NCBI GenBank assembly: GCA_016180195.1
Contig: JACPBS010000004.1
Location: forward strand, 106,555 to 170,554
Length of the DNA: 64,000 nt
Source of the DNA: Candidatus Woesearchaeota archaeon
GTDB lineage: Archaea > Nanobdellota > Nanobdellia > Woesearchaeales > UBA10216
Reading direction: 5' to 3'
The notes beneath the pieces were generated by a model, which was given only the letters and a program-made list of their open reading frames with translations, was not told where the DNA came from and did no database searches. Every line of letters starts with the position of its first letter. Position 1 is the stretch's first letter. The position numbers and the translations under genes are program-made. Of the stretch, positions 1-64,000 are shown piece after piece.

Positions 1-658
1 TGTCTACCCTGACTTTTAGCGTGTAAGGCATCATGTGCCCTGTCTGGGATACGCTCACTTCGAATGTGTTGTCATTATCCGCTGTTGTCTCGGCCGGGCC
101 TTCAATCTTGACCAGGGCGTCCTTGTTTACAGGATTCAGGTTGATGCTGCTTATGGTCGTGTTTAGGGATGAGGCGAGAAGCATTATGTCTCCAAATGAC
201 CTTCCATGGTTGTTGTTTCCGTCCGTAATCAGAAGCACGTTGTCATTGCCCTGTATGTTGGCAAGTATCGAGTCTCCTATTGCAGACCTGTTGTGTTCAG
301 CTATCGTTCTTGACGTTACTGGGATGGTCCTGGATATCTCCTCAACAAGCCTGTCCGATATGTTTTGGTCATAAATGCTGAAGGAGGAAGACCTGTCAAC
401 CAGTATGTTTAGTGATGGATTGCCCGGCATTGTTTGCCTTTCAAGGGTGAATGGCTGCGCAAGGGCTGCTATCAAAAGCGCGTATATTATCGCTCTTGAT
501 GAGAATATAAGTATCCTGTCAAGCCTCTTTTCGCTGGAAAACCTGAATTGTTCCCTGTAGTCGTCAAACTTTACAAAGTTCCTTCTTGTTATGAAAAACA
601 GTATTACTACTGCGGGTATTATTGCGAAAAGAAGGTCGGGGTACTTGAAGCTTATCAA
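1..658 (-). CDS. BatA-like/VWA membrane protein, 3' part beyond window
   Basis: The reading frame runs leftward off the window edge, so about 219 N-terminal residues are visible. It opens at a TTG whose bases overlap the TGA stop of the upstream gene (TTGA, 655-658), implying translational coupling. Two hydrophobic segments (about residues 9-24 and 52-66) are followed by a von Willebrand A-like region: 'NILVDRSSSFS' is a MIDAS-type DxSxS strand and 'VLLITDGNNN' a second core strand. The layout matches BatA/BatB-type membrane VWA proteins, usually anchored proteins that bind partners through a divalent metal. No specific partner can be named. It is the distal member of a pair with the next gene, which has the same architecture. 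Confidence 0.75.
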   Translation of the reverse strand, partial: MISFKYPDLLFAIIPAVVILFFITRRNFVKFDDYREQFRFSSEKRLDRILIFSSRAIIYALLIAALAQPFTLERQTMPGNPSLNILVDRSSSFSIYDQNISDRLVEEISRTIPVTSRTIAEHNRSAIGDSILANIQGNDNVLLITDGNNNHGRSFGDIMLLASSLNTTISSINLNPVNKDALVKIEGPAETTADNDNTFEVSVSQTGHMMPYTLKVRVD

Positions 659-2418
659 ATGTCACCCCTCCATTTTATGTAAAGCAGCTCCAGGAGCAGT
701 ATTGCCGCTCCTGCGATGATGAGGTATTGTTCAAGTTTTACATCCCTTTTTTCCTTGGATTCTTTTATGTACAGTGCCTTTTCCTCTTCAAGAACATTGA
801 CATCATCCTTGCTTATGTCGGATTCAAGTGAGTTGATCAGGCTTGCAGAGACCCTGTTTCCTGACACTGTATAAAATCCTGCCTTTTCAAGATATTGCTT
901 TCCTGAAGAATCCGAGTATATCTTTCCCGTGTTGAAGTTATATTCCTTCAGGTCTTCTGTTCCCGTGAGGAAATTGATTAGCTTGTTCCAGAAGATTGGA
1001 TAAGATACTGTTGTCTTGAAATCGCTGTATTCATCAATTATTCCATAGTAAATGATTTTCCCATTGCCCTCGTCTTTCATTGTAAGGGCTGCGGATCCGT
1101 CCCCCTCGGCGATTACGGTCGCTCCCTTTTTTACCGAGGCATTTGGCAGCATGAATGATGTCCCAAAATCAACGTCTGACGTAAACTTGTTTATTATGAC
1201 CGTGCTTATTTTTGAGTTGTTTATTCTTCCTTCCAGCCTTACTGGAAGAAGAGGGTTGGATTCCACATCTTGCTGGTATGTTATTATTATTGAGCTGCCA
1301 TTTCTGGCTTTCTTTAGCGAGTCCTGGTAAAAATCAGGCAAAATGAGCTGATAGGATGCTGAATGTATTATTATTATGTCATGGTTTATTTCAGGTATGA
1401 TTGGAGGCTCTGCTATTTCCAGTTGTATGTCCTTCGATGACTGTAGCGCTGTTTTCAGGTAGCTTTTTTCCGAATTCGTTACAAGCAGCACTTTTATTTT
1501 TTTGATGTTTTCAGCAGTTATGTATGCATGGTTGTCAGTTTCAAGGTCGTCTTTTTCCTCAAGCCTGAGTTCTGTCTGTCCGGAAGGTGTATTGAACTCT
1601 ATTGTTTCTATGGAGTTGGCGAGGATTTTCTTCATTATGTGATTGGTGCCCTGGCTGTTCACTATGCTTAGCGTCGCGGTCCTTTCCTCTTCATCGTAGT
1701 TTTTTATTACTGCTGTTGACTTGAGCTTTCCAACGATGACATCCACGATTGCAGCATTCCTTCCTTCTGATGTGACACTGATGAATTCTACAGGTATCCC
1801 TTTTGATAGCAGTATCCTTTTTGCCACGAGGGGGTCCGGTCCTTCGGTTGCAATGAAATCGCTGATCACGTAAACCTTCCCGATCCGATTTCCGATTAGA
1901 TCAGCAGCAAGAAGCATGGAGTCGCCAAGATTGGTTGATGTATGCCTTGGCTCCAAAGTTGATAGTATTTTGGTTGCCTCTTCCCTGTCTCCATTTTGCA
2001 GCACTTGAACAGGATAGTTCTGTGCCAGTATTATGCTTGTTTTCCCATTTATTTTGCCTTTTGCAATATCTATGGCCTTGTTGAACCTTCCGTTTGCTCC
2101 CATGCTGGCAGAAGCGTCAAGCACTATGACCGTGCTTTCTATGGACTGTTCGCCATACATGGTCGTGAACGGCTGTGTTGTTGAGAATGATAGAACACCC
2201 AGTGCAGCAAATTGAAGAAGGAAAAGCAGGCTTCCCAGGAAGAACAGGAAGAATGTGGATTTTCTGCTCAATCCTTTCTGTTGGATGAAAAACATCAGCG
2301 ATGGGATGTTTTTTTCCTGGGGCTTTGGCCTCATCAGGTATAGGAGGATGAGGAGTGCCAGGCTGGTAAATGCATACCAACCTAGATTGTTTATTACGTT
2401 TATTCCGAATGGCAGCAT
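655..2418 (-). CDS. BatA-domain / VWA membrane protein
   Basis: This 587-aa protein has an N-terminal BatA-type membrane region: a first helix near residues 14-28, a basic linker, and a second helix near 56-78. A VWA domain follows, with MIDAS motif 'VIVLDASASMG' at about 96-106 and 'KVYVISDF' as a later strand. The long central region is beta-rich and of unknown function; a C-terminal helix (about 565-582, 'YLIIAGAAILLLELLYI') re-enters the membrane. The family is widespread in bacteria and DPANN archaea, often beside MoxR ATPases, none of which is visible here. It overlaps the downstream VWA gene by 4 bp, so the two are probably co-translated. Function beyond metal-dependent protein binding is unknown. 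Confidence 0.8.
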   Translation of the reverse strand: MLPFGINVINNLGWYAFTSLALLILLYLMRPKPQEKNIPSLMFFIQQKGLSRKSTFFLFFLGSLLFLLQFAALGVLSFSTTQPFTTMYGEQSIESTVIVLDASASMGANGRFNKAIDIAKGKINGKTSIILAQNYPVQVLQNGDREEATKILSTLEPRHTSTNLGDSMLLAADLIGNRIGKVYVISDFIATEGPDPLVAKRILLSKGIPVEFISVTSEGRNAAIVDVIVGKLKSTAVIKNYDEEERTATLSIVNSQGTNHIMKKILANSIETIEFNTPSGQTELRLEEKDDLETDNHAYITAENIKKIKVLLVTNSEKSYLKTALQSSKDIQLEIAEPPIIPEINHDIIIIHSASYQLILPDFYQDSLKKARNGSSIIITYQQDVESNPLLPVRLEGRINNSKISTVIINKFTSDVDFGTSFMLPNASVKKGATVIAEGDGSAALTMKDEGNGKIIYYGIIDEYSDFKTTVSYPIFWNKLINFLTGTEDLKEYNFNTGKIYSDSSGKQYLEKAGFYTVSGNRVSASLINSLESDISKDDVNVLEEEKALYIKESKEKRDVKLEQYLIIAGAAILLLELLYIKWRGDI

Positions 2419-2440
2419 GAAAACTGTATTGACCTCTTTT

Positions 2441-2701
2441 TTATTTGATGCTTTCAGCGCATTTGTTGGAGCAGAACCTGTATGTTTGTCCCTTTATTTC
2501 GCGTTCCACGAAATTTTCCAGCAGAACTTGGCCGCATTTTGCGCATTCAGCCATTTTTTTACCTTCTTCATAGCCCTTCATGAAGCCTTCATCTTCAGGG
2601 GTGATTTCATCCTCTTCTTCCTCTAGTTTGTTTCTTTCCTCTTCATCGTAAATGTCCTCTTCATGGTTTTCTTCTGTGTATTCCTCTTCCTCATCCTTCA
2701 A
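2441..2701 (-). CDS. Small acidic protein with C-terminal zinc-ribbon (TRASH-like) motif
   Basis: About 86 aa. The N-terminal half is almost entirely Glu/Asp (residues 1-40). The C-terminal half has a four-cysteine metal site, 'CAKCGQ' then 'FCSNKCAES', spaced like small TRASH/FCS zinc fingers. I chose the TTG start at 2701 because GAGGTGA lies about 5 nt upstream. The GTG used by a longer reading (2710) is inside that Shine-Dalgarno sequence. It lies 22 bp before the BatA/VWA gene on the same strand and probably shares its transcript. A role as a small metal-binding or nucleic-acid-binding protein is inference only. Confidence 0.65.
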   Translation of the reverse strand: MKDEEEEYTEENHEEDIYDEEERNKLEEEEDEITPEDEGFMKGYEEGKKMAECAKCGQVLLENFVEREIKGQTYRFCSNKCAESIK

Positions 2702-2845
2702 AAGAATCACCTCTGTTGTTTATGATGTTCGGAAGCAGGTTTTTATTGTTTTCCATTACATTTTATAGCAAAATAGTTCGTATAATAATCCGATGCGGTT
2801 TTCTGTGTAGAAAAAATGATATCAGATAGTCAGTAAACCAGACTA

Positions 2846-3024
2846 ATGGGAGGCAAATCTGTCGGAATAGTTGGATTCGGCCAACTTGGGGGATTTTTAG
2901 CAAAGCATCTCAGAAATGATTTTGACATTTTTGTTTCCGGGACATTCAGGTTTTGAATCCTTATGCTGAAAAAGGAACATTCGTGTCAAAGATTGAAGAT
3001 ATTAGGAAAAAGCTTAAGGATTAA
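2846..3024 (+). pseudogene. Remnant of a Rossmann-fold dehydrogenase, probably prephenate dehydrogenase (tyrA-like)
   Basis: An ATG opens 'GIVGFGQLGGFLAKHL', a classic NAD(P)-binding GxGxxG start as in TyrA, with 'NDFDIFVSG' after it. The frame stops at once, but a +1 shift continues as 'IQVLNPYAEKG' and 'KIEDIRKKLKD' up to TAA at 3022-3024. This looks like the natural C-terminus of the same protein. The middle 150-200 residues are missing, so the gene has lost its core by deletion and cannot be functional. Its end overlaps the convergent rnhB stop by a few bases. The family assignment rests on the N-terminal motif and the general look of the tail; another short Rossmann dehydrogenase is possible. 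Confidence 0.5.
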
Positions 3025-3725
3025 TTTTCATCCCATCCAGAAAGATCTTTCTGGAATTCTCCACCTTTCACCCTCTTATATGGCATCCAGCTTTTCCTGA
3101 AGATCTCATGATGCGTCTCGTGGTTTTTTTTAAGAAATGCCTGTGTAAGCGGGTCTGTAAGGTAGCCTGAGCCAAAATTGATCCCTATTTTTTTTTTGAT
3201 TTTCCCTATTTCATCCTCCCTTGTGACCTTTGCCAGTATTGATGCAGCCCCGCATTCAATGTGATTCAAGTCAGCCTTGTGCTCCACAGAAACATCGATC
3301 TCCTTGTTATCAAGAAGTTTCATCAGGTATCTCTTGTAGTTGATTATGTTGTTGCTTGGGCTGTCTATTATTGCCTTCTGGGGCTTCAACGAGTTTATTA
3401 TCTCTGCAGATTTGTGTGCCTCAAGCCAGTTGAGGTTAAGGTCATCAGACTGAAGGGCAGCATCTATTTCAGAAGGCTCAATGACAACTATTTTCCATTT
3501 TATGGCGATGGTTTTTATCTTGTCAAAAAGAGTTCTCATCTTCACGATTGACAATAGCTTAGAGTCCTTCACGCCAATTGATTTGAGGCTTTCGCTTCCT
3601 TCCTCATCTAACAGGACTCCTGCCATGACCATCGGACCTATGATGGGGCCTTTGGGTTTACTTAAGCTCGAAAATCATGCTTAAAGTAATCTACCTGCCT
3701 CATCAATGCCGCAAACCACAGTCAT
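3021..3725 (-). CDS. rnhB: Ribonuclease HII, interrupted by a 39-nt putative intron
   Basis: RNase HII cleaves RNA in RNA:DNA hybrids and removes single ribonucleotides. The long open frame (from ATG 3632) lacks the first catalytic residues. Upstream, from ATG 3725-3723, the sequence encodes 'MTVVCGIDEAGR'. A 39-nt stretch with TAA and TGA follows, then 'GPIIGPMVMAGVLLDEE'. Joined, the parts give the family signature DEAGRGPxIGPM exactly. The rest is intact: 'AIIDSPSNN' and 'HKADLNHIECGAASILAKV' carry the other acidic residues. The spliced protein would be about 221 aa, normal for archaea. The ATG overlaps the stop of the upstream HTH gene (ATGA), which supports this start. Without removal of the insertion the enzyme would lack its catalytic Asp-Glu pair. 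Confidence 0.85.
3652..3690 (-). other. Putative bulge-helix-bulge intron in rnhB mRNA (39 nt)
   Basis: The stretch has both TAA and TGA in the rnhB frame, yet its removal restores the frame and the conserved motif. Its ends form an inverted repeat (TTACTTTAAGC against GCTTAAGTAA). On the RNA, exon GGU pairs with intron ACC, and a 3-nt bulge AGA separates that helix from UUAC/GUAA. The other strand bulges at CAAAG, and the exons pair outside (GAUGAGGC with GCCCCAUC). Cutting at AG^A and CAA^AG rejoins AGA (Arg) in frame. This is the layout used by the archaeal tRNA splicing endonuclease, with an irregular 3' bulge. The boundary can slide by one base (3651-3689) because an A is shared. Confidence 0.6.
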
Positions 3726-4003
3726 ATTGCTATCACATTTTTGTTTAAATTTAATTTCCACATTTTTTTATCGGTCCGTATGACTAAACCTAATTTTTCG
3801 AGTTCTTTTAATCTTCGAAATGCAGATTTCCAAGAAACGCCCAATTTTTCGGCCAATTCCTTAGTATGTTGACAATCTTCCACCAGAATATTTAAATATT
3901 TATACTTTAAATGCGATATAATAATTGCTTTTTTAGTTTTAATAACCCAATATTGTGAACTTTTAACCCTAAAATTCTCAATAATCATTTCTTTTTTGAG
4001 CAT
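3722..4003 (-). CDS. Small winged-helix DNA-binding protein
   Basis: 93 aa. A helix-turn-helix is visible in 'TKELAEKLGVSWKSAFRRLKEL' (about residues 47-68, of which the last helix is the likely recognition helix), followed by a basic wing and 'GLVIRTDKKMWKLN'. This is typical of ArsR/MarR-like one-domain archaeal regulators. The gene is clearly more AT-rich than the neighbouring core genes. Its stop overlaps the proposed rnhB start (ATGA, 3722-3725), so the two are probably co-translated. Its target and ligand cannot be read from the sequence. Confidence 0.7.
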   Translation of the reverse strand: MLKKEMIIENFRVKSSQYWVIKTKKAIIISHLKYKYLNILVEDCQHTKELAEKLGVSWKSAFRRLKELEKLGLVIRTDKKMWKLNLNKNVIAI

Positions 4004-4042
4004 GGATTCGCATTCTTCAGTCTTTTGGATAATCCTCTGAGA

Positions 4043-4170
4043 TTATTTTGTTTCCATCAGTATGCTGAAAGTGTCTATGTCTGATTCAGGGATTTTCAGC
4101 ATCTTGGTTTTTTCGCTAAAAATTCAATGTCGGTTGTTGCTTCGACGATTTTTTCAACATAAATTTCGAC
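4043..4170 (-). pseudogene. Frameshifted coding remnant, family unknown
   Basis: Read on the minus strand, this stretch gives a protein-like sequence in two frames: 'VEIYVEKIVEATTDIEFLAKK' in part, then after a frameshift 'KMLKIPESDIDTFSILMETK' and a stop. There is no start codon or ribosome site at the left end, and a dispersed repeat begins just beyond. It is best explained as the decayed tail of a small gene. I do not recognise the family, and the call rests only on the coding look of the two segments. Confidence 0.3.
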
Positions 4171-4180
4171 CTAAATGATG

Positions 4181-4213
4181 GGGCTTTGAACCCAACGCGA
4201 AATTTATTTGTAA
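4181..4213. repeat. Dispersed 33-bp repeat, copy 1
   Basis: This is one of three near-identical 33-bp units in the window (others at 9705-9737 and 46175-46207). All read GGGCTTTGAACCCAA, three variable bases, then GAAATTTATTTGTAA. Each copy ends 1-18 bp from the stop codon of a minus-strand gene, here the Lrp-type regulator. On the minus strand, GGGTTCAAAGCCC could form a 3-bp stem with a 7-base TTCAAAG loop, resembling a tRNA T-arm. Its function is unknown. Confidence 0.7.
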
Positions 4214-4222
4214 GAATCCACA

Positions 4223-5248
4223 TCACACATTCTGCATATCTTTAACCAAACAATCCGGAAAATAAGTGTATTTAACCTCATCCAGTATGATTAGCAACTC
4301 GCTTCTTTTCAGCACGCCTTTGAGTATGCCCCTGATGCCCAAGACTACCTCATTCAGCTTATCATTGGTCTTTGCCCTTATCTCAACATGCATATCGCTG
4401 CCTCCCACCGTCCTGTAGAAATAAGTTACATTCGGATTTCTTTTCAAAAAGTCTTTTATTGCCACTTCGGCATGCCTTGTCAGTTTCTCTGTCTTCAATA
4501 TGAGGAAATACCAGTTATAGCCCATCATTTTTGGCAAAACATCAGGCCTGTATTTCAGTATTATTTTCTTCTGTTCAAGCTTCTTCAGATGGTACTTTAC
4601 ATTGTCTCTTTGTGCTGCCAGCTTTTGAGCGAGTTCAGATATGCTCATTCTCGCATTTTTTGCCAGTATTTTCAGCAGCTTAAGTTCAAACTCTGTTAGT
4701 GCCTCTTTTTCGGGGTTTCCCCTGGTTATGTAATCAGGATTTCCGATTTTTCCGAAAACAAATGAGAATGGAACTGCGGCTTCCTCTATTATGTAGTCGA
4801 AATCATACCCGTCAAAATTTGTTTTGTATTTCTGCTCAATGTCCTTCATTATTGTTTCGATTTCGGCATAATTCCTGACAAACACCTTTATGATAGCATC
4901 ATGGTTCCCAATGCATTTGAACAGCTGTGCTACATTCTCGTGGTTTTTGAGGTAATCAAGGATCTCTTTTTCCTTTTCATAGTCCAAGTCCCTGAACCTT
5001 ATGAACACAAAGAACAGTTCCCAACCCATTTTCTTTATATCAAGGACCGTATTAAATCCCACTATCAGTCCATTGTCCATCAGCCTGTTAAGCCTGTAGC
5101 CCACCGATTCCTTGCTGAGCCTTGCCTTCCTTCCAATTTCCGACAATGGAGCCCTTGAGTTGTCAAAAAGCGCTGCAATTATCTTTTTGTCTTTCACGTC
5201 CAATATTAATTGCTTTTCATGAGCATTGTCAAGCATTTCTTGAATCAT
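4223..5248 (-). CDS. Tandem Lrp/AsnC-type transcription regulator
   Basis: 341 aa, roughly twice the usual Lrp/AsnC length. Two HTH units are visible: 'LSEIGRKARLSKESVGYRLNRL' in part (about 35-56) and 'MSISELAQKLAAQRDNVKYHLKKL' in part (about 196-219). Each is followed by a RAM-like alpha/beta region: the first has 'LFFVFIRFRDLDYEKE' and 'NVAQLFKCIGNHDAIIKVFV', the second 'WYFLILKTEKL' and 'NVTYFYRTVGGSDMHVEIRA'. Such fused dimers occur in DPANN archaea. An AT-rich TATA-like stretch (TTTTTAAAAATCC) lies about 25 bp upstream of the start, fitting a leaderless mRNA. It is a DNA-binding regulator; the effector is unknown. Confidence 0.8.
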   Translation of the reverse strand: MIQEMLDNAHEKQLILDVKDKKIIAALFDNSRAPLSEIGRKARLSKESVGYRLNRLMDNGLIVGFNTVLDIKKMGWELFFVFIRFRDLDYEKEKEILDYLKNHENVAQLFKCIGNHDAIIKVFVRNYAEIETIMKDIEQKYKTNFDGYDFDYIIEEAAVPFSFVFGKIGNPDYITRGNPEKEALTEFELKLLKILAKNARMSISELAQKLAAQRDNVKYHLKKLEQKKIILKYRPDVLPKMMGYNWYFLILKTEKLTRHAEVAIKDFLKRNPNVTYFYRTVGGSDMHVEIRAKTNDKLNEVVLGIRGILKGVLKRSELLIILDEVKYTYFPDCLVKDMQNV

Positions 5249-5353
5249 ATAAGGGATTTTTAAAAATTTTTTTCTTATTTGATAAAATTTTTATGGGAAA
5301 TATTAATATATTCTGACCAATAATTGCTACTATGAAGTTACAAGGGGGTAAAA

Positions 5354-5803
5354 ATGGGGGAGGAAATGCTGGGGGGAGCGAAATTGGAGGATACGTGTGA
5401 GGCATTGGGATATGATATAGTTAAAGTTAGCACCATAGTAGACATGCTAAGCTCGCAACCTGACCTGGAGAGAGTAGCCGCCGCTGCTTATCACCTTATA
5501 AACTACAACCTTCACATAACCGCCGATTATACAGGGCAAACAAATATGCATGATGCAACAGAAGCAGGAAAATGTTTTGATGATTTAGCTAAACGTACGG
5601 GGATACGCTTTATAGACCCGACACACAGGTTCAGGGGAGTGAAGTCAGGAATGGTTTATGCAAAAGTCGATGTAACCGGAAAACATGCCAAGAGATATCC
5701 AAAGGACGGAATGGGACGGACTCTTTGGAATCAGCCGTATTACGAGGATTTAAAGGAAAGTAAGTATTTGGAAGTTTTGATCCATTATAGGCGTCAGGAG
5801 TGA
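5354..5803 (+). CDS. Hypothetical protein (149 aa)
   Basis: I do not recognise a family. The start is well supported: AAGGGGGTAAAAATG gives a strong Shine-Dalgarno sequence, and an AT-rich box (ATTAATATATTC, near 5302) could be the promoter. The protein has a helical N-terminal half ('SSQPDLERVAAAAYHLINYNL') and a basic C-terminal half with 'HRFRGVKSGMVYAKVDV'. There are no membrane segments or metal motifs. It begins a run of three small plus-strand unknowns (5.4-7.1 kb) of higher AT content than the core genes, suggesting accessory DNA. Confidence 0.6.
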   Translation: MGEEMLGGAKLEDTCEALGYDIVKVSTIVDMLSSQPDLERVAAAAYHLINYNLHITADYTGQTNMHDATEAGKCFDDLAKRTGIRFIDPTHRFRGVKSGMVYAKVDVTGKHAKRYPKDGMGRTLWNQPYYEDLKESKYLEVLIHYRRQE

Positions 5804-5918
5804 AAAACCCAAGAAAATGATTCGATAAAGATGTGAATATACTTCAAACTAATAGTTGTCAATATCAAGTTACTAAGAGGGATAAAAGCGAATTGGATTT
5901 CGTGTAAAATTAAATAAA

Positions 5919-6254
5919 ATGACAACAATAAACAAGCAGATTACAGCACTTTTGGACGAGATAACAGAGAAGACTGCAAAAACTTCTGGAATTGCAGAAA
6001 CAATAAATGGATTGTTTTTAGGCGCAAGAGCAATAATGAAAGCTAATGATTATTCGCATGCTTCAAGCTATATCCATAATGTAGCTTATGTGGTGGCTTT
6101 GGAAATCTTGGTTGATAGTCTGCATCTTGAAGGAAAACCAAAAGAAATCATTAATGCTGTTGCAGACGCTCATATTAAGAGAGTAGGGGATCGTGATTAT
6201 GGTATGCCAGATCTTGCAAATCTACTTTACAAAATAGTGCATAGAGACAGATAA
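5919..6254 (+). CDS. Hypothetical small helical protein (111 aa)
   Basis: No recognised family. The sequence is predicted largely helical by eye ('MTTINKQITALLDEITEKTA', 'HASSYIHNVAYVVALEILVD'), soluble, and without cysteines. The ATG follows an A/T-rich leader without a clear ribosome site. It lies 47 bp before the next plus-strand unknown and may share its transcript. Confidence 0.5.
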   Translation: MTTINKQITALLDEITEKTAKTSGIAETINGLFLGARAIMKANDYSHASSYIHNVAYVVALEILVDSLHLEGKPKEIINAVADAHIKRVGDRDYGMPDLANLLYKIVHRDR

Positions 6255-6301
6255 AATAAAATGTATCAAAACTGGATGAAACAAAAATACGGAGAAAAAA
6301 A

Positions 6302-7105
6302 ATGATTCGACTAAGATTTGAAGGGGATCGAGGATTTGTTGAGGATGCTCCAGAAGGATATGTCATTCACTCCTTATCAAAAGATCCCTCAACTGAAGAT
6401 TATTATCTTGTTCTTGAAGCTGGAAAGAGATTATTTAACGAAACTGAAGGATCAGAACGCTTTTTGTTATATGTTGGGGAGCGTGAGGGATTGAAAAGGG
6501 TTGAGCTTGCAGCAGTCAAATTGGAGAGTGTAATGGATTGTTTAACTTTTGTATCAGATCGAGGAGAAACAGCATTAATTATTCCAAATAAGCTTTTTTC
6601 AAGTTCTTCACCGCGTTTGCAAGGAAATAAACGCTTAAGACTCGAAGGAATAGTGAATCCGAATGACACTGCAAAAGAACGCCTTTATGGTTCCTATGTA
6701 TGGAGAAATCCGGAAAAAGAGATGGATCATAGGCTTTCTCAATATGGAGGATATGATCCTGTCAGGGTTAGGAATTTGGTTGACAGGTTAAGATCTTGCC
6801 GTGATTTGGATAATGTCAGTCTTGTTGAAAAAATGAATTCGCTCGATACTATGATTAAGGGGGATTACATGGGTGATATTAATTTTCTTACAGGTACTCG
6901 GAAAGATGTCGAGGAAAAAGTGAAGGGTTACTATCAGGAATTAGGTAAAAGGGTGGAAAGGTATTTTGAAAATGTCCGGGTTCCTTGGGTAACTGAGGAT
7001 GGTTCAGGGAATATGCTTTTTATTCAGTTTTCGGGGGAAGTTGAAAGCGGTAAAGCGCATAAAAAGAGATATATTGAAGTGGCTTTGACCCAACGCAAAG
7101 GATAG
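6302..7105 (+). CDS. Hypothetical protein (267 aa)
   Basis: No recognised family. A ribosome site (GGAGA) lies about 7 nt before the ATG. The N-terminal half reads as beta-rich ('MIRLRFEGDRGFVEDAPEGY', 'YYLVLEAGKRLFN', 'RFLLYVGE'), and the C-terminal half as helical and charged ('DVEEKVKGYYQELGKRVERYF'). There is no signal peptide or membrane span. It is AT-rich like the two genes before it. The initiator tRNA lies immediately downstream on the opposite strand. Confidence 0.55.
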   Translation: MIRLRFEGDRGFVEDAPEGYVIHSLSKDPSTEDYYLVLEAGKRLFNETEGSERFLLYVGEREGLKRVELAAVKLESVMDCLTFVSDRGETALIIPNKLFSSSSPRLQGNKRLRLEGIVNPNDTAKERLYGSYVWRNPEKEMDHRLSQYGGYDPVRVRNLVDRLRSCRDLDNVSLVEKMNSLDTMIKGDYMGDINFLTGTRKDVEEKVKGYYQELGKRVERYFENVRVPWVTEDGSGNMLFIQFSGEVESGKAHKKRYIEVALTQRKG

Positions 7106-7159
7106 ATTTCTCGAAAACCTTCTGAATTATTTAAAGCAGAAAAAATAGCGGGGGCTGGA

Positions 7160-7186
7160 GTTTCACACAGTTCAGATGAACTGAGG
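7160..7186 (-). other. T-loop intron of initiator tRNA-Met (27 nt)
   Basis: Inserted between tRNA positions 59 and 60. The central helix is exon UUCA with intron UGAA. Bulge 1 is AAC (AA^C) and bulge 2 is ACU (AC^U). The intron itself contains the hairpin CAGTTC-ATCT-GAACTG. Removal gives the standard loop TTCAAAT. Confidence 0.87.
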
Positions 7187-7232
7187 TTTGAACCAACGAC
7201 CTATGGGTTATGAGCCCATCGGGCACTCCTGG

Positions 7233-7262
7233 TTAGGCGGATACAGCGCAAGTCTATAACCT
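7233..7262 (-). other. D-loop intron of initiator tRNA-Met (30 nt)
   Basis: The intron lies in the D-loop, between exon GGGCAG and CCAGGAGTGCCC. The bulge-helix-bulge fits well. The central helix is exon GGGC with intron GCCU (one G-U pair). Bulge 1 is AGA cut as AG^A, and bulge 2 is AAC cut as AA^C. An inner helix starts with GG/CC. The 5' bulge is the same as that proposed in rnhB. Confidence 0.85.
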
Positions 7263-7300
7263 CTGCCCTACCCCGCTATTAGTCTGGGTGTAGTGCAATA

Positions 7301-7309
7301 ATTTATAAA
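7301..7309. promoter_or_regulatory. Symmetric TATA box shared by tRNA-iMet (-) and EamA transporter (+)
   Basis: TTTATAAAT lies 24-32 bp upstream of the tRNA 5' end (7277, minus) and about 25-33 bp upstream of the ATG at 7334 (plus). Its near-palindromic sequence suits both directions. No other TATA-like box is seen between the two genes. Confidence 0.6.
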
Positions 7310-7333
7310 TGTTTACTTGGAACTCCATGATTT

Positions 7334-8188
7334 ATGATTCCGGTTTTCATGGCCGTCGGTGCGGCTTCATTGTATGCCGCTTCAAGCATCTTTGTAAGGA
7401 GGGGTTTGCATGGCTCGAATCCACATGCGGGCGTTGTTTTCTCAACCATTGTAAATGCAGTTTCGATGTGGCTGCTTTTTTTCCTCTTGGTTCCTTTAAG
7501 CTTCATTCTTAACTGGAAGGCTGTTGCTGTGTTTGCAGTGGCAGGCATACTCGCCCCGGGATTTGCGAGGATGTTAAGGTATGCCAGCCTGGAAAGGATG
7601 GGCATCGCAAGGACAGGGCCGATTACAGCAACTTCCCCTATCATCTCGACTGCAATCGCTGTCTTTTTTTTGGGTGAACATTTGACACTTGCAATCGTGC
7701 TTGGAACGCTCCTTATTCTGGGGGGGATATTGGTTGCATCAAGAAAGGACCTGGATACCAACCGGGAGGACATGATATTCGCTTTCGGCGCAGCTGTTCT
7801 TGTTGGAATCGCGCTTCCAATAAGGAAATATGGGTTGTCGCTGCTTGACTCTCCTATTCTTGTAGGAACAGTCACTGCGACAATCGCTCTTTTCATCGCC
7901 ATTACGTTGATCGGATTTACAGGCAACTTGTCAAAGGTCAGCTATAAGGACAGGAACATGAAGTTTTATCTCGCAGCAGGCGTATGCACGAGCGCTGCAT
8001 TTGTTCTGAATTACTATGCAGTATCCTCGGGCAATGTTTCAACAATTGGCCCTTTGCTTCAGACAACAGCCATTTTTGCCCTGATATTCAGCCAGCTGTT
8101 CATAAGGCATCTGGAAGGCTTGACAAAGGAAGTATGGATTGGGACAATTGTTGTTGTTGTTGGCGCTATCCTTGTTGGGACAGGTTAG
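7334..8188 (+). CDS. EamA/DMT-family transporter
   Basis: 284 aa with ten hydrophobic segments and an internal repeat of two five-helix halves, typical of EamA drug/metabolite transporters. Family-like features are 'ASLERMGIARTGPITATSPI' in the first half and 'NYYAVSSGNVSTIGPLLQ' in the second, both at the end of the third helix of their half-repeat. 'FFLGEHLTLAIVLGTLLILG' also matches the family. The ATG follows the TATA box at 7301-7309 by about 25 bp, so the mRNA is probably leaderless. The substrate cannot be predicted. The gene overlaps the stop of the convergent 381-aa gene by 4 bp. Confidence 0.85.
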   Translation: MIPVFMAVGAASLYAASSIFVRRGLHGSNPHAGVVFSTIVNAVSMWLLFFLLVPLSFILNWKAVAVFAVAGILAPGFARMLRYASLERMGIARTGPITATSPIISTAIAVFFLGEHLTLAIVLGTLLILGGILVASRKDLDTNREDMIFAFGAAVLVGIALPIRKYGLSLLDSPILVGTVTATIALFIAITLIGFTGNLSKVSYKDRNMKFYLAAGVCTSAAFVLNYYAVSSGNVSTIGPLLQTTAIFALIFSQLFIRHLEGLTKEVWIGTIVVVVGAILVGTG

Positions 8189-9330
8189 ATATGTTCGGCT
8201 ATGTTTCTTATAGCCTTGGAAGTGATATCATACAAAGGATCAGATATCGGCAACTTGCAAAGGCAGGCATTAGCAGCCTCCAAAATCACTTTCTTGTATT
8301 CTGTTCCTCCATTAAGCTGTAAATCATGTCTAGATCCATCTGCACCGATCATTATGACCCTCTTGACACCAGAACCTCTTTTCCCTGCAAAGTCAAATCC
8401 CCTAACTGCGAGACAGAACGGCTCCAATGCAGCTCCTCGATTTTCCGGGTCAATCTCGCCCAATCTTTGGAAATACGCAAGGTAATGATATGTTGCAGGC
8501 CTGACTTCATTTATGATCTCTGGAATTAAGGAATTAAAATATTCTGCAGCTTCAGAAGGTGATTTCAGGATGTTTGAATTATATGTTCCTGAAATGAACT
8601 CTAGTGCTTTTCTGACTAATCTATATTGCACCCGGTCCTTTGGCTCTATCGTGTCTGTTGCTGACAAGCATGCCCTGAATGCTGAAGCTGAATTTGAAAG
8701 CGGCCCTGCTATAAGCTCAATCATTGAAGGTGACAGCCTATATTTTTCTGAGGTTTCAATTAATCTTGATATCTCATCACGGATTGTCAGCTCTCCATTG
8801 TGGTATTTTGCGATCTTGTTCGGAGTTGCTCCAAGCTGTTCGATTGGAAGCCCCGCAAGGATATTTGCTATTCCCGCGATTACTACTAAGGGATCAATCT
8901 GAATGTCATTCCCATAATAGGCTGCTTTGCCCATAAGCCTTAAAGATGCTTCAATCGCACTTTTCTGTTCAGCAGAAAGCTTGTTGAATGTTCCAAGCAA
9001 TTTTACAGCCATTTGTTCGGTTTGTGAGGGGTTGGTTATTTCTGCAAGGCTCCTTGCTCTTTGGGCATTTTCTAGAACTGATCTGTCAAGGTGAATATGC
9101 ATTCCTGTTTCTTTTAAGTAAGGCGCCAGGAATCCGTTTACCAGTGCTTCTGCCTGGGCTCTCGCTGCATCCTGTTTTTCAACTAGTTCCGAAGGAGACC
9201 ATGCTTGGTTGCACTCTATGATTGTGTCAATCGTACCCCCCAGCTTTAGAACACGTCCTGTTTGTTTCCCGGTTGGATATATTCCTGCATATACCTCTTC
9301 AAATGTATTTGGCTGAGGGACATGGACCAT
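8185..9330 (-). CDS. Hypothetical protein (381 aa)
   Basis: No family recognised. The protein is soluble and mostly helical, with a few notable stretches: 'LGGTIDTIIECNQAWSPSEL', 'NILAGLPIEQLGATPNKIAK' and 'KRGSGVKRVIMIGADGSRHD'. There are no membrane spans, zinc motifs or nucleotide-binding loops. A TATA-like TTTATAAA (about 9354-9361) lies about 25 bp upstream of the start, indicating a leaderless transcript. It ends overlapping the EamA gene on the other strand. Confidence 0.7.
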   Translation of the reverse strand: MVHVPQPNTFEEVYAGIYPTGKQTGRVLKLGGTIDTIIECNQAWSPSELVEKQDAARAQAEALVNGFLAPYLKETGMHIHLDRSVLENAQRARSLAEITNPSQTEQMAVKLLGTFNKLSAEQKSAIEASLRLMGKAAYYGNDIQIDPLVVIAGIANILAGLPIEQLGATPNKIAKYHNGELTIRDEISRLIETSEKYRLSPSMIELIAGPLSNSASAFRACLSATDTIEPKDRVQYRLVRKALEFISGTYNSNILKSPSEAAEYFNSLIPEIINEVRPATYHYLAYFQRLGEIDPENRGAALEPFCLAVRGFDFAGKRGSGVKRVIMIGADGSRHDLQLNGGTEYKKVILEAANACLCKLPISDPLYDITSKAIRNIAEHI

Positions 9331-9485
9331 AAATTAACAAAAAAAACACCCGGTTTATAAATTTTTTTAGCAGGACTACTTTTAAATAACTACATCGATT
9401 TTTTATGCAAAACTATAAAAAAGGCCATTCTACTCTTCACAACCATGCCGAGGTCGCATAGCCTGGCCATTGCGGTAGATTGCTA

Positions 9486-9526
9486 GGTGCTTCTTGTGCC
9501 TATGAAACTTTCAATGGCCCACAGAA
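9486..9526 (+). other. Anticodon-loop intron of tRNA-Ser (41 nt, position 37/38)
   Basis: Inserted at the canonical archaeal position, between A37 and A38. The exon-intron central helix is weak by eye (UUG with CAG). Its 3' part, ACTTTCAATGGCC, is complementary to two other parts of the same transcript: the D-arm GGCCATTG and the T-loop intron/exon junction CATTGAAAGT. Confidence 0.82.
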
Positions 9527-9558
9527 ATCTACTGTCCGAAAGGGCACGGGAGTTCAAA

Positions 9559-9604
9559 CAAACTCACTGGCGTGAGATGCTCTCAATGCCAGGAGCATTG
9601 AAAG
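9559..9604 (+). other. T-loop intron of tRNA-Ser (46 nt, position 59/60)
   Basis: The central helix is exon UUCA with intron UGAA. Bulge 1 is AAC (AA^C) and bulge 2 is AGU (AG^U), so the junctions match the initiator tRNA intron closely. The intron contains two local hairpins, CTCAC-TGGC-GTGAG and ATGCTC...GAGCAT. Confidence 0.85.
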
Positions 9605-9662
9605 TCTCCCCCTCGGCGCTTTTATTTTAAGTAGAGCATCCTGGGGTATCCAAGAAAAAAGC

Positions 9663-9692
9663 AACAAAGATCCGCCTCTCGGAGCTATCCTC
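9663..9692. repeat. 30-bp repeat, left block, copy A
   Basis: AACAAA-R-ATCCGCC-K-CTCGGAGCTATCCTC, matching 46063-46092 at 28 of 30 positions. In both places it lies just upstream (on the plus strand) of a copy of the 33-bp dispersed repeat, here with 12 nt between the blocks. It follows the tRNA-Ser gene. Confidence 0.7.
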
Positions 9693-9704
9693 GGCATTAA
9701 GGGC

Positions 9705-9737
9705 GGGCTTTGAACCCAACACGAAATTTATTTGTAA
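9705..9737. repeat. Dispersed 33-bp repeat, copy 2
   Basis: Same unit as 4181-4213, differing only in the three-base centre (CAC). It ends 18 bp from the stop codon of the minus-strand J-domain gene. The stretch 9331-9755 thus holds a TATA region, tRNA-Ser and this repeat pair; no protein gene is seen in it. Confidence 0.7.
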
Positions 9738-9755
9738 ATCAATCAAGAAACGAGG

Positions 9756-10286
9756 CTATGCAAGCTCTTTCCTCAATGTTTTGACAGCCCAGTTTATCTG
9801 CTTGAACTTTTCATCGCTTCCTTCGGGCATGTCAGGGTGGGATTGCTTTGAAAGGCGCTTGAACTGAAGGTTTATTGCATCAATGTCCTTGCAGTCCTGA
9901 GAAACCTGAAGTATCTCGCGGGCTTTTAGTCTTTTGTCTTCGAAGTCGTGGTCCTCGGAATACTCAAAAATAAGCTGCTCGACAGTCTTTTTCCCATCCA
10001 TGACAAGGCCCACTTCATGCTCTATTACCCTGCAAAGTACATGCAGGTTGTCAATGTACCTTGCCTGCTGGGAATGGCTGAAGTTGCAGTGGTTGCCTTC
10101 TATATACCATGATACATGGGCCTTTTCCCTTTTGACTGGGTTAGCCTCATTACTTATCTCTATATCATCAACAGATATGCCTAGCTTGGTGAATGTTGAG
10201 ATGATCTGGTTTGCGAATCTCACCGCTCTCCTTACATAAGAGTCTTTTACTGGCTGTATCTCGAATTCATATCCGCGGACGTTCAT
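9756..10286 (-). CDS. J-domain-like protein (DnaJ-type C-terminus)
   Basis: 176 aa. The C-terminus reads like the core of a J-domain: 'DAINLQFKRLSKQSHPD' contains the invariant HPD at about residues 151-153. 'EKFKQINWAVKTLRKEL' follows as the third J-domain helix. J-domains stimulate the ATPase of Hsp70 (DnaK). The first 120 residues are not a known DnaJ part; they read as an alpha/beta domain ('EIQPVKDSYVRRAVRFANQI'). The C-terminal position of the J-domain is unusual for DnaJ but occurs in other J-proteins. No dnaK lies nearby, so the partner is unknown. Confidence 0.65.
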   Translation of the reverse strand: MNVRGYEFEIQPVKDSYVRRAVRFANQIISTFTKLGISVDDIEISNEANPVKREKAHVSWYIEGNHCNFSHSQQARYIDNLHVLCRVIEHEVGLVMDGKKTVEQLIFEYSEDHDFEDKRLKAREILQVSQDCKDIDAINLQFKRLSKQSHPDMPEGSDEKFKQINWAVKTLRKELA

Positions 10287-10339
10287 AGGTAACGGGATTA
10301 AGCTCTTATTTTTAATTGTTTGGACGGCGAAAGGTTCTT

Positions 10340-10492
10340 AGGTTTTCCTCTTGGTCGTGCTGTCTTCCAAATCGCTTGTTTTTGCCGTTGTATAGCCATG
10401 CCAAAGACAAGCCTGTTGTTCTGGATGCCCTGAAAAATGCAGACCAGGCCTTGATGCCTTCGGTGGCTGATTATTTGGAAATTTTTTTATAG
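10340..10492 (+). pseudogene. Possible frameshifted gene remnant
   Basis: The plus strand gives a protein-like tail, 'HAKDKPVVLDALKNADQALM' followed by 'PSVADYLEIFL' and TAG at 10490-10492. A different upstream frame reads 'LDGERFLGFPLGRAVFQIA'. There is no usable start. It may be the decayed end of a gene; the family is not recognised. The next gene's ribosome site overlaps the stop. Confidence 0.25.
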
Positions 10493-10512
10493 GGGGTTTG
10501 GATAATGTTTCT

Positions 10513-11760
10513 ATGGAAAAGCGGCATGTCGGGTTTGCTTTATTAGCTTTCCTTGCTGCCCTGCCATTGCTTGTTATTACACCTTTCAGTCAGGGTTTTT
10601 CAAGCCCGGAAGCAGGCTTTCTCTATCTTGGCAGGGCTTTCGCGCTTTCAGGTGTTATTTTATTCTCGCTTAATTTCGTCCTTAACTCAAGGCTGCCTTT
10701 TTTGGAGGATGTTTTTGGCGGGCTGGACAGGGTTTTGCGGGTTCATCACTTTGTTGGTGTGGTTTCTTTCGCTTTGCTTTTGCTCCATCCTTTGCTTCTT
10801 GCTGCAGGGTTCAGGTCTCTTGGATTCCTTCTTCCCGGTCCTTTTTGGCCGAAAAACTTCGGGATAATTGCCTTGTCTCTTCTGGCATTGCTGCTTCTCA
10901 TCACCCTTTTCGCCAGGATCAGGTATCATAACTGGAAATTTTCACATCAGCTCATCGGTGTCGCTTTATTTATTGCCGCAGTTCATGTGGCGACAATTCC
11001 GAGCGACATTTCCAAGAATATTTTTTTGAGGGTTTACATTTTTTCTATCGTAACCCTCGGGCTTGTTTTCTATGTTTACAGCACTATCTTGCAAAGGCCT
11101 TTTCATAAGAGGCTTCATTATTCGGTTCAGGGTGTTAAAAGTGTGGGCAGGGATGTTTATGAGCTTGTTTTTGCTCCGAAAGGCAAGTCTTTGATTCATA
11201 CACCGGGACAGTTTGTTTTTTTGACTGTTAAGTCTAAGGCAATTCCTGGTGAATCCCATCCTTTTACAGTAAGCTCAGCGTCTAACGACCATCTTCTTAG
11301 ATTCACCATAAAAGCTGTCGGTGATTACACTTCCTCAATTCAGAACCTTAAAAAAGGCGATGAAGCTGAAATTGAGGGCCCTTATGGCAGGTTCTTCCCT
11401 AAGGTTCATGGGAACCAGATTTGGATTGCCGGAGGCATAGGGATCACTCCTTTTCTTTCAATGATCCGAAGCATTAAAGGCAGGGAGTCCGTAGACCTTT
11501 ACTATTCAGTTCATAACAAGGATGATGCGGTTTTCCTTGATGAGCTTCTGGAGTTTTCCCGAAAAATGCCTAATTTTAGGGTTCATCCCCATTACAGCGG
11601 GGTTAATGGCCGTATCTCTGCCAGGGATATTTTGGATTTCAGGGAAAGGGATATTTTTATCTGCGGCCCTGTGCCGATGATCAATTCATTCACTGCCCAG
11701 TTTTTGTCAATGGGTGTTGATCGTAGCAGGATATATTTTGAGAAGTTCAGCCTGAAATAG
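10513..11760 (+). CDS. Ferric reductase-like transmembrane flavoprotein
   Basis: About 415 aa. The N-terminal half has six hydrophobic helices with paired histidines suited to heme ('RVHHFVGVVSF', 'LLLHPLL', 'FSHQLIG', 'AAVHVAT'). The C-terminal half is a ferredoxin-NADP reductase module: 'HPFTVSSAS' (FAD), 'EGPYGRFF', 'WIAGGIGITPFLSMI' (NAD(P)) and 'FICGPVPM'. This is the layout of ferric reductase/NADPH oxidase-like and YedZ-related proteins, which move electrons from cytosolic NAD(P)H across the membrane. The acceptor is not known. The start is uncertain: TTG 10498 sits right after GGGGGT, so I used the ATG 15 bp downstream. Confidence 0.85.
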   Translation: MEKRHVGFALLAFLAALPLLVITPFSQGFSSPEAGFLYLGRAFALSGVILFSLNFVLNSRLPFLEDVFGGLDRVLRVHHFVGVVSFALLLLHPLLLAAGFRSLGFLLPGPFWPKNFGIIALSLLALLLLITLFARIRYHNWKFSHQLIGVALFIAAVHVATIPSDISKNIFLRVYIFSIVTLGLVFYVYSTILQRPFHKRLHYSVQGVKSVGRDVYELVFAPKGKSLIHTPGQFVFLTVKSKAIPGESHPFTVSSASNDHLLRFTIKAVGDYTSSIQNLKKGDEAEIEGPYGRFFPKVHGNQIWIAGGIGITPFLSMIRSIKGRESVDLYYSVHNKDDAVFLDELLEFSRKMPNFRVHPHYSGVNGRISARDILDFRERDIFICGPVPMINSFTAQFLSMGVDRSRIYFEKFSLK

Positions 11761-11913
11761 ATTATTCTTGTAGACTTCCCGTTTACTAGGTTGTTGGCTT
11801 CTTTTCGCGGTAGCCGCTTTTCCGGAGCATCCCATGAATATGAGCTTTCTCATTACTCTTTGACTTTAAGCCCGATCAATTAATATATATAATGAAATGT
11901 TTTTTCGAAGTGC

Positions 11914-13086
11914 ATGGTTGAAGCGGTAATTTCAAGGATTGAGTTTCAGATGACCCTTCTCTTGTTTGTTGCTCTTGCAGGGTATCTGCTTGCCTCAAAG
12001 ATAAACCAGTCGGCTGTTATCGGGGAGATCCTGGTCGGGCTTCTGATTGGCCCGAGTGTTCTGGGCTTGGTTACGTATTCTGAATTCATAGAAAACATTG
12101 CGCATCTAGGCGCAATCATCCTTTTGTTTGTGATAGGCCTGGAATTCAAGCTAAGCGATGTTTTTAAGCCGAGATACGGCTTGATTGCCATTGTCGGGGT
12201 GATTGTGCCTTGGCTTGGAGGCTTTTTAATCGCTAAGGTTTTCGGCTTCGGGTTCGGAAGCGCTGCTTTTGTAGGGACAGCCTTAACTGCAACAAGCATT
12301 GCTATTACCGCCAATGTTCTGAGGGAGATGAACCAGCTTCATACAGAGGCTGCAAAGGCTATTATTGGGGCTGCTGTGATTGACGATGTCCTGAGCCTGC
12401 TTGCATTGTCTATAACGAGCCAGACAGTGTCAGGCCAGTTTTCCTTTTTGGAGACGTTCCTTGTTATTTTCAAGTCAGTCATGTTTATAGGCGTAGCTTC
12501 GTTTGTCGGCATAAAGTACATCAACCCGATTATTAATAGGATTGATAAAAGCAGGTTTGTCTCCAAGTTTCCGGAGTTTGTTTTTATTTTTGCAATGATG
12601 ATCGCATTTCTTTATGCGTTGGTTGCAGAAATCATTCAGCTTTCGTCTATAATTGGCGCATTCATTGCAGGAATGGTCTTGGAAGGTGTTGTAGTAAGGC
12701 ATGGGAAGGATTATAGGGAAGGGGCAGAGTACCTTCATATCATTTTTGCATCCGTTTTTTTCGTCTCATTGGGAATCCTTGCTGACCTGAAGGCGATAAC
12801 CTGGCCCATTTTGGGATTTCTTTTAGCACTGGTTTTGGTGGCTGTCCTGACCAAGCTGATAGGCTGTTATGTGCCTGCCCGGCTTCTTGGGCTTGGGAAT
12901 AGGTCGTCCGCCATTATAGGGTGGGGCATGTCTCCGCGTGGCGAGGTTGCAATGATAGTTGCCATGATCGGGCTTAATGGCGGGCTGATAAAGCAGGACA
13001 TCTTCATCAGCATAATAATGATGAGCCTCGTTACAACAATTCTTGCCCCTGTTATCCTTAGAAGGATCCTTGTAGAGCATCGTTGA
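11914..13086 (+). CDS. Cation/proton antiporter, CPA2 family
   Basis: 390 aa with about 12 membrane segments. Family features: 'KINQSAVIGEILVGLLIGPS' near the N-terminus (the conserved P-loop-free GPS turn), 'GLEFKLSDV', and 'AAVIDDVLSLLALS', which contains the Asp-Asp pair of electrogenic Na+/H+ antiporters (NapA-like). Later 'GWGMSPRGEVAMIVA' is the KefB/NapA type motif. There is no C-terminal RCK/TrkA-N domain, so it is the membrane core alone. A strong TATA box (TTAATATATATAATG, 11879-11893) lies about 25 bp before the ATG. It probably exports Na+ or K+ in exchange for protons. Confidence 0.88.
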   Translation: MVEAVISRIEFQMTLLLFVALAGYLLASKINQSAVIGEILVGLLIGPSVLGLVTYSEFIENIAHLGAIILLFVIGLEFKLSDVFKPRYGLIAIVGVIVPWLGGFLIAKVFGFGFGSAAFVGTALTATSIAITANVLREMNQLHTEAAKAIIGAAVIDDVLSLLALSITSQTVSGQFSFLETFLVIFKSVMFIGVASFVGIKYINPIINRIDKSRFVSKFPEFVFIFAMMIAFLYALVAEIIQLSSIIGAFIAGMVLEGVVVRHGKDYREGAEYLHIIFASVFFVSLGILADLKAITWPILGFLLALVLVAVLTKLIGCYVPARLLGLGNRSSAIIGWGMSPRGEVAMIVAMIGLNGGLIKQDIFISIIMMSLVTTILAPVILRRILVEHR

Positions 13087-13167
13087 TTTTTCGGATTATT
13101 TTTGCTTTTTCCTTTTCATTAAATGTATGCCAAATAGTTATTTAAATATCCAGGTCTTGTTTTTTTC

Positions 13168-13896
13168 ATGGAACTGATAAATGTCAATGGCGTTTCAAAA
13201 AAGTTCATGAAGGATGGGAAGGAGTTTTATGCGTTGAGAGACATTAGTTTCAGGATCGAAGAGGGGGAGATTTTCTCGGTTTTGGGGCCGAATGGCGCGG
13301 GAAAGACAACCTTGCTGAATATCATGATGGGCATTTTGATACCTGATTCTGGCAGCGTCAGGATATTCGGTAAAAATGCAGGGTCGTCAGATGTCATGGA
13401 GAGGATTGCCTATGTTTCGGGTGAGGAGCGTTTTCATTGGGCTCTGACAGTGAAGGATATCCTTAATTTCGCCTCCATTCTTTATGGCGTATCCAACAAA
13501 AAAGGCAGGGTTTCGGAGATCGTTGATTTTTTCGGCCTCCAGAATGTTTTCAACTCAAGGTTCGAGGTGCTTTCGACCGGGGAGAAGATGAGGCTTGCTT
13601 TTGCACATGCGGTTATTGGAAGTCCTAAGATACTGTTTTTGGATGAGCCAACCCTTGGTATGGATCCTGATATCTCTATTAAGGTAAGGAAGCGAATTAA
13701 GTCAATAAATAAGGATTTCAAAACAACCATTATTCTTACCAGCCATTATATGAAGGAGGTTGAGTTCCTGTCAAGCAGGGTGGCGTTCATAAACAAGGGG
13801 AAGCTGATAGATATAAACACCGTTAAGGGGATCAAGAGGGGTTATCCTGATCTCGAGCGGTATTTCATGGGGATGGTGGGTGATGAGGCTGCATAA
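13168..13896 (+). CDS. ABC transporter ATP-binding protein
   Basis: 242 aa. Walker A is 'GPNGAGKTT' (about residues 40-48), the signature is the variant 'LSTGEKMRLAFA' (Thr in place of the second Ser or Gly of LSGGQ), and Walker B is 'ILFLDEPTLGMD'. The switch His lies in 'TSHYMKEV'. This is an ABC-2/DrrA-type exporter ATPase. The gene overlaps its permease by 14 bp. A TATA element (TTATTTAAATATCC, about 13138-13151) lies roughly 25 bp upstream. It should power an exporter of unknown substrate (drug, lipid or polysaccharide). Confidence 0.9.
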   Translation: MELINVNGVSKKFMKDGKEFYALRDISFRIEEGEIFSVLGPNGAGKTTLLNIMMGILIPDSGSVRIFGKNAGSSDVMERIAYVSGEERFHWALTVKDILNFASILYGVSNKKGRVSEIVDFFGLQNVFNSRFEVLSTGEKMRLAFAHAVIGSPKILFLDEPTLGMDPDISIKVRKRIKSINKDFKTTIILTSHYMKEVEFLSSRVAFINKGKLIDINTVKGIKRGYPDLERYFMGMVGDEAA

Positions 13897-14650
13897 GGTG
13901 TTTGCCCTTTTATACAGGGACCTGCTGATAATAAGACGTTCGAGATGGCGGGTTGTTGAGCTGATTTATTTCCCGTTGACAACTGTGCTTATCTGGGGTT
14001 TTTTTTCTGTATATTCAAGGAGGTTTTCAGTTGAAGCTGGCCTTATTATTCTGATAATTAACATTTTCTGGAACTTCGCATTCGTTGCCCAGAGCACTGC
14101 AAACATGCAGATAATGGAGGATGTTTGGTCAGGAAGTCTGAAGCAGCTCCTGGTTTCAGGGATTTCAGAGGTTGAGTACATGGTTGGAAGGATGATCACT
14201 GCTTCGATTGTCTCATCGATCATACTTGCTTTGATGGTGCTGACTTCTCTTTTGTTCAGCAGCCAGCAGCTTTACTTCAATCAGCAGTTTATTGTCATTT
14301 CCATTCTTACCCTTTTGGTTTCTCTGGCTATGGCTGTTTTGGTTTCTGCGATGATTGTATCGCTTGGAAAGAGCTATGGATTCCTGGCGTGGAGTGCGCT
14401 GCAGGCCTTCGTTTTCCTATCCGCCCCGTTTTTCCCAAAAGAGACTTTTCCAGGGGTCATAAGTGCTGTTTCCGCTGTAATGCCCTATACCTATATTTTT
14501 GAGTCTGCAAGGGCTTTGTCCTACGGGGAAAGCATGCCTTTGATGGCTGCTTTTATCACTGTTGTAGCTTATTCAGTCCTTGTTTGGCCGATTTACATCT
14601 ATCTTTTTAGGAAGGCAAGGAAGAATGGCAATCTAGTCAGGCTAGGGTAG
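13883..14650 (+). CDS. ABC-2 type transporter permease
   Basis: About 255 aa with six hydrophobic segments. The N-terminal amphipathic region 'LLYRDLLIIRRSRW' precedes the first helix, as usual for ABC-2 permeases. The second half has 'SAPFFPKETFPGVISAVSAV', resembling the conserved loop before helix 5 (xPxSxxP-type). It overlaps the ATPase gene, so the two form one transporter, probably a dimer of each. I chose ATG 13883 over the GTG one codon earlier. Confidence 0.85.
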   Translation: MRLHKVFALLYRDLLIIRRSRWRVVELIYFPLTTVLIWGFFSVYSRRFSVEAGLIILIINIFWNFAFVAQSTANMQIMEDVWSGSLKQLLVSGISEVEYMVGRMITASIVSSIILALMVLTSLLFSSQQLYFNQQFIVISILTLLVSLAMAVLVSAMIVSLGKSYGFLAWSALQAFVFLSAPFFPKETFPGVISAVSAVMPYTYIFESARALSYGESMPLMAAFITVVAYSVLVWPIYIYLFRKARKNGNLVRLG

Positions 14651-14706
14651 TTTTGCAGAAGGAAAATGTGAGGGCATCGATAACTATTCGCAGGATCTGC
14701 AGGCTG

Positions 14707-14916
14707 TCAGTTAAGAGTTCCTTTAAGCTCAAGGTATTTCCTGTATTTCTTGGGGCTGAGGTCTTTTTGTTCCATTTCCTTGATGCATTTGTCGCAGTAT
14801 AATGGGCTGTCATACTCGAGCTTGGATACCTTGCCTTTGCATATCTCGCATGCTTCGTAGTCCTTTGAATGCATGGCCTTTTCATGCAGGCCTTGTTTTA
14901 AAAATCTTATGATCAA
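14707..14916 (-). CDS. Small zinc-ribbon protein (69 aa)
   Basis: A four-cysteine zinc site, 'CEICKGKV' and 'YCDKCIKEM', lies in a short, charged protein with a basic C-terminal tail ('SPKKYRKYLELKG'). It starts at TTG, overlapping the TGA of the gene upstream (TTGA, 14913-14916), so it is co-translated with that membrane protein. It may bind RNA or protein; no specific role can be assigned. Confidence 0.6.
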   Translation of the reverse strand: MIIRFLKQGLHEKAMHSKDYEACEICKGKVSKLEYDSPLYCDKCIKEMEQKDLSPKKYRKYLELKGTLN

Positions 14917-15377
14917 AGTATGATGCCTAGTGCAAATGCTGACAGAAGGAGCGGGAAGATATCTGCAACGCCTTTTCCCAGCAGGCTTTTGATGCCCAGC
15001 TTTCTGTTGTTCGCAGTTAGGATGCTTCCTTCGGCAATCCCTATGATGAATACCATCGAAGTTATTATTATCAGTGATTTTTGCGAAGGCGATGCCAGGA
15101 ATATCATCAGTCCAAGAAGGGAGTAAATGATGATGTTGTTCATCTCGATGTAGAGAAGTGCAATTGCGGCAACATAAGCCAATAGCTTTATGGTTGTGCC
15201 CGCGCCAATTATGTTCAGGATTAATACTGTTGATGCTGCAAGAAGGGCTTTCTTCAGTATTACGAAATAATCCTTTCCTTTTTTTAGTTCCTCTTTCGCA
15301 GATGTGGATATCATTATTCCTGCTGCTATGCCGAGGCTGGATGCGATAACTGATAGGAAATAGCTTGTTGTCTGCAT
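14913..15377 (-). CDS. Small integral membrane protein (154 aa)
   Basis: Five or so hydrophobic helices, with 'ISTSAKEELKKGKDYFVILK' as the main polar loop near residues 23-42. No known family. The gene follows rpiB by 1 bp and overlaps the zinc-ribbon gene, so the three probably form an operon. An archaeal energy-coupling or stabilising role is possible but unsupported. Confidence 0.65.
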   Translation of the reverse strand: MQTTSYFLSVIASSLGIAAGIMISTSAKEELKKGKDYFVILKKALLAASTVLILNIIGAGTTIKLLAYVAAIALLYIEMNNIIIYSLLGLMIFLASPSQKSLIIITSMVFIIGIAEGSILTANNRKLGIKSLLGKGVADIFPLLLSAFALGIIL

Positions 15378-15378
15378 A

Positions 15379-15846
15379 TTACGTGCTCTCGAACTGGTAT
15401 ATTATTTTCAGCCTTCTTTCGTGGCGTTTGTCATGGCTGAATGGCGTGCTTATCCACTGGTCAATGATTTTGAATGCATCAGCTTCGCTTGTGCGGTCTC
15501 CTGATATTGCAAGGACATTTGAGGCATTGTGTTCCCGTGAATGCCTGGCGGTTTCCAAGTCGAATGCTGCCACAGCCCTTACTCCCTTGACCTTGTTTGC
15601 TGCTATCACCATGCCGGCTGCTGATCTGCATATCAGAATTCCCTTTACATCGTCCTGGAAGATTTTTTTTTCTTCGGCAGCCCCGACCTTTTTAGCCACA
15701 TTTAATGCGAACGGGGAATAGTCATCTTTTGGGTCCAGGGAATGGGCGCCCTCGTCCATGATTGGCATTCCTTTCCCGGAGAGGTGCTCCTTTATTTTTT
15801 CCTTAAGCTCGTATCCCCCGTGGTCCGCTCCGAGGATTATCATCAT
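15379..15846 (-). CDS. rpiB: Ribose-5-phosphate isomerase B family protein
   Basis: 155 aa, the usual RpiB/LacA length. The N-terminus 'ILGADHGGYELKEKIKEHL' matches the family strand and helix (the usual A/SDHAG is ADHGG). 'ILICRSAAGMVIAANKVKGV' carries the catalytic Cys (C73 or so) and the phosphate loop. 'RHSREHNASNVLAISG' has the HN.AN signature. It would interconvert ribose 5-phosphate and ribulose 5-phosphate for nucleotide synthesis. The promoter is not obvious. Sugar specificity (allose or galactose 6-phosphate forms) cannot be excluded. Confidence 0.85.
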   Translation of the reverse strand: MMIILGADHGGYELKEKIKEHLSGKGMPIMDEGAHSLDPKDDYSPFALNVAKKVGAAEEKKIFQDDVKGILICRSAAGMVIAANKVKGVRAVAAFDLETARHSREHNASNVLAISGDRTSEADAFKIIDQWISTPFSHDKRHERRLKIIYQFEST

Positions 15847-15877
15847 GCAGGCATACTCTGGAAGCTAATATTAATAG

Positions 15878-16156
15878 TTATTCGTTTTTTCGGGATAGCT
15901 TGCTAAGCCACAGCGTGACTATCACAACAGTTATTGTCACGAAGAGGGCATAAAGAAGTTTTGCTATTATTCCCTCCCCCTTTTCAATGGGAAAGTATTT
16001 GTCAAATAGCGCCTGGATTGCGCTGTTCCATGCCAGGGCAGCGATCAAGCCGAATGCTGATATCGCAAGCGCATTCATCCTGTCTACAACTTCCCTGCCT
16101 GTTTCCCTCACAGGTTCGGCCACTGGCAGGAAATGATCGGGTTTTCTTCTTGCCAT
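15878..16156 (-). CDS. DUF5654-like small membrane protein
   Basis: About 92 aa. A helix 'ETGREVVDRMNALAISAFGL' in part leads to a first membrane span (about 41-56), then a charged stretch and a second span, 'LLYALFVTITVVIVTLWL'. The pattern matches small two-span proteins found in DPANN genomes (recalled as DUF5654). The ATG at 16156 lies about 30 bp after a TATA-like AATATTAATT, so I prefer it to the TTG 21 bp upstream. Function unknown. Confidence 0.6.
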   Translation of the reverse strand: MARRKPDHFLPVAEPVRETGREVVDRMNALAISAFGLIAALAWNSAIQALFDKYFPIEKGEGIIAKLLYALFVTITVVIVTLWLSKLSRKNE

Positions 16157-16207
16157 GGCTTTTTTAGGGCTTGGCAATTAATATTGGTTAGTTTGCTGAT
16201 TTTGATT

Positions 16208-16459
16208 TTATCGCCATTTTGAATGGCCCCAGTGGATTATTAAGTCAACGCCCAGCTTTTCTATATGCAAGGGCACATCGCATGCCCCGAAGCAGGTTCC
16301 TGCCCATATTAGAATCCTTGCGCCAGTCCTGGATTCAAGGTATCGCTGTATTTCAGCCGCCTTTGGCCTTAACCCTGATGGCAGCTGTATGCATACCAGG
16401 CTTGCGTTCTCCGACTTTATCTTGTCCACTGCTGCATCTAGCTCCAGGTCGTATTGCAT
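16208..16459 (-). pseudogene. dph2: N-terminal fragment of diphthamide synthase Dph2
   Basis: Archaeal Dph2 is about 320-340 aa and transfers the 3-amino-3-carboxypropyl group to EF-2 histidine using a [4Fe-4S] cluster. Only about 83 aa remain here: 'YDLELDAAVDKI', 'VCIQLPSGLRPKAAEI', 'CFGACD' (the first cluster Cys) and 'DLIIHWGHS'. The frame then ends in 'KWR' and a stop. No continuation is found in the next 50 bp in any frame, and DUF5654 follows. The fragment lacks the second and third domains with the other two cluster cysteines, so it is very likely a pseudogene. An intact copy may exist outside the window. Confidence 0.75.
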
Positions 16460-16583
16460 TTGAGTTAGAAAAATGATATGGCTTAAATCTGTTTTGGTTT
16501 TGAATAATCAAGCGCTCCTTCGAGGACAAGGAAATTCGTGCGAGGTGAATCCCGAACAACATCACCTGTGGCTAAAATTCAAC

Positions 16584-17015
16584 TCACCACCATCTTTGTT
16601 CAGGGAATTTTCTTGTCAAATCACCATTTGTTTCTTTTATTCTAGCTATTAGTCCTTCCCCGCAATCTTCTCGAAAATGTCTATCCATGTCTTTTGTAAC
16701 CGTACCAGTTCCGCTTCGGAGTGCAATCTTCTTTGGTCTCTCAATAACCACTTGGTTCAGGATACCATTTCCTAGCCCTCCATTCGAATAGTGAATTTGG
16801 ACATCTCCTTTTTCGGCTGCAAATCTTTCCTCGGTGCCCCATATTCCATAATCTATGGTGCTTCTTTCAACAGAATATCCACAACCCGTAAACATCTGTA
16901 ATCGAGCTGCATTTAATCTTTCAAGTTCTGCCTGATAGCCAGGAGTATTAACGTATCCAAAAAATCCAATAGCCGCTGCGGCAATTCCTGCCGTTAAATA
17001 ATCAAAAAAACCCAT
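16584..17015 (-). CDS. Hypothetical membrane-anchored protein (143 aa)
   Basis: An N-terminal hydrophobic helix ('YLTAGIAAAAIGFFGYV', about 6-22) could be a signal anchor. The rest is a soluble domain with two cysteines in 'FTGCGYSVERS' and 'REDCGEGL', perhaps a disulfide pair. No family recognised. It lies 18 bp after the small gene upstream. The codon mix (more A/T third bases) differs from its neighbours. Confidence 0.55.
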   Translation of the reverse strand: MGFFDYLTAGIAAAAIGFFGYVNTPGYQAELERLNAARLQMFTGCGYSVERSTIDYGIWGTEERFAAEKGDVQIHYSNGGLGNGILNQVVIERPKKIALRSGTGTVTKDMDRHFREDCGEGLIARIKETNGDLTRKFPEQRWW

Positions 17016-17033
17016 TTTAAGCCTCCTTTTTGT

Positions 17034-17198
17034 TTATGCCATTACCTCATCAAGTTCTAACTTGCTTAGTTTCTTCTTGTTCAATATTGTTGCGAAGCTC
17101 TTGTTTCTTGATTTGTTTGCCTTCTTAAGCTCTTCTATTGTTTCCTTGTCCGAGTCCTCTTCGTTGTCTATGAAGAGGTCGTAGTCTATGTCTTTCAT
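17034..17198 (-). CDS. Hypothetical small charged protein (54 aa)
   Basis: A short acidic-then-basic protein, 'MKDIDYDLFIDNEEDSDKE' onward, ending 'KLSKLELDEVMA'. I place the start at ATG 17198, because a TATA box (TTTATAAA) lies about 25 bp upstream and the longer reading would begin inside it. A perfect 6-bp inverted repeat directly precedes the ATG. No family recognised. Confidence 0.5.
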   Translation of the reverse strand: MKDIDYDLFIDNEEDSDKETIEELKKANKSRNKSFATILNKKKLSKLELDEVMA

Positions 17199-17228
17199 GA
17201 GGGGTGTTTTGCCCCTCAATTTATAAAT
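17199..17228 (-). promoter_or_regulatory. TATA box plus inverted repeat at a start codon
   Basis: On the minus strand: TTTATAAA (17219-17228 region), then GAGGGG-7 nt-CCCCTC (17217-17199) ending immediately before ATG 17198. The palindrome occupies the expected TSS region, so it could be an operator or a hairpin in a very short leader. Confidence 0.45.
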
Positions 17229-17234
17229 CTTTCG

Positions 17235-17567
17235 CTACTTGGAAGTAGTCAAATTATTTTCTCTTTGGTAGGGGTATCTGGTGTATTTTTTGCATGCCCT
17301 GCAGTAATACACAACCTTGCCTTTTGCAAGCCTTATCCTGGAGTTTGAAGAAGTGAAGTATGTATTGCAGTGCTTGCAGAACCTTATCTTAAGCTCCTTT
17401 GGGAGCCTTATCTTGTGCTTCATGGCCAATCTCCTGGCCTTCCTTACGTTCCTGTCCGCAACTTTTTGTATTGCTGTTTCTGATTTTTTGAACAATTCCT
17501 TTATTTTCTTATCTGCTTCCTCTTTTTTTGCCTGCTTTAGTTTTTGAAAATATCCCTTGCTTTTCAT
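17235..17567 (-). CDS. rnp4: RNase P protein component 4 (Rpp21/Rpr2)
   Basis: 110 aa. The N-terminal half is helical and basic ('KSETAIQKVADRNVRKARRL'), and the C-terminal half is a zinc ribbon: 'FCKHCNTYF' and 'YYCRACKKYTRYPY', with 'NSRIRLAKGKVV' between. This is the standard archaeal RPR2/Rpp21 arrangement. With Rpp29 it binds the specificity domain of RNase P RNA, which matures tRNA 5' ends. The partner Rpp30 is encoded at 30690. Confidence 0.88.
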   Translation of the reverse strand: MKSKGYFQKLKQAKKEEADKKIKELFKKSETAIQKVADRNVRKARRLAMKHKIRLPKELKIRFCKHCNTYFTSSNSRIRLAKGKVVYYCRACKKYTRYPYQRENNLTTSK

Positions 17568-17631
17568 GCTGCTCTCCTTGATTCCAAAGAACGAGTTTTT
17601 AACAAGAAAAGGCCTATAAATATTATTCGGG

Positions 17632-17877
17632 CTAGGCTGTTCCGAGCTTTGCGCAGCATACCATGCCTTCGCCCTTGCAGTTGAAGCTTACCTGCACTTC
17701 AGTTCCTGCAAAGCATGAATCTTTGCATGTGCCTTTGACAGGCTCGCAGCTGTTTGTGTTGTTTAGCCAGTTTCCCATGGCTCCTGTGAAAATAAGTATG
17801 AGCACTACCAGCACAGTAAGTGCTATTAGTGCGATGATTATGGTGTTTATCGAAAGTCCTTGTGCTTTTTTGTCCAT
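17632..17877 (-). CDS. Small pilin-like class III signal protein (81 aa)
   Basis: The N-terminus 'MDKKAQGLSINTIIIALIAL' and the hydrophobic run to about residue 33 fit a class III (archaellin/pilin) signal: a short basic stretch, AQGLS at the likely cleavage zone, and a hydrophobic H-domain. The exposed part holds six cysteines ('SCEPVKGTCKDSCF', 'FNCKGEGMVCCA'), suggesting a disulfide-rich extracellular knot. It is the last member of the 17.6-29.8 kb operon. Confidence 0.7.
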   Translation of the reverse strand: MDKKAQGLSINTIIIALIALTVLVVLILIFTGAMGNWLNNTNSCEPVKGTCKDSCFAGTEVQVSFNCKGEGMVCCAKLGTA

Positions 17878-17923
17878 TATGTGCGCCTTTTTTGTTTTTT
17901 TGTCGCTTATTTATATATAAACT

Positions 17924-18439
17924 TTATGATTTGGTGCATATATTGAGCACTGTGAATACTGTTCCGTATTCTGTTGGGAGGGGATATATTACCTGGGTCT
18001 TGTCCTGCCTGCACATTCGCTGGTTGCTCACGTCCTCGATCACTGCTTTTCCGGGGGCACAGTTTTTCAGGTCCTTGCTGCATAGGTAAAACTCATATTC
18101 CTTTTTCCTGGGCTTTAGCGAGCCTTCAAGTATGCCTTTTATTACTGTTTCCGCCTTTTGGCAGTATGTTATTGTGTTGTCAGCACACCTGTTTGGGAGT
18201 TCCGGGGGTGTTGAGCAGTCCTGGATCAGTTCCTTGAGTTCAACCCCTACCTTGCATTCGTTCACTTCAAGCTTGTCTGAAAGCAGCGTGTTGAGGAATG
18301 CGGTTGCAACCTGTTTGTCCCCTGCGTCAGACAGTATTTTTGGCTCCTTTATTAGGAATTTCATTGCGAATACCATTCCGATTATCATTATGAGGACTAT
18401 TATTGCGAGCCCTATCATCTCTGTCTGCGCCCTACTCAT
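17924..18439 (-). CDS. Pilin-like membrane-anchored protein (171 aa)
   Basis: 'MSRAQTEMIGLAIIVLIMII' has the form of a class III signal and pilin helix: a short basic start, a conserved Glu (E7) and a long hydrophobic run. The exterior domain has six or seven cysteines ('VNECKVGVEL', 'DCSTPPELPNRCAD', 'LCSKDLKNCAPG'). It overlaps the preceding gene by 8 bp. A minor pilin role is inferred from the N-terminus and operon; no sequence family is recognised. Confidence 0.65.
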   Translation of the reverse strand: MSRAQTEMIGLAIIVLIMIIGMVFAMKFLIKEPKILSDAGDKQVATAFLNTLLSDKLEVNECKVGVELKELIQDCSTPPELPNRCADNTITYCQKAETVIKGILEGSLKPRKKEYEFYLCSKDLKNCAPGKAVIEDVSNQRMCRQDKTQVIYPLPTEYGTVFTVLNICTKS

Positions 18440-18905
18440 ATGCGTCCACCGTTAGTATCGCGAAGCTGGTTCCGGTTAGCGGGTCATTTAGTGCAACAGG
18501 AACCCATATGGATTGCTTTGATGTTGTTGCCGGATTTTTCCTGGAATAAACCTGTACCTTGCCTTTACTGGGGTATATTTTTTCAAGGGTTATTTCGCTG
18601 TATCTGAATACCTCAAAATATTGGTTTTTCGGGACTGATCCAGAACTGAATGCTGTTATTTTGCTCTCGTCAAAGCAGTATGTCTTGCCGTTACATTGGA
18701 GTTCTGGCAGGTTCAGTGCTGATTTTGCGATTTTGATGGCTTTTGCGTTCTTCTCCTCCATGTATTTGGTTTCCGTGTTGCTTTTCTGCATGTTGGCGTA
18801 AAACACGAAGCCGAATGCCACTAGCATGAAGAATATGAGTATTACAGCTATTGTTTCCAGCATTCTTGTCTGGGCTTTTTTCTGCTTTAGTATATTGTTG
18901 GGCAT
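18432..18905 (-). CDS. Membrane-anchored surface protein (157 aa)
   Basis: A single N-terminal helix ('MLETIAVILIFFMLVAFGFV') follows a short basic cytoplasmic stretch ('NNILKQKKAQTR'); the rest is outside. Two cysteines ('LQCNGKTYCFDE') may pair. ATG 18905 overlaps the previous gene by 19 bp and suits the operon pattern better than the long N-terminal extension of the open frame, which has an atypical basic composition. Pilin-like, family unknown. Confidence 0.65.
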   Translation of the reverse strand: MPNNILKQKKAQTRMLETIAVILIFFMLVAFGFVFYANMQKSNTETKYMEEKNAKAIKIAKSALNLPELQCNGKTYCFDESKITAFSSGSVPKNQYFEVFRYSEITLEKIYPSKGKVQVYSRKNPATTSKQSIWVPVALNDPLTGTSFAILTVDAYE

Positions 18906-19849
18906 GACTGAAGTAGCGCATCCCTGTTTTGCTGGTCTAGGGCTGCCTTTGCCTCCTTTAGCTCTTCGATTCCTATGTTTTGTTTCTTTAGCTTGTCTAT
19001 TTGGGCTATGCCGTATTTGTCCTTGCATTTTTCATCGTTTTCGAATGTTTTTGCGAGTTGTTCTGCTTTTATTGAATATATTGCGCTTACTGAGTTCATT
19101 CTCTGGTATGCTTTCATCATGGAGCATTCAAAATCCTTTTTGTTCCCTGAGTATATGGCCGCTACCATCATTGCTTTACCTGTGTACTGGATCTCATTGT
19201 TCGGTTGGAATATTATTTTCCCTTCCTCCAGGTCTGAGGTTTCTGGTATTACCTGGATTTGAATTAGCTCTTTTGGCCTGGGTTGGGGGGCTGCTGGCTG
19301 TATTCCCGCGCCTATCACTACAACGCGGTTTGCGTTTTTGGTCTGTATCGGCCTGCTGGCGTCTTGTATTGCCTTGTTGGACTGCTCGGGAAGTTCCCTG
19401 TATATCTGTTCCGCTACGTTTCTTGTGTCCGCGTCATTGTACAGGACAACATATCTTGTGTCATTTGCTGTGAGGTATATGAAGTTGGATGCTTTGAATG
19501 GCACGTTCCACTCGTTCGTCATGGCTATGATTTCATTGCTCTTGATTGATTTTGGCGAGAATACAGGCTCTGTTGGCTCAAGGGGGCTGGTCTGGCCTAT
19601 CTTTATGTATGTTTTTCCTGAATCGCAATTTACCTTCAAGTCTATTCCCGGCAGGCGTACCAGTTGGGAGCTTCTGGAGGGCTGGAACATGAGCTCGTCT
19701 ATGGTCTTAAGCTCTTCTTCTGCACGGCTTTTTTCCATCTCGTTTTTTTGCCTTATTCCTATGGTTGCAAAGAACGCTATTATGACTGAGCCCGCTATTA
19801 GGACATATATCCAGTTGACTTGTTCGCCTAGCATACCTTTCTTTTTCAT
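18887..19849 (-). CDS. Membrane-anchored surface operon protein (320 aa)
   Basis: 'MKKKGMLGEQVNWIYVLIAG' starts with a class III-like site (GEQ) and a hydrophobic helix to about residue 30. The extracellular part is mostly alpha/beta with few cysteines, and ends in a helical region ('DKLKKQNIGIEELKEAKAAL'). The ATG overlaps the TGA of the gene before it (ATGA, 19846-19849). No known domain. Confidence 0.65.
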   Translation of the reverse strand: MKKKGMLGEQVNWIYVLIAGSVIIAFFATIGIRQKNEMEKSRAEEELKTIDELMFQPSRSSQLVRLPGIDLKVNCDSGKTYIKIGQTSPLEPTEPVFSPKSIKSNEIIAMTNEWNVPFKASNFIYLTANDTRYVVLYNDADTRNVAEQIYRELPEQSNKAIQDASRPIQTKNANRVVVIGAGIQPAAPQPRPKELIQIQVIPETSDLEEGKIIFQPNNEIQYTGKAMMVAAIYSGNKKDFECSMMKAYQRMNSVSAIYSIKAEQLAKTFENDEKCKDKYGIAQIDKLKKQNIGIEELKEAKAALDQQNRDALLQSCPTIY

Positions 19850-20349
19850 GTGCATAATGTCAGTGTTGTTTCAGTGGATGGTGATTGCATGATGTAGGTT
19901 TTGTCGCCGCATCCGAAAAGGTCTATTGCAATCTTCCCTTTTCTAGTTTCAATGCATTCGTATCCGGTTTTCACGGCCAGATCCTCGATGAGGAACCATT
20001 CGTTGTCGCATTTTCCCTGCTTTGGGGTTAGGAAAGTGTTCGTTGTTTTTGTTTTTGCGCTATCCCTGATTATGCGGTTTGTTATTAGCTGGGGGTCTTT
20101 TTCGAGGTCCGCAAAGCATACGGATGTGTACTCTGGTGGCAGGTAGAATGGCTTGTTCTTTTTCTCGGTTCCGTATCCCTGGGCATCCTTTACTGCATTG
20201 GATATCTTGCTTTTGAACTGTGATACTTCCCCGCATTTGCCCATGTTTGTAAGCTGTGTCACGGCTTTCCATCCGAAAATCAGGACAAGGCTTACTACTA
20301 GCATGGCGAATATGTATATGAAGATCTGCCCTGATACTTGGGCTTTCAT
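19846..20349 (-). CDS. Membrane-anchored surface operon protein (167 aa)
   Basis: 'MKAQVSGQIFIYIFAMLVVS' has a class III-like GQ site followed by a single hydrophobic helix; the outside domain has six cysteines, such as 'NMGKCGEVSQ', 'CDNEWFLIED' and 'FGCGDKTY'. It overlaps the giant upstream gene by ATGA. No known family; likely a minor subunit or a partner of the giant protein. Confidence 0.65.
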   Translation of the reverse strand: MKAQVSGQIFIYIFAMLVVSLVLIFGWKAVTQLTNMGKCGEVSQFKSKISNAVKDAQGYGTEKKNKPFYLPPEYTSVCFADLEKDPQLITNRIIRDSAKTKTTNTFLTPKQGKCDNEWFLIEDLAVKTGYECIETRKGKIAIDLFGCGDKTYIMQSPSTETTLTLCT

Positions 20350-23300
20350 TTTTTCTTCCCTTTTATTTCTGAGGTCTTGCTTTTCAATTTTTTGAATACA
20401 TCGTCTTCATCAGGCTTTTTTTCTTCCGGTGCGGCTTCGAACTGCTTTATGACGTCCTTTCTTTTTTGCTCCAGGTCCTTCTCCCTTTTCTTGAGGATTG
20501 CGTGTTCTGTTTCAGGCCTTATCCTTTGCTGCGGTGGTGTTGGGGGCTGTATCCTCATAGGGGTGAATGGCTGGTTTTCATTCTGTTTTGAGGGCTTGGC
20601 GTTTTTCTTCTTCAGGAGCCTGTATGTTACAGCGGCTATTCCGATCAGCGTGATTATTCCCAGTGCCCAGAATATGAGCTTTGTGTTTATGCCGCCTGTT
20701 GATGCCTTTTCCTCGTCACACTCATCCCCAAAGCCGTCATCATCAGTGTCTTTCTGGTCTGGATTGCGGTCGTTTACGCAGTTGTCCGCGTTGTCGTTCA
20801 CTCCATCTCCATCAGTGTCCTTGTCCTGACCATCATCATCCTGCTTGCATTTTCCGGCCAGGCATTTTCCTGACTTGCAGTCTGTCTCTTCTGTGCATTG
20901 CTTTCCGGAATCGCACTTCTTTCCCTTCAAAGAGCATTGGTTTCCGCAGTCAACATCAGATTCCGTGGCTGCATCAAGCCTGTTGTTTGAGCATGTGTCC
21001 TGTGTTGATGAGCATTTCTGGTTCGCGCAGCTGAATGACATGCAGTCCTTGTCGCTGATGCATGCCTTCGTGTTCTCGCAGCCAACACAGTTGCCTCCGC
21101 AGTCTATGTCGGTCTCGTTCTGGTTTTTAATGTAGTCGAAGCATGTTGGTCTTGTGCATGTCCTGTTCACGCATGATCCGCTTTCGCAGTCCCGGTCTAT
21201 GCTGCAGGTGTTGCATGCGCTACATTCCCTGCCTCCGCAATCTATTCCTGTTTCATCAGCATCCTTTCTTCTGTTTGTGCAGTGATCGGAGTCTGATGAG
21301 AATGACACATAGACGCCATCGCTTTTACCGGTTCTGCTCCATAGGTTTGCGTTATTGAGCGCCATGACATTGATGTAGTACTCGTTTCGGTCGGTGAGGT
21401 TCAGGTTTCTTATTGTTTCCCTGTTTCTGGTTGTGTTCACCCAGTTAAGGATGATTTTATCTGTGCTTTTTTCGACAACTTGGTATTGGTACAGCTTTAT
21501 CCCTGATTCCGGGTCTGTTGAGTTCCATGATGCTGTAAGCTGCCTTCGATCATTTGATGTTTCGCCGTCATCAATTATTGGGGAAGTGGGTGCTGTTTCA
21601 TCTATTGTAAACTCTGCCGCGGCTTCCCTTGTTTCCTTGTTCGGGAACGTGCACCTGATGTGATACCTGTAGGCTCCTGGCTGAAGGTGCAGCCTTGTCT
21701 GGTGTATTACGCCTTTTCTTCCGAACGAGCTGTTCCCTGTATAGATGCTATTGTTAGCGTAAATGCATTCAGCTTCCTTGTTTGTTGTTGCAGTCAGGTC
21801 TGCGCTCCTTGTTGAGTAGTATTCCTTGTATTCCAGGGTGAGCTGCGGGCTTAAATGTGCATTCACGGTTATTGTTATTGTCTTGTTCTCAGATAATGAC
21901 CCTGCCTTGTTTTTGCACGTTACAAAAATGGTGTTTTGCCCGTTTTCGAGCTGCGTGCTTGTCATGTTCTGCTGTACCTGCTTGCTGTATGATTCGGGAA
22001 TGTCTTCGTCAGTGCCCTCAAACAAGGTCATGTCCTCATACTTCATCTCGTTCTTGGAATGCCTGCATGCGACTTCCTGGTCAGATTCTACTGTGAGGTT
22101 GGAGACCACTGGCTCTGCCCATATTATTTGGGGGTTGGCGAATAGTTTTATGGTAGGGTTGCTTTCTATTAGCTGTATCCTGGCTGTTTTTGACGCGACA
22201 TCCCCCCCGAAATCCTTGCATTTGATGTATATGGGCACGTTTACTGTGGAGAACCTTCTTATTGAGTGAAGCATGTTGCCTTGCGTCGTGAAGAATGTAT
22301 GCATTGAGTCGTATGGGGTGTCGCTTGTTGAAAGCTTGCATGTGGCCTGCTTGTTGGTCTCCACGGCAAGGTCGTATATCCTTGTCATTGTCGCCATCAG
22401 CCTTGGCTCGATTATGCTTATTTCGAGGTTTGCCTCTGCTCTGATAGGAGTCATTACTACCCTGAGTATTCGCTTTTCAGAGGGATTTATCAATACCTCT
22501 CCAAAGGAGTCATTGTAGCCCTGTTTTGTTATGTTGTATTTGTGTATTCCCGGGGTCAGTCCTGTTATTGTTACCGGGGTTATCAGCTTTTCCGCGCCGT
22601 CGATGGATGCCTCTGCAAAAATCCCTTTTTCTGTTGCTGCATCTGTTGTTAGTATTGACAGGTTTCCTGTTCCTGCCGGGCCGGGTAGCGGTGTCAGGCT
22701 TATGTTGAGGTTCGTATTTGAGTTTACGATGATTTCAAAATTCCCGGTTGCTGTCCTGTATCCTGATTTTGATATGGTAAACGTGTGTGTCCCTTTTTGC
22801 ATGCCTGATTTAGTCATAGGTGTTGTGCCTGAATTTTCGCCGTCTATGGAAATGTCAGCCATTATGCCGATTCCTATTGTGCTGTCATGCGCGCTTGCTG
22901 TCAGGTTTCCTGTGTTTGGTGGTGGCGGAAGTGCGCTGATTGTCGCGTCTATTCTTGTTGTTTCCGCAGGCCTGATTGTGAATTTGCCTGTTGTGGTTTT
23001 GTATCCTTTCTTTTGGATCTGGTAATTGTGTTCGCCGGTTCTTAGCGATGCTGTAAGGGGTGATAGCCCTTTGTGCTTGCCGTCAACATAGATATCTGCG
23101 GCTATCAGATCGCTGTTCTGGCCGTCTTTTACTGAGATGGACAGGGTTCCTTCTGAAGGTATGACTAGTATGTCTATTGATGCTTTCTTTACTCGTTCGA
23201 GGTTCTTGTTTTCATCCACGCTGTAGAAGCTGAACTGGTTGTTTCCATTGGTCACAATGCCCAGGTCCGCAAGTTCCTGTATGCTTATGAGTTTTTGTGT

Positions 23301-25046
23301 GGTGCTGTATGGAAAGGTTGATGCATCATCGCATTGCTGGGAGTCCTTTTCCACACAAATGTATGTTGTAAGCGTGCTCGCTTCCTTTCCGTAATCGGTG
23401 GTGTTCTTCCTGTCATATGTCACTATCCTGATTTTTTTATCTTCTTTTATCAGCTCTGTTGAGGGTGGGAAGTAGTCCGCCTCGCATATTGAGTTTTGGC
23501 AGTCTTCCTTTGGGTCCCTGTCCGCATTCTTTTTGCATGTTCCTGAGGCGCTTTCCACTGCCCCGTACCATTTGCATGCATTGAGCCCGCATTCATCATA
23601 CTGGTTCGGGACCAGGTAATTGTCTTCTGAGATGCTGAGTGGTGTGTGCAGGTCGCATTCATCCCTGCTGAAGTCGAGGCATATTCGGTCACAATTTTGC
23701 TGTATTGCACTGCAGTCGAACAGGTTGGTTGAAAGTGATTTCAGCTTTTCCGGGCTGCATGCTTCAAATATTTCATTGTACGCCCTGTTGCTTTCGATAC
23801 CGATTGTGCCCTCAGGCCTGTCAAAGCACCAATCGCAGTTGTTTTTTTGCAGGTCTATGCAAGCCCCTGTACCCAGTTTATCGTTTACCGGTTTCCACTC
23901 GCAACTTCCTATTCCGCAGTTGTTTGTTTCGCATGAGTCTCTTGTCTTGTAGTCATAGCAGCTCATCTTAAGCGTGCAGTTGTAGCAGGCATTCACGTTT
24001 CCCTGTGACTTGTCATAGAAGCAGTATTTTCCATCCTCGCAGCCAGCCTTCGACATGAAGAGTCCGAATGGCTTCCCTATTTCAGAGCATGTTGTCCTAT
24101 CAATGCATTTTGCCTCGTCTTGGGGGGTTACAGTGCATACCTGGTTGGACACGCATTGTGGCCTTGACTGCTTGAGGACGTTGTTGTCATCGCACCTCAT
24201 GGCTGTGTTGAATTTGCTGCTGAAGTCGTTCACAACCTTTTCAGAAAAGTCCGCTTCATCTGAAGGGTATTTTAGCACGGATATCAGGTATCCTTTTATC
24301 GGGTCATCTGTGTACAAGTATTCGTGTACGCAGAAGTTGCTGTTGCTGTATCTTTTCCAGCACTCGATATCGCCTGTATATGCGTATTTTGTGATGCTGT
24401 GGTATTTGTCGTTTATTTTCGCGGTTACGTTATATGTGTAAAATTCCATCCATTCCAGCGAGGGATCTGTGTCCTTGTAGTAGCTTGCATAGATCGTTCC
24501 CGATAGGGGCTGGAAGTTTTTGCAGTTTTTGCCCTTGCACCTGGAAATTTTATATGAAGTGGCCTCGCATTGGCTCTGCCAGTTTAGGTCAATTTGTTTC
24601 TCTCCTTTTATGCTGTTCGCTGTCAGGGTTAATCCGGATGCGCACCCAGTGTCTGGTGGTGTTCCTGTTCCGCATATCTCTGTGCAGCTCCTTGCCTCGT
24701 TTGGGCCTGGCTTGAATGTCTCGTTGCAGGCTGCCCCGTATGTCGGGGATGCTGTGTTGTCCGAGTAGCAGCAGCATCCAACTGTTGAGCAGAGATTTGT
24801 GTTTTCGCATAAGTTATTTGATTTGAAGAAGTACTGGATGCATGACTGCTTGCTTGTAACGTTTTGTTGGTAATACGATGGGAAGGCAGCGGGTTCGGGG
24901 CAGCATTCTTCCTGCTCGGCGTCAGTGCATGTTGCAGGGGGATTCGGGTTTGTGCAGCACCCCTGGACTGCTCCTGCAATTTTTATTGCGGCAGCCAGGG
25001 CAAGGATCAGTGCAGCTAATATCGTGATTTTCGCGGCTTTGTTCAT
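20346..25046 (-). CDS. Giant surface protein with PEGA, cysteine-rich and thrombospondin-3 repeats (1566 aa)
   Basis: A signal peptide (about residues 1-28, 'ITILAALILALAAAIKIAGA') leads to a long Cys-rich region to about residue 620. Three PEGA domains follow (about 630-875): each has a 'dIyvDGk..G.tP' strand and a 'GxHxyxixKxGY' turn. Ig/FN3-like strands run to about 1250, then four copies of a Cys-rich 'D.DCGG.C' unit (about 1260-1400). Calcium-type repeats come next ('DTDGDGVNDNADNC', 'DTDDDGFGDECDEE'), then a C-terminal membrane helix (about 1455-1478) and a charged coiled-coil cytoplasmic tail. PEGA domains are common in surface and S-layer proteins. It is presumably an anchored adhesin or scaffold of this operon. 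ATG 25046 overlaps the preceding stop by ATGA. Confidence 0.8.
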   Translation of the reverse strand: MNKAAKITILAALILALAAAIKIAGAVQGCCTNPNPPATCTDAEQEECCPEPAAFPSYYQQNVTSKQSCIQYFFKSNNLCENTNLCSTVGCCCYSDNTASPTYGAACNETFKPGPNEARSCTEICGTGTPPDTGCASGLTLTANSIKGEKQIDLNWQSQCEATSYKISRCKGKNCKNFQPLSGTIYASYYKDTDPSLEWMEFYTYNVTAKINDKYHSITKYAYTGDIECWKRYSNSNFCVHEYLYTDDPIKGYLISVLKYPSDEADFSEKVVNDFSSKFNTAMRCDDNNVLKQSRPQCVSNQVCTVTPQDEAKCIDRTTCSEIGKPFGLFMSKAGCEDGKYCFYDKSQGNVNACYNCTLKMSCYDYKTRDSCETNNCGIGSCEWKPVNDKLGTGACIDLQKNNCDWCFDRPEGTIGIESNRAYNEIFEACSPEKLKSLSTNLFDCSAIQQNCDRICLDFSRDECDLHTPLSISEDNYLVPNQYDECGLNACKWYGAVESASGTCKKNADRDPKEDCQNSICEADYFPPSTELIKEDKKIRIVTYDRKNTTDYGKEASTLTTYICVEKDSQQCDDASTFPYSTTQKLISIQELADLGIVTNGNNQFSFYSVDENKNLERVKKASIDILVIPSEGTLSISVKDGQNSDLIAADIYVDGKHKGLSPLTASLRTGEHNYQIQKKGYKTTTGKFTIRPAETTRIDATISALPPPPNTGNLTASAHDSTIGIGIMADISIDGENSGTTPMTKSGMQKGTHTFTISKSGYRTATGNFEIIVNSNTNLNISLTPLPGPAGTGNLSILTTDAATEKGIFAEASIDGAEKLITPVTITGLTPGIHKYNITKQGYNDSFGEVLINPSEKRILRVVMTPIRAEANLEISIIEPRLMATMTRIYDLAVETNKQATCKLSTSDTPYDSMHTFFTTQGNMLHSIRRFSTVNVPIYIKCKDFGGDVASKTARIQLIESNPTIKLFANPQIIWAEPVVSNLTVESDQEVACRHSKNEMKYEDMTLFEGTDEDIPESYSKQVQQNMTSTQLENGQNTIFVTCKNKAGSLSENKTITITVNAHLSPQLTLEYKEYYSTRSADLTATTNKEAECIYANNSIYTGNSSFGRKGVIHQTRLHLQPGAYRYHIRCTFPNKETREAAAEFTIDETAPTSPIIDDGETSNDRRQLTASWNSTDPESGIKLYQYQVVEKSTDKIILNWVNTTRNRETIRNLNLTDRNEYYINVMALNNANLWSRTGKSDGVYVSFSSDSDHCTNRRKDADETGIDCGGRECSACNTCSIDRDCESGSCVNRTCTRPTCFDYIKNQNETDIDCGGNCVGCENTKACISDKDCMSFSCANQKCSSTQDTCSNNRLDAATESDVDCGNQCSLKGKKCDSGKQCTEETDCKSGKCLAGKCKQDDDGQDKDTDGDGVNDNADNCVNDRNPDQKDTDDDGFGDECDEEKASTGGINTKLIFWALGIITLIGIAAVTYRLLKKKNAKPSKQNENQPFTPMRIQPPTPPQQRIRPETEHAILKKREKDLEQKRKDVIKQFEAAPEEKKPDEDDVFKKLKSKTSEIKGKKK

Positions 25047-26044
25047 GTGGTGCACTCCTGTGAATCGGTGAACTGGCTGTCAGTTACGGTTATCCTGTTC
25101 GCTGACAGTTGCTTGTCAAGATCATCTTCATCAGGGTCGTATGCTATTATTCTGTTGATATCTGAAGGGCATGTGCTAGCATATTTGATTGCAGGCATCC
25201 TGTTCTGCCTTGCGAAGGAGAATTTCATTCCCGTTTCAGGTTCCTGGATGATTATTACGTCATCATGCTGGAACACGTCCTTTTCTATGCTGATTGCAAA
25301 TCCGTTCATCTCGAGATTGTTTGAGAGGTTGAAAAGGAAATCCTGGTTGTCCTGGTCTATGATGTATCTCGCGGTTTCATGCATTTTCCCAAGGCTGCTT
25401 CTGGTTGATGTTTGGAAACCGCGCAGCTTGAATAACGCTCCGCTTGCTGTGTCTGCAATTTCCATCGGGAATTTTAGCCTGACTGCAACTTCTGTGTTCG
25501 TGATTGTGACTGTCGCTTTTGGGCTTGAGAAGTTTACATCATATCCCTTTACGTTGTCCGAAAAACTGCATTCTGCGCCCATTTTGTTTTCGATGAAGAA
25601 TTCAAGTTGCCTTTCCAGTTGTCTTTTTGTCTGAAGGCTTGATGCTCCTATGGAGTATTTGAATGATTGTGATGCTGGCGGGGTCAGGGGGAATAGTTTC
25701 CAAGGGTATTCCGGCTTTGGCGCTGCTCTCTTTATCAGGTAATGCAGGGGTTTGTTGTTGTAGATGAGGTGCGTCTTTCCTATGTTTTTTTGTTCAGGGT
25801 CAATCGTTGAGCCTCCCTCGCTCTTGAACAGGTATCCTGCTTGGGCGCCTGATTGCCTGACCCCTCTTTCCAGGAATCCTTTAAGGCATTCGCTTGTATA
25901 AGTTGCTACCGGGGATGCGTCTCCGTGAATAGGCTCCTTCCTTGCTTTTGCCTCCTTTAGGATGTAGAGCAGTATTCCTGACGCTATGAGGACCAATATT
26001 CCTGTGATAATGAAAAGGGTGATTTGTGATTTTTTTGTTTTCAT
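25043..26044 (-). CDS. Class III signal-peptide surface protein (333 aa)
   Basis: 'KTKKSQITLFIITGILVLIA' is the same N-terminal pattern seen in the two giant proteins of the next operon (basic residues, SQ(I/V), long hydrophobic run): a class III signal for a prepilin-type peptidase. The outside part reads as alpha/beta, with single cysteines in 'TSECLKGFLERG', 'GAECSFSDNV' and 'TCPSDINRI'. It overlaps its neighbours by ATGA on both sides. No domain recognised. Confidence 0.7.
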   Translation of the reverse strand: MKTKKSQITLFIITGILVLIASGILLYILKEAKARKEPIHGDASPVATYTSECLKGFLERGVRQSGAQAGYLFKSEGGSTIDPEQKNIGKTHLIYNNKPLHYLIKRAAPKPEYPWKLFPLTPPASQSFKYSIGASSLQTKRQLERQLEFFIENKMGAECSFSDNVKGYDVNFSSPKATVTITNTEVAVRLKFPMEIADTASGALFKLRGFQTSTRSSLGKMHETARYIIDQDNQDFLFNLSNNLEMNGFAISIEKDVFQHDDVIIIQEPETGMKFSFARQNRMPAIKYASTCPSDINRIIAYDPDEDDLDKQLSANRITVTDSQFTDSQECTT

Positions 26045-29000
26045 CTTATCCTTAGCTTTGCTGTCAGCTCCTTCCAGAGCCTGAATAACCTGTTCTCCTC
26101 ATTTTTCTTTTCTGTTGCAACCCTGTACACCTGGCCATCCCTTGCGCAGCTTCCGTCCTGGATCTGGCCTGTCTTTTCGCATATGTTGGCATCTGTATTG
26201 TATGCGATGGCCATTTTCGGTTTCTCTCCGCATTTGGCTGTTATGTTTCCGATAACTTTTTTTGAAGAAAATGATTTTTCCAGGTCAAATTCGTCCTTGT
26301 TCATTAAGTTCTCTCGCCATTTTTGCGGGCTTAGAGTGATCGGTACTGAGCTGTAGATGAACATTCTTGTCTTCCTGTCATACCATAGCCTGTCATTTAC
26401 TCCTTGGCTACATGGCCTTATTGCTGTGGATGCGGGATCAAGCCCATGCGTGCAGCCTTTGTCATAGTTTAACATTTCCTTTAGCTCTGTTTCGCTCGGG
26501 TCCCTGTTGAATGAGCCTGATATCGCAATCCTGCCTTCTGATGCCATTGCGCATAGGTCATTTATGCAGGGGCCGTCCCCTTTTCTGCATTCAACTTCAA
26601 GGTATCTTTCTGCTATTATGCTTCTGATAGGATACGAATAGCTGTTTAGGATTTCTTGGTATGTTCCGCATGAAACAGAATCATATCCCAGTTCTGAAAG
26701 TGTCCTTTTCCCCAGGGATTTCCTGTTCACCCAGTCTCCGTTTTCGCAGTATTTGTTTCCTGACAGCGAGCCTGAGTTTATGCAGCCGGCTGAGGAATCA
26801 AAGCATTGTGAGGGTCCGCAGCAACCTGTTGAGCACGTTTCCGGGTCATATTTTACAAGTTCTCCTGTGTCGTCCCCGCAGCACAGCTTGGTTTCTTGGA
26901 CCCATTCATTCGTGCGCAGGGTCGTGTCATGGAATATCATTGCCCCATTCTGTTCGAGCTCGTTGTTTGCTTCAGCTAGGTCTATGTTATCAAATGCGTC
27001 TGGTCCGCTTCCATGGTCTATAAGCACTCTTTTTTTGTCGTCCCCGTATATTTTTGTGCCGTTCAGGTTTACGTAATCTATATACAGGTTCCTGTCTGAG
27101 CCCGGCCCTGCATTATAGTCGTTGGTAAAAACTACAGCCACTTTTTGGCCTGGCTTGAATGAAGGTACTGTGGCAAGGAAGGTCTTGTATTGTGGTGACT
27201 GGACAGTCCATTCTCCTTGTTTTTGCCAGGTTGAGTCTTTGGTCCAAAGCTGCATCACCGGCCATCCTTCTGCTTGTGTGCCTTTCGCTCTTACATCAAT
27301 TGTTACCCGGGAATCTAGAGGGTTTCCAGATTCAGATACATCATCTGCAAGTTCCCATGCACCGCATCCTGCGAAGTTCACCCCTAGGGGAAAGTTGCTG
27401 TTCATCGGGCACTTTCTGTTCCATGACCGTTGCTGGTCCATGTGCCTGAGCTTCTGCACAAGAAACAGATTTCCTGACCGGTCGGTGAATTTATACGATG
27501 CAATGGACGTGAATCTTGGGTCTGATGGTTCTGGTGTTGTTAGTTCAAGTGTTTCAAATGCGCCACACTCTTCCCATTTTATACCTTCGTTGTTGCTTGA
27601 GATCATGGGGCATTTCTGTACAGATCCTGTGTTGCCTGCTGAGTCTATGAAGCTTCTGACCAGGTATCTGCTGCCTGACCCGTCATAGAAATCGTATTCA
27701 TCGCAGCTGGGGAACCTTTGGTTTTGTTGGCCGATTGAATCGTCTTTTAGGTCATGGAAAGTCCATGGTGTGCACGATTCCCATCTGATTCCGTTGTAAG
27801 GTTCTTTCATGCAGCTTGTTCCTAGACTTGAAGGCGAGTCCTGATTCGGCCTTACAGGCGGAGATGCTTCGGTTTTGTCGCCTGAAGAGGAGCAGGAAAA
27901 GCTTCCTCCATAAGACCTCCTTTTCAAGGAGTCATATGTTGTTCCTGTTGGGGTTGCCTGCACGCTCCATCCGTAGTTGCTGCTCGGTGAAATGTAGGCT
28001 TTGAATGAGGTTGAAGCGGTTGTTGCTATGAAGTCTCCTGAATATTGGTCTCCGCATACCTGGCTGTCGCTGCACTCTGCGGGCGCCCATACATCCTGCT
28101 CCTTATTTACCCTAACTATATATGTTATCTGCGTTCGGGCATTGGTGACGTAAGCCCAGGAAAGTTTTGCGTTCACTATGTTTGAATTTTTTGCTATGCA
28201 CTCGACATTCAGGGTGCTTGGGATTTCCGTGATCGAAGGACTTAGAACTGCATTCTCTGTTTTGACTCCTGATGCTGAGCATGAGAAGCTGCCGCCTCGT
28301 GTTCTTCTTTTTGAAGGGTCATATGTTTCCCCTGAATGAACTGCCTGCACGCTCCATGAATATGTTTTTCCTGGCTCAAGGGCTGCTGTATGCTCTTTTG
28401 CTGAAACGTCCACCACAAAATCTCCGCTTCCGCCAAAGCCGTTGCATATTGCATTCGCATCGTTGCATGGCTCAGGGGCCCATACGTCCTGTTCTTTGTT
28501 GACCCGCAATATGTACGCTGTTGTCTGCCCTGTCTGCGGTGGTGACCATGAGAATGTTGCAGGATTATACTGGGGGTCTGCTAATGGGCAGTTTCTTTTC
28601 CAGCTCTTTCTTCCATCAGTATTTATCAGCTTTTGGGCGATATATGGGTTTGTATCCGTGCCTTGAAAATTATGTGAGCAGTATCCTGAGTACTGGGACG
28701 TGCTTGGATTTTCCGGGCCTCCTGTATGGTCAATTGTGTACCACGGTTCGCATTTCTGCCAGTCAATCCCGAATTTCCTGCTTCCATCAAGAGGGCAAAT
28801 CCTGCCAAAGCTCCTTTGGCCATTATAGGAAACCAGGCTCTGGGCAACCTTAAGCGTCCCATCTCTGTTGGTGAACTGGAAAAATCCTTCTGCTATGTAG
28901 CCTTTTTTTGAATCTTCACAGGTGTTCTGGCATATGTCGGGATCTACCCCGCCATACGGGTCTCCATCACAGTCAAAGTCCGCAGGGCCGCAGTCCTCAT

Positions 29001-29781
29001 CCGCTCCCGGGTGTGAAGCCCCTATGGTCTCGTCGCAGTCCCCGCCGCATAATGTATACCCATCTCCATCCGGGTCATAGTTATTATCTACTATCCCGTC
29101 GCAGTCATTGTCAACCCAGTCGCATGTCTCGGCTGTTGGCCCTAGCCCGTCTCCATCAAAGCAGTTGCAGTATTTGTTCACTGAACTCGGGTTGAGGTTT
29201 GGGTTGTTGTCATCGCAGTCGCCTGTTCTACCGCTGCAGCCTGCATCAACGCAGCAGCTTTGGGATCCGTCAGAGTCATCGTCCTTGCATGTGGTTGATA
29301 CGGTTTTCGGCCTTACCCTGAACCATGTGTGCCTGCTGTCCAACCCGTACACCTTCACGACCGCTGTGCAGCCTTCTCCTCTCACATAATCAAACCCGCT
29401 TCTCCCGCCCCATATTGATGAATCCCACCATTCGCATTCAAACCCTTCAGGAGGGGTTAATGTTATGGAGTTCAGGCCGTCTGGAACTGTTGCCTTGTAA
29501 TATGGCTCGTCATTGCAGCCCCATTCCGCTTCAATTCCAGAAGCAATTACCCTCATGTCCCTGGAATTAAGGTAGGTTATTGGTGGAACTGCAGGGCAGC
29601 TTCCGGTTGTTTTCTGGAATCTTACATATTCATCAGATGAAAGAACTACCCTTCCCATTACTTGGGCTGCAATTGCATCTGATGGCACAATAAAGGCTAT
29701 TGCAATTATCAGGAACGCTGCAAAAATTTTTTTGTACAGGAAGCCTAAATTATAGCAAACTCCCCTTCCCCTTTTTTCCAT
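26041..29781 (-). CDS. Giant secreted surface protein with MopE-like Asp-rich and FN3-like repeats (1246 aa)
   Basis: The signal sequence spans about residues 10-38 ('IFAAFLIIAIAFIVPSDAIA'). At about 165-275 a Cys/Asp-rich region ('DCDDNNPNLNPSS', 'DWVDNDCDGIVDNNYDPDGD') matches the MopE-type putative metal-binding repeat of bacteria. Two copies of a FN3-like unit follow, each with 'RVNKEQDVWAP' and 'RR..GGSFSCS'. A beta-rich part comes next, with repeated 'CPM....G..W..C..W' units and several disulfide candidates. It opens the operon: TATA lies near 29812-29823 and GAGGTG just before the ATG. The start 29781 is preferred to GTG 29787. No transmembrane anchor is seen at the C-terminus. Confidence 0.75.
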   Translation of the reverse strand: MEKRGRGVCYNLGFLYKKIFAAFLIIAIAFIVPSDAIAAQVMGRVVLSSDEYVRFQKTTGSCPAVPPITYLNSRDMRVIASGIEAEWGCNDEPYYKATVPDGLNSITLTPPEGFECEWWDSSIWGGRSGFDYVRGEGCTAVVKVYGLDSRHTWFRVRPKTVSTTCKDDDSDGSQSCCVDAGCSGRTGDCDDNNPNLNPSSVNKYCNCFDGDGLGPTAETCDWVDNDCDGIVDNNYDPDGDGYTLCGGDCDETIGASHPGADEDCGPADFDCDGDPYGGVDPDICQNTCEDSKKGYIAEGFFQFTNRDGTLKVAQSLVSYNGQRSFGRICPLDGSRKFGIDWQKCEPWYTIDHTGGPENPSTSQYSGYCSHNFQGTDTNPYIAQKLINTDGRKSWKRNCPLADPQYNPATFSWSPPQTGQTTAYILRVNKEQDVWAPEPCNDANAICNGFGGSGDFVVDVSAKEHTAALEPGKTYSWSVQAVHSGETYDPSKRRTRGGSFSCSASGVKTENAVLSPSITEIPSTLNVECIAKNSNIVNAKLSWAYVTNARTQITYIVRVNKEQDVWAPAECSDSQVCGDQYSGDFIATTASTSFKAYISPSSNYGWSVQATPTGTTYDSLKRRSYGGSFSCSSSGDKTEASPPVRPNQDSPSSLGTSCMKEPYNGIRWESCTPWTFHDLKDDSIGQQNQRFPSCDEYDFYDGSGSRYLVRSFIDSAGNTGSVQKCPMISSNNEGIKWEECGAFETLELTTPEPSDPRFTSIASYKFTDRSGNLFLVQKLRHMDQQRSWNRKCPMNSNFPLGVNFAGCGAWELADDVSESGNPLDSRVTIDVRAKGTQAEGWPVMQLWTKDSTWQKQGEWTVQSPQYKTFLATVPSFKPGQKVAVVFTNDYNAGPGSDRNLYIDYVNLNGTKIYGDDKKRVLIDHGSGPDAFDNIDLAEANNELEQNGAMIFHDTTLRTNEWVQETKLCCGDDTGELVKYDPETCSTGCCGPSQCFDSSAGCINSGSLSGNKYCENGDWVNRKSLGKRTLSELGYDSVSCGTYQEILNSYSYPIRSIIAERYLEVECRKGDGPCINDLCAMASEGRIAISGSFNRDPSETELKEMLNYDKGCTHGLDPASTAIRPCSQGVNDRLWYDRKTRMFIYSSVPITLSPQKWRENLMNKDEFDLEKSFSSKKVIGNITAKCGEKPKMAIAYNTDANICEKTGQIQDGSCARDGQVYRVATEKKNEENRLFRLWKELTAKLRIR

Positions 29782-29875
29782 TTGCACCTCGTCTTTGCAA
29801 CCCTTTTTTTCAGTATTTAAATGTTATGTCAGCGACTTGTCAAGTATTAAATATTGGAGCATTATCCTTTTTCGG

Positions 29876-30724
29876 ATGAGTGAAAGCAGGCTTTTTGAGG
29901 CAAAGGTAAGAAAGACCATAAGGCGTTTTGGCTTGTTCTGCAGGGATGATCGGCTTGTGGTGGCTTGCAGCGGTGGGAAGGACAGCACGGTTGTTCTTTC
30001 CATTCTTGGAAAGTTCGGGTATGATGTTGAGGCCCTGGCTGTTGATGAGGGCATTAAGGGTTATAGGGATTCCACGCTTGAGGATATTTCCGATTTTTGC
30101 AAGGATTCAGGGGTGCCTTTAAGGGTTGTTTCCTTCAAGGAAGAGTTCGGTCTTTCCCTTGACAGGATTGCCAGGAAAAAAGGGATAAGGCCTTGCGCTG
30201 CATGTGGCGTTCTGAGAAGGTACCTGATCAACAAGTTCGCAAGGGGCTATGATGCTGCAGTAACTGGGCATAACCTGGATGATGAGGCACAGTCCATTAT
30301 CATGAATATAATGAAGTCTAATGTCCATTTGTTGCCGAGATTGGGCCCGAAAACAGGGCACGTTTTTGACAGCAAGTTCACGAATAGGGTGAAGCCTCTG
30401 TATCTTTGCCCGGAGAAGGAGGTTGCAGCTTATGCTTTCCGGAAAAAGCTTAAGATCAGGTTCACAGAGTGCCCTTATTCCGGGTCTTCATATAGGGCAG
30501 CTGTAAGGGATTTCCTTAACGGCCTGGAGGCTGAGCATCCGGGCACGAAGTTGGGTATCATCAGTTCTTTCCTTAAGCTTATGCCCGCCCTTAGGAAACT
30601 TCCGATTTCAAAACAGTTAAATTATTGTAGTTGCTGCGGTGAGCCTGCAGGCAGGAGTGTTTGCAGCGCATGCTGCATTGTATTGGAAAATGTTCACGGA
30701 TATTGTAAAGCCAGAAAACAATGA
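29876..30724 (+). CDS. tRNA 2-thiolation protein, NcsA/TtuA family
   Basis: 282 aa. The ATPase P-loop 'SGGKDST' (about 33-39) is the PP-loop of tRNA thiolases, and 'GHNLDDEAQS' matches the conserved downstream loop. Three Cys pairs are seen: 'CAACGVLRR' centrally, a C-terminal 'CSCCGEP' and 'CSACC', with the Fe-S or zinc ligands arranged as in TtuA/NcsA. It would make 2-thiouridine, at position 54 (TtuA) or 34 (NcsA). ATG 29876 follows a TATA box (ATTAAATATTG) by about 20 bp. The alternative start upstream would lie in the promoter. Confidence 0.85.
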   Translation: MSESRLFEAKVRKTIRRFGLFCRDDRLVVACSGGKDSTVVLSILGKFGYDVEALAVDEGIKGYRDSTLEDISDFCKDSGVPLRVVSFKEEFGLSLDRIARKKGIRPCAACGVLRRYLINKFARGYDAAVTGHNLDDEAQSIIMNIMKSNVHLLPRLGPKTGHVFDSKFTNRVKPLYLCPEKEVAAYAFRKKLKIRFTECPYSGSSYRAAVRDFLNGLEAEHPGTKLGIISSFLKLMPALRKLPISKQLNYCSCCGEPAGRSVCSACCIVLENVHGYCKARKQ

Positions 30725-31202
30725 AATTGAGCTTTTCAGGATGGCTGAAAGGCTTGGTGTTAAGTCTCTTGCTCTTTATTACGAAATGCACCGTGACCTT
30801 TTTGATCTGCAGATGCAGACCCCGATAAAATTATGCACAGCCGGGAAGTCTAAGGCTGATGTCATTGTGAAAATGTTCGGGGAACCCGGGCGGGCACAGA
30901 TAATGATTGGCCCGGAGCATCAGCAGAAGCATTCCTTATATGCAGAACTCTCAAAAAAGAAAATTGCGCTGTGCTTTCCGCTTTCATCAATAATTGATTC
31001 AAAGCCAGAGAAGAAAGTATCGCTTGTGGAGAATTTCTCAAGGCATATCCGTCTTTGCAGGAAGCACAAGGTCAGGATCGTTGCCGCAACATTTGCTTCG
31101 GATCCTTATCATTTGAGGAGCGAGCATGACATAAGATCGCTGCTGACTGTCCTGGGCATGGGGACAAGGGAGATCAAGGAAGCTTTGGACGGGTTATGTT
31201 AA
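30690..31202 (+). CDS. rnp3: RNase P protein component 3 (Rpp30)
   Basis: 170 aa. 'MFTDIVKPENNEIELFRMAE' and 'RLGVKSLALYY' match the TIM-barrel start of archaeal Rpp30. Later 'LCFPLSSIID' and 'SLVENFSRHIRLCRKHKVRI' fit the fourth to sixth strands, and 'ATFASDPYHLRSEHDI' the substrate-facing loop. Rpp30 pairs with Pop5 to bind the catalytic domain of RNase P RNA. The start overlaps the thiolase gene by 35 bp, so the two tRNA enzymes are co-expressed. Its end overlaps the convergent surface gene by 9 bp. It is shorter than typical (200-215 aa), apparently in the N-terminal part. Confidence 0.8.
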   Translation: MFTDIVKPENNEIELFRMAERLGVKSLALYYEMHRDLFDLQMQTPIKLCTAGKSKADVIVKMFGEPGRAQIMIGPEHQQKHSLYAELSKKKIALCFPLSSIIDSKPEKKVSLVENFSRHIRLCRKHKVRIVAATFASDPYHLRSEHDIRSLLTVLGMGTREIKEALDGLC

Positions 31203-34200
31203 TGCCCTGCATGTTTCTGATATTGCGGGCCTTTCCGCCACATTCTTTGCGTAAGCGCATGTTGACACTCTCCTGTCAAATGGGGGTTTCTGCTTGAGCA
31301 TGTTTCCTTCTTTTTCCCAATTGTTCTGCTTGAACGGATCAGTTGCTATGAACCAGCATACGGGTCCTGTCCAGTCATTCCATTCTGATGTCGCGGTCCT
31401 ATAGCCTTTGAAAAGCCTGACTGCCTGCCTTGTTTCCTCCTTTTTTTCTTCCTGTGGGTTGTTCATGTCAAAAAGGGAAACTGCCGAGCCTCCGCTCTCT
31501 TTAATGTAGCTGTTAAGGTAATAGCTGAACTCAGTTAGCATAACCTGCTTGTTTTTCATCCTATTCCTATCAATCTGTGTTTGCCTGAATAGCCTTACCC
31601 TGTCAAGGCCCCAGCACCCGCCATTTACGAGATAGCTTACATCTGCCCCTGTATAAGGGCTTATTATCCTGCTGGACGGATCGCACTTGACATCAGGAAA
31701 GTCCAGGCTTTCCGGAGAAGTTTCAGAATAAGGATGCGAATTAACCCCGACAACATCAAAATAGTTCTCAATAAGCGGATCCGCCTCATAAAGCTTTTCA
31801 ACAAAATCAAATTCGCTCATTGACAAATACATATTATCAGAACTAGGATTCTTGCAAACATCCCAGTCCGGGTTATGTTTCTCGCAGTAAGCATTGAACA
31901 TGATGGTTGACGTAGGCGCCAAACCTCCCATAATAACCTTAGTGTCCGGATTTCCCGTCTTCACAGCTATGTACGCTACCTTAAATAACTCAGCGTATTC
32001 AGCAGGATTAGGCCCTTTTGATGACCACTCTTCCGCCAGGTTCGGCTCATTCCATATCTGCACATAATCAGGCTTATACCTGGACGTGAATTCCCTCACA
32101 TAATTGCCAAAATCAGCAAACCTTGCCCTGTCCGGACGGGTAGCAAAACCAGTATCATCACCTCTCCTAAAATTAGTATTGACCCCTTTCTCAGTCTTTG
32201 CCCAGCTAGGGGCGTATGATATTCGAGGTATTATCTTGAGCCTTTTTTCGTTGGCTCTTGCAAACCATAAATCGAAAAGTCCCCAATCATACTTTCCTGG
32301 CGCAGGTTCTCCTAAGCTCCATGGGAAACTTTGTTTAATGTACGTCGCACCTATCTCTCTTGCAAGCTCCAGCTGCTTGTAATCCTGCGGGTACCCTAGC
32401 TCAGTATGAAGGCAAAGCTTGTCTTTCTTAAGGTTGGCAGTTTGGCACGGAACTGAATAAATCCTTCCATTGCAGCAGTACATCTCTTTCCCTTCAATCT
32501 TCTGGTTTTCTGATTCGCAGGATAGCCATTTTTCCTGGTTTCCTGTGCATATGTAGTCTTTGCCTTTTGCCTCCATTATGGTGTCTTCGGTAACATGCTT
32601 GACTGTCGCGTCTTCCGCGTTTTCCTGTATTCCGTTTGAGTTGCATGTTACATAATGCATCTTTCCTTCAGGCTCTTTGTAACAGAGAAGATCGTAGTTT
32701 GTCTTTCTGTTTACAGCATAGGTTTTGCCGACTTTCGAATCGTCGCAGTATTCCCACTTCTCATTTCCGGAACTGTCAGTTCCCAAATATAATCTCTGCC
32801 CTTTCGTGTCAGTTACCAGCTTTCCTTCTGGCAGCGTGCTTTTTATGGGCGGGATTTCTCCTCCACCAAGGTCTCCAAGCTTTCCAAGATAAGCGTCAGC
32901 AGGATTGTCCGGGTATTCAACGGAACTTATGATGCCGATAGGTCTGAATGAGGAGCGGGCATGGTCATACATTGGGCAGCATGTTGATTTTAGCTGTGTC
33001 CCTTTGCTGCCTTTAAATTCCTTGACACAGAATCTGAGTGATGAGGCCCTGCCTGGCTCCCAGTAGGTTGATGCAGAATTCTTGGTCATCCTTAATGCTT
33101 TTCCGCCACATGCACATTCACCGTATTCAACTTCTATCCTGAATTTTGCAGGATTGCCATTGGCATCTTTGTTTAGTTTATCCTCAAATACTGCATATGA
33201 GCCTGGAATAAGTGATGGCATGTTGTATCTGGAGTCCAATACGCTTTGGCCTGAAATTTGCCGGGGCGCATTGGCTTTGTTTTGAGTTGCGACCAGGCTA
33301 CCGCTGACAGAACCTCTTTGGTTCATGTCGCGGGCTTGCTTCACTGAATCATCTCTTGAAAATGTCAGTTCGTCTGACCAGGGTATTGTTTCTATGTTTG
33401 GCTGGTCTATTTTTTCAAGCTTCTTTGAAACATCAATGTTCTGGTTGCTTGCCTGAGGCCTCATCATGAACTTTACTGTTGCTTTGTCATCCAAAGCCCC
33501 AATCCATGCAGATGATTTTATGACAATATCTTGGCCTGCTATGAAGACAGGATACCCGTCGACAGTCCATACTTTGTTTGGATAGACCTGGATGAACCCG
33601 AAGTAGGGTTCGTTTTTCTCTGTTGTGAACCTGAGTCTGTAGCTTTCTTTTCCTGATAATATGATGTTTTTTGAAAGCGAACCATCTGGAAGAACAAAGT
33701 TGACACTGAGCTTTGATGGGAGGAACTCATATTTTCTTACACCTTCTGAGGTAAGCATGCCTTTATCAGGCGTGCTGCATGTTTGCTCGCATTTCCACCC
33801 TTTGCAGCCAACGCATTCTGAAGGATAGCTCATGCAATCGTTCTTTTTCCAGCAGGTGTTCATGTCATTAGGTGTCCCGAATCTTGATACCTGCTTGATG
33901 TATATGGGCAGGTTGTCTCCCCATTCCCAGTCTTCCCTCAGTGAAGACCATTGATCTTTGAGTTCAGGCGGATTGCTTTTGTAGCCATCTTCTACATACC
34001 TTACAAGTATTAGGCCCCCGTGTTCAGGGGGTTTAACATCCACGTGCCAGCCTGCTGTGTCTGATTTTCCGAAAGCATAGGCATTTTCTACCCAGGTTAT
34101 CCAGTTTTGTGAAAACTCAACCATTCCCGGGCCTGGTACAAGGCCATAGTAATAGTGGTCGGGGTCATTGGTTGCGCTTGTGCTGCAAGCCAGTGGACCT

Positions 34201-36128
34201 TCACTTATCTGTGCAGTTTTTTCTTCCTTTTCAGGTTCTTCTGGTTTGGCAGTCGCTTTTCCGCAGGCACGGTTTGAACTGTACTTTCCTCCTTCACTGT
34301 ATTCATGAATCTCGTCCAGTTTGATGTTCCTGTCGCGTTTTGATAAGAGTCTTAATTCTTCTGAAATATCAGGATCCGAAAACCCAACAGGTCTTCCTGA
34401 CGAGACTCCGCTGCATTGCGGGAATATCGGGTTGTAATTCTCATCGTTGTTCCTGCCGTATTTGCACAGATGATTTATTCGTTCCTGGACAGTGCAATCC
34501 TGGCCCGCAGCAGGCTTATTCGCAGGTTCTTTCTTGGCGCCACACTCTGTTTTGGATATCTGCCCTGTGCAGCAGTATATCCTGTTTTGTGCAGGTATTG
34601 CTTCCTTAAGTTCGCTGTCTGTCAGCTCTGTGAATGTCTTTTTCTGCTTTTCCATGGTCTCAAGAAGCTTTTCCCTGTCATAGTCTATTATCGCGTTTGT
34701 TGAGCCGCATATGCAGTTTGATACGATTTCGCCTTCCCTGCATGTGGGTAGCAGCCCATATCCTGTGAATTCTATTTTTCCGTTTGCCCCCGAGCAGTGC
34801 GCTTCCTTGTTTATTACATCCACCTCAACAATATTCGTTTTCCCTGTTTCTGCAATTTGCTCGATCTTTACAGCAAATTTTCCATCCTCGCCTTTTTCAA
34901 GCGGGTTTCCGTTGAATTTAACCTTGCATTCGTCATCGCATTTGAGGTCCAGCTTTACTGGGTCTTTCTCATACACGCATACGTTGTTGCCGTCCTGCAC
35001 GAATTTCATGTAAAAGTAGCCCTTGCCTCCTGCTTCAGATGCTGATTTATAGCCGTAAGTGTACTGCGTTTCCGGATTCTTGTCCCAGTCGCCATAGTAG
35101 CATTTGGGCTCTTCGAGTGAGTATCTTGAATCAATCTTGACGTCAACTCCTTGCGGCGCATAGAGGGCTCCATCGCTTCCCTCTATCCATTTTGGGGTGC
35201 AGGAGATTTTTTCCCTGCTGCCTGAGTAGCATGGTTCCCTGTAAAGCCATCCTGTATGGGTTACCTGTGGTGATGTCTTTTGCGACGGGCCACATCCTGC
35301 TGTGACTGCAAGCGGGCTGAAGTGCCTGATCCTTGCTTTTATTTTGTTTGCCGCAGCATCAACTTCGCTCTCTAGTCCGACCCACCTGCTGTTTTCTTCG
35401 TCATAGTACGCTATTGTTAGTGAGCCTTCTTCATCTCCGACCGGGATGTCATTCTCATCATATCCGATCGTGATTTCTGCATAAGGGTCGAATGTTGCTC
35501 CGTCAGGCTGCCCGTCATACACTGTTGATCCAACAACTACCGCGTTGACCCTGTTGTCGAAATTCCTTTCCCTTAGCTTGAGTTCTATGCTTGAAAGCAA
35601 GTTTCCGTCCTTTTTTACAATGGCTCCGGTTGGCAACCTTATCTCCGCTTTTCTGTCTGATGACCTTAATACGTTCCCTGTTGATATTTCCAGGTATGAA
35701 GTGATTTTTATCAGGTAGGAAAAGGAGGTTATGGTTTGGCCTTGGTCTTTTGCAGTTATTGTTATGGGGAATTTTATGCTTGAGAGTATAACTTCATCAT
35801 TTGGCTTCATTTCAGACTCAGGATTTCCGGTTTTCACATTGAATCCCTGTCTTTTTATCGCTGTGAAGTCAGCGCATTTGGGCAGTTCTTTTTCAATGTA
35901 TTGTTCCTGAAGATCGCTGTTCTCGTCTTTTATAGGGTATCTTTCAATTGCTTCTAATGTTTTGGTTTCGAGGCATGACTCAACTATTGTCTTTGAGGCA
36001 AGCATGGCCTGGTCAATTCCAGGAGACATTCCAGTTTTCCTGTTCTGGAAAAGCAGCAGGAGCCCCACCAATAGGATAATTACAAGTCCTATTAAAATAA
36101 ACACCGAAACTTGGCTTTTTTTGTTCAT
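31194..36128 (-). CDS. Giant class III signal protein with C-terminal glycoside hydrolase domain (1644 aa)
   Basis: 'MNKKSQVSVFILIGLVIILL' is a class III signal with one anchor helix. A ZU5-like beta domain (about 165-275) with 'RHFSPLAV' is shared with the 1193-aa paralogue. A Cys-rich beta region runs to about 1230. The last 400 residues are a (beta/alpha)8 clan GH-A domain: 'IWNEPN' carries the acid/base Glu (about 1355) and 'VMLTEFSYYL' the nucleophile Glu (about 1530), with 'NSHPYSETSP' between. GH39/GH5-like enzymes hydrolyse plant-type or host polysaccharides. The GH part has a different codon composition from the rest (see findings). It probably acts outside the cell on a sugar polymer or host surface. 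Confidence 0.8.
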   Translation of the reverse strand: MNKKSQVSVFILIGLVIILLVGLLLLFQNRKTGMSPGIDQAMLASKTIVESCLETKTLEAIERYPIKDENSDLQEQYIEKELPKCADFTAIKRQGFNVKTGNPESEMKPNDEVILSSIKFPITITAKDQGQTITSFSYLIKITSYLEISTGNVLRSSDRKAEIRLPTGAIVKKDGNLLSSIELKLRERNFDNRVNAVVVGSTVYDGQPDGATFDPYAEITIGYDENDIPVGDEEGSLTIAYYDEENSRWVGLESEVDAAANKIKARIRHFSPLAVTAGCGPSQKTSPQVTHTGWLYREPCYSGSREKISCTPKWIEGSDGALYAPQGVDVKIDSRYSLEEPKCYYGDWDKNPETQYTYGYKSASEAGGKGYFYMKFVQDGNNVCVYEKDPVKLDLKCDDECKVKFNGNPLEKGEDGKFAVKIEQIAETGKTNIVEVDVINKEAHCSGANGKIEFTGYGLLPTCREGEIVSNCICGSTNAIIDYDREKLLETMEKQKKTFTELTDSELKEAIPAQNRIYCCTGQISKTECGAKKEPANKPAAGQDCTVQERINHLCKYGRNNDENYNPIFPQCSGVSSGRPVGFSDPDISEELRLLSKRDRNIKLDEIHEYSEGGKYSSNRACGKATAKPEEPEKEEKTAQISEGPLACSTSATNDPDHYYYGLVPGPGMVEFSQNWITWVENAYAFGKSDTAGWHVDVKPPEHGGLILVRYVEDGYKSNPPELKDQWSSLREDWEWGDNLPIYIKQVSRFGTPNDMNTCWKKNDCMSYPSECVGCKGWKCEQTCSTPDKGMLTSEGVRKYEFLPSKLSVNFVLPDGSLSKNIILSGKESYRLRFTTEKNEPYFGFIQVYPNKVWTVDGYPVFIAGQDIVIKSSAWIGALDDKATVKFMMRPQASNQNIDVSKKLEKIDQPNIETIPWSDELTFSRDDSVKQARDMNQRGSVSGSLVATQNKANAPRQISGQSVLDSRYNMPSLIPGSYAVFEDKLNKDANGNPAKFRIEVEYGECACGGKALRMTKNSASTYWEPGRASSLRFCVKEFKGSKGTQLKSTCCPMYDHARSSFRPIGIISSVEYPDNPADAYLGKLGDLGGGEIPPIKSTLPEGKLVTDTKGQRLYLGTDSSGNEKWEYCDDSKVGKTYAVNRKTNYDLLCYKEPEGKMHYVTCNSNGIQENAEDATVKHVTEDTIMEAKGKDYICTGNQEKWLSCESENQKIEGKEMYCCNGRIYSVPCQTANLKKDKLCLHTELGYPQDYKQLELAREIGATYIKQSFPWSLGEPAPGKYDWGLFDLWFARANEKRLKIIPRISYAPSWAKTEKGVNTNFRRGDDTGFATRPDRARFADFGNYVREFTSRYKPDYVQIWNEPNLAEEWSSKGPNPAEYAELFKVAYIAVKTGNPDTKVIMGGLAPTSTIMFNAYCEKHNPDWDVCKNPSSDNMYLSMSEFDFVEKLYEADPLIENYFDVVGVNSHPYSETSPESLDFPDVKCDPSSRIISPYTGADVSYLVNGGCWGLDRVRLFRQTQIDRNRMKNKQVMLTEFSYYLNSYIKESGGSAVSLFDMNNPQEEKKEETRQAVRLFKGYRTATSEWNDWTGPVCWFIATDPFKQNNWEKEGNMLKQKPPFDRRVSTCAYAKNVAERPAISETCRALT

Positions 36129-36132
36129 TTTT

Positions 36133-36441
36133 TTAAATGCAGTTAGGACCTGTCTTAATTTCTCCTTTGCAGCAAGTGATATAGTCGCCGTAATTTTTCC
36201 ATGTCAATTGATCGCCACAATAGCAAACCGCACCCCCATCCTCTGGGTATTTGCTTATCGTTTCTCCTTCGAAGCAGTCATCATGTGGGCACCTGTCTGA
36301 CCTTACCTCTTTTTCTCGTGACGGGCTTGGCCCAGAGGTTTTTTTTGCACAGCAGTATTGGCCCGGCTGCGCTTTCAGGTTTCCGCATAGGCATTCAGCG
36401 CTTGTAAGTCCATGATAGCAGTCATTCAGGGGCGGGTTCAT
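36133..36441 (-). CDS. Small cysteine-rich secreted-type protein (102 aa)
   Basis: Ten or more cysteines ('CLCGNLK', 'YCCAKK', 'CYCGDQ', 'CCKGEIK', 'GPNCI') in paired repeats with two similar halves ('CLCGNLKAQPGQYCC' and 'CYCGDQLTWKNYGDYITCC'). There is no signal peptide in the open frame, which begins 'MNPPLNDCYHG'. It overlaps the end of the 1193-aa gene by ATGA and precedes the GH protein by 4 bp, so it is part of their operon. It may be an extracellular disulfide-stabilised partner, though secretion is not clear. Confidence 0.6.
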   Translation of the reverse strand: MNPPLNDCYHGLTSAECLCGNLKAQPGQYCCAKKTSGPSPSREKEVRSDRCPHDDCFEGETISKYPEDGGAVCYCGDQLTWKNYGDYITCCKGEIKTGPNCI

Positions 36442-39400
36442 TGTTTTTTTTTTGGTACATCTGTTGGAGTGCAGGAATTTGAATTATCGAAAGCTGCAAA
36501 ATCATTATTGTTGATTATTATTTCACAATAGTTGGATTCTATACTTTCGGCTTTTTGTTTGCATATGTCGAAACAGTTTTCAGGCTTTTTGCTTATTTCT
36601 CCAACATTGGTAAGTGAAGGGATTCTGTAGGTATCCCCTGCTTTGTATGTTTCTCCTTCAATAATAGCATTACAAACTCTTCCTTCGGTATTTGAGAATC
36701 CCATTTTGCAAGTACAGCAGCCTTTGCATCTGTTTCGGGTGAATTCCCATCCAAAATATTGAGTTTTGCCTAAAACGAAAGTTGTATATTGTGAACATTT
36801 CTTATAAGCATATGAAAGCTCAAAAGCGGACTTATCGCAAACTAAATCCCCAAGATTTTTATAGATCCCGTCATGAATACAATTATTTTTTACTGAAAGT
36901 TTCTGCTGACAACATTCCCGATCCGATCTACCACAAGTAAGTCCTTTATTTCCGATCCACCCTTCATCACAAGTTGGACTTTCTTTACACATTCTGAAAG
37001 AAGATTCATCAGGTAAACAAGTATTTTGACCGGGCGCTTGAACATCAACATATATTGCTCTTTTATTTTTGTCGTAATCAGTCTCCACAATATTTTTTTC
37101 GCTATTGACTTCAAAATGGACTATTAATCTTTCAAAACCAGCAATCACCGCACCCCATTCAAAACTAAATACTTGGGTCCCTCCTTTGTCAAGTCCTTGG
37201 GAATAGCTTTGATAGCCTCCTTTTTCTGAAGGCACAGAATTACCATCAATCAACCATCTTGAATTGAAGGGCATTCCTTTAGGAATGGCTTTTCCTTTAT
37301 TTGTAACTGTTGCCGTGAATTTGACTTTATCTCCTTCATAGATGTTTTCTTTATCTTTGGTTATGCTTGTTACCTCAAGGTCGTAGCCTTGTGATTCGGT
37401 GGTTTTGCATTCGCCTTTTTCGCAGGCTTTTCCTGTGCAATCCTCCTGTAATAATCCTCTGCCCTTGCCTGTGCATAGCACAGCGTTGCCTTGTGAATTG
37501 CATGCCTTTTCATTTCCTTGGCTGCATCCAGCAACATCAATTGGCAATTTGCCTTTTTCAAAGCATTCCGCAGTTTGTTTGGCGACTGGGTCTGTTGTTG
37601 TAGAGCTGCATATTTTTTTATTGTCGCAGGGAACTCTCTCCCATGCATACCCTGCATATATTTTTGCGCCTTCAATAAATACGCATGCTTCCTTAAATGC
37701 GGCATCAGATGAGCATTTTGTTTTGTAAAGGCTTGCTGAATCGCATCCATCGCTTTTGCATGCATAACCGTGTGTTGCGCATTCGCAGTTTTTGGTTAGT
37801 TTTATATATCCTTTCTCTTCGCTATATCCGCAATAGGAAAATATTCCATCTGAACATTTACTTTCAAATGTTTCAGGCTTGCATTTTTCAGTTGTTGTTT
37901 TCTCGCATTTGTTTTGAGCATTGCATACCTGTCCTTCATTGCAGCCCTTATCCTCGCTGCACTCGTTGCATTTTCCGTTTGTGCAGCCATATTGACAGTT
38001 GTTGCATCCTTCCTTGCCTTGATCTTTTATCTGGTCTGCCTTGACTCCGCACGCTGCTGTTAGGAATGCTGTCCTGCCTCCTCCTGTCCCTGTGCATTTC
38101 TGCTTATTTTGCGCTGTTTTGCTTTCTTTTATCTCGTTTCCGGTGTATGCCCATAAGTATTGGTTCCCTTTTTTGCATACCACAGCTTCGCACCCTTCCT
38201 TTCCCGATTCGCTGGATATTTGGGGGTATACTTCGGCAGTATTGCAGCAGGCAATAACCTGTTTGTCATCCTTAAGCAACGATTCGAAAGTGCCTTTTGA
38301 GGTCTCTGTCTGCCTTTTCTCCTGTTCGTATTGTTCATGGCTCTTGACGTTGTTGTTTATGCAGTACTGCCTTGTTGCCACTGCATCTTTTAGGAGCTTA
38401 ATCTGTTCGTCGTTGGGCTTCTGTGCCTCTATTGCTCCCTTTGATTCCGGTTTTTTTTGCAGTTTTTCTTCATCATAACTAACCTGTACGTTTTTGTCAT
38501 TGCATTTGCAGCTTTTATATAAGAAGTCGTTTCCCTCAGGGCATTTATCGAAAATCCCTTTTCCATTTAGGGTGAATGTTCCGCTCGCTCCTGAGCATGC
38601 TTCGTAGAGGTTGATCACTGTGAATGCCAAGGTATTGTCTTCTTTTGACCTGAGCGCATCTGCCGGGAATGTTAGCGTGTATTCATTTCCTTCTTTTTCT
38701 TTTTTTATTGCCCCTTTCCCATTTAGTTCAAAATCAGCGCAGTCATCATCGCACCTTATCTTGAATTGTGCATTCTTTGCGCATGAGTTTCCCTTCTCCT
38801 GAAGCTTGAAGGTGAACTTCGCCCCTTTTTTCTTGCTTCCTGCATCACTGACTTTTCCATACCCATACCTGTCTGCTGGCGCCCCTGTTAATCCGGTCTT
38901 GCACTCGCCCAGGGAAATATCCTTGTATTCGTTAAATATCTTTACAGTTTGTCCTTCAGGCGCATAGATTGGCCCGTCCTCAGGCATTTGTCCCTGCAGG
39001 TTAGGCTTTCCTTTTTTGACGTCATCTTCACTTCTGAGGGAGCTTCCATCCTGCTTTTTTATTACCCATTGCGGGCATCCTGTTATTCCCTCAACATAGC
39101 ACGGCGCCTGGTATATGTATCCGAGTTCGGTTGTCTGCTGGTCTTCTTTGCTTCCCCCGCATCCCACTACTATTGCGAATTTTGAGAAGTGGCTCACTGT
39201 GGCTTTTACCTGGTTATTATCTTGGTCAACTTCGCTGTCCAGCGTGATCCATAGGTCTTTGTCAGGGTCATGGTATGCTATCACTAGGCTTTCCTCGGGC
39301 GTGCCTGGCGGCAGTAGGCTTGGATTGTAGCTGATGGTCATCTTGATTGCGGGGCTAAAAGAGGCACCTTCTGGAAGGGCTTCGTACACGACTCCTCCGA

Positions 39401-40019
39401 ATACAACTGAGTTTTCCAGGTTGTCGAATTTTTTGTCCAGCATCCTGATGCTCATTCCTGAGATTGCGCTTCCATCCCTTGTTGCTTTTGTTCCTGCTTC
39501 TATTTTTATTTCAGCATTCTTGTCTCCGGATAGGAGTATTGTTGGTTCAGTTACCTCTGTTTGGTCCTGGCTGAATGCTGTTGATGATTCCCTTTTTATG
39601 TACTCGTTGAAGTTCTGGAAGCTTATGGTTCCGCCTTTCCTGCTTATCGTGATGGGATATGTTGTCTTCGCTGAGAATATTTCATCAGATAGCCTGATTT
39701 CCGTGTTTATTGCTGATTGGTGTATCTCCAATCCATTCTTGTTGAATTGGGATAGATCTGCGCATTCTCTGAGCTTGGCCTCTATGTATTCGCTTTGGAT
39801 TTCATTAACATCGTTGTTAAGCCCGAATGATTCCGCTTCGACCAGCTTTTCCCTGAGGCATGTTCCCACGTAGCTTTGGATGAACAGGCCTTCCTGCTGT
39901 AGCTCTATTTTACCTGAATTGGCCTGGGGAGGGTTTCTTGAGATGATGAGAAGTCCTGTTACAAGAAGGATTATCAGCCCTATTATTATGAATAATGAAA
40001 CCTGCCCTCTTTTCAGCAT
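36438..40019 (-). CDS. Giant class III signal surface protein, paralogue of the GH protein (1193 aa)
   Basis: 'MLKRGQVSLFIIIGLIILLV' is a class III signal plus anchor. The ZU5-like region (about 165-275, ending 'SHFSKFAIVVGCG') aligns by eye with the GH protein's 'RHFSPLAVTAGCG'. Cys-rich segments follow, with 'ACKSDGCDSA' and 'CNEGQVCNAQNKC' EGF-like patterns. A CARDB-like adhesion domain ('YEGDKVKFTATVTNKGK', about 877-996) comes next, then a final Cys-rich tail. The last 900 bp of the gene are more AT-rich than the rest. Likely a tethered surface adhesin. It overlaps the Nudix gene by 7 bp. Confidence 0.78.
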   Translation of the reverse strand: MLKRGQVSLFIIIGLIILLVTGLLIISRNPPQANSGKIELQQEGLFIQSYVGTCLREKLVEAESFGLNNDVNEIQSEYIEAKLRECADLSQFNKNGLEIHQSAINTEIRLSDEIFSAKTTYPITISRKGGTISFQNFNEYIKRESSTAFSQDQTEVTEPTILLSGDKNAEIKIEAGTKATRDGSAISGMSIRMLDKKFDNLENSVVFGGVVYEALPEGASFSPAIKMTISYNPSLLPPGTPEESLVIAYHDPDKDLWITLDSEVDQDNNQVKATVSHFSKFAIVVGCGGSKEDQQTTELGYIYQAPCYVEGITGCPQWVIKKQDGSSLRSEDDVKKGKPNLQGQMPEDGPIYAPEGQTVKIFNEYKDISLGECKTGLTGAPADRYGYGKVSDAGSKKKGAKFTFKLQEKGNSCAKNAQFKIRCDDDCADFELNGKGAIKKEKEGNEYTLTFPADALRSKEDNTLAFTVINLYEACSGASGTFTLNGKGIFDKCPEGNDFLYKSCKCNDKNVQVSYDEEKLQKKPESKGAIEAQKPNDEQIKLLKDAVATRQYCINNNVKSHEQYEQEKRQTETSKGTFESLLKDDKQVIACCNTAEVYPQISSESGKEGCEAVVCKKGNQYLWAYTGNEIKESKTAQNKQKCTGTGGGRTAFLTAACGVKADQIKDQGKEGCNNCQYGCTNGKCNECSEDKGCNEGQVCNAQNKCEKTTTEKCKPETFESKCSDGIFSYCGYSEEKGYIKLTKNCECATHGYACKSDGCDSASLYKTKCSSDAAFKEACVFIEGAKIYAGYAWERVPCDNKKICSSTTTDPVAKQTAECFEKGKLPIDVAGCSQGNEKACNSQGNAVLCTGKGRGLLQEDCTGKACEKGECKTTESQGYDLEVTSITKDKENIYEGDKVKFTATVTNKGKAIPKGMPFNSRWLIDGNSVPSEKGGYQSYSQGLDKGGTQVFSFEWGAVIAGFERLIVHFEVNSEKNIVETDYDKNKRAIYVDVQAPGQNTCLPDESSFRMCKESPTCDEGWIGNKGLTCGRSDRECCQQKLSVKNNCIHDGIYKNLGDLVCDKSAFELSYAYKKCSQYTTFVLGKTQYFGWEFTRNRCKGCCTCKMGFSNTEGRVCNAIIEGETYKAGDTYRIPSLTNVGEISKKPENCFDICKQKAESIESNYCEIIINNNDFAAFDNSNSCTPTDVPKKKQ

Positions 40020-40540
40020 TTTTCACTTCTATTCAGGTTGTTATTTAAATATTTGTCTTTGGATAATGCAGTCAATAGCCACGGCACATATTTTTTTTTG
40101 TCAGGTTGGATTTCCTCTTTTTTTGCTTTTTTTAGTTCTGAGATTTCCTCAGAGTCCGGGTTTATTTTCCCGTTATGGCTGCATTCCAGCACTGCGCATA
40201 TCTCGTTTTCGATTCCCTTGTTGTCATATTTTGCTGCATACCTGAACTTGAACCTGTATTTCGGATCGCAGCTTATCCCTAACTCTTCTTTTATCCTTCT
40301 TTTTGCTGCCTGCTCGTACGTTTCGCCTTCCCTAACATGGCTTGCTACCGTTCCATCCCAGTAGCCTGGCCAAAGCCTTTTTTTCTTGCTTCTTCTCGCA
40401 AGGATGAGGTTTGAGTCTGAATCGTAAACCATCGCAATAAATCCGCGGTGCAGAATCCCCTTGCCATCGTGGCACTTTTCCTTGTCTTCGGTTCCCAGAA
40501 AGTTGTCTTTTTCATCTACCACCACTATGTCTTCCCTCAT
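40013..40540 (-). CDS. Nudix hydrolase of the isopentenyl-diphosphate isomerase-like type
   Basis: 175 aa. 'KGILHRGFIAMVYD' and 'LILARRSKKKRLWPGYWDGT' match type I IPP isomerase (IDI) closely, and 'GETYEQAAKRRIKEELGI' is the IDI-style Nudix helix. The catalytic Cys of IDI (TNTCCSHP) is replaced: here 'DGTVASHV'. So isomerase activity is doubtful, and hydrolysis of a diphosphate is more likely. The gene opens the 31-40.5 kb operon; a TATA box (ATTTAAATAAT) lies 20-30 bp upstream. Context with surface proteins is unexplained. Confidence 0.75.
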   Translation of the reverse strand: MREDIVVVDEKDNFLGTEDKEKCHDGKGILHRGFIAMVYDSDSNLILARRSKKKRLWPGYWDGTVASHVREGETYEQAAKRRIKEELGISCDPKYRFKFRYAAKYDNKGIENEICAVLECSHNGKINPDSEEISELKKAKKEEIQPDKKKYVPWLLTALSKDKYLNNNLNRSEKC

Positions 40541-40587
40541 GGTCTTTTTTCAGGTCGGGGATTATTTAAATTATTCGGTGAAGAAAA

Positions 40588-40595
40588 TTATATAA
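40588..40595 (+). promoter_or_regulatory. TATA box of gatB
   Basis: TTATATAA about 25-32 bp before the gatB ATG (40620), implying a leaderless mRNA. A second box on the minus strand (about 40561-40573) serves the divergent Nudix gene. Confidence 0.6.
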
Positions 40596-40619
40596 AACAT
40601 CCGGGTTATTCTGTTTTCT

Positions 40620-41993
40620 ATGCATGGGAAGCTTAAGGTGGGCCTGGAGGTTCATGGGTATTTGAACAGCGGCTTCAAGCTGTTCTGCAATTGCAGGGTA
40701 GATGCCAATGCCCCGCCTAATACGACGATTTGTCCTGTTTGCACTTCGCAGCCAGGGAGCAAGCCCATGCTTCCATATCGGGGCGCGTTGGATAAGATTG
40801 TTGCTATTGCTCTTATGCTTGGCTGCAGGCTTAACAGGCGGCTTCTTTTTCAGAGGAAGCATTATTCGTGGCCTGATCTCCCAGCAGGTTATCAGAGGAC
40901 GATTTCGGGAAGCTATTCGTTTCCTGTCGGTGTTGATGGCAGCTTTTTGGGGATAGGTATTTGTGATGTGCATCTTGAGGAGGACCCTGCAAGGTGGGAT
41001 CCTGAGACTGGCTTTGTGGATTACAACAGGTCAGGATATCCTCTTGTGGAGATCGTGACCAATCCCGAATTTGTTTCTTCTGCTCAGGTCAGGGATTGGC
41101 TGAAAAAGCTTCTTACCACTTTGTCTTACATCAAGGCTATAACTCCTGATGCAGGCATTAAGTGTGATGTTAACGTTTCAGTGGGACCTGAATTCAAAAG
41201 GGTGGAGATTAAGAACGTGAATTCGTTGAAGGCGATTGTTTCCGCAATTGATTATGAATCCAGGGTTCAGCTTAAGGCAATAGGTCTTGGAAAACAGGTT
41301 CTGCAGGAGACTAAGGCTTGGGATGACCGTCTTCAGGAGACTGTTTTCATGAGGGCTAAGGAGGCTGCAATGGATTATATGTTTATCCCGGAGCCCGATC
41401 TCCCTGTAATCACCATTACCGAGGCTTATTCTAAGCAGATCGAGTCTTCTCTTCCTGAAAAGCCTCACGATAAGCTGGAGAGGTATGTTAATGATCTTGG
41501 GGTTGAAAGGTCTGATGCAGAGGTTATTTCATCAGATATTTTGCTGGCCGGGCTTTTTGAGAAGGTTTGCAGGAATATAAGCCCGGTGTTTGCTTCGCGC
41601 TGGTTCAGGAAGGAGCTTCTGAGGGTGATGAATTATTTGAAGAAGGATGTGGATGAACTGGGTTTTGATGAATCGCACATCACGCAGCTGCTTGCCCTTT
41701 TGGTGTCCAGGAAGATTAGCGATGAGACCGGAAGATCTTTAATTGAAAAGCTTGCTGAAGGGCCTTTTGATGTGGATAAATTTGTCAAGGAAGAGAATCT
41801 CGAAATCATTTCCGCTGAAGAAGACATCGGAAAGCTGTGTGATGAAGTAATTAGGATGAGCCCTCAGGCAGTGAATGACTACAGGATGGGGGAATCCAGG
41901 TCTCTAAATTTCCTTGTCGGTCAGGTTGTCGCAAGAACAAGGGGAAGGGCTGATGCCCGGATTGTCAGGGAGATTATTCTAAAAAAATTGTAG
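40620..41993 (+). CDS. gatB: Asp/Glu-tRNA amidotransferase subunit B
   Basis: 457 aa. 'KVGLEVHGYLNSGFKLFCNC' and 'CPVCTSQPGSKPMLP' are the GatB N-terminal signature with its zinc cysteines. 'DLPAGYQRT', 'LEEDPARWDPETGFVDYNRS' and 'YPLVEIVTNPE' also match. 'RVEIKNVNSL' and 'IPEPDLPVI' complete the cradle domain, and the C-terminal YqeY-like helices recognise tRNA. GatCAB converts mischarged Glu-tRNA-Gln or Asp-tRNA-Asn. It lacks the AspRS-like insert of GatE. gatA and gatC are not in the window. Confidence 0.93.
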   Translation: MHGKLKVGLEVHGYLNSGFKLFCNCRVDANAPPNTTICPVCTSQPGSKPMLPYRGALDKIVAIALMLGCRLNRRLLFQRKHYSWPDLPAGYQRTISGSYSFPVGVDGSFLGIGICDVHLEEDPARWDPETGFVDYNRSGYPLVEIVTNPEFVSSAQVRDWLKKLLTTLSYIKAITPDAGIKCDVNVSVGPEFKRVEIKNVNSLKAIVSAIDYESRVQLKAIGLGKQVLQETKAWDDRLQETVFMRAKEAAMDYMFIPEPDLPVITITEAYSKQIESSLPEKPHDKLERYVNDLGVERSDAEVISSDILLAGLFEKVCRNISPVFASRWFRKELLRVMNYLKKDVDELGFDESHITQLLALLVSRKISDETGRSLIEKLAEGPFDVDKFVKEENLEIISAEEDIGKLCDEVIRMSPQAVNDYRMGESRSLNFLVGQVVARTRGRADARIVREIILKKL

Positions 41994-42120
41994 GTCTTTT
42001 ATGGTTGCAGTTTTTTTCTGAAGAATGTACGGGTTTTGCCTGGATTTTTGCATTTTTTCGCCACTGTTTTCCGGTTTTTCACCCGTAAATCTTGTTTAAT
42101 TAATATTCCATAATTCAATT

Positions 42121-43308
42121 ATGGCATCGTATCGCGTCCATTATCATAGGCTTGAGCTGGCAAGAAGAAATATTCTTGAGAAGGAAATTATTAGGGGGAA
42201 AAGGGAGGGGAATTCATTGGAGGTGATTGTCGAGTTTGAATCCGGGAAAAAAGACAGGGCTTATTCCAGGCTTTCATCGCTAGGCAGGGTCAATCACGTT
42301 TTCGATTTTATCCCATATATGTCATTATTGGCAGATGCTGCTGATTTGGAGGGCTTGCTGAAGGGGTGTAGCAGGGGTTTTTCGGAGTTGAGGGGATTTG
42401 TGAGGAAAGTTGAGTTTTCGTCATGTTTCTCCATCCCTAAGCCGTCAAAAAGAAGGCTGGATCGCGATGTTTGGAATCTTGAGAACATTGGTGTTTACGA
42501 TGCAAGGCAGTATTGTGATGGTGAGGGCGTAAAAATCGCAGTCATTGATACTGGGGTTGATTACACTCATCCAGAGGTAAGGGGGAGGTTTGGCAGGGTT
42601 AAGGGTTTTGACTTTGTCAAGAACTGTGACAACCCGATGGACATGAATGGGCATGGCACGCATGTTGCAGGGATTTGTGCAGGAAATAATTACGGAATTG
42701 CAACAGGATCTGATTTGTATGCAATCCGTGTGCTTGATGAAAACGGTTCTGGTTCTGAGAGCAACGTGATAGCGGGAATTGAGTGGGCTCTGAAAAACGG
42801 GGCTGATGTTGCCAATCTGAGCCTTGGAAGCCCTGTTGCTTCAAGCGCGTTTGAGGATATCTGCTATTATTCGTGGAAGCACGGGTTGATTATTGTTGCC
42901 GCAGCCGGGAATAACGGAGGGGAGTATGCAATGTATCCGGCTGCTTTCGGCGAGCCTGTAGTCGCTGTAGCAGCGGTTGACCGGTATAACAATCATGCTG
43001 GCTTCAGCAATGTATGCATAACTAATGATGTTTCTGCTCCTGGTGTCTCGATTACCTCTGCTTATCTTAACGGTTCGTATGCAACTTTGGATGGGACATC
43101 TATGGCGTGTCCTCATGTTTCAGGATCGCTTGCTTTGGCAGTTCCTTTGCTGAGGGGCAGGGATCCTTTCAAGGTATTGGAATCCAGTTGCGAGGATATA
43201 GGTTCAGACCGCGAGGTTTTCGGGGCAGGCCTTATTCGCGCGGATCGCATGGTTTTGGATTTGCAGCCAAGAGGATTTGCTGAAAGGCTGAAAAGCCTTG
43301 TTTGGTGA
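42121..43308 (+). CDS. Subtilisin-like serine protease (S8)
   Basis: 395 aa. The catalytic triad is intact: Asp in 'AVIDTGVDYTHP', His in 'DMNGHGTHVAGICAG', Ser in 'DGTSMACPHVSGSLA', with oxyanion Asn in 'VAAAGNNGGEY'. Residues 30-105 resemble an I9-type propeptide ('EVIVEFESGKKDRAYSRL', 'VNHVFDFIPYMSLLA'). There is no signal peptide, so it may be intracellular. A TATA-like TTAATTAATATTCC lies 15-30 bp before the start. The downstream small gene overlaps its stop (TGATG). Confidence 0.9.
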   Translation: MASYRVHYHRLELARRNILEKEIIRGKREGNSLEVIVEFESGKKDRAYSRLSSLGRVNHVFDFIPYMSLLADAADLEGLLKGCSRGFSELRGFVRKVEFSSCFSIPKPSKRRLDRDVWNLENIGVYDARQYCDGEGVKIAVIDTGVDYTHPEVRGRFGRVKGFDFVKNCDNPMDMNGHGTHVAGICAGNNYGIATGSDLYAIRVLDENGSGSESNVIAGIEWALKNGADVANLSLGSPVASSAFEDICYYSWKHGLIIVAAAGNNGGEYAMYPAAFGEPVVAVAAVDRYNNHAGFSNVCITNDVSAPGVSITSAYLNGSYATLDGTSMACPHVSGSLALAVPLLRGRDPFKVLESSCEDIGSDREVFGAGLIRADRMVLDLQPRGFAERLKSLVW

Positions 43309-43508
43309 TGTTTATGGAGGGTGGTTATTACATATGCTTGGATAATTTAGAGGATGCAGGGAGGATTGTTTCTGAATTCCGCATAAGCGAATGGAGGCTT
43401 TTCGAGGGAATAAAAAGGATGTATGTAGTCATTCCTGATGATTTGGCTGAGAAGCTTTCGAGATCATACTTGGTAGAGCGCGAGCCTAAGCCCGGTGTGT
43501 GGGTTTGA
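43308..43508 (+). CDS. Small protein coupled to the subtilase (66 aa)
   Basis: The ATG overlaps the protease stop by one base (TGATG), and the sequence reads as a compact alpha/beta fold ('YYICLDNLEDAGRIVSEFRI', 'RMYVVIPDDLAEKL'). It does not match a known family. Because it is coupled to the protease, an inhibitor or chaperone role is possible. Its 3' end overlaps the convergent mre11 gene by 23 bp. Confidence 0.5.
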   Translation: MFMEGGYYICLDNLEDAGRIVSEFRISEWRLFEGIKRMYVVIPDDLAEKLSRSYLVEREPKPGVWV

Positions 43509-44688
43509 TGCTGATGCCGAGAACTGCTTCTGCCTCATCAATTATCCTTCGCTCAAAGTCAGCCAGCCTTTCACCTTCTTCTTTTTCCATGCTCAGGGAC
43601 TTGACCAGTCCAATGATCTTTTCGGTTTCATTTTCCACGGTTCCTGTTTTTCCATGTTTGCTTATCAATGATTGCTCTATCTCATCTACAGTCCCCAGCT
43701 CTTCTTGTTTTGAGTCATTGAAGAACTCGCTGGAGAGTGCAGAGGTGTTCTTGAGTATGCAGTGGCATCCTTTAGTGTAGAATGAATCGAAAACGCTTTT
43801 CATGTTTATGTCTGTTGTCTTTCCGGATTTTATGAGCCCTGAAAGCCTGATTGTAAGGATGGTGTTTATGTACTCTCTTCCTTTTGTCTTCTCAATCAGT
43901 TCATTTTCAATCTGCGGAGGCGTTTTTCCTGTGCAGTTCATGTTGATTGATTCAAAGTTGTGCAGGACTATGGGCTTGTAGCTCGCCTTGAGCTCTGTTC
44001 CTGTTTCAACAATGTAGAATCCTCCGTTCCCTGTTTTTTCAAGCTCTTCAAAATTGTTGGGGAATAGCGGGCCAGGGTATGCGATAAGGCCATAGCCTTC
44101 TTCATGCTTCTTGAATGCTGAATGTATATGCCCTCCTGCATAGTAGCTGAATTTCTTCGGGAATCTGGTTATGGAAATCGCATCGATTTGCTGTTCGGGC
44201 ATGTATTCCTTTATCCCTGAGTGGAACATGAATATCTTGAACCCGTCCTCTTTTTCCAGTTCCTCTTTTTGCATTTCTGTGTATTCCGATTTTTCCAATC
44301 CCCCTTTTTTCCCCAGGATTCCGGCTATCTTTGCTCCTGTCCGTATGTCCAGGGTGAAGGAGTTTTTTTTAACGCTCTTGAAAAGGCCTGCTTCCTCAAG
44401 AACGTCCAGCATCGTTTTTCCGGTCGGGCTGAAATCATGGCTTCCTGCTATTACATAGACCGGGATTCCTGATTCCTTGGCTTCCTTGAGCTTGGAAACA
44501 GCGCTTTTAAGCTTGTCTATAGCGGGGATGGAAGTGTCAAATAGGTCTCCTGAGATCAGTATGAAATCTGTTTTTTCCTTGATGCAAATATCTATTGCAT
44601 GGCAGAACGCATTTATGCTTGCATCTGAGAGCTTGGAAGTCCTTTGCCAGCTCCCGATGTGGCAGTCAGCAAGGTGGGCGAACTTCAT
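43486..44688 (-). CDS. mre11: Mre11/SbcD-type DNA repair nuclease
   Basis: 400 aa. Phosphoesterase motifs in order: 'HLADCHIGSW' (D-H), 'DFILISGDLFD' (GD), 'VYVIAGSHDFS' (GNHD-like), 'MFHSG' and 'YYAGGHIHS' (GHIH). With Rad50 it processes DNA double-strand breaks. The C-terminal third (about 250-400) is the capping/Rad50-binding part, less conserved. rad50, herA and nurA are not nearby, which is unusual because they often cluster in archaea. Confidence 0.85.
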   Translation of the reverse strand: MKFAHLADCHIGSWQRTSKLSDASINAFCHAIDICIKEKTDFILISGDLFDTSIPAIDKLKSAVSKLKEAKESGIPVYVIAGSHDFSPTGKTMLDVLEEAGLFKSVKKNSFTLDIRTGAKIAGILGKKGGLEKSEYTEMQKEELEKEDGFKIFMFHSGIKEYMPEQQIDAISITRFPKKFSYYAGGHIHSAFKKHEEGYGLIAYPGPLFPNNFEELEKTGNGGFYIVETGTELKASYKPIVLHNFESINMNCTGKTPPQIENELIEKTKGREYINTILTIRLSGLIKSGKTTDINMKSVFDSFYTKGCHCILKNTSALSSEFFNDSKQEELGTVDEIEQSLISKHGKTGTVENETEKIIGLVKSLSMEKEEGERLADFERRIIDEAEAVLGISIKPTHRA

Positions 44689-44735
44689 GGAACAACAGCG
44701 GTTTTGTTGGCTATAAATAGTTTTAGACTGGCGAA

Positions 44736-45767
44736 TTAGATTATCTTCATTGACTTAATGATTTGTCCTGCATATCTTGTTAATGCACTGAGTCCAGTAT
44801 TCCCCGCGTAAATGTAGCAGTTGTAGAAGCACCCTTTGCATTGCCTTCTCGCATCTGCTATGTTCTGCTGAAATTCCGGTGTGGATGCTATTGAGTCTAT
44901 TGATTTCACAGAGAGGAATTCAATCCCTGTTTGCCTCCATTCCTGGCATGGATGCATTCTTCCTTCTGGCCCTATGGTTACGAACTTGTTTCCGTTTGGG
45001 TCGCAGTGGAATCCTCTTTCATAGTTGTCCGCTAGGTTGGGTGATTCCCCGTATTCCTTCACGATTGAGAAGAAGTTGGCTATTCTCCCGAGAGACGCAA
45101 GCCCGCGAACAGTCTTCTCAATGTCCTCCCTGTCAGGCCTGGCTTCATCATTGGATGAAAACTGCCCGTTGTTATATGTGGGAAGGTGGAGGTTGAAGAA
45201 AGCGCCTGACGCAATTGTTGACCTTGCAACTTCGACAGCTTCCTCTGCATGCCCTGCCTCAAGCAGGTAGTTTACAAACGGAAGTATTCTGGGTATTCGT
45301 CCGTTCTTTGCCCTGCGGGGATTTCTCATCCTTCTCATGATTTCCAGGAGTTCTGGCCAGTTTCTTTGATTATGATAGGATATATTGGCCCGTATAAGCC
45401 CGTTGCACGCAAGGAACTCTGCAATGTCCAGATCAAGCTTTTGTCCGTTTGTGTTTATTACGATCTCCAGCCCTGCCCTGTATCCGTAATTCACTATCTC
45501 TATTATGTTCGGGTGCTCCAGCGGCTCCCCTCCTGTCAGACTTACATACCTGGCTCCGAGGTCGGTTGCGTGGTCGAATACCTGTTTTGCCTTTGCCACG
45601 CTCATTTCATTTCCTTGCCCAAGTTTGTTGTTGCAATGGGTGCATGACATCCCGCATTGTTCTGTTATAACAACCTGCAGTATCTTGATCTTGGATTTCC
45701 AGATGCCTTGTGCAAGCATTAATTCATTGAAATATCCCTTTGTCCCTGCCTTGAATGTTATGTCCAT
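44736..45767 (-). CDS. Radical SAM protein with SPASM-like C-terminal cysteines
   Basis: 343 aa. 'TEQCGMSCTHCNNKLG' has the CxxxCxxC cluster motif, followed by 'YVSLTGGEPLEHPN' (GGEP) and 'IVINTNGQKL'. C-terminal cysteines ('FHCDPNGN', 'MHPCQEWRQ', 'RRQCKGCFYNCYI') suggest auxiliary Fe-S clusters as in SPASM or twitch enzymes. The reaction cannot be told; peptide or cofactor modification is typical. There is no precursor peptide gene beside it. A TATA-like AAATTTAAAAAT lies near 45785. Confidence 0.85.
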   Translation of the reverse strand: MDITFKAGTKGYFNELMLAQGIWKSKIKILQVVITEQCGMSCTHCNNKLGQGNEMSVAKAKQVFDHATDLGARYVSLTGGEPLEHPNIIEIVNYGYRAGLEIVINTNGQKLDLDIAEFLACNGLIRANISYHNQRNWPELLEIMRRMRNPRRAKNGRIPRILPFVNYLLEAGHAEEAVEVARSTIASGAFFNLHLPTYNNGQFSSNDEARPDREDIEKTVRGLASLGRIANFFSIVKEYGESPNLADNYERGFHCDPNGNKFVTIGPEGRMHPCQEWRQTGIEFLSVKSIDSIASTPEFQQNIADARRQCKGCFYNCYIYAGNTGLSALTRYAGQIIKSMKII

Positions 45768-45848
45768 GCGCTTGGCCTGAAATTTAAAAATAAAAAAGTT
45801 TTTATATTACCCTCTTCATAGATTCGTTAATAAAAAGAGGTGAAGTAT

Positions 45849-46061
45849 TTGCCTGCAGATCTGCAAGTAATTATATTGTCAATAATCATTGGAACCCTGC
45901 TCGCCATAGTTTGGTCTCTGCGGGTGCTTGTTCTGATGGAGAGAAGGATTGCCCGGATGGATGAGAATCTCCTCAAGATAGCTAAGAGAATAGCAAGGGA
46001 AGAGTTCAAGATTGAGAAAGAGGAGAAGAAGATAGAGAGGGAAATCAGGAAAAGGAAGTAG
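45849..46061 (+). CDS. Small membrane protein with cytoplasmic coiled coil (70 aa)
   Basis: One N-terminal helix ('QVIILSIIIGTLLAIVWSL') followed by a long charged helix ('ARMDENLLKIAKRIAREEF', ending 'KKIEREIRKRK'). I prefer TTG 45849, since AGAGGTGA lies 5 nt upstream; the GTG reading (45840) would start inside it. A TATA-like box lies in the A/T run at 45785-45805. No family recognised. Confidence 0.6.
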   Translation: MPADLQVIILSIIIGTLLAIVWSLRVLVLMERRIARMDENLLKIAKRIAREEFKIEKEEKKIEREIRKRK

Positions 46062-46062
46062 T

Positions 46063-46092
46063 AACAAAAATCCGCCGCTCGGAGCTATCCTC
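46063..46092. repeat. 30-bp repeat, left block, copy B
   Basis: 28 of 30 bases match 9663-9692. Here ATCCGCC (46069-46075) pairs with GGCGGAT further on (46103-46109), a perfect 7-bp stem. Confidence 0.7.
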
Positions 46093-46174
46093 TCATTTCA
46101 ATGGCGGATCCCAATTTGAACAGAATTCAAATGGTCCCAATCGCAAAACGATTTGGGTTTCGCCCTAAAGGGCG
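46093..46174. other. Multi-hairpin intergenic spacer between repeat blocks
   Basis: Between the two repeat blocks lie several inverted repeats: ATTTGAA/TTCAAAT, CCCAATCG with CGATTTGGG, and GCCCT/AGGGC. The region is flanked by convergent genes, so it may be a structured 3' end or terminator. No coding frame is visible. Confidence 0.5.
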
Positions 46175-46207
46175 GGGCTTTGAACCCAAGGCGAAATTTA
46201 TTTGTAA
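46175..46207. repeat. Dispersed 33-bp repeat, copy 3
   Basis: Same unit as copies 1 and 2, variable centre GGC. It ends one base before the stop codon of hjc. Confidence 0.7.
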
Positions 46208-46208
46208 T

Positions 46209-46610
46209 TCAGTTGTTGCTTGTCTTGTTCCCTGCCAGTTCGTTTATGCTTAATCCCTTGTTTCGTGCAATGTCAAATGAGACCATCAGGCTTTTCCCTG
46301 AGTCTTTGAGTTCGTCGAGGGCTAGGAAAAACCAGTCTGCATTGTGCCTGAATCCAACCCATGGCTCTGCGTTGAACATCCTGGCGAATGCTGCAAGGTC
46401 ATCTATCTGATCCTTAGTTATGTATCTTTTTTCATCAGAGCTTGATTTGCATTCTATCGCCAGTCTACGGATACCGTTTCCTGCCACGATGTCAGGGCAT
46501 GGGTATTTTGATGAGCCGCTCCCCGCAACCCTTATCGGGAACCATCCCCTTTCCCAGAAAAGGTGTGTTAGTTCGCGTTCCGCATTTATTCCCTTGGCTT
46601 TCCTGTTCAT
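46209..46610 (-). CDS. hjc: Holliday junction resolvase Hjc
   Basis: 133 aa. 'NAERELTHLFWERGWFPIRV' holds the first catalytic Glu, 'KYPCPDIVAGNG' the Asp, and 'RLAIECKSSS' the E-x-K of the endonuclease fold; all match archaeal Hjc. The dimer cuts four-way DNA junctions in recombination. Downstream lies the repeat cluster. tRNase Z lies 4 bp upstream on the same strand, so the two are probably co-transcribed. Confidence 0.88.
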   Translation of the reverse strand: MNRKAKGINAERELTHLFWERGWFPIRVAGSGSSKYPCPDIVAGNGIRRLAIECKSSSDEKRYITKDQIDDLAAFARMFNAEPWVGFRHNADWFFLALDELKDSGKSLMVSFDIARNKGLSINELAGNKTSNN

Positions 46611-46614
46611 ATGA

Positions 46615-47505
46615 TCAAATCCTTGTCTTCATGAGGTCAAAGGCGCATATAGCTCCGCTGAACACGGTTCTGGCGTCTTCCTCTATCTGGCTTATGGTCT
46701 TGTATCGTTGTGAGAAGTGTGTGAGAACCAGTTTTTTTGCGTTTGCGCTGTTTGCGATCATTGCAGCCTGCCTGGCTGTCAGGTGCTTGTTCTTTTCTGC
46801 TTTGTCCTCAAGGTCATCAGCGTATGTTGATTCGATGATCAGCATGTCTGAGTCCTTTGCAAGCTCCACTGCGTTGTTGCACACTGCGGTGTCGGTTACA
46901 TATGCAATCTTCTTTCCGTGTTCGACATATGATACCTGATCCGGATCGATTCGTTTGCCCTGCCACTTTATCGGATAGCCATCCTGTAGCTGTCCTATTA
47001 GCGGTCCTTGCGGTATGCCTGCTTTCTTTATGGCCTCCAGATTTATCTTCCTTTTTCCTTTCTGGACGATGCTGTACCCGAGGCAGGTTGTCGTGTGGTC
47101 TAGCGGGAGCGCTTCAATCGAGATTGTTTCTGAGTCATGGAACTTTCTTTTTGCTACGTCAAAAACCTGGACTTCTGAATTTTCCTCGAATACAAATGCT
47201 TTTTTCAGCATTCCGAATCTTTTCTTCGTTCCCTTTGGTCCGTAGATTTTAAGCGATTTTGTCGGATCCATTGACGCAAGGCTCTGGACCAATCCTGGCA
47301 GGCCGAGCACGTGATCCCCGTGCCAGTGGGATATCAGGATGATTGACAGCTTGGTCAGGCTTATTCCTGCATGCCTGAGTTGCCTTTGCACCCCTTCGCC
47401 GCAGTCCAGGAGAATTCCTTGGTTTCCGCAGCTTACAAAGACTCCTGCGTGGTTTCTTTCCTTAGTGGGCACCATTGAGCCTGTTCCCAAAAAAACTGTT
47501 TCCAT
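46615..47505 (-). CDS. rnz: tRNase Z (RNase Z)
   Basis: 296 aa. 'ETVFLGTGSMVPTKERNHAG' and 'GILLDCGEGVQRQLRHAG' are the tRNase Z N-terminus, and 'HWHGDHVLGLPGL' is the metallo-beta-lactamase site (HxHxDH). 'YVTDTAVCNNAVELAKDSD' and 'ESTYADDLEDKAEKNKHLTA' include the family's later ligands, and 'LTHFSQRY' the last. It removes tRNA 3' trailers. An exosite arm between residues 145 and 175 is short. TATA-like AATATTAAATAA lies about 25 bp upstream. Confidence 0.93.
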   Translation of the reverse strand: METVFLGTGSMVPTKERNHAGVFVSCGNQGILLDCGEGVQRQLRHAGISLTKLSIILISHWHGDHVLGLPGLVQSLASMDPTKSLKIYGPKGTKKRFGMLKKAFVFEENSEVQVFDVAKRKFHDSETISIEALPLDHTTTCLGYSIVQKGKRKINLEAIKKAGIPQGPLIGQLQDGYPIKWQGKRIDPDQVSYVEHGKKIAYVTDTAVCNNAVELAKDSDMLIIESTYADDLEDKAEKNKHLTARQAAMIANSANAKKLVLTHFSQRYKTISQIEEDARTVFSGAICAFDLMKTRI

Positions 47506-47555
47506 GCTTTTAAAGAAGAGTGGTTGTTATTTAATATTTGTTAATTCAGTCAATA

Positions 47556-47648
47556 GCGACAGAGCGTCGTTCGTTTTAGTCGTGCGCTGGGGGAGGGTTG
47601 TTCCTTCGGAAACCCCCAGAGCCTTTCCCAAAAGGGGAAAGGCGTCGC
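47556..47648 (+). ncRNA. Structured RNA candidate between tRNase Z and endA
   Basis: About 93 nt fold into a multi-branch structure. A closing stem GCGAC/GTCGC surrounds AGCG...CGCT, CTGGGGG...CCCCCAG (with an inner UUCG-like tip) and a 9-bp hairpin GCCTTTCCC-AAAAG-GGGAAAGGC. A TATA-like TTTAATATTT (about 47530-47539) lies about 25 bp before the 5' end. EndA has its own TATA box further on, so this looks like a separate gene. It has no T-loop and does not match tRNA, 5S, SRP or C/D-box patterns. A cis element of endA remains possible. Confidence 0.5.
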
Positions 47649-47738
47649 ATCTTTAGAAAAAGAACTTCAGAAAGCTAACTGCTTAATTCAGGTCGTTAAT
47701 TCAAAAGCCTTTTAAATCAGCATAAAAAAACAGTATTC

Positions 47739-48272
47739 ATGACAAAAGAGATCGTTAATGCGTATCTTTCAGAGGAAAGGGTGGTAACAGAGAACTCTGA
47801 CGCTGCCCGGGAGTTGTATAACCAGGCAAGGTATGGGAAGATAACGAAGGATAATTCTGTCCAGCTTTCGCTTATAGAGGCATTTTACCTTAATGAGAAG
47901 CAGAGGATTGTTGTTCTTGACAAGAAGGGGAAGGCTGTTCCGGCCGAGACTTTCATGAAGAAGGCTTCGCGGAAGGAGCCTGGCTTCTGGGTCAGGTACT
48001 CAGTGTATAAGGACATTCGTGACAGGGGTTACATAATAAAGACTGCCCTTAAGTTCGGTGCTGATTTCAGGATTTATGACCGCGGAGTGAAGCCCGGCGA
48101 GGATCATGCCAGGTGGATAGTATACCCTGTTTACGAGGCTGAGAAGCTGACTTGGTATGAGTTCGCTGCGAAAAACAGGGTTGCTCACTCTACTAAAAAA
48201 AGGCTTCTGATAGGTGTTGTTGATGACGAAGGCGATGTTTCCTATTGGGAATGCAGGTGGCTGAGGCCTTGA
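47739..48272 (+). CDS. endA: tRNA splicing endonuclease EndA
   Basis: 177 aa, the size of homotetrameric archaeal EndA. The catalytic triad is visible: Tyr113 in 'GADFRIYDRG', His123 in 'GEDHARWIVYPV', and Lys153 in 'VAHSTKKRLLIGVVDDEG'. 'DVSYWECRWLRP' is the C-terminal strand. The N-terminal domain reads as the usual fold ('SEERVVTENSDAARELYNQA', 'RYGKITKDN'). It cuts bulge-helix-bulge motifs in pre-tRNA and, in some archaea, pre-mRNA. A TATA box (TTTTAAAT, 47708-47716) lies about 25 bp before the ATG. Its presumed substrates in this window are the tRNAs at 7146 and 9447, and rnhB. Confidence 0.93.
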   Translation: MTKEIVNAYLSEERVVTENSDAARELYNQARYGKITKDNSVQLSLIEAFYLNEKQRIVVLDKKGKAVPAETFMKKASRKEPGFWVRYSVYKDIRDRGYIIKTALKFGADFRIYDRGVKPGEDHARWIVYPVYEAEKLTWYEFAAKNRVAHSTKKRLLIGVVDDEGDVSYWECRWLRP

Positions 48273-48313
48273 ATGCGGAAAAATATAAATAGTTTTCAAC
48301 GATCCGTATCGTG

Positions 48314-49189
48314 ATGAATCAGGATCAGGTGCTTCAGATAATCAGGACGCGAGGGCCTATCATACCCTCGCAGATATCCAAGGAATTAGGGACTAATATT
48401 TTGTTTGCATCAGCCATTCTTTCCGAGTTTGCGTCCCGAAATCTCGTTAAGGTATCAAACTTGAAGATAGGCGGTTCTCCTTTGTACTACATGATTGGCC
48501 AGGAGGAGCGGCTGTTCGAGTACATAGACAGGCTCCCTGAAAGGGAGAAGGAAGCATGCCTTCTCTTGAGAAACAGCAGGATTCTTAGGGACAGCATCCT
48601 TGATCCCGTGAAGAAGGTTGCGCTTAGGCAGTGCAGGGATTTTTCCAAGCCGCTTGAGGTTACTATTAACGGGCAGAAGGAGATTTTTTGGAAGTGGTAT
48701 ATGGTTCCAAATGATGAGGCTGAAAAATCAATAAGGCAGGAGCTTCTTCAGCAGAAAAGAGTGGAGCCGATGCCAAAGGAATTAAGGACAGAACCGAAAG
48801 CTGTTGAGCAGGCTGAGCCTAAGAAAAAGGAAATAAGCGAGGTGCATCCTGCTGACCAGGATTCGAAGCCTCAAAAGAGCCTGTTTGGCAGGGTATTGAG
48901 CGATTATTTCCATGATAGGAAAATAAGGGTTTTGGAGGAACAGGTTATAAAGAAAGAGAAAGAGCTGATGTTCACTTTGAGGATTCCGAGCCCTGTTGGT
49001 GATTTGCAGTACCTGTGCGTCGCTTTTAACAAGGTTAAATGTAATGAGTCTGATTTGAGCTATGCGTTCGTCCAGGGGCAGATCAAAAGGCTGCCTGTCT
49101 TGTTGGTGGCAAGGGGCGAGCTTACAAAAAAGGCAAATGAGTTGCTTGTGTCGAAAGAGTTCAGCAACCTGACTTTTGTGAAGGTATAG
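48314..49189 (+). CDS. Winged-helix protein with C-terminal alpha/beta domain (291 aa)
   Basis: The N-terminus is a winged-helix HTH ('IIPSQISKELGTNILFASAI', 'LSEFASRNLVKVSNLKIGG'). After a charged linker (about 155-195), the C-terminal domain reads as alpha/beta with 'MFTLRIPSPVGDLQYLCVAF' and 'LPVLLVARGELTKKANELLV', resembling a restriction-endonuclease-like fold but without a clear D-ExK set. No family name recalled with certainty. ATG 48314 lies about 25 bp after TATA (AAATATAAATAG). It precedes fen1 by 5 bp on the same strand, so a DNA-related role is plausible. Confidence 0.65.
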   Translation: MNQDQVLQIIRTRGPIIPSQISKELGTNILFASAILSEFASRNLVKVSNLKIGGSPLYYMIGQEERLFEYIDRLPEREKEACLLLRNSRILRDSILDPVKKVALRQCRDFSKPLEVTINGQKEIFWKWYMVPNDEAEKSIRQELLQQKRVEPMPKELRTEPKAVEQAEPKKKEISEVHPADQDSKPQKSLFGRVLSDYFHDRKIRVLEEQVIKKEKELMFTLRIPSPVGDLQYLCVAFNKVKCNESDLSYAFVQGQIKRLPVLLVARGELTKKANELLVSKEFSNLTFVKV

Positions 49190-49194
49190 GCTTT

Positions 49195-50208
49195 ATGGGA
49201 GTTCAAATAATTGACATATTGAAAAGGCACGAAGTGGGTTTGGATTTTCTTTCTGGAAAGGTGATTGCGATCGACGCATCAAACCATCTGTACCAGTTCC
49301 TTACGACGATAAGGGCTCCTGATGGGTCGCCTTTCACCGACTCGAAGGGCAATATCACATCCCACTTGATCGGTCTTTTCAGCAGGACTGCGAATCTTAT
49401 GCAGAAGAACATCAGGCTAATTTATGTGTTCGACGGGCCTGCGCCCCGCCTGAAGCATAGGGAGCTTGAATCGCGGAAGGAGGCTAAAAGGGCTGCTGCG
49501 GAGAGATATGAGGCTGCAATTAAGGCAAATAATTTGGAGGATATGAGAAAGTTTGCTGGAAGGTTTGCCAGGCTTACTCCTGATATGGTTTCGGAATCAA
49601 AGAAGCTTCTTGAGGCTCTTGGGATTCCCTTCATTGATGCGCCTTCGGAGGGTGAAGCCCAGGCAGCCCATATTGTAAAGAAGGGCAACGCGTTTGCGTC
49701 CGCATCCCAGGATGCTGATTCCCTGCTTTTCGGTACAAAGAGGCTTGTGAGGAACCTTTCGATTACTGGGCGGAGGAAGAAACAGCTTTCGTATTCTGAA
49801 ATCTCGCCTGAGCTTATCGTGCTTGACGAGAATCTCTGTGAGCTGGGTATAACTCAGGATCAGCTCATAGCTTTGGGGATGCTTGTCGGGACGGATTATA
49901 ACAGCAGGGGCATAAAAGGAGTGGGGCCTGTAAGGGCTTTGGAGCTTGTGAAGAAACACGGAGATAGCTTCAGCAAGCTGTTTGAGGAGGTTTGCTGGGA
50001 TCGGTGTTTCGATGTTCCCTGGACTGAGATTTTTGATTTTTTCAAGAATATTCCTGTGACAGACCAATATGAGCTTTCATGGGGGGAGCCTGACAGGAAT
50101 GCTGCAGTATCCCTTTTATGCGGCATGCATGATTTTTCTGTCGAGAGGGTTGAAAAGACGATGGATGCCCTTTCCAAAAGGCAAAAGGGACTGGGTGAGT
50201 ATTTCTGA
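49195..50208 (+). CDS. fen: Flap endonuclease FEN1
   Basis: 337 aa, the usual length. 'GKVIAIDASNHLYQFL' and 'VFDGPAPRLKHRELESRKEA' begin the nuclease domain. 'APSEGEAQAAHIVKKG' and 'ASQDADSLLFGT' carry the acidic metal site, and 'GMLVGTDYNSRGIKGVGPV' is the H3TH motif. The C-terminus 'KRQKGLGEYF' is a PCNA-binding (PIP) motif, with Tyr-Phe in place of Phe-Phe. FEN1 removes 5' flaps in Okazaki fragment maturation. The trm5 gene starts 1 bp after its stop. Confidence 0.93.
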   Translation: MGVQIIDILKRHEVGLDFLSGKVIAIDASNHLYQFLTTIRAPDGSPFTDSKGNITSHLIGLFSRTANLMQKNIRLIYVFDGPAPRLKHRELESRKEAKRAAAERYEAAIKANNLEDMRKFAGRFARLTPDMVSESKKLLEALGIPFIDAPSEGEAQAAHIVKKGNAFASASQDADSLLFGTKRLVRNLSITGRRKKQLSYSEISPELIVLDENLCELGITQDQLIALGMLVGTDYNSRGIKGVGPVRALELVKKHGDSFSKLFEEVCWDRCFDVPWTEIFDFFKNIPVTDQYELSWGEPDRNAAVSLLCGMHDFSVERVEKTMDALSKRQKGLGEYF

Positions 50209-50209
50209 A

Positions 50210-50998
50210 ATGGGCGCCGTAGGAAAGATAGATGAAAGAAGGAGCTTTGATGTAGTCGGTAGCATCGCCATAATTGAGGTTCCGCGAGGGAGTGGGAGGA
50301 AAGAAAAGGCTGTGGCAGAGGGGATATTATCAATGCATAGTAACATCAGGACGGTTGTTAAAAAGGTGGGTGCCCATGAAGGTGCTTTCAGGATCCAGAA
50401 GTCAAAGTTTATCGCGGGAGAGAAGACCAAGGAAACTGTTCATAGGGAAAGCGGAGTGCTGCTGAAGCTTGATATCAACAGGGTTTATTTCTCGCCTAGG
50501 CTCTCTGGCGAGAGGCTTAGGATTGCAAGTCTGGTGAAAAGGGGGGAGAGGGTTCTTGTTATGTTTTCAGGATGCGGGCCTTACCCTCTTGTAATATCAA
50601 GAAATTCTTTGGCAAAGGAAGTGGTCGGGATCGAGCTTAACAGGAAAGCACATGAGTATGCTGAGTTTAATGTGAAGCTCAACAAGCTGAAGAACATCAT
50701 CCTCCTGAATGGGGATGTCAGGACTGAAGTGAAGAGGCTGAAAGGCAAGTTTGACAGGGTTGTCATGCCCCTTCCAAAGGGCGGTGAGCTTTACTTGAAA
50801 GAGTCTTTTTCTAGGGTGAAGAAAGGGGGCACGATCCATTTTTATGTTTTCCTTCAGGAGGAGCGGATTCCGGAGGGCGGCTTAGAACTGGTCAGTCAGG
50901 AATTGAAGCCAGGGAAATTCAGGATATCCAGGGTGGTTAAGTGTGGCCAGGTTGCCCCCAGGTGCTACAGGGTTTGTTTTGACATCAAGATTTTGTGA
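50210..50998 (+). CDS. trm5: tRNA (guanine-37-N1)-methyltransferase Trm5
   Basis: 262 aa. 'FDVVGSIAIIEVP' and 'HEGAFRIQKSKFI' are the D1/linker region. 'YFSPRLSGERLRIASLV' and 'VLVMFSGCGPYPLVIS' are the Trm5 SAM-binding start, with 'VVMPLPKGGELYL' in the position of the family's NLP/NPP. It methylates G37 next to the anticodon, protecting against frameshifting. It starts 1 bp after fen1, so the two are one operon. Trm5 needs a folded tRNA, and whether it acts before or after splicing at 37/38 is relevant for tRNA-Ser. Confidence 0.9.
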   Translation: MGAVGKIDERRSFDVVGSIAIIEVPRGSGRKEKAVAEGILSMHSNIRTVVKKVGAHEGAFRIQKSKFIAGEKTKETVHRESGVLLKLDINRVYFSPRLSGERLRIASLVKRGERVLVMFSGCGPYPLVISRNSLAKEVVGIELNRKAHEYAEFNVKLNKLKNIILLNGDVRTEVKRLKGKFDRVVMPLPKGGELYLKESFSRVKKGGTIHFYVFLQEERIPEGGLELVSQELKPGKFRISRVVKCGQVAPRCYRVCFDIKIL

Positions 50999-51068
50999 TT
51001 ATCGTTGCAGCTGCGGAGATGCTGCTATTACCCAAATGCTTAAATAGAATGGTTCATTTCGTGGTTTT

Positions 51069-51138
51069 GCGCGATGATTTGGTGAACACCCGCTAAGGCC
51101 TAAAGCCGATGAAGAACGGAAGTAACTTATGAGCGCGC
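51069..51138 (+). ncRNA. Possible C/D-box sRNA
   Basis: A 70-nt stretch is bounded by GCGC (51069-51072) and GCGC (51133-51138), which form a terminal stem. Inside are C-like GATGA (51073), D'-like CTAA, C'-like GATGA (near 51109) and D-like ATGA (51129-51132). A TATA box (TTAAATA, about 51041-51047) lies 25 bp upstream, so it should be transcribed. The D boxes deviate from CTGA, so the class is uncertain, but a short non-coding transcript here is well supported. Confidence 0.45.
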
Positions 51139-51139
51139 T

Positions 51140-52288
51140 TTATCCAAACATGTGCATGTAGTTCTTTTCCTCGATTTCAGTCATTCTCCTTATTTTGCTG
51201 ACCGCGTTGAGGAAATCCTCGAATGTAACTTTTGACCTTCCTTGCCTTATGGCGAAGTAGCCTGCTTCTGTGCATACTGCCTTTATGTCTGCTCCTGAGA
51301 AGCCTTCGCTTAGCTCGATGATCTTTTCAGTGTTCATTTCCTTCGTGTTCATTTTGCCTGCATGGATCTCAAATATTTCCTTTCTTCCTGTTCTGTCAGG
51401 GAGAGGGACTGGTATTTGCCTTTCAAGCCTTCCCGGCCTGAGTATTGCGGGGTCGAGTATGTCCTTCCTGTTTGTGCAGCCTATGATTTTAACATTGCCC
51501 AGTGCCTTGAATCCGTCGATTTCAGCAAGCAGCTGCATGAATGTCCTTTGCACTTCCCTTTCTCCGCTGGTTCCGAGCTCTATTCTTTTCGCGGCTATGG
51601 AATCTAGCTCGTCTATGAATATGATCGAGGGGGATTTTTCCCTGGCAAGGCTGAATACGTCCTTTACCATTTTCGCCCCTTCGCCTATGAATTTCTGCAC
51701 TAGCTCTGACCCGACGATCTCGATGAACGTGGATTTGGTGCTGGCTGCAACGGCTTTCGCAAGCAGCGTCTTTCCTGTTCCCGGGGGGCCGTGGAGGAGG
51801 ATTCCTTTTGGTGGCTCGATGCCCACTTCTTTGAATAAGTCGGGATTCAGCAGGGGTAGCTCTATGACTTCTTTTATCTCTGATATCTGTTCAGCCATGC
51901 CGCCTATTTCCTTCCAGTTCACTTGGGGCTTTTCTATTATTACGAACTTCTCCACGTTGTGCCTTTTTACGCTTCTTGCCTTTCTTACAACCATCAGGTT
52001 CTTTTGGTCGACGAATACGTGGTCTCCGGATTTAAGTGGTTCGCATGTGGAAGATACTTCAACGAAGAACTGGTTGCCGTTCGGCACCTTGATGACTGCA
52101 TTATGTCCGCTTGCTTCCCTTACCTCGCAAAGCATGAGCGGGGGTCTTTTGTATCTCTCAAGCTCGTTTCTGAGCTGGTTGATTGTTTCCCGCAGTATAT
52201 TTCCTTCTTCCTGCATCTGGTTTGCGTATGAGCTGTACCCGTACATTACCTTGTTGAGATTTTCTTCTTCGCTTTTGATCTTGATCAC
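51140..52288 (-). CDS. pan: Proteasome-activating nucleotidase-like AAA ATPase (PAN)
   Basis: About 382 aa. An N-terminal coiled coil ('ILRETINQLRNELERYKRP') and OB domain are followed by an AAA module: 'GILLHGPPGTGKTLLAKAVA' (Walker A), 'SIIFIDELDSIAAKR' (Walker B) and 'RPGRLERQIPVPLP' (arginine finger). It unfolds substrates for the 20S proteasome. The C-terminus 'YMHMFG' reads as a Hb-F-X variant of the HbYX docking motif. I place the start at GTG 52288, which overlaps the PmbA stop by GTGA; the longer reading runs into PmbA. 20S subunits are not in the window. Confidence 0.88.
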   Translation of the reverse strand: MIKIKSEEENLNKVMYGYSSYANQMQEEGNILRETINQLRNELERYKRPPLMLCEVREASGHNAVIKVPNGNQFFVEVSSTCEPLKSGDHVFVDQKNLMVVRKARSVKRHNVEKFVIIEKPQVNWKEIGGMAEQISEIKEVIELPLLNPDLFKEVGIEPPKGILLHGPPGTGKTLLAKAVAASTKSTFIEIVGSELVQKFIGEGAKMVKDVFSLAREKSPSIIFIDELDSIAAKRIELGTSGEREVQRTFMQLLAEIDGFKALGNVKIIGCTNRKDILDPAILRPGRLERQIPVPLPDRTGRKEIFEIHAGKMNTKEMNTEKIIELSEGFSGADIKAVCTEAGYFAIRQGRSKVTFEDFLNAVSKIRRMTEIEEKNYMHMFG

Positions 52289-53598
52289 TCCGTTGATTTG
52301 GTTATCGGGACTTTCCTTACCAGTATTTGCGGGACTGTTATCGGGCTTTCTATTTCCCACCCTACTATTTGCCTTTGCTCGTTGCTTGCGGAGGTAATAT
52401 TCCTTAGCATTCTGAGCATGTTGTCGTTGATTCTTATGCCTTTGACAGGCTTTTTTATCCTTCCGTTTTCAACCAGAAAGATTCCGTCTCTTGGGATTGT
52501 TGAAAAGTCGCCTGATGCCTGGTTTTGGAACCTCGTATACCACAGATTCGTTACGATAAGTCCTTTTTTTATTTTGCCTAGCATTTCTTCTTTATTAAAA
52601 TTTCCTTTTTCAACTACCGGGTTTATTGCCCTGGGCGCAAGTATGCCTGCGTTTGCCGTTGTTTTTGTCTTGTATTTCGACGCTGTTGACGTGTTGTGAA
52701 GATATGTTTTGAGCACTCCTTTCTTGATTATCTCTGTTTTTTTGCATGGGACTCCTTCTTCGTCGAATCTTCTTGAGTTGATGCCCCAGTCTGCTGTTGC
52801 ATCGTCAACCATGGTGAGGCTTTCGCTTCCGACTTTTTTTCCAAGTGACCCTATGAAGAATGAAAGGCCTGCCTCCACATTGAACATGGACGATGAGTTT
52901 GATGCGTTTTCAAGTATGTTTGCGGATGGTAGGTGCTCAAAAAAGATATCATAGGTTCCTTCTTCCAAAGTTGAAGGGTTTCTCGCCAGTAGTGCTATGG
53001 TTGAAGACTCAATGGCTGCTTTTCTGAAGTCAAGCCCTTTGAGGTTTCGGGAGGCTGAAACGCTGTGTCCGGACGCGTCCTTGCTGGAGAAAGACCTTAT
53101 TGAGAAGTATGCGCGGGTCATTTCATCCCGTGTATCAATTCCTCCAGTGCTTTTTAGGGTTATTTTTAGGACTTCTTTTTCAAATACACCTGAGCATCTT
53201 AGAGCACCGTTTGTTGTGGCTTCGTTTATTGAGGCTTCAACTGCGTCTGCCATGTCCATTTTCGAGAGCTTCTTGTCGAATATCTGGCTCTTTCCGTATG
53301 TGAAGGGCCCTCTTGCTATTCCATGATAGTCCTCGTTTTTTGCGAGTGATGATGCGAACTTAACTATTCTTCCTATGGATTTATCTATTGGTTTTTTTTC
53401 AGGCGACACTATTGTGGATACTGTCCTGTTCTTTATGGATGCGAATATGGTGATGTGGCTTGCAATCCATCTTTGTGTTGTGCTTACTTTGTTGTTGGAG
53501 AACTTTATCTGTGCAATGTTTGTTTCATCAAGCGATGCGATGGCATCGTCACTAACTTTTCTCAGTTTCCTGAATGCGTAGTCCAGCGCATCAGTCAT
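52285..53598 (-). CDS. pmbA: TldE/PmbA-family metalloprotease partner
   Basis: About 437 aa. It resembles TldD in fold and order but has no HExxxH motif, as expected for the TldE/PmbA subunit. 'IAQIKFSNNKVSTTQRW' and 'FRKAAIESSTIALLARNPST' are characteristic, with 'GDFSTIPRDGIFLVENGRI' near the C-terminus. TldD/TldE form a peptidase complex that degrades small or modified peptides. The ATG overlaps the TldD stop (ATGA, 53595-53598), which fixes the start. Confidence 0.85.
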   Translation of the reverse strand: MTDALDYAFRKLRKVSDDAIASLDETNIAQIKFSNNKVSTTQRWIASHITIFASIKNRTVSTIVSPEKKPIDKSIGRIVKFASSLAKNEDYHGIARGPFTYGKSQIFDKKLSKMDMADAVEASINEATTNGALRCSGVFEKEVLKITLKSTGGIDTRDEMTRAYFSIRSFSSKDASGHSVSASRNLKGLDFRKAAIESSTIALLARNPSTLEEGTYDIFFEHLPSANILENASNSSSMFNVEAGLSFFIGSLGKKVGSESLTMVDDATADWGINSRRFDEEGVPCKKTEIIKKGVLKTYLHNTSTASKYKTKTTANAGILAPRAINPVVEKGNFNKEEMLGKIKKGLIVTNLWYTRFQNQASGDFSTIPRDGIFLVENGRIKKPVKGIRINDNMLRMLRNITSASNEQRQIVGWEIESPITVPQILVRKVPITKSTE

Positions 53599-55004
53599 CT
53601 TAGCCTTATCCCCCTTATTCTCATGGACGGTCCTCCGAACCAGACAGGGAGTGCCTGCATGGGCTCTCCCTTCCCGCACGTGCCTGCATGGTATTCAGTG
53701 TTGTTTGCTACAGCATCAATCGAGGAGTAAAGGGCATTGGTCGTTATCTCTATGGTAGGCTTGGAAACAGGGCCCAGGATTCTTCCTTCTTCTATCATGT
53801 ACGCTTCAGCACCTACGTACTTCTGGTTTTCCCTTTTGTCGTCTATGTTCCATTCTGTGAAGGTTTTTATGTAGACGCCTTTCTTTACGTCCTCGATCAG
53901 TTCCTCCTCTGTTTGGTCTCCTGGTTCTATGAAAGTATTTGACATGCGAACGATTGGTTCGCGGTCAAAGCCTGTTGTTCGTCCTGATGCGTTTGAGTCT
54001 ATATTGAAAACAGATGCAGTTTCCCTGTTGTGCAGGAAATTCGAGATTATGCCGTTCTTCACAAGCTGTTTCCTTTGCGCTTTTACCCCTTCATCATCAT
54101 AAAGGTAGAAGCCGAAGCTGTTAGGTATTGTCGGGTCGTCTGAGATGTTCACTGCATCGCTGCCGATCCTGCTTCTCACCAGGTCGGGGGTTATGAATGA
54201 CTCGCCCGCCTGCGCTGCTTCCCTTCCGAGGATCCTGTCGGCTTCATATGGGTGCCCGCCGCTTTCATGTACCATTATCCCTGTGATTTGCGGTGCCACT
54301 ATGACATCTGTTTTTTCGCGCGGTGGCTTGACAGCATGTTCAATGTTTTTCTTCATGCTCAATACGTCATTGGATAGTGTTTCAGGGAAACCAAACTCGG
54401 TTACTGCTTCAAATCCCCCTGCTTTTCCATACTGCCAGTATCTTTGTGCTGTTTTGCCTCTGCTTGCTATGGTTATGAAGTAATAAAAATTGACCCTTGG
54501 CACGATTGAGGTTACCTTTGAGCCTTCGCTGTTGCAGTAGTATTTTTCATCAACTGAATCCGACAGGTAAAGATACCTGAATGGCACCTTGACTCCGGTT
54601 GATAATAGGGCCTTCTCTATATCGAATAGGCAGGTTATGTGCTGGTCAGATCCCACTTCCTCGATTTTTATCTTTTCTTTCACTGAGTATTTGGATATCG
54701 CAGGGCTGCTTTTCCTAAGGAAGACTCCGTTATTAAGTCCGGAGATGGCTTTTGAGTCGCGAATTGCAAATTCAACCGCCTTTTTTATTCCAATTCGTGA
54801 AAGCGTGTTGGTGCATGCAAATCCGACTGTTCCATTTATATTCACCCGAACCCCTATGCCCTCGAACTCTTCAAATGCGGAAGACTGGACGATTCCGTTT
54901 TTTAGAAGGAATCCATTATACAGCTTTTTCTCGTATCTTGCATCCGCGAAGGCAGCTCCCTTCCTTGATGCAAGTTCGATTGCATAATCTGCAAGATCTT
55001 CCAT
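53595..55004 (-). CDS. tldD: TldD-type zinc metalloprotease
   Basis: 469 aa. 'IMVHESGGHPYEADRILG' carries the HExxxH zinc site, with 'TCGKGEPMQALPVWFGG' holding the C-terminal Cys of the family. 'GFDREPIVRMSNTFIEPGD' is also typical. It pairs with PmbA to cleave peptides. The order tldD-pmbA-pan, all overlapping, suggests it acts downstream of proteasomal degradation. TATA-like AATTTAAAAAA lies about 25 bp upstream. Confidence 0.88.
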   Translation of the reverse strand: MEDLADYAIELASRKGAAFADARYEKKLYNGFLLKNGIVQSSAFEEFEGIGVRVNINGTVGFACTNTLSRIGIKKAVEFAIRDSKAISGLNNGVFLRKSSPAISKYSVKEKIKIEEVGSDQHITCLFDIEKALLSTGVKVPFRYLYLSDSVDEKYYCNSEGSKVTSIVPRVNFYYFITIASRGKTAQRYWQYGKAGGFEAVTEFGFPETLSNDVLSMKKNIEHAVKPPREKTDVIVAPQITGIMVHESGGHPYEADRILGREAAQAGESFITPDLVRSRIGSDAVNISDDPTIPNSFGFYLYDDEGVKAQRKQLVKNGIISNFLHNRETASVFNIDSNASGRTTGFDREPIVRMSNTFIEPGDQTEEELIEDVKKGVYIKTFTEWNIDDKRENQKYVGAEAYMIEEGRILGPVSKPTIEITTNALYSSIDAVANNTEYHAGTCGKGEPMQALPVWFGGPSMRIRGIRLR

Positions 55005-55115
55005 GAGTGCTCGGATGGATGGGAGTTTTTTAAATTGTTCGGTTAAATGATGTCAAACATGGCACACTAAAGTGCGAGTTCGGGGTCCTATTTAAAACCT
55101 GATTCGCATTTGTCA

Positions 55116-56165
55116 CTAAAATAGGATAAGTTCCTTCGTGAATTTGTTGAGGGCTTCAAATCCTGCTTTTTTGACTAGTATGTCATCCTCAATCCTGATG
55201 CCCAGCTTTGATGGAAGATATATTCCGGGTTCTATTGTCACAACCATGTTTTCCTTAAGTATGCCTTTTGATCCCGGTGATATCCTGAATCCTGGGTCGT
55301 GGACCTGCACTCCGATATGGTGGCCAAGCCCGTGTATGAAATTCTTCTCATGCATGCCCAGTGAGCGCCTTGCTGCAGAATCAATGAGTCCTGCTTCTGC
55401 TCCTTCCTTCACGTGTTTCAGGCTTTCTTCCATTGCCTTCCTTACTGCGTTATAGCACATAATATCCTGTTTTCCAGGCTTTCCAACAAAAAAGGTCCTT
55501 GTAATATCAGAGCAATACCCTTCATTTTCAATTCCGAAGTCCAGTATGCAGAATCCACCCAATTTCCCCTCGCAATAAGAATAGTGTGGAATCGAGGCAT
55601 TTTGCCCTGAGGCGATTATGGGATCGAATGATAGCTTCTTGCCTTGTATTCTTGCTTCATGTTCAATGAAGTCCCTTAATTGGGACTCTGTTTTGAAGTC
55701 AAACTGGCAGGTTAGTTTTCTCAGTATCTTGTCTGATATTTCGCACGCTTCCCTTATCCTTGAGATTTCCTCGTCTGTTTTAACCTGTCTTAGTTCTGTG
55801 AGGATTTCGTTGACGTCTTCGGTGCGCATGTTCGGCTTCAGAATGTTGATTAGCTCGAGTTCGGATATGGTCATCCGCGTTTTGTTGATTCCTATGCATT
55901 TTCCCGATATTGCTTCTTTTAGAATGTCGTTCTTTTCTTTGGCTGTCCTGTATTCCATGACTTTTTTGATCTTGGAGTACTTCAGGACTCTTTCCTTCTC
56001 CAGCTCATGGATGATGAAGAAAGGATCGGACTTTTCCCTGATGATAAGTGCACATTGTTCGAGTTTGATGCCTGAAAGATATTTGATGTTGGGGTCTTCG
56101 TTGGTTAGTATGCAGGAATCAATGTTTCGGGAGCCCAGGCGTTTCCTGAACTCTTGCATCTTCAT
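55116..56165 (-). CDS. M24-family aminopeptidase (Xaa-Pro dipeptidase type)
   Basis: 349 aa. After a creatinase-like N-terminal domain ('DSCILTNEDPNIKYLSGI'), the metal site is complete: 'ILDFGIENEGYCSDITRTFF' (two Asp), 'FIHGLGHHIGVQVHDPG' (His), 'VVTIEPGIYLP' (Glu) and 'GIRIEDDILV' (Glu). It removes N-terminal residues next to proline. The ATG overlaps the TyrRS stop by ATGA. Alternative: a prolidase; substrate length cannot be told. Confidence 0.9.
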   Translation of the reverse strand: MKMQEFRKRLGSRNIDSCILTNEDPNIKYLSGIKLEQCALIIREKSDPFFIIHELEKERVLKYSKIKKVMEYRTAKEKNDILKEAISGKCIGINKTRMTISELELINILKPNMRTEDVNEILTELRQVKTDEEISRIREACEISDKILRKLTCQFDFKTESQLRDFIEHEARIQGKKLSFDPIIASGQNASIPHYSYCEGKLGGFCILDFGIENEGYCSDITRTFFVGKPGKQDIMCYNAVRKAMEESLKHVKEGAEAGLIDSAARRSLGMHEKNFIHGLGHHIGVQVHDPGFRISPGSKGILKENMVVTIEPGIYLPSKLGIRIEDDILVKKAGFEALNKFTKELILF

Positions 56166-57238
56166 CTGGTTACCTCGAAACTCCTGACCTGCTCAAGAAG
56201 CTTTCTTGCCCTTGCATCTTGAGCGAAATGTTTCCTTACAGGCTCTATTAGCATGTTGATGTGCGCTGATACCGCCTGCTTGAGGTCTGTGGGATGGATG
56301 CTTCCTTTTCTGTATTCTTCCTGCAGTGATTCGAAGGTTTCAAGCACTATATCCCCGCCATACTTCGCGGGTCTTTTGATCTCTAGTGAATCGAATTTTT
56401 CGAAAATGATGTATTTGCAATACTCCATTACAGGGTTGTCCTCGGTCTTCTTGTCAGGGCAGTATGCCTTGCTGATTTTTCTTGTTACTTCCTGTTCCGA
56501 ATCAGTCATGAATATTGCGCTGTCAGGTTTGGATTTGGACATTTTCATCGCTATTGCCCGTTCAGTCGGGTCGGAAATCCCGCTTTTCGGCTCAGTAAGT
56601 CCCATCAGCATGTGGTGCGTGACCACGATAGGCTTCCAGAAGCCTATTTTGGGACCGATCTCTCTTGCCAGCATATTCACCTTGCGCTGGTCCATGCCTA
56701 GTTGGCATATGTCTGCTTTCAGGTTGAATATGTCCGCGCTTTGCATGCAAGAGTATACAACCATTGAAGACTGCTGCATTTCGGATTCCTTCCTGCCCAT
56801 TATTTCGCCTGTCCTTATTATCCTTGCAATGCTTGCGTTCCTTGACACTTGGACGACTGTTTTCCAGTAATCTATTTTGCTGACAAGGTCTGAGCTTCTT
56901 ACAAATTCGACCTTTTCCACATCCATTCCTGATGCTTTCCATACTTCTACAAAATAATCGCCGCAAACCTGTATATTTTCAAGGTTTCCACTGAGCTTGT
57001 TGTTGGCCCACGCATGCCAGTCTGCTGCGAGAAGCTTGAAGTGAATTCCTGCCTTGATCATCTTGTTTACATTAATGGCCCTCATTATGCCTTGGGCAAT
57101 GTGCATCTGTCCTGAGGGTTCAAACCCATCATAGGCTATTGGCCTTTGCTTGGTCTCGATGAGTGTTCTTAGCTCTTCTTCGGTGATTATTTCCTCTCCT
57201 ACCTGCCTGATCAGTTCAAGTCTTGATTCTGTATCCAT
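56162..57238 (-). CDS. tyrS: Tyrosyl-tRNA synthetase, archaeal type
   Basis: 358 aa. 'YDGFEPSGQMHIAQGIM' replaces HIGH in the archaeal/eukaryotic form. 'SCMQSADIFNLKADICQLGM' and 'DQRKVNMLAREIG' form the tyrosine and ATP pocket, and 'AIAMKMSKSKPDSAIFM' is KMSKS. ATG 57238 is chosen as the natural N-terminus ('MDTESRLELIRQVGEEI'); the open frame upstream is non-coding. TATA-like TTTAAAAATTTT lies upstream. The tRNA recognition part ('PVRKHFAQDARARKLLEQ') is normal. Confidence 0.93.
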   Translation of the reverse strand: MDTESRLELIRQVGEEIITEEELRTLIETKQRPIAYDGFEPSGQMHIAQGIMRAINVNKMIKAGIHFKLLAADWHAWANNKLSGNLENIQVCGDYFVEVWKASGMDVEKVEFVRSSDLVSKIDYWKTVVQVSRNASIARIIRTGEIMGRKESEMQQSSMVVYSCMQSADIFNLKADICQLGMDQRKVNMLAREIGPKIGFWKPIVVTHHMLMGLTEPKSGISDPTERAIAMKMSKSKPDSAIFMTDSEQEVTRKISKAYCPDKKTEDNPVMEYCKYIIFEKFDSLEIKRPAKYGGDIVLETFESLQEEYRKGSIHPTDLKQAVSAHINMLIEPVRKHFAQDARARKLLEQVRSFEVTR

Positions 57239-57344
57239 GATCCGAAAAAAGATGTTTGGTTTAAAAATTTTTTTCGATATCGTGGCGCAGTGGACACTGG
57301 ACATGTCCCCGGAAGTTTTTTAAATCACCTGGCAAAGCAGGCTT

Positions 57345-58130
57345 ATGATAATCAGTGTTACTGACCTTTCAGCCTACTTCTTTTGTCCTAGGGCACTTTA
57401 CCTTCAGAAGGTCATGGGTTTTCGCCAGCCTCCAACACAGTCTATGGTTGTGGGGATGTTCAAGCATTCTGTGCTGGAGAAGGCAAATTTGGCTGAAAAG
57501 GATGCTGTTCTTTCGATCAGGAAAGATATGCGAAGGGAGGATTATGAGAGGGTTATTTTTGATTCATACATGCGTGTTTTGGAAAGGGAGATTGGGGTCA
57601 GGGAGTGTCTCTTTCAGGAATTCGGAACAAGTCCGGGATTGGTCAGGGAACAGATGGCGGCTTTGTTAAGGCTTGAGGCTGCTGCGAGGGCCGGTGATGT
57701 TTATGATTTTGCCTTGAATACGGGCTTGTTCGGGGATTCGCTGTGGGAGAGCCTTGTTCCTAGGATTCTTATGGAGGTGAGGGTCAAGTCAGATGAGCTA
57801 ATGTTGCGCGGGAGGATTGACAAGGCGGAACTCTTCAAGGACAGGTGCGTAGTTCATGAGATTAAGACAGGAAGGGTGCCTGCGGGAAGCATCTGGCCCT
57901 CTCATCGCGTTCAGGCTTCAGCGTATTGTATGCTAGCTGAAAAGCATTTCAACGTTAAGTCAGACGAATCAGTCCTTAATTATTCAGGGATCGAGAGGAT
58001 CGTTAGGCTCAATCCTTTTAGTGTGCGTGAAGTTATCGAGACCAGGGATCAGGTCATGGGCCTTTTTGAGTCTGATGAGGCTCCTGAATGCAAAAGGCCT
58101 AATTGCAGCTGCAGAAATCATGATTTGTGA
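57345..58130 (+). CDS. Cas4/RecB-like PD-(D/E)XK nuclease with Fe-S cysteines
   Basis: 261 aa. 'DLSAYFFCPRALYLQK' holds the first Cys, and 'CKRPNCSC' near the C-terminus the other three, as in Cas4 and AddB-type 4Fe-4S nucleases. The catalytic motifs are 'GRIDKAELF' (Asp), 'CVVHEIKTGR' (E-x-K) and 'HRVQASAYCML' (QxxxY). These enzymes are 5'-3' or bidirectional single-strand exonucleases. There is no CRISPR array or cas1/cas2, so it is a stand-alone Cas4-like nuclease. TATA lies near 57315-57322. Confidence 0.82.
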   Translation: MIISVTDLSAYFFCPRALYLQKVMGFRQPPTQSMVVGMFKHSVLEKANLAEKDAVLSIRKDMRREDYERVIFDSYMRVLEREIGVRECLFQEFGTSPGLVREQMAALLRLEAAARAGDVYDFALNTGLFGDSLWESLVPRILMEVRVKSDELMLRGRIDKAELFKDRCVVHEIKTGRVPAGSIWPSHRVQASAYCMLAEKHFNVKSDESVLNYSGIERIVRLNPFSVREVIETRDQVMGLFESDEAPECKRPNCSCRNHDL

Positions 58131-59182
58131 AGCAATACTTTTCTTGTTGGGAATGATATCTCTATCTTTTCCTTCTTGAATTCCTTGACAGTCTCCTTTA
58201 TGAAATCGTGTGTTATCTGGGCTTTATCGGCAAATCCTGTTGCCTTGAATGAGGCTGTGAAATTTATATTTGATTCTCCGAATGAAGTGAAGAAGACTTG
58301 GGGTTCGAATTCCTTTACCGCGCCTTCGGATGATTTCAATACCTTGGATGCTATGGATTTTGCAATTTTTTCAACCTTTTCAAGGTCGCTGTCATATGAT
58401 ACTGCGCATTGTAGCGAAAATGAGGTTTCCTTTATTGGCAGGTTATAGTTGACTATTCTGTTCTGGGCCAGTTTTGAGTTGGGTATTATGAGTATGTTTC
58501 CTGACCCTGTCTTTATTTTTGTGCTTCTCCATCCTATGTCCTGCACAGTACCTTCTTCTGATGTCTCCAGCTTCACATAGTCGCCGGGCTTTACGGGCTT
58601 GTCTGCCATTATGTAGATTCCCGCAAAGAAATTAGACAATGTTTCCTGTAGTGCGAGGGCGATTGCAAGGGATGCTACGCCCAGGCTGGCTACAAGCGCG
58701 GTAACTTTTATTCCGATCTGGTCGAGAATCAGTATGATGCATAGGACATAGATGAATATTGACACGATTTTCCTGATTATCGGCATGAAGTGGTCCACTA
58801 CATCGTTTTTTGTGGTGGCGGAAAGGTTTGTAGCATACCAGTTTATTAGCGTTGAAATCAGCCTGGAAAGGGTGAACGCGCCTACTGCAAGCATGGCAAG
58901 CACGAAAGTTTTCTGGAGTGTTTCTGAATATTTGACAAGCATCTCCACTTGCAGCAGGGAGAAATACACGCCCACTACAATTGACACAACATATATGGGT
59001 TTTTTAAGGGCGTAAAGCAGCTCGTCATCAAGTGTGGTCTTAGTTGCCTTGGTAAGTCTGGAAATATAGGTTTCAAGTATGAAATAAAGCACCTTTGCTC
59101 CTAAAAGGGATAGTGTGAGCAGTGATATCGCTGTAAGAAGATCGTTTTCAAGCACAATATCAATGTAATCTTGGAGTGCCAT
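58118..59182 (-). CDS. mscS: MscS-type mechanosensitive channel
   Basis: About 354 aa. Four N-terminal membrane segments precede the pore helix region 'LVASLGVASLAIALALQETL' with the Gly/Ala-rich packing of MscS TM3. 'FFAGIYIMADKPVKPGDYVK' and 'GTVQDIGWRSTKIKTGSGN' are the MscS beta domain, and the C-terminus is cytoplasmic. It releases solutes during osmotic downshock. ATG 59182 follows a TATA box (ATTTAAATA) by about 25 bp. It converges on the Cas4-like gene with a 13-bp overlap. Confidence 0.92.
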   Translation of the reverse strand: MALQDYIDIVLENDLLTAISLLTLSLLGAKVLYFILETYISRLTKATKTTLDDELLYALKKPIYVVSIVVGVYFSLLQVEMLVKYSETLQKTFVLAMLAVGAFTLSRLISTLINWYATNLSATTKNDVVDHFMPIIRKIVSIFIYVLCIILILDQIGIKVTALVASLGVASLAIALALQETLSNFFAGIYIMADKPVKPGDYVKLETSEEGTVQDIGWRSTKIKTGSGNILIIPNSKLAQNRIVNYNLPIKETSFSLQCAVSYDSDLEKVEKIAKSIASKVLKSSEGAVKEFEPQVFFTSFGESNINFTASFKATGFADKAQITHDFIKETVKEFKKEKIEISFPTRKVLLHKS

Positions 59183-59318
59183 TTTGACAAAAATAAACAT
59201 CGGATTTAAATATCTTTTTTCAGCCCATTCAAAACATTTAAATATAACTGCATCTTAAGATTTTACTACGCATAAAAGAGAAAATTAAGTGCTAAAGTTT
59301 TTTTGAAAGGTTATGACA

Positions 59319-59582
59319 ATGGCAGAAGAAGAAAAGAAATTCTCAAGGCAGATCATAGGGAAGACTGTTGTTAGCAAGACAGGCAAGAGGTTTGGTGAAG
59401 TCGGGGATCTTATTTTCGAGGCAAAGACCGGGGAGCTTATCCACATGGTCCTTTCAAAGCCAACTCCTTACATTGAGAAGCTGAACCTGGAAAAGGACAA
59501 GGACGGCAGCATCCTTATCCCGTACAGTGCAGTTATTGCCATTGGCGACTTCATGGTTATTGCCGAAGAGGATATTGTCTAA
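59319..59582 (+). CDS. PRC-barrel domain protein (87 aa)
   Basis: 'FSRQIIGKTVVSKTGKRFGE' and 'VGDLIFEAKTGELIHMVL' are the PRC-barrel signature, with 'ILIPYSAVIAIGDFMVIAEE' as the last strands. Free PRC-barrel proteins are common in archaea and interact with ribosomal or cell-division proteins (CdpB-like). GAAAGG lies 8 nt before ATG 59319. The ATG six bases earlier is too close to that site. A TATA run (AACATTTAAATATAAC, 59229-59244) lies well upstream, giving a short leader. Confidence 0.8.
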   Translation: MAEEEKKFSRQIIGKTVVSKTGKRFGEVGDLIFEAKTGELIHMVLSKPTPYIEKLNLEKDKDGSILIPYSAVIAIGDFMVIAEEDIV

Positions 59583-59586
59583 TAAG

Positions 59587-60042
59587 ATGAAGGCTTATTC
59601 GCAGGCGCAGAAGAAAAATGCTGCAGATATTCTCAGAAGGATGGATTCTGCAAAAGAGGTCTTTAATCTTTTCCACAAGACAGTCATGTCAATGGATGAT
59701 TTTAATCCCATAAATAACAAGGAAATGTACAACAATATGAAGGATAAGTGGTTCCTGGTGATTGTTCAGATATCTATGAGTTTGCCGAGTGATTTCCCGC
59801 GGGGCGGTTTGAGCGGTGACATTATGAAAGCTGCGAAGCTGATCGAAGGAAAATGGTGGGGTTCTGACAATGAATGGAAGGGTGGGGCAGCACGGATGTC
59901 TTTTTATAAGAACCTTTTCAATGGATTCAGGGGAGGGTTATCAGATATCGTGTTTGGGCGAAATAGAATAGCTGATTTGGCCCGGGATTTTAATGGCTTC
60001 TGTGAGTTGGTTTATGCTTCCTGCAGGGAAGTTTTGGGTTAG
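59587..60042 (+). CDS. Hypothetical protein (151 aa)
   Basis: No family recognised. The sequence is helical with 'AKEVFNLFHKTVMSMDDFN', 'KWFLVIVQISMSLPSDFPRG' and 'IEGKWWGSDNEWKGGAARMS'. The ATG follows the PRC-barrel stop by 4 bp, so co-transcription is likely. The long version of the open frame overlaps the PRC gene and is rejected. rfcS begins 40 bp downstream. Confidence 0.65.
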   Translation: MKAYSQAQKKNAADILRRMDSAKEVFNLFHKTVMSMDDFNPINNKEMYNNMKDKWFLVIVQISMSLPSDFPRGGLSGDIMKAAKLIEGKWWGSDNEWKGGAARMSFYKNLFNGFRGGLSDIVFGRNRIADLARDFNGFCELVYASCREVLG

Positions 60043-60081
60043 GTCAGAAAATTTTATATTTGGTTGCGGTTTATCCTTTTC

Positions 60082-61032
60082 ATGAACTCGATCTGGACTG
60101 AGAAGTACAGGCCTTCTGATTTCGATGAGGTTATGGGCCAGGATGAGATTATCAAGCGCATTAAGTCTTTTGTTGAAAAGGGCAATCTTCCCCATATCAT
60201 GTTTTCAGGGCCTGCAGGTACTGGAAAGACAAGTCTTGCCATCATAATTGCGAAAAAGCTGTTCAGGGATGATTGGAGGCATAATTTCCTGGATCTTAAT
60301 GCGAGTGATGAAAGGGGGATTGATATAATAAGGAACAAGGTTAAGGATTTTGCCAGGACCAGGGCGATAGGCAATGTTCCTTTTAAGATAATATATCTTG
60401 ATGAGTCTGATTCACTTACAAAGGATGCTCAGCACGCCCTGAGAAGGACAATGGAGAATTATGCTGCCACTTGCAGGTTTATTTTGAGCAATAATTATTC
60501 TAGCAAGATCATAGAGCCCATCCAGTCCAGATGTGCTGTTTTTCGCTTCAGGCCTCTGGATGAAAACAATCTTGGGAGGATAATTGAGCGGATAAGCCAT
60601 GAGGAAGGGCTTGAAATTGACAGTGATGCGAGGAGTGCCCTGATAAGGGCTTGCGAAGGCGATGTCAGGAAGCTTGAAAACCTTATGCAGAGCTGCTCTG
60701 CAAGCTCCACAAGGCTTACAGAGGAGCTGGTTTATGGTGCGGCTTCTATGGCAGAACCAAAAGAAATAAAAGATGTGATTTCCCTGGCAATTGGAAACCG
60801 GTTCAGGGAAGCTAGGGATAAGCTGCTGGATATAATGCTGGCTCAGGGCATGGCCGGGATAGACGTGATCAAGCAGATCCAAAAAGAGGTGCTGGATATC
60901 AGCTGGGACCCGAAAAAGAAGATGCAGATGATTGAAAAGTGCGGCGAGATAGAGTTTCGCATGGTTGAAGGGTCTGATGAATTCGTTCAGCTTGAGTCTC
61001 TGCTCAGCAGCTTTGCGGTTTTGGGGCCATAG
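60082..61032 (+). CDS. rfcS: Replication factor C small subunit
   Basis: 316 aa. 'MNSIWTEKYRPSDFDEVMGQ' is the RFC/clamp-loader N-terminus, 'MFSGPAGTGKTSLAIIIAKK' Walker A, 'IIYLDESDSLTKDAQHALRR' Walker B (DESD in place of DEAD), and 'QSRCAVFRF' the SRC arginine finger. With the large subunit it loads PCNA. ATG 60082 is preferred over 60064, since the first residues match the family. TATA-like TTTTATATTTG lies 20-30 bp upstream. Confidence 0.93.
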   Translation: MNSIWTEKYRPSDFDEVMGQDEIIKRIKSFVEKGNLPHIMFSGPAGTGKTSLAIIIAKKLFRDDWRHNFLDLNASDERGIDIIRNKVKDFARTRAIGNVPFKIIYLDESDSLTKDAQHALRRTMENYAATCRFILSNNYSSKIIEPIQSRCAVFRFRPLDENNLGRIIERISHEEGLEIDSDARSALIRACEGDVRKLENLMQSCSASSTRLTEELVYGAASMAEPKEIKDVISLAIGNRFREARDKLLDIMLAQGMAGIDVIKQIQKEVLDISWDPKKKMQMIEKCGEIEFRMVEGSDEFVQLESLLSSFAVLGP

Positions 61033-61037
61033 GAACA

Positions 61038-62906
61038 ATGGAAAAAGAGGTCAATGAAAAGGGCAGTGCGGATATTTCTTCTGTCAGGTATGAGAATCTT
61101 TCAAGGAGAATGAAAGGCCTGGAATCCCTGAACAACACATTAAGGGATCATATCCATGAAAAGGAGATGCTTGATAGCGAGTTAAGCAAGGAATATTCCT
61201 ACCAGCTTACGCACAAGGAGGATGTTATAAGGAGTCTGGCCTTGAAGAAGGATGAATGTGAATTGCTTCATTCAAGGGTGAAGGAACTGGAATCGTTGAA
61301 TGCTAAGCTGACTGGTGAAATAGAGATGCTGGAGAATGCCGGAGGAGAGCTTGATGATGAGTTCCGGGCCCAGTTAGACCAGAGGGATCAGATAATTAAA
61401 GGGTTGTGCAGCAAGGATAGCCGCCTGGAGCTTGAATCGCTGAGAAAAAGGGTTGGTGAATTAAGCTCTTCTAACGAGAAGCTAAGGGATCATATTCTTC
61501 TGAGGGATTCGCTTGAGAGGGCGATGGCCAAGGAGTTCAGCAAGCAGATGGAGAAGAAGGAGGAGACTATCCAGAGGCTTATCAGCAGCAAAAGCTCGGC
61601 TTTGTCCCAAGAAAGGGATTTTAGCAGTATCGAGAGGGAAATCGAATCAGGCCTTGAGATCGTAAGGGAGGAAAACAGGGTTTTGAAGGCAAAGCTGGAA
61701 GAAAAGACAGAGGAACTGGGGAGTTCACTCAGGTATCAAAGGGAAAAGGATGCTTCTTATGATGAAATCCAGGCCCAGCTTAGCTACCAGCTCAAGGAGA
61801 AGGTACATGAGATATCAAGGCTGAAGGCATTTATTGCGCAAAGGGAGGATCTTTCCCAGAGATCTGAGGAGCAGCTCATGAAGGAGCTTGCTGAGAAGGA
61901 AACTGAGATAAAGTCTTTGAGGAGGAACAAGGAGGAAAGGCCATCTGATTTGAGGTTGGAGCATGCCAGGCAGATAATACAGCTCAAGGATGCTGCCTCG
62001 AAGAAGCATTATCTTGAAACGATAAAATTGAAGGAATCCCTTTCCTTGCTTGAAAAGGAGATTGAAAATGAAAAAGCAAGGTACGAAAAATCAAGGGCTT
62101 ATTATGAAAAGATTATCGCATCAATAAAAAAGGACAGTGATAGGTCTGCAAGGGATTTGATAGCTGAGTATTCTGAAAGACAGATTAATGATAAGGCAGA
62201 GATAGAAAAACTGAAGGGGCAGCTTGGTGAATCGCAGCTGCAGTTAAAGATAGAAAGGCAGAAGATAGATAATGCGATAAGGGAGTTCAACATCCGGTCT
62301 GTGCAGTTGATGGAGATGGGTGGTCAGCCAAGCAAGGATTTCCAACAGGTGAAGAAGGAGGAGCCTGTTGATCTGAGTGAATATGAGAAAAAGGCCAAGG
62401 CAATCCGGGAGTCCCTGAACAGGAGGGAGATTGATCTGAACAGGAGGGAAGGGGAGATACATGTTAAGAGCAGCAAGGTTGAGGAAAATCAGTCTGAGAT
62501 AAAAAGGATGCTTGTAAGCATAGAGGAGAGGATAAAGCTGGTTGAAAAGAGGGAGGAGTCTTTAGGAAGGAGGGAGCAGCTCTTGCTGAAGCAGCAGGAT
62601 GCTTTCAACAGGGAGCTTGATGCTCTTGGCAAGGTCAACCGTGAGCCGGTCCAGAAGGCTGAGTATGACAAGCCTAAGATTGCTTCTGAACCAAAAGCCA
62701 AGGTTCATGCCAAGGAACAGGTTGTTGATAAACAGCAGTCTGATGAAAGGACTCTTGGATACCCTGAGGTTGACGAGATAGTGTCAATGATTGAGGTCGC
62801 TCTTCAGCACAAGGACACCCCTGAACAGGTTAGGAATTCTCTGATTTCTTCTGGATATTCGAAGGAAAGTATTGATAAGGCGATGAGAAGGATGAAGCTA
62901 GCCTAG
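61038..62906 (+). CDS. Long coiled-coil protein with N-terminal repeats and C-terminal helical (UBA-like) domain (622 aa)
   Basis: Most of the protein (about 20-510) is a charged coiled coil. Three related units of 57-60 residues are visible at about 18-75, 77-133 and 134-187, each with 'L.SLN..LR..I...' and 'K.E..I..L..K'. The last 50 residues read 'VDEIVSMIEVALQHKDTPEQ' and 'VRNSLISSGYSKESIDKAMR', a small UBA/CUE-like helical module. A proline-poor linker lies before it. There is no membrane segment. It follows rfcS by 5 bp, which hints at a chromosome- or replication-related scaffold role, but this is inference. Confidence 0.65.
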   Translation: MEKEVNEKGSADISSVRYENLSRRMKGLESLNNTLRDHIHEKEMLDSELSKEYSYQLTHKEDVIRSLALKKDECELLHSRVKELESLNAKLTGEIEMLENAGGELDDEFRAQLDQRDQIIKGLCSKDSRLELESLRKRVGELSSSNEKLRDHILLRDSLERAMAKEFSKQMEKKEETIQRLISSKSSALSQERDFSSIEREIESGLEIVREENRVLKAKLEEKTEELGSSLRYQREKDASYDEIQAQLSYQLKEKVHEISRLKAFIAQREDLSQRSEEQLMKELAEKETEIKSLRRNKEERPSDLRLEHARQIIQLKDAASKKHYLETIKLKESLSLLEKEIENEKARYEKSRAYYEKIIASIKKDSDRSARDLIAEYSERQINDKAEIEKLKGQLGESQLQLKIERQKIDNAIREFNIRSVQLMEMGGQPSKDFQQVKKEEPVDLSEYEKKAKAIRESLNRREIDLNRREGEIHVKSSKVEENQSEIKRMLVSIEERIKLVEKREESLGRREQLLLKQQDAFNRELDALGKVNREPVQKAEYDKPKIASEPKAKVHAKEQVVDKQQSDERTLGYPEVDEIVSMIEVALQHKDTPEQVRNSLISSGYSKESIDKAMRRMKLA

Positions 62907-63860
62907 GTGCTTTACCAGTATGTCAATATCTTCATGTTGCTTGTAGTTATAGCTCAGTTCTATGTTTACCGGTGTTTCAAACTCCCTCTCCCCTCTTATT
63001 CCTGTTGTATCTAGAATGCAGTTCATGTTTCTCCTGTTGAGTGTCTTTGATGATTTATCGTTATCTGTAAGCAGGATATCGCCTTCATTTCCTCCGCGCA
63101 GGCTGGTGCAGGAAATTGCGCCCACCCTTGAAAAGACCTTGACATGAACCTTGTTTCTTGCCTGGAAGCTTGAGTCGCAAAGAGTCCCGGAATGAACTGC
63201 TCCTGTGCCTTTCCTGACTACGTCAAATGAGAACGCGATCTTGTATTCCCCTCCTGGGCTTTGCTTGAAATTTTCTATATGAAGCGGGGCCCCTGAATTC
63301 GAAACAGGCTTTGTATCTGTTACCTTGCATGTTGGCTCCTGGTTGAATCTTGGCAGTTCGCGCTGGATGCAGAACTGCACTGTTGAGTTTGTGCTGTAGC
63401 TGTAGCACAAATCAGCCCTTAATGAGAACTTGGTGTTTCCAGGAAGTGAGTGCTTGTACTTGAATGCTTCTTCGCCAGGACCTCCGAATGTTACAAGTAT
63501 CGGGTCACCATCTACGCAGTTTCCGTTCTGGTCCTTGTGTTTTCCGGTTATCGGCTCTGCGATTATTTTGGTGTATGGCGGCCCTCCGAAATCAATGCTG
63601 CTTATCCCTGAGAGCTCGATCTTTGCTTCTCCGGGCAGCACATTATGCTCTCCTTTGTTGAATAGCCTGAGAGTCATATCAAATGGGAATTGGCTGTTGT
63701 CAAATACCTCTTGTGGCGGGCTCCCCTCAACGAACTTCATCTCGATCCCGTCAATGCCTCCGCAGAATGGAGTTCCTGAATTTGCAGGAGTTGTCCGAGT
63801 GCATCCAGCCAGAAAAACCACCAAAACTAAAAGCAGCACGTACACCCTTTTATCATTCAT
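62898..63860 (-). CDS. Lipoprotein-like secreted protein (320 aa)
   Basis: The signal peptide 'RVYVLLLVLVVFLAGCTRTT' has a lipobox (LAGC). The exported part is beta-rich with several cysteines ('TPFCGGIDG', 'GNCVDGD', 'ADLCYSYS', 'FCIQREL', 'PTCKVTD'), resembling the hypothetical lipoproteins common in DPANN genomes. The order of strands hints at tandem Ig-like domains. The 3' end overlaps the coiled-coil gene by 9 bp on the other strand. A TATA-like GTATTTAAAC lies about 25 bp upstream. Confidence 0.7.
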   Translation of the reverse strand: MNDKRVYVLLLVLVVFLAGCTRTTPANSGTPFCGGIDGIEMKFVEGSPPQEVFDNSQFPFDMTLRLFNKGEHNVLPGEAKIELSGISSIDFGGPPYTKIIAEPITGKHKDQNGNCVDGDPILVTFGGPGEEAFKYKHSLPGNTKFSLRADLCYSYSTNSTVQFCIQRELPRFNQEPTCKVTDTKPVSNSGAPLHIENFKQSPGGEYKIAFSFDVVRKGTGAVHSGTLCDSSFQARNKVHVKVFSRVGAISCTSLRGGNEGDILLTDNDKSSKTLNRRNMNCILDTTGIRGEREFETPVNIELSYNYKQHEDIDILVKHLG

Positions 63861-63933
63861 GCATCTGAAATCCGGAGATTCGTATTTAAACTTTTCTACT
63901 TGGGGGCTCAGTTCAAAGTTTTCGTAAATGGTA

Positions 63934-64000
63934 AATAGGGCTCCCTAGCCCTATTGTTGTTTGTGACAAATAACAACGGGGTTGGTAGGAGGCCCTATGG
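63934..64000. other. Stem-loop-rich intergenic end, perhaps start of a structured RNA
   Basis: AATAGGGCT-CCCT-AGCCCTATT is a perfect 9-bp hairpin (63934-63955). It is followed by GTTGTT...AACAAC (63956-63977), and GGCCCTAT at the window edge could alternatively pair with ATAGGGCT. No coding frame is apparent. The window cuts the element, so its nature is open. Confidence 0.35.

What the first reader, a model, noticed from the sequence alone, without database searches (positions are those of the whole stretch)
3651..3690. A 39-nt intron-like insertion splits the catalytic motif of RNase HII
Seen: the minus strand encodes MTVVCGIDEAGR, then 39 nt with in-frame TAA and TGA, then GPIIGPMVMAGVL. 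Joining gives the near-invariant DEAGRGPxIGP motif with no lost or extra residue. The insertion has inverted-repeat ends and a bulge-helix-bulge-like fold with an AG^A site identical to that in the initiator tRNA D-loop intron. The upstream gene's stop overlaps this ATG. Known: archaeal EndA splices BHB introns in tRNA and a few mRNAs (Cbf5). Inference: rnhB mRNA is spliced by EndA in a DPANN-type genome.
Basis: partly seen in the sequence, partly recalled or inferred. Interest (0 to 1): 0.93.

Follow-up and report, generated by a model that had tools for sequence, protein, structure and literature searches.

The report
Archaeal splice intron inside RNase HII
In this archaeon a 39-base insertion with stop codons cuts the RNase HII gene at its catalytic motif, and 40 different insertions sit at the same point in relatives, nearly all predicted to form the fold that tRNA-splicing enzymes cut, so it is very likely an intron that is spliced out of the messenger RNA, a rarity in archaeal protein genes.

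Summary
The window's rnhB is split by a 39-nt insertion (3652-3690, minus strand) inside the Arg codon of DEAGR|GP. I found insertions at the same site in 39 genomes from 20 family codes of the same class, plus three further named contigs: 41 different insertions of 19-45 nt, in all three length classes modulo 3. None of the 41 can be read through unspliced. Joined in bulge-helix-bulge (BHB) register, all 41 remake an Arg codon in a GxDEAGRGP-type motif (39 with AG^N ... NN^A cuts). There 351 of 369 BHB base-pair cells are kept, with much compensatory change; sliding the partner drops this to at most 183. The window encodes EndA and the genome RtcB; no second RNase HII and no RNase HI were found in this 97%-complete genome. 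The best explanation is an EndA/RtcB-spliced BHB pre-mRNA intron like that of crenarchaeal cbf5, in a new gene and another part of the archaea. Presence is scattered on the gene tree and goes with an upstream winged-helix gene (21 of 39 rows against 3 of 108). Splicing itself was not observed: no RNA data were available.

The parts
3691..3725 (-). rnhB exon 1 (35 nt): MTVVCGIDEAG plus the first two bases (AG) of the Arg codon
3652..3690 (-). 39-nt predicted BHB intron, with in-frame TAA and TGA
3021..3651 (-). rnhB exon 2 (third base of the Arg codon, then GPIIGP... to the stop)
   Evidence: the joined protein scores PF01351 135.4 bits over profile 1-197, against 97.8 bits over 15-197 for the ORF that starts after the intron
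3693..3696 (-). 5' strand (AGGU) of the 4-bp central helix H, in exon 1
3690..3692 (-). 5' bulge AG^A, predicted cut between 3691 and 3690
3684..3689 (-). 5' arm of the inner helix (UUACUU)
3658..3663 (-). 3' arm of the inner helix (AAGUAA)
3654..3657 (-). 3' strand (ACCC) of the central helix H, in the intron; 3 of 4 pairs form
3651..3653 (-). 3' bulge AA^A, predicted cut between 3652 and 3651
3722..4003 (-). upstream winged-helix (MarR/HTH_24-like) ORF whose stop overlaps the rnhB start as ATGA
47739..48272 (+). endA, tRNA-intron lyase (177 aa), the predicted splicing endonuclease
7146..7277 (-). initiator tRNA with insertions in the D-loop and the T-arm, likely another EndA substrate
   Evidence: read by eye, BHB not modelled

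Best explanation
The 39-nt insertion is very likely an archaeal bulge-helix-bulge intron in the rnhB pre-mRNA, predicted to be cut by EndA at AG^A and AA^A and joined, probably by RtcB, to remake the Arg codon of the catalytic DEAGRGP motif. Shown: the insertion, its stop codons, the cut pair that restores the frame in BHB register, 41 different insertions at the same site with covarying helices, EndA in the window and RtcB in the genome. Inferred: that the RNA is made, folds this way, is cut by EndA and ligated by RtcB, and that full RNase HII is made only from the spliced message. Intron-free near relatives and the scatter of the intron on the gene tree imply repeated gain and/or loss.
For: Same-site insertions: 6 of 19 genomes of the window's family; 10 of 80 named genome contigs; 26 of 352 genomes of the order and 27 of 371 sampled in the phylum, 14 of them shared, so 39 genomes in 20 family codes; with three further contigs, 41 distinct introns. 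BHB pairs: 116 of 117 cells in the 13-row alignment, covariation score 0.933 against 0.234 shuffled (0 of 500) and at most 0.181 when slid (the weakest of its five measures, pairs with a change on both sides, was reached by 29 of 500 shuffles); 351 of 369 cells in all 41, against 223.9 +/- 7.1 in shuffles (0 of 2000) and at most 183 when slid. RNAalifold, given no structure, finds the same central and inner helices plus an outer exonic helix. All 41 joined codons are Arg (39 AGA, 1 AGG, 1 CGA); 0 of 41 are open and in frame unspliced; lengths mod 3 (0/1/2) are 13/17/11. EndA in 36 of 39 intron genomes; EndA and RtcB in this genome. No other PF01351 hit and no PF00075 hit in this genome. The joined protein matches RNase HII over its length.
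Against: No transcript, cDNA or cleavage data. The window's own H helix has an A.C mismatch (36 of 41 have 4/4; the five defects are all at the outermost pair). Fold energies are unremarkable (window z -1.58; five others z -1.38 to +0.02). EndA was not found in G126 (98% complete), G164 and G246. Seven of the 39 intron genomes hold another intact PF01351 gene. The pair statistics do not correct for relatedness, and no other-phylum or bacterial control was run.
Confidence: 0.94

Rival explanations
1. Translational bypassing: the ribosome hops over the insertion as in T4 gene 60 (recalled), with no RNA cut.
For: A hairpin sits in the gap, and the insertion length is free modulo 3.
Against: In 12 of 41 loci the triplet after the 5' exon's last whole codon is not Arg (11 Ser, 1 Asn), and the triplet before the 3' exon's first whole codon is a stop in 16 of 41; joining bases from both sides gives Arg in 41 of 41. 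The conserved pairing is in BHB register and includes exon bases.
Confidence: 0.02
2. Decayed gene or sequencing/assembly error: rnhB is broken by a small insertion.
For: In-frame stops; many of the relatives' records are titled MAGs.
Against: 41 different insertions at one codon, exon 2 open and conserved (70% mean column identity over 18 family sequences), covarying helices, and no second RNase HII found here.
Confidence: 0.02
3. Alternative start: a functional RNase HII begins at ATG 3632 and the upstream piece is irrelevant.
For: An open 203-aa ORF starts there and still matches PF01351.
Against: It lacks profile positions 1-14, where GxDEAGRG with the first catalytic acidic residues lies (catalytic role recalled). 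The split motif can be rejoined in frame in 41 of 41 loci.
Confidence: 0.02

Closest known systems
cbf5 pre-mRNA intron of Desulfurococcales and Sulfolobales (Watanabe 2002, not seen; Yokobori 2009, PMC2738675: abstract and passages seen)
   Same: Short intron (16-44 bp there, 19-45 nt here) without an ORF, predicted cuts between second and third bulge residues, lying in a codon of a catalytic motif, lost in some lineages.
   Different: Different gene (RNase HII) and different archaea. There the BHB is mostly unconventional and tied by the authors to hetero-oligomeric EndA; here the central helix is complete in 36 of 41 and this genome shows one EndA gene. Spliced cDNA is reported for cbf5, not here. 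Here presence differs in 10 independent pairs on supported branches, against at least two losses reported for cbf5.
EndA-processed BHB intron in the 5' UTR of Haloferax volcanii HVO_1309 (PMC7714728: passages seen)
   Same: Archaeal mRNA substrate of EndA.
   Different: In a 5' UTR, not splitting a coding motif.
Archaeal tRNA and rRNA BHB introns
   Same: Same motif and presumed enzymes; the window's initiator tRNA has insertions in the D-loop and T-arm.
   Different: Host RNA is not coding.
Group I introns of archaea (PMC6125680: passages seen)
   Same: Introns reported in Woesearchaeota rRNA genes.
   Different: Those listed are hundreds of nt long; no Rfam match in the window.

Membership tests
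Archaeal BHB pre-mRNA intron | BHB (about 4-bp helix, 3-nt bulges) spanning both borders | tested here: met
   36 of 41 with all 4 central pairs; window 3 of 4; covariation
Archaeal BHB pre-mRNA intron | Joining at the bulge cuts restores a conserved ORF | tested here: met
   41 of 41 give an Arg codon; joined motifs; Pfam 97.8 to 135.4 bits for the window
Archaeal BHB pre-mRNA intron | Host encodes EndA | tested here: met
   This genome yes; 36 of 39 intron genomes
Archaeal BHB pre-mRNA intron | EndA cuts the RNA at the predicted sites | not testable with these tools
   needs an in vitro assay
Archaeal BHB pre-mRNA intron | Spliced mRNA exists | not testable with these tools
   no transcript data held
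Group I / group II intron | Catalytic RNA core | tested here: not met
   19-45 nt; no Rfam hit in the window
Translational bypass | Product encoded by contiguous triplets on each side of the gap | tested here: not met
   Ser/Asn triplets on the 5' side in 12 of 41, a stop on the 3' side in 16 of 41; Arg in 41 of 41 only by joining both sides
Intein | In-frame insertion translated with the host | tested here: not met
   0 of 41 open and in frame

The most novel reading that the evidence does not exclude
The intron is a recurrently acquired, regulatory splice gate. The codons of the universal DEAGRGPxI motif form an exonic hairpin that keeps capturing BHB introns. In these archaea splicing then decides whether a transcript of the winged-helix/rnhB unit yields only the DNA-binding protein or also RNase HII (in five loci the two share one open frame up to the intron), which couples ribonucleotide removal from DNA to the tRNA-splicing machinery.
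Probability: 0.2. Interest if true: 0.93.

Novelty: new member of a known kind. Interest (0 to 1): 0.87.

Why it matters
In the papers I saw, cbf5 is the one archaeal coding sequence with a confirmed BHB intron. A second gene, with 41 natural variants across a class of small-genome archaea, would make the gain, loss and function of archaeal mRNA introns testable by comparison. Its mostly canonical BHBs, beside a single EndA gene in this genome, would loosen the link drawn between mRNA introns and hetero-oligomeric, relaxed EndA. It also warns that ORF finding alone misses the catalytic start of an enzyme here, so other 'truncated' genes of such genomes deserve a second look.

Tried and rejected
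A de novo scan of the window for BHB sites that restore reading frames gave 3532 BHB-like sites and 2044 frame-restoring readings; the 28 top rows shown did not include rnhB and gave no convincing new intron, so geometry alone is not diagnostic. Thirty other window ORFs (of 62 non-overlapping ORFs listed) were scanned with Pfam at E 1e-7: 25 had a match, 5 had none, and I saw no second gene split across an insertion; RNase P p30 matched only profile 127-212 and was not pursued. The TruB_N (cbf5-type) gene of this genome is one open frame of 333 aa. Codons at the site in 108 intron-free genes (AGA 54, AGG 18, CGT 15, CGC 10, CGA 4, and Lys AAA 4, AAG 3) do not decide gain against loss. The 54-nt model hit in G205 lies in a stretch that reads like another gene, not rnhB, and G343, G351 and G068 (44-48 nt hits) are uninterrupted. 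L137 was flagged by my motif filter but is intact. Rows dropped: L097 from A3/R1 because its register is shifted by one base (it is counted, shifted); L167 and L190 are absent from the tree (motif filter; short exon 2). A first reading of L155-L197 ignored strand and was redone. For L191, L192, L194 and L197 the best-scoring cut was not in the common register; forces the common register on all but L097, and L197 then gives CGA. The winged-helix counts differ by method: 18 of 54 intron loci against 2 of 115 by phmmer; 7 of 54 against 1 of 115, whose distance filter was faulty; 21 of 39 against 3 of 108 non-redundant rows with a profile (its 14 seeds were themselves taken from these loci, 12 with and 2 without intron).

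Literature: eight searches of an open-licence PMC library showed no listed report of an rnhB intron; subscription papers and preprints were not searched. Passages were seen of PMC12397907 and PMC6379350 besides the papers named elsewhere.

Full report
WHAT IS THERE. On the minus strand an ATG at 3725 opens MTVVCGIDEAG, then AG of an Arg codon, then 39 nt with in-frame TAA and TGA, then A GGC CCC ATC ATA GGT. The ORF after the insertion (3021-3632) matches PF01351 RNase_HII only from profile position 15. Joining the flanks at the cuts below gives a 221-aa protein that matches positions 1-197 with 135.4 bits against 97.8, scores TIGR00729 with 163.2 bits against 124.9 (cut-off 123.3, so both pass) and aligns with solved RNase HII chains, best 1uax_A. 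The genome (1.23 Mb, 97.5% complete) gave one PF01351 hit and no PF00075 RNase H hit.

THE SAME SITE IN RELATIVES. In the PF01351 search of 79 genomes, several same-family genomes matched only from position 8 or 9. Reading them showed insertions at the identical codon in G001, G004, G009, G015 and G017, while the other family members have an uninterrupted motif: with the window's own genome, 6 of 19 of the family. A scan of named genome contigs returned 80 loci, 10 with an insertion at this site, titled Woesearchaeota, Nanoarchaeota, Jingweiarchaeum and unnamed archaea; one record is titled a chromosome (CP066683.1). A covariance model built from 13 of these introns gave matches of 55-81 nt and 44.7-75.6 bits in 26 of 352 genomes of the order; apart from four of 44-54 nt (see Tried and rejected), the other matches are 36 nt, the length of the uninterrupted motif, with at most 35 bits. 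In an even sample of the phylum, 27 of 371 genomes matched at E 1e-8 or better, 13 of them new. That makes 39 genomes in 20 family codes, and with L097, L135 and L138 41 distinct introns (G015 and G017 share one). These are lower bounds: the search used stricter filters.

ANATOMY. For each insertion I enumerated cut pairs that restore the frame and then scored all 41 in one register, L097 shifted by one base. The 5' bulge is AG^A in 28, AG^T in 10, and AG^C, CG^T and AA^A in one each. The 3' bulge ends in ^A in 40 and ^G in one (L097). The joined codon is AGA 39, AGG 1, CGA 1: Arg in 41 of 41. Lengths are 19-45 nt, with remainders 0/1/2 modulo 3 in 13/17/11, so length is not held to a reading frame. 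None of the 41 is both in frame and stop-free. Pairing: 351 of 369 cells, at most 183 when the 3' partner is slid by 1 to 3 bases; shuffled partners give 223.9 +/- 7.1 (0 of 2000 as high). The central helix is complete in 36 of 41; the five defects, the window's A.C among them, are all at the outermost pair. The five inner pairs counted are complete in 29 of 41. In the 13-row alignment 38 cells change on both sides. RNAalifold without a given structure returns the same central and inner helices and an outer helix from exon codons. Single-sequence folding energies are not significant, and BHB geometry alone is frequent by chance, so the case rests on comparison, not on one fold.

EXONS TAKE PART. 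The outer helix pairs codons of DE with those of the following P and I/V/L. All four pairs form in 23 of 41 intron genes against 31 of 108 intron-free genes (Fisher p 0.0024), and the Glu third base pairs with Pro in 27 of 41 against 30 of 108 (p 2.9e-5); three of the six single pairs show no difference (p 0.19 to 1.0). This is not corrected for relatedness. It suggests, as inference, that synonymous sites are held for the fold and that this motif is a natural landing place.

MACHINERY. EndA lies in the window at 47739-48272: 177 aa with both the N-terminal and the catalytic domain, above the TIGR00324 cut-off, best solved chain 3iey_A. It is the only PF01974 hit here; a diverged second subunit is not excluded. 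RtcB is on another contig. EndA is found in 36 of 39 intron genomes; G126 (98% complete), G164 and G246 gave none. Seven of the 39 have a further intact PF01351 gene: G017 an intron-free rnhB, and G154, G200, G203, G204, G209 and G246 a weaker full-profile match with open frames of 270-297 aa that may be RNase HIII; G356 has two partial matches on two contigs. G017's intron copy equals that of G015 and may be a binning error.

NEIGHBOUR. A winged-helix ORF ends on the rnhB start as ATGA in the window and in many intron loci. By a profile made from these loci it is present in 21 of 39 intron rows and 3 of 108 intron-free rows (Fisher p 5.7e-12, not corrected for relatedness). In 10 independent pairs on supported branches it goes the same way as the intron in 6.2, the other way in 0.0 and does not differ in 3.8 on average (median p 0.031, range 0.004-0.375). 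In L097, L135, L177, L179 and L196 the winged-helix frame runs open into exon 1, although internal starts exist.

EVOLUTION. On a quick tree of 147 exon-2 proteins the intron state changes at least 32 times, against a mean of 34.4 (29-38) for 200 shuffled labellings: it is scattered almost as if at random. Many branches are weak, but near cases are telling. The window's sister L056 (support 82) lacks intron and winged-helix gene; L050 has an intron and its sister L063 (support 88) has none although their upstream regions look alike. Counts cannot tell gain from loss.

MECHANISM. Most likely EndA cuts the pre-mRNA at both bulges and RtcB joins the exons, giving the only message for full RNase HII. 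Exon 1 is only 35 nt, so splicing must compete with the first translating ribosomes (inference). Whether the intron regulates rnhB is open.

LITERATURE. The cbf5 intron has the same size range, the same cut position in the bulge and also lies in a catalytic codon, but its BHB is mostly unconventional and was tied to hetero-oligomeric EndA; the authors wrote in 2009 that splicing of other pre-mRNAs was unconfirmed, and cite predictions in other genes (PMC2738675, passages). PMC7714728 (passages) adds a 5'-UTR intron in Haloferax and in 2020 counts cbf5 as the only other example. My eight searches listed no rnhB intron.

Noticed in passing
window 7146-7277 (-): Initiator tRNA gene with two insertions (D-loop and T-arm), missed by ARAGORN; only 15 RF00005 hits (14 above the cut-off) in the 97%-complete genome, which suggests heavily interrupted tRNA genes.
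   Followed up: partly
window 4181-4195, 9705-9719, 46175-46189 (-): Three exact copies of TTGGGTTCAAAGCCC inside a longer similar stretch (ACAAATAAATTTCG...), just behind minus-strand ORFs: a small dispersed repeat of unknown role.
   Followed up: partly
L097, L135, L177, L179, L196 upstream of rnhB: A winged-helix frame that is open straight into rnhB exon 1, so a fused HTH-RNase HII is possible after splicing.
   Followed up: partly
G017:C1 (L052) and G017:C38 (L051): One genome bin holds an intron-free and an intron-bearing rnhB; the latter equals the copy of G015, so mis-binning is likely.
   Followed up: no
L050 against L063: Near sisters with similar upstream regions differ by presence of the intron (45 nt) and by AG|A against CGC at the Arg codon: a good pair for studying gain or loss.
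   Followed up: partly
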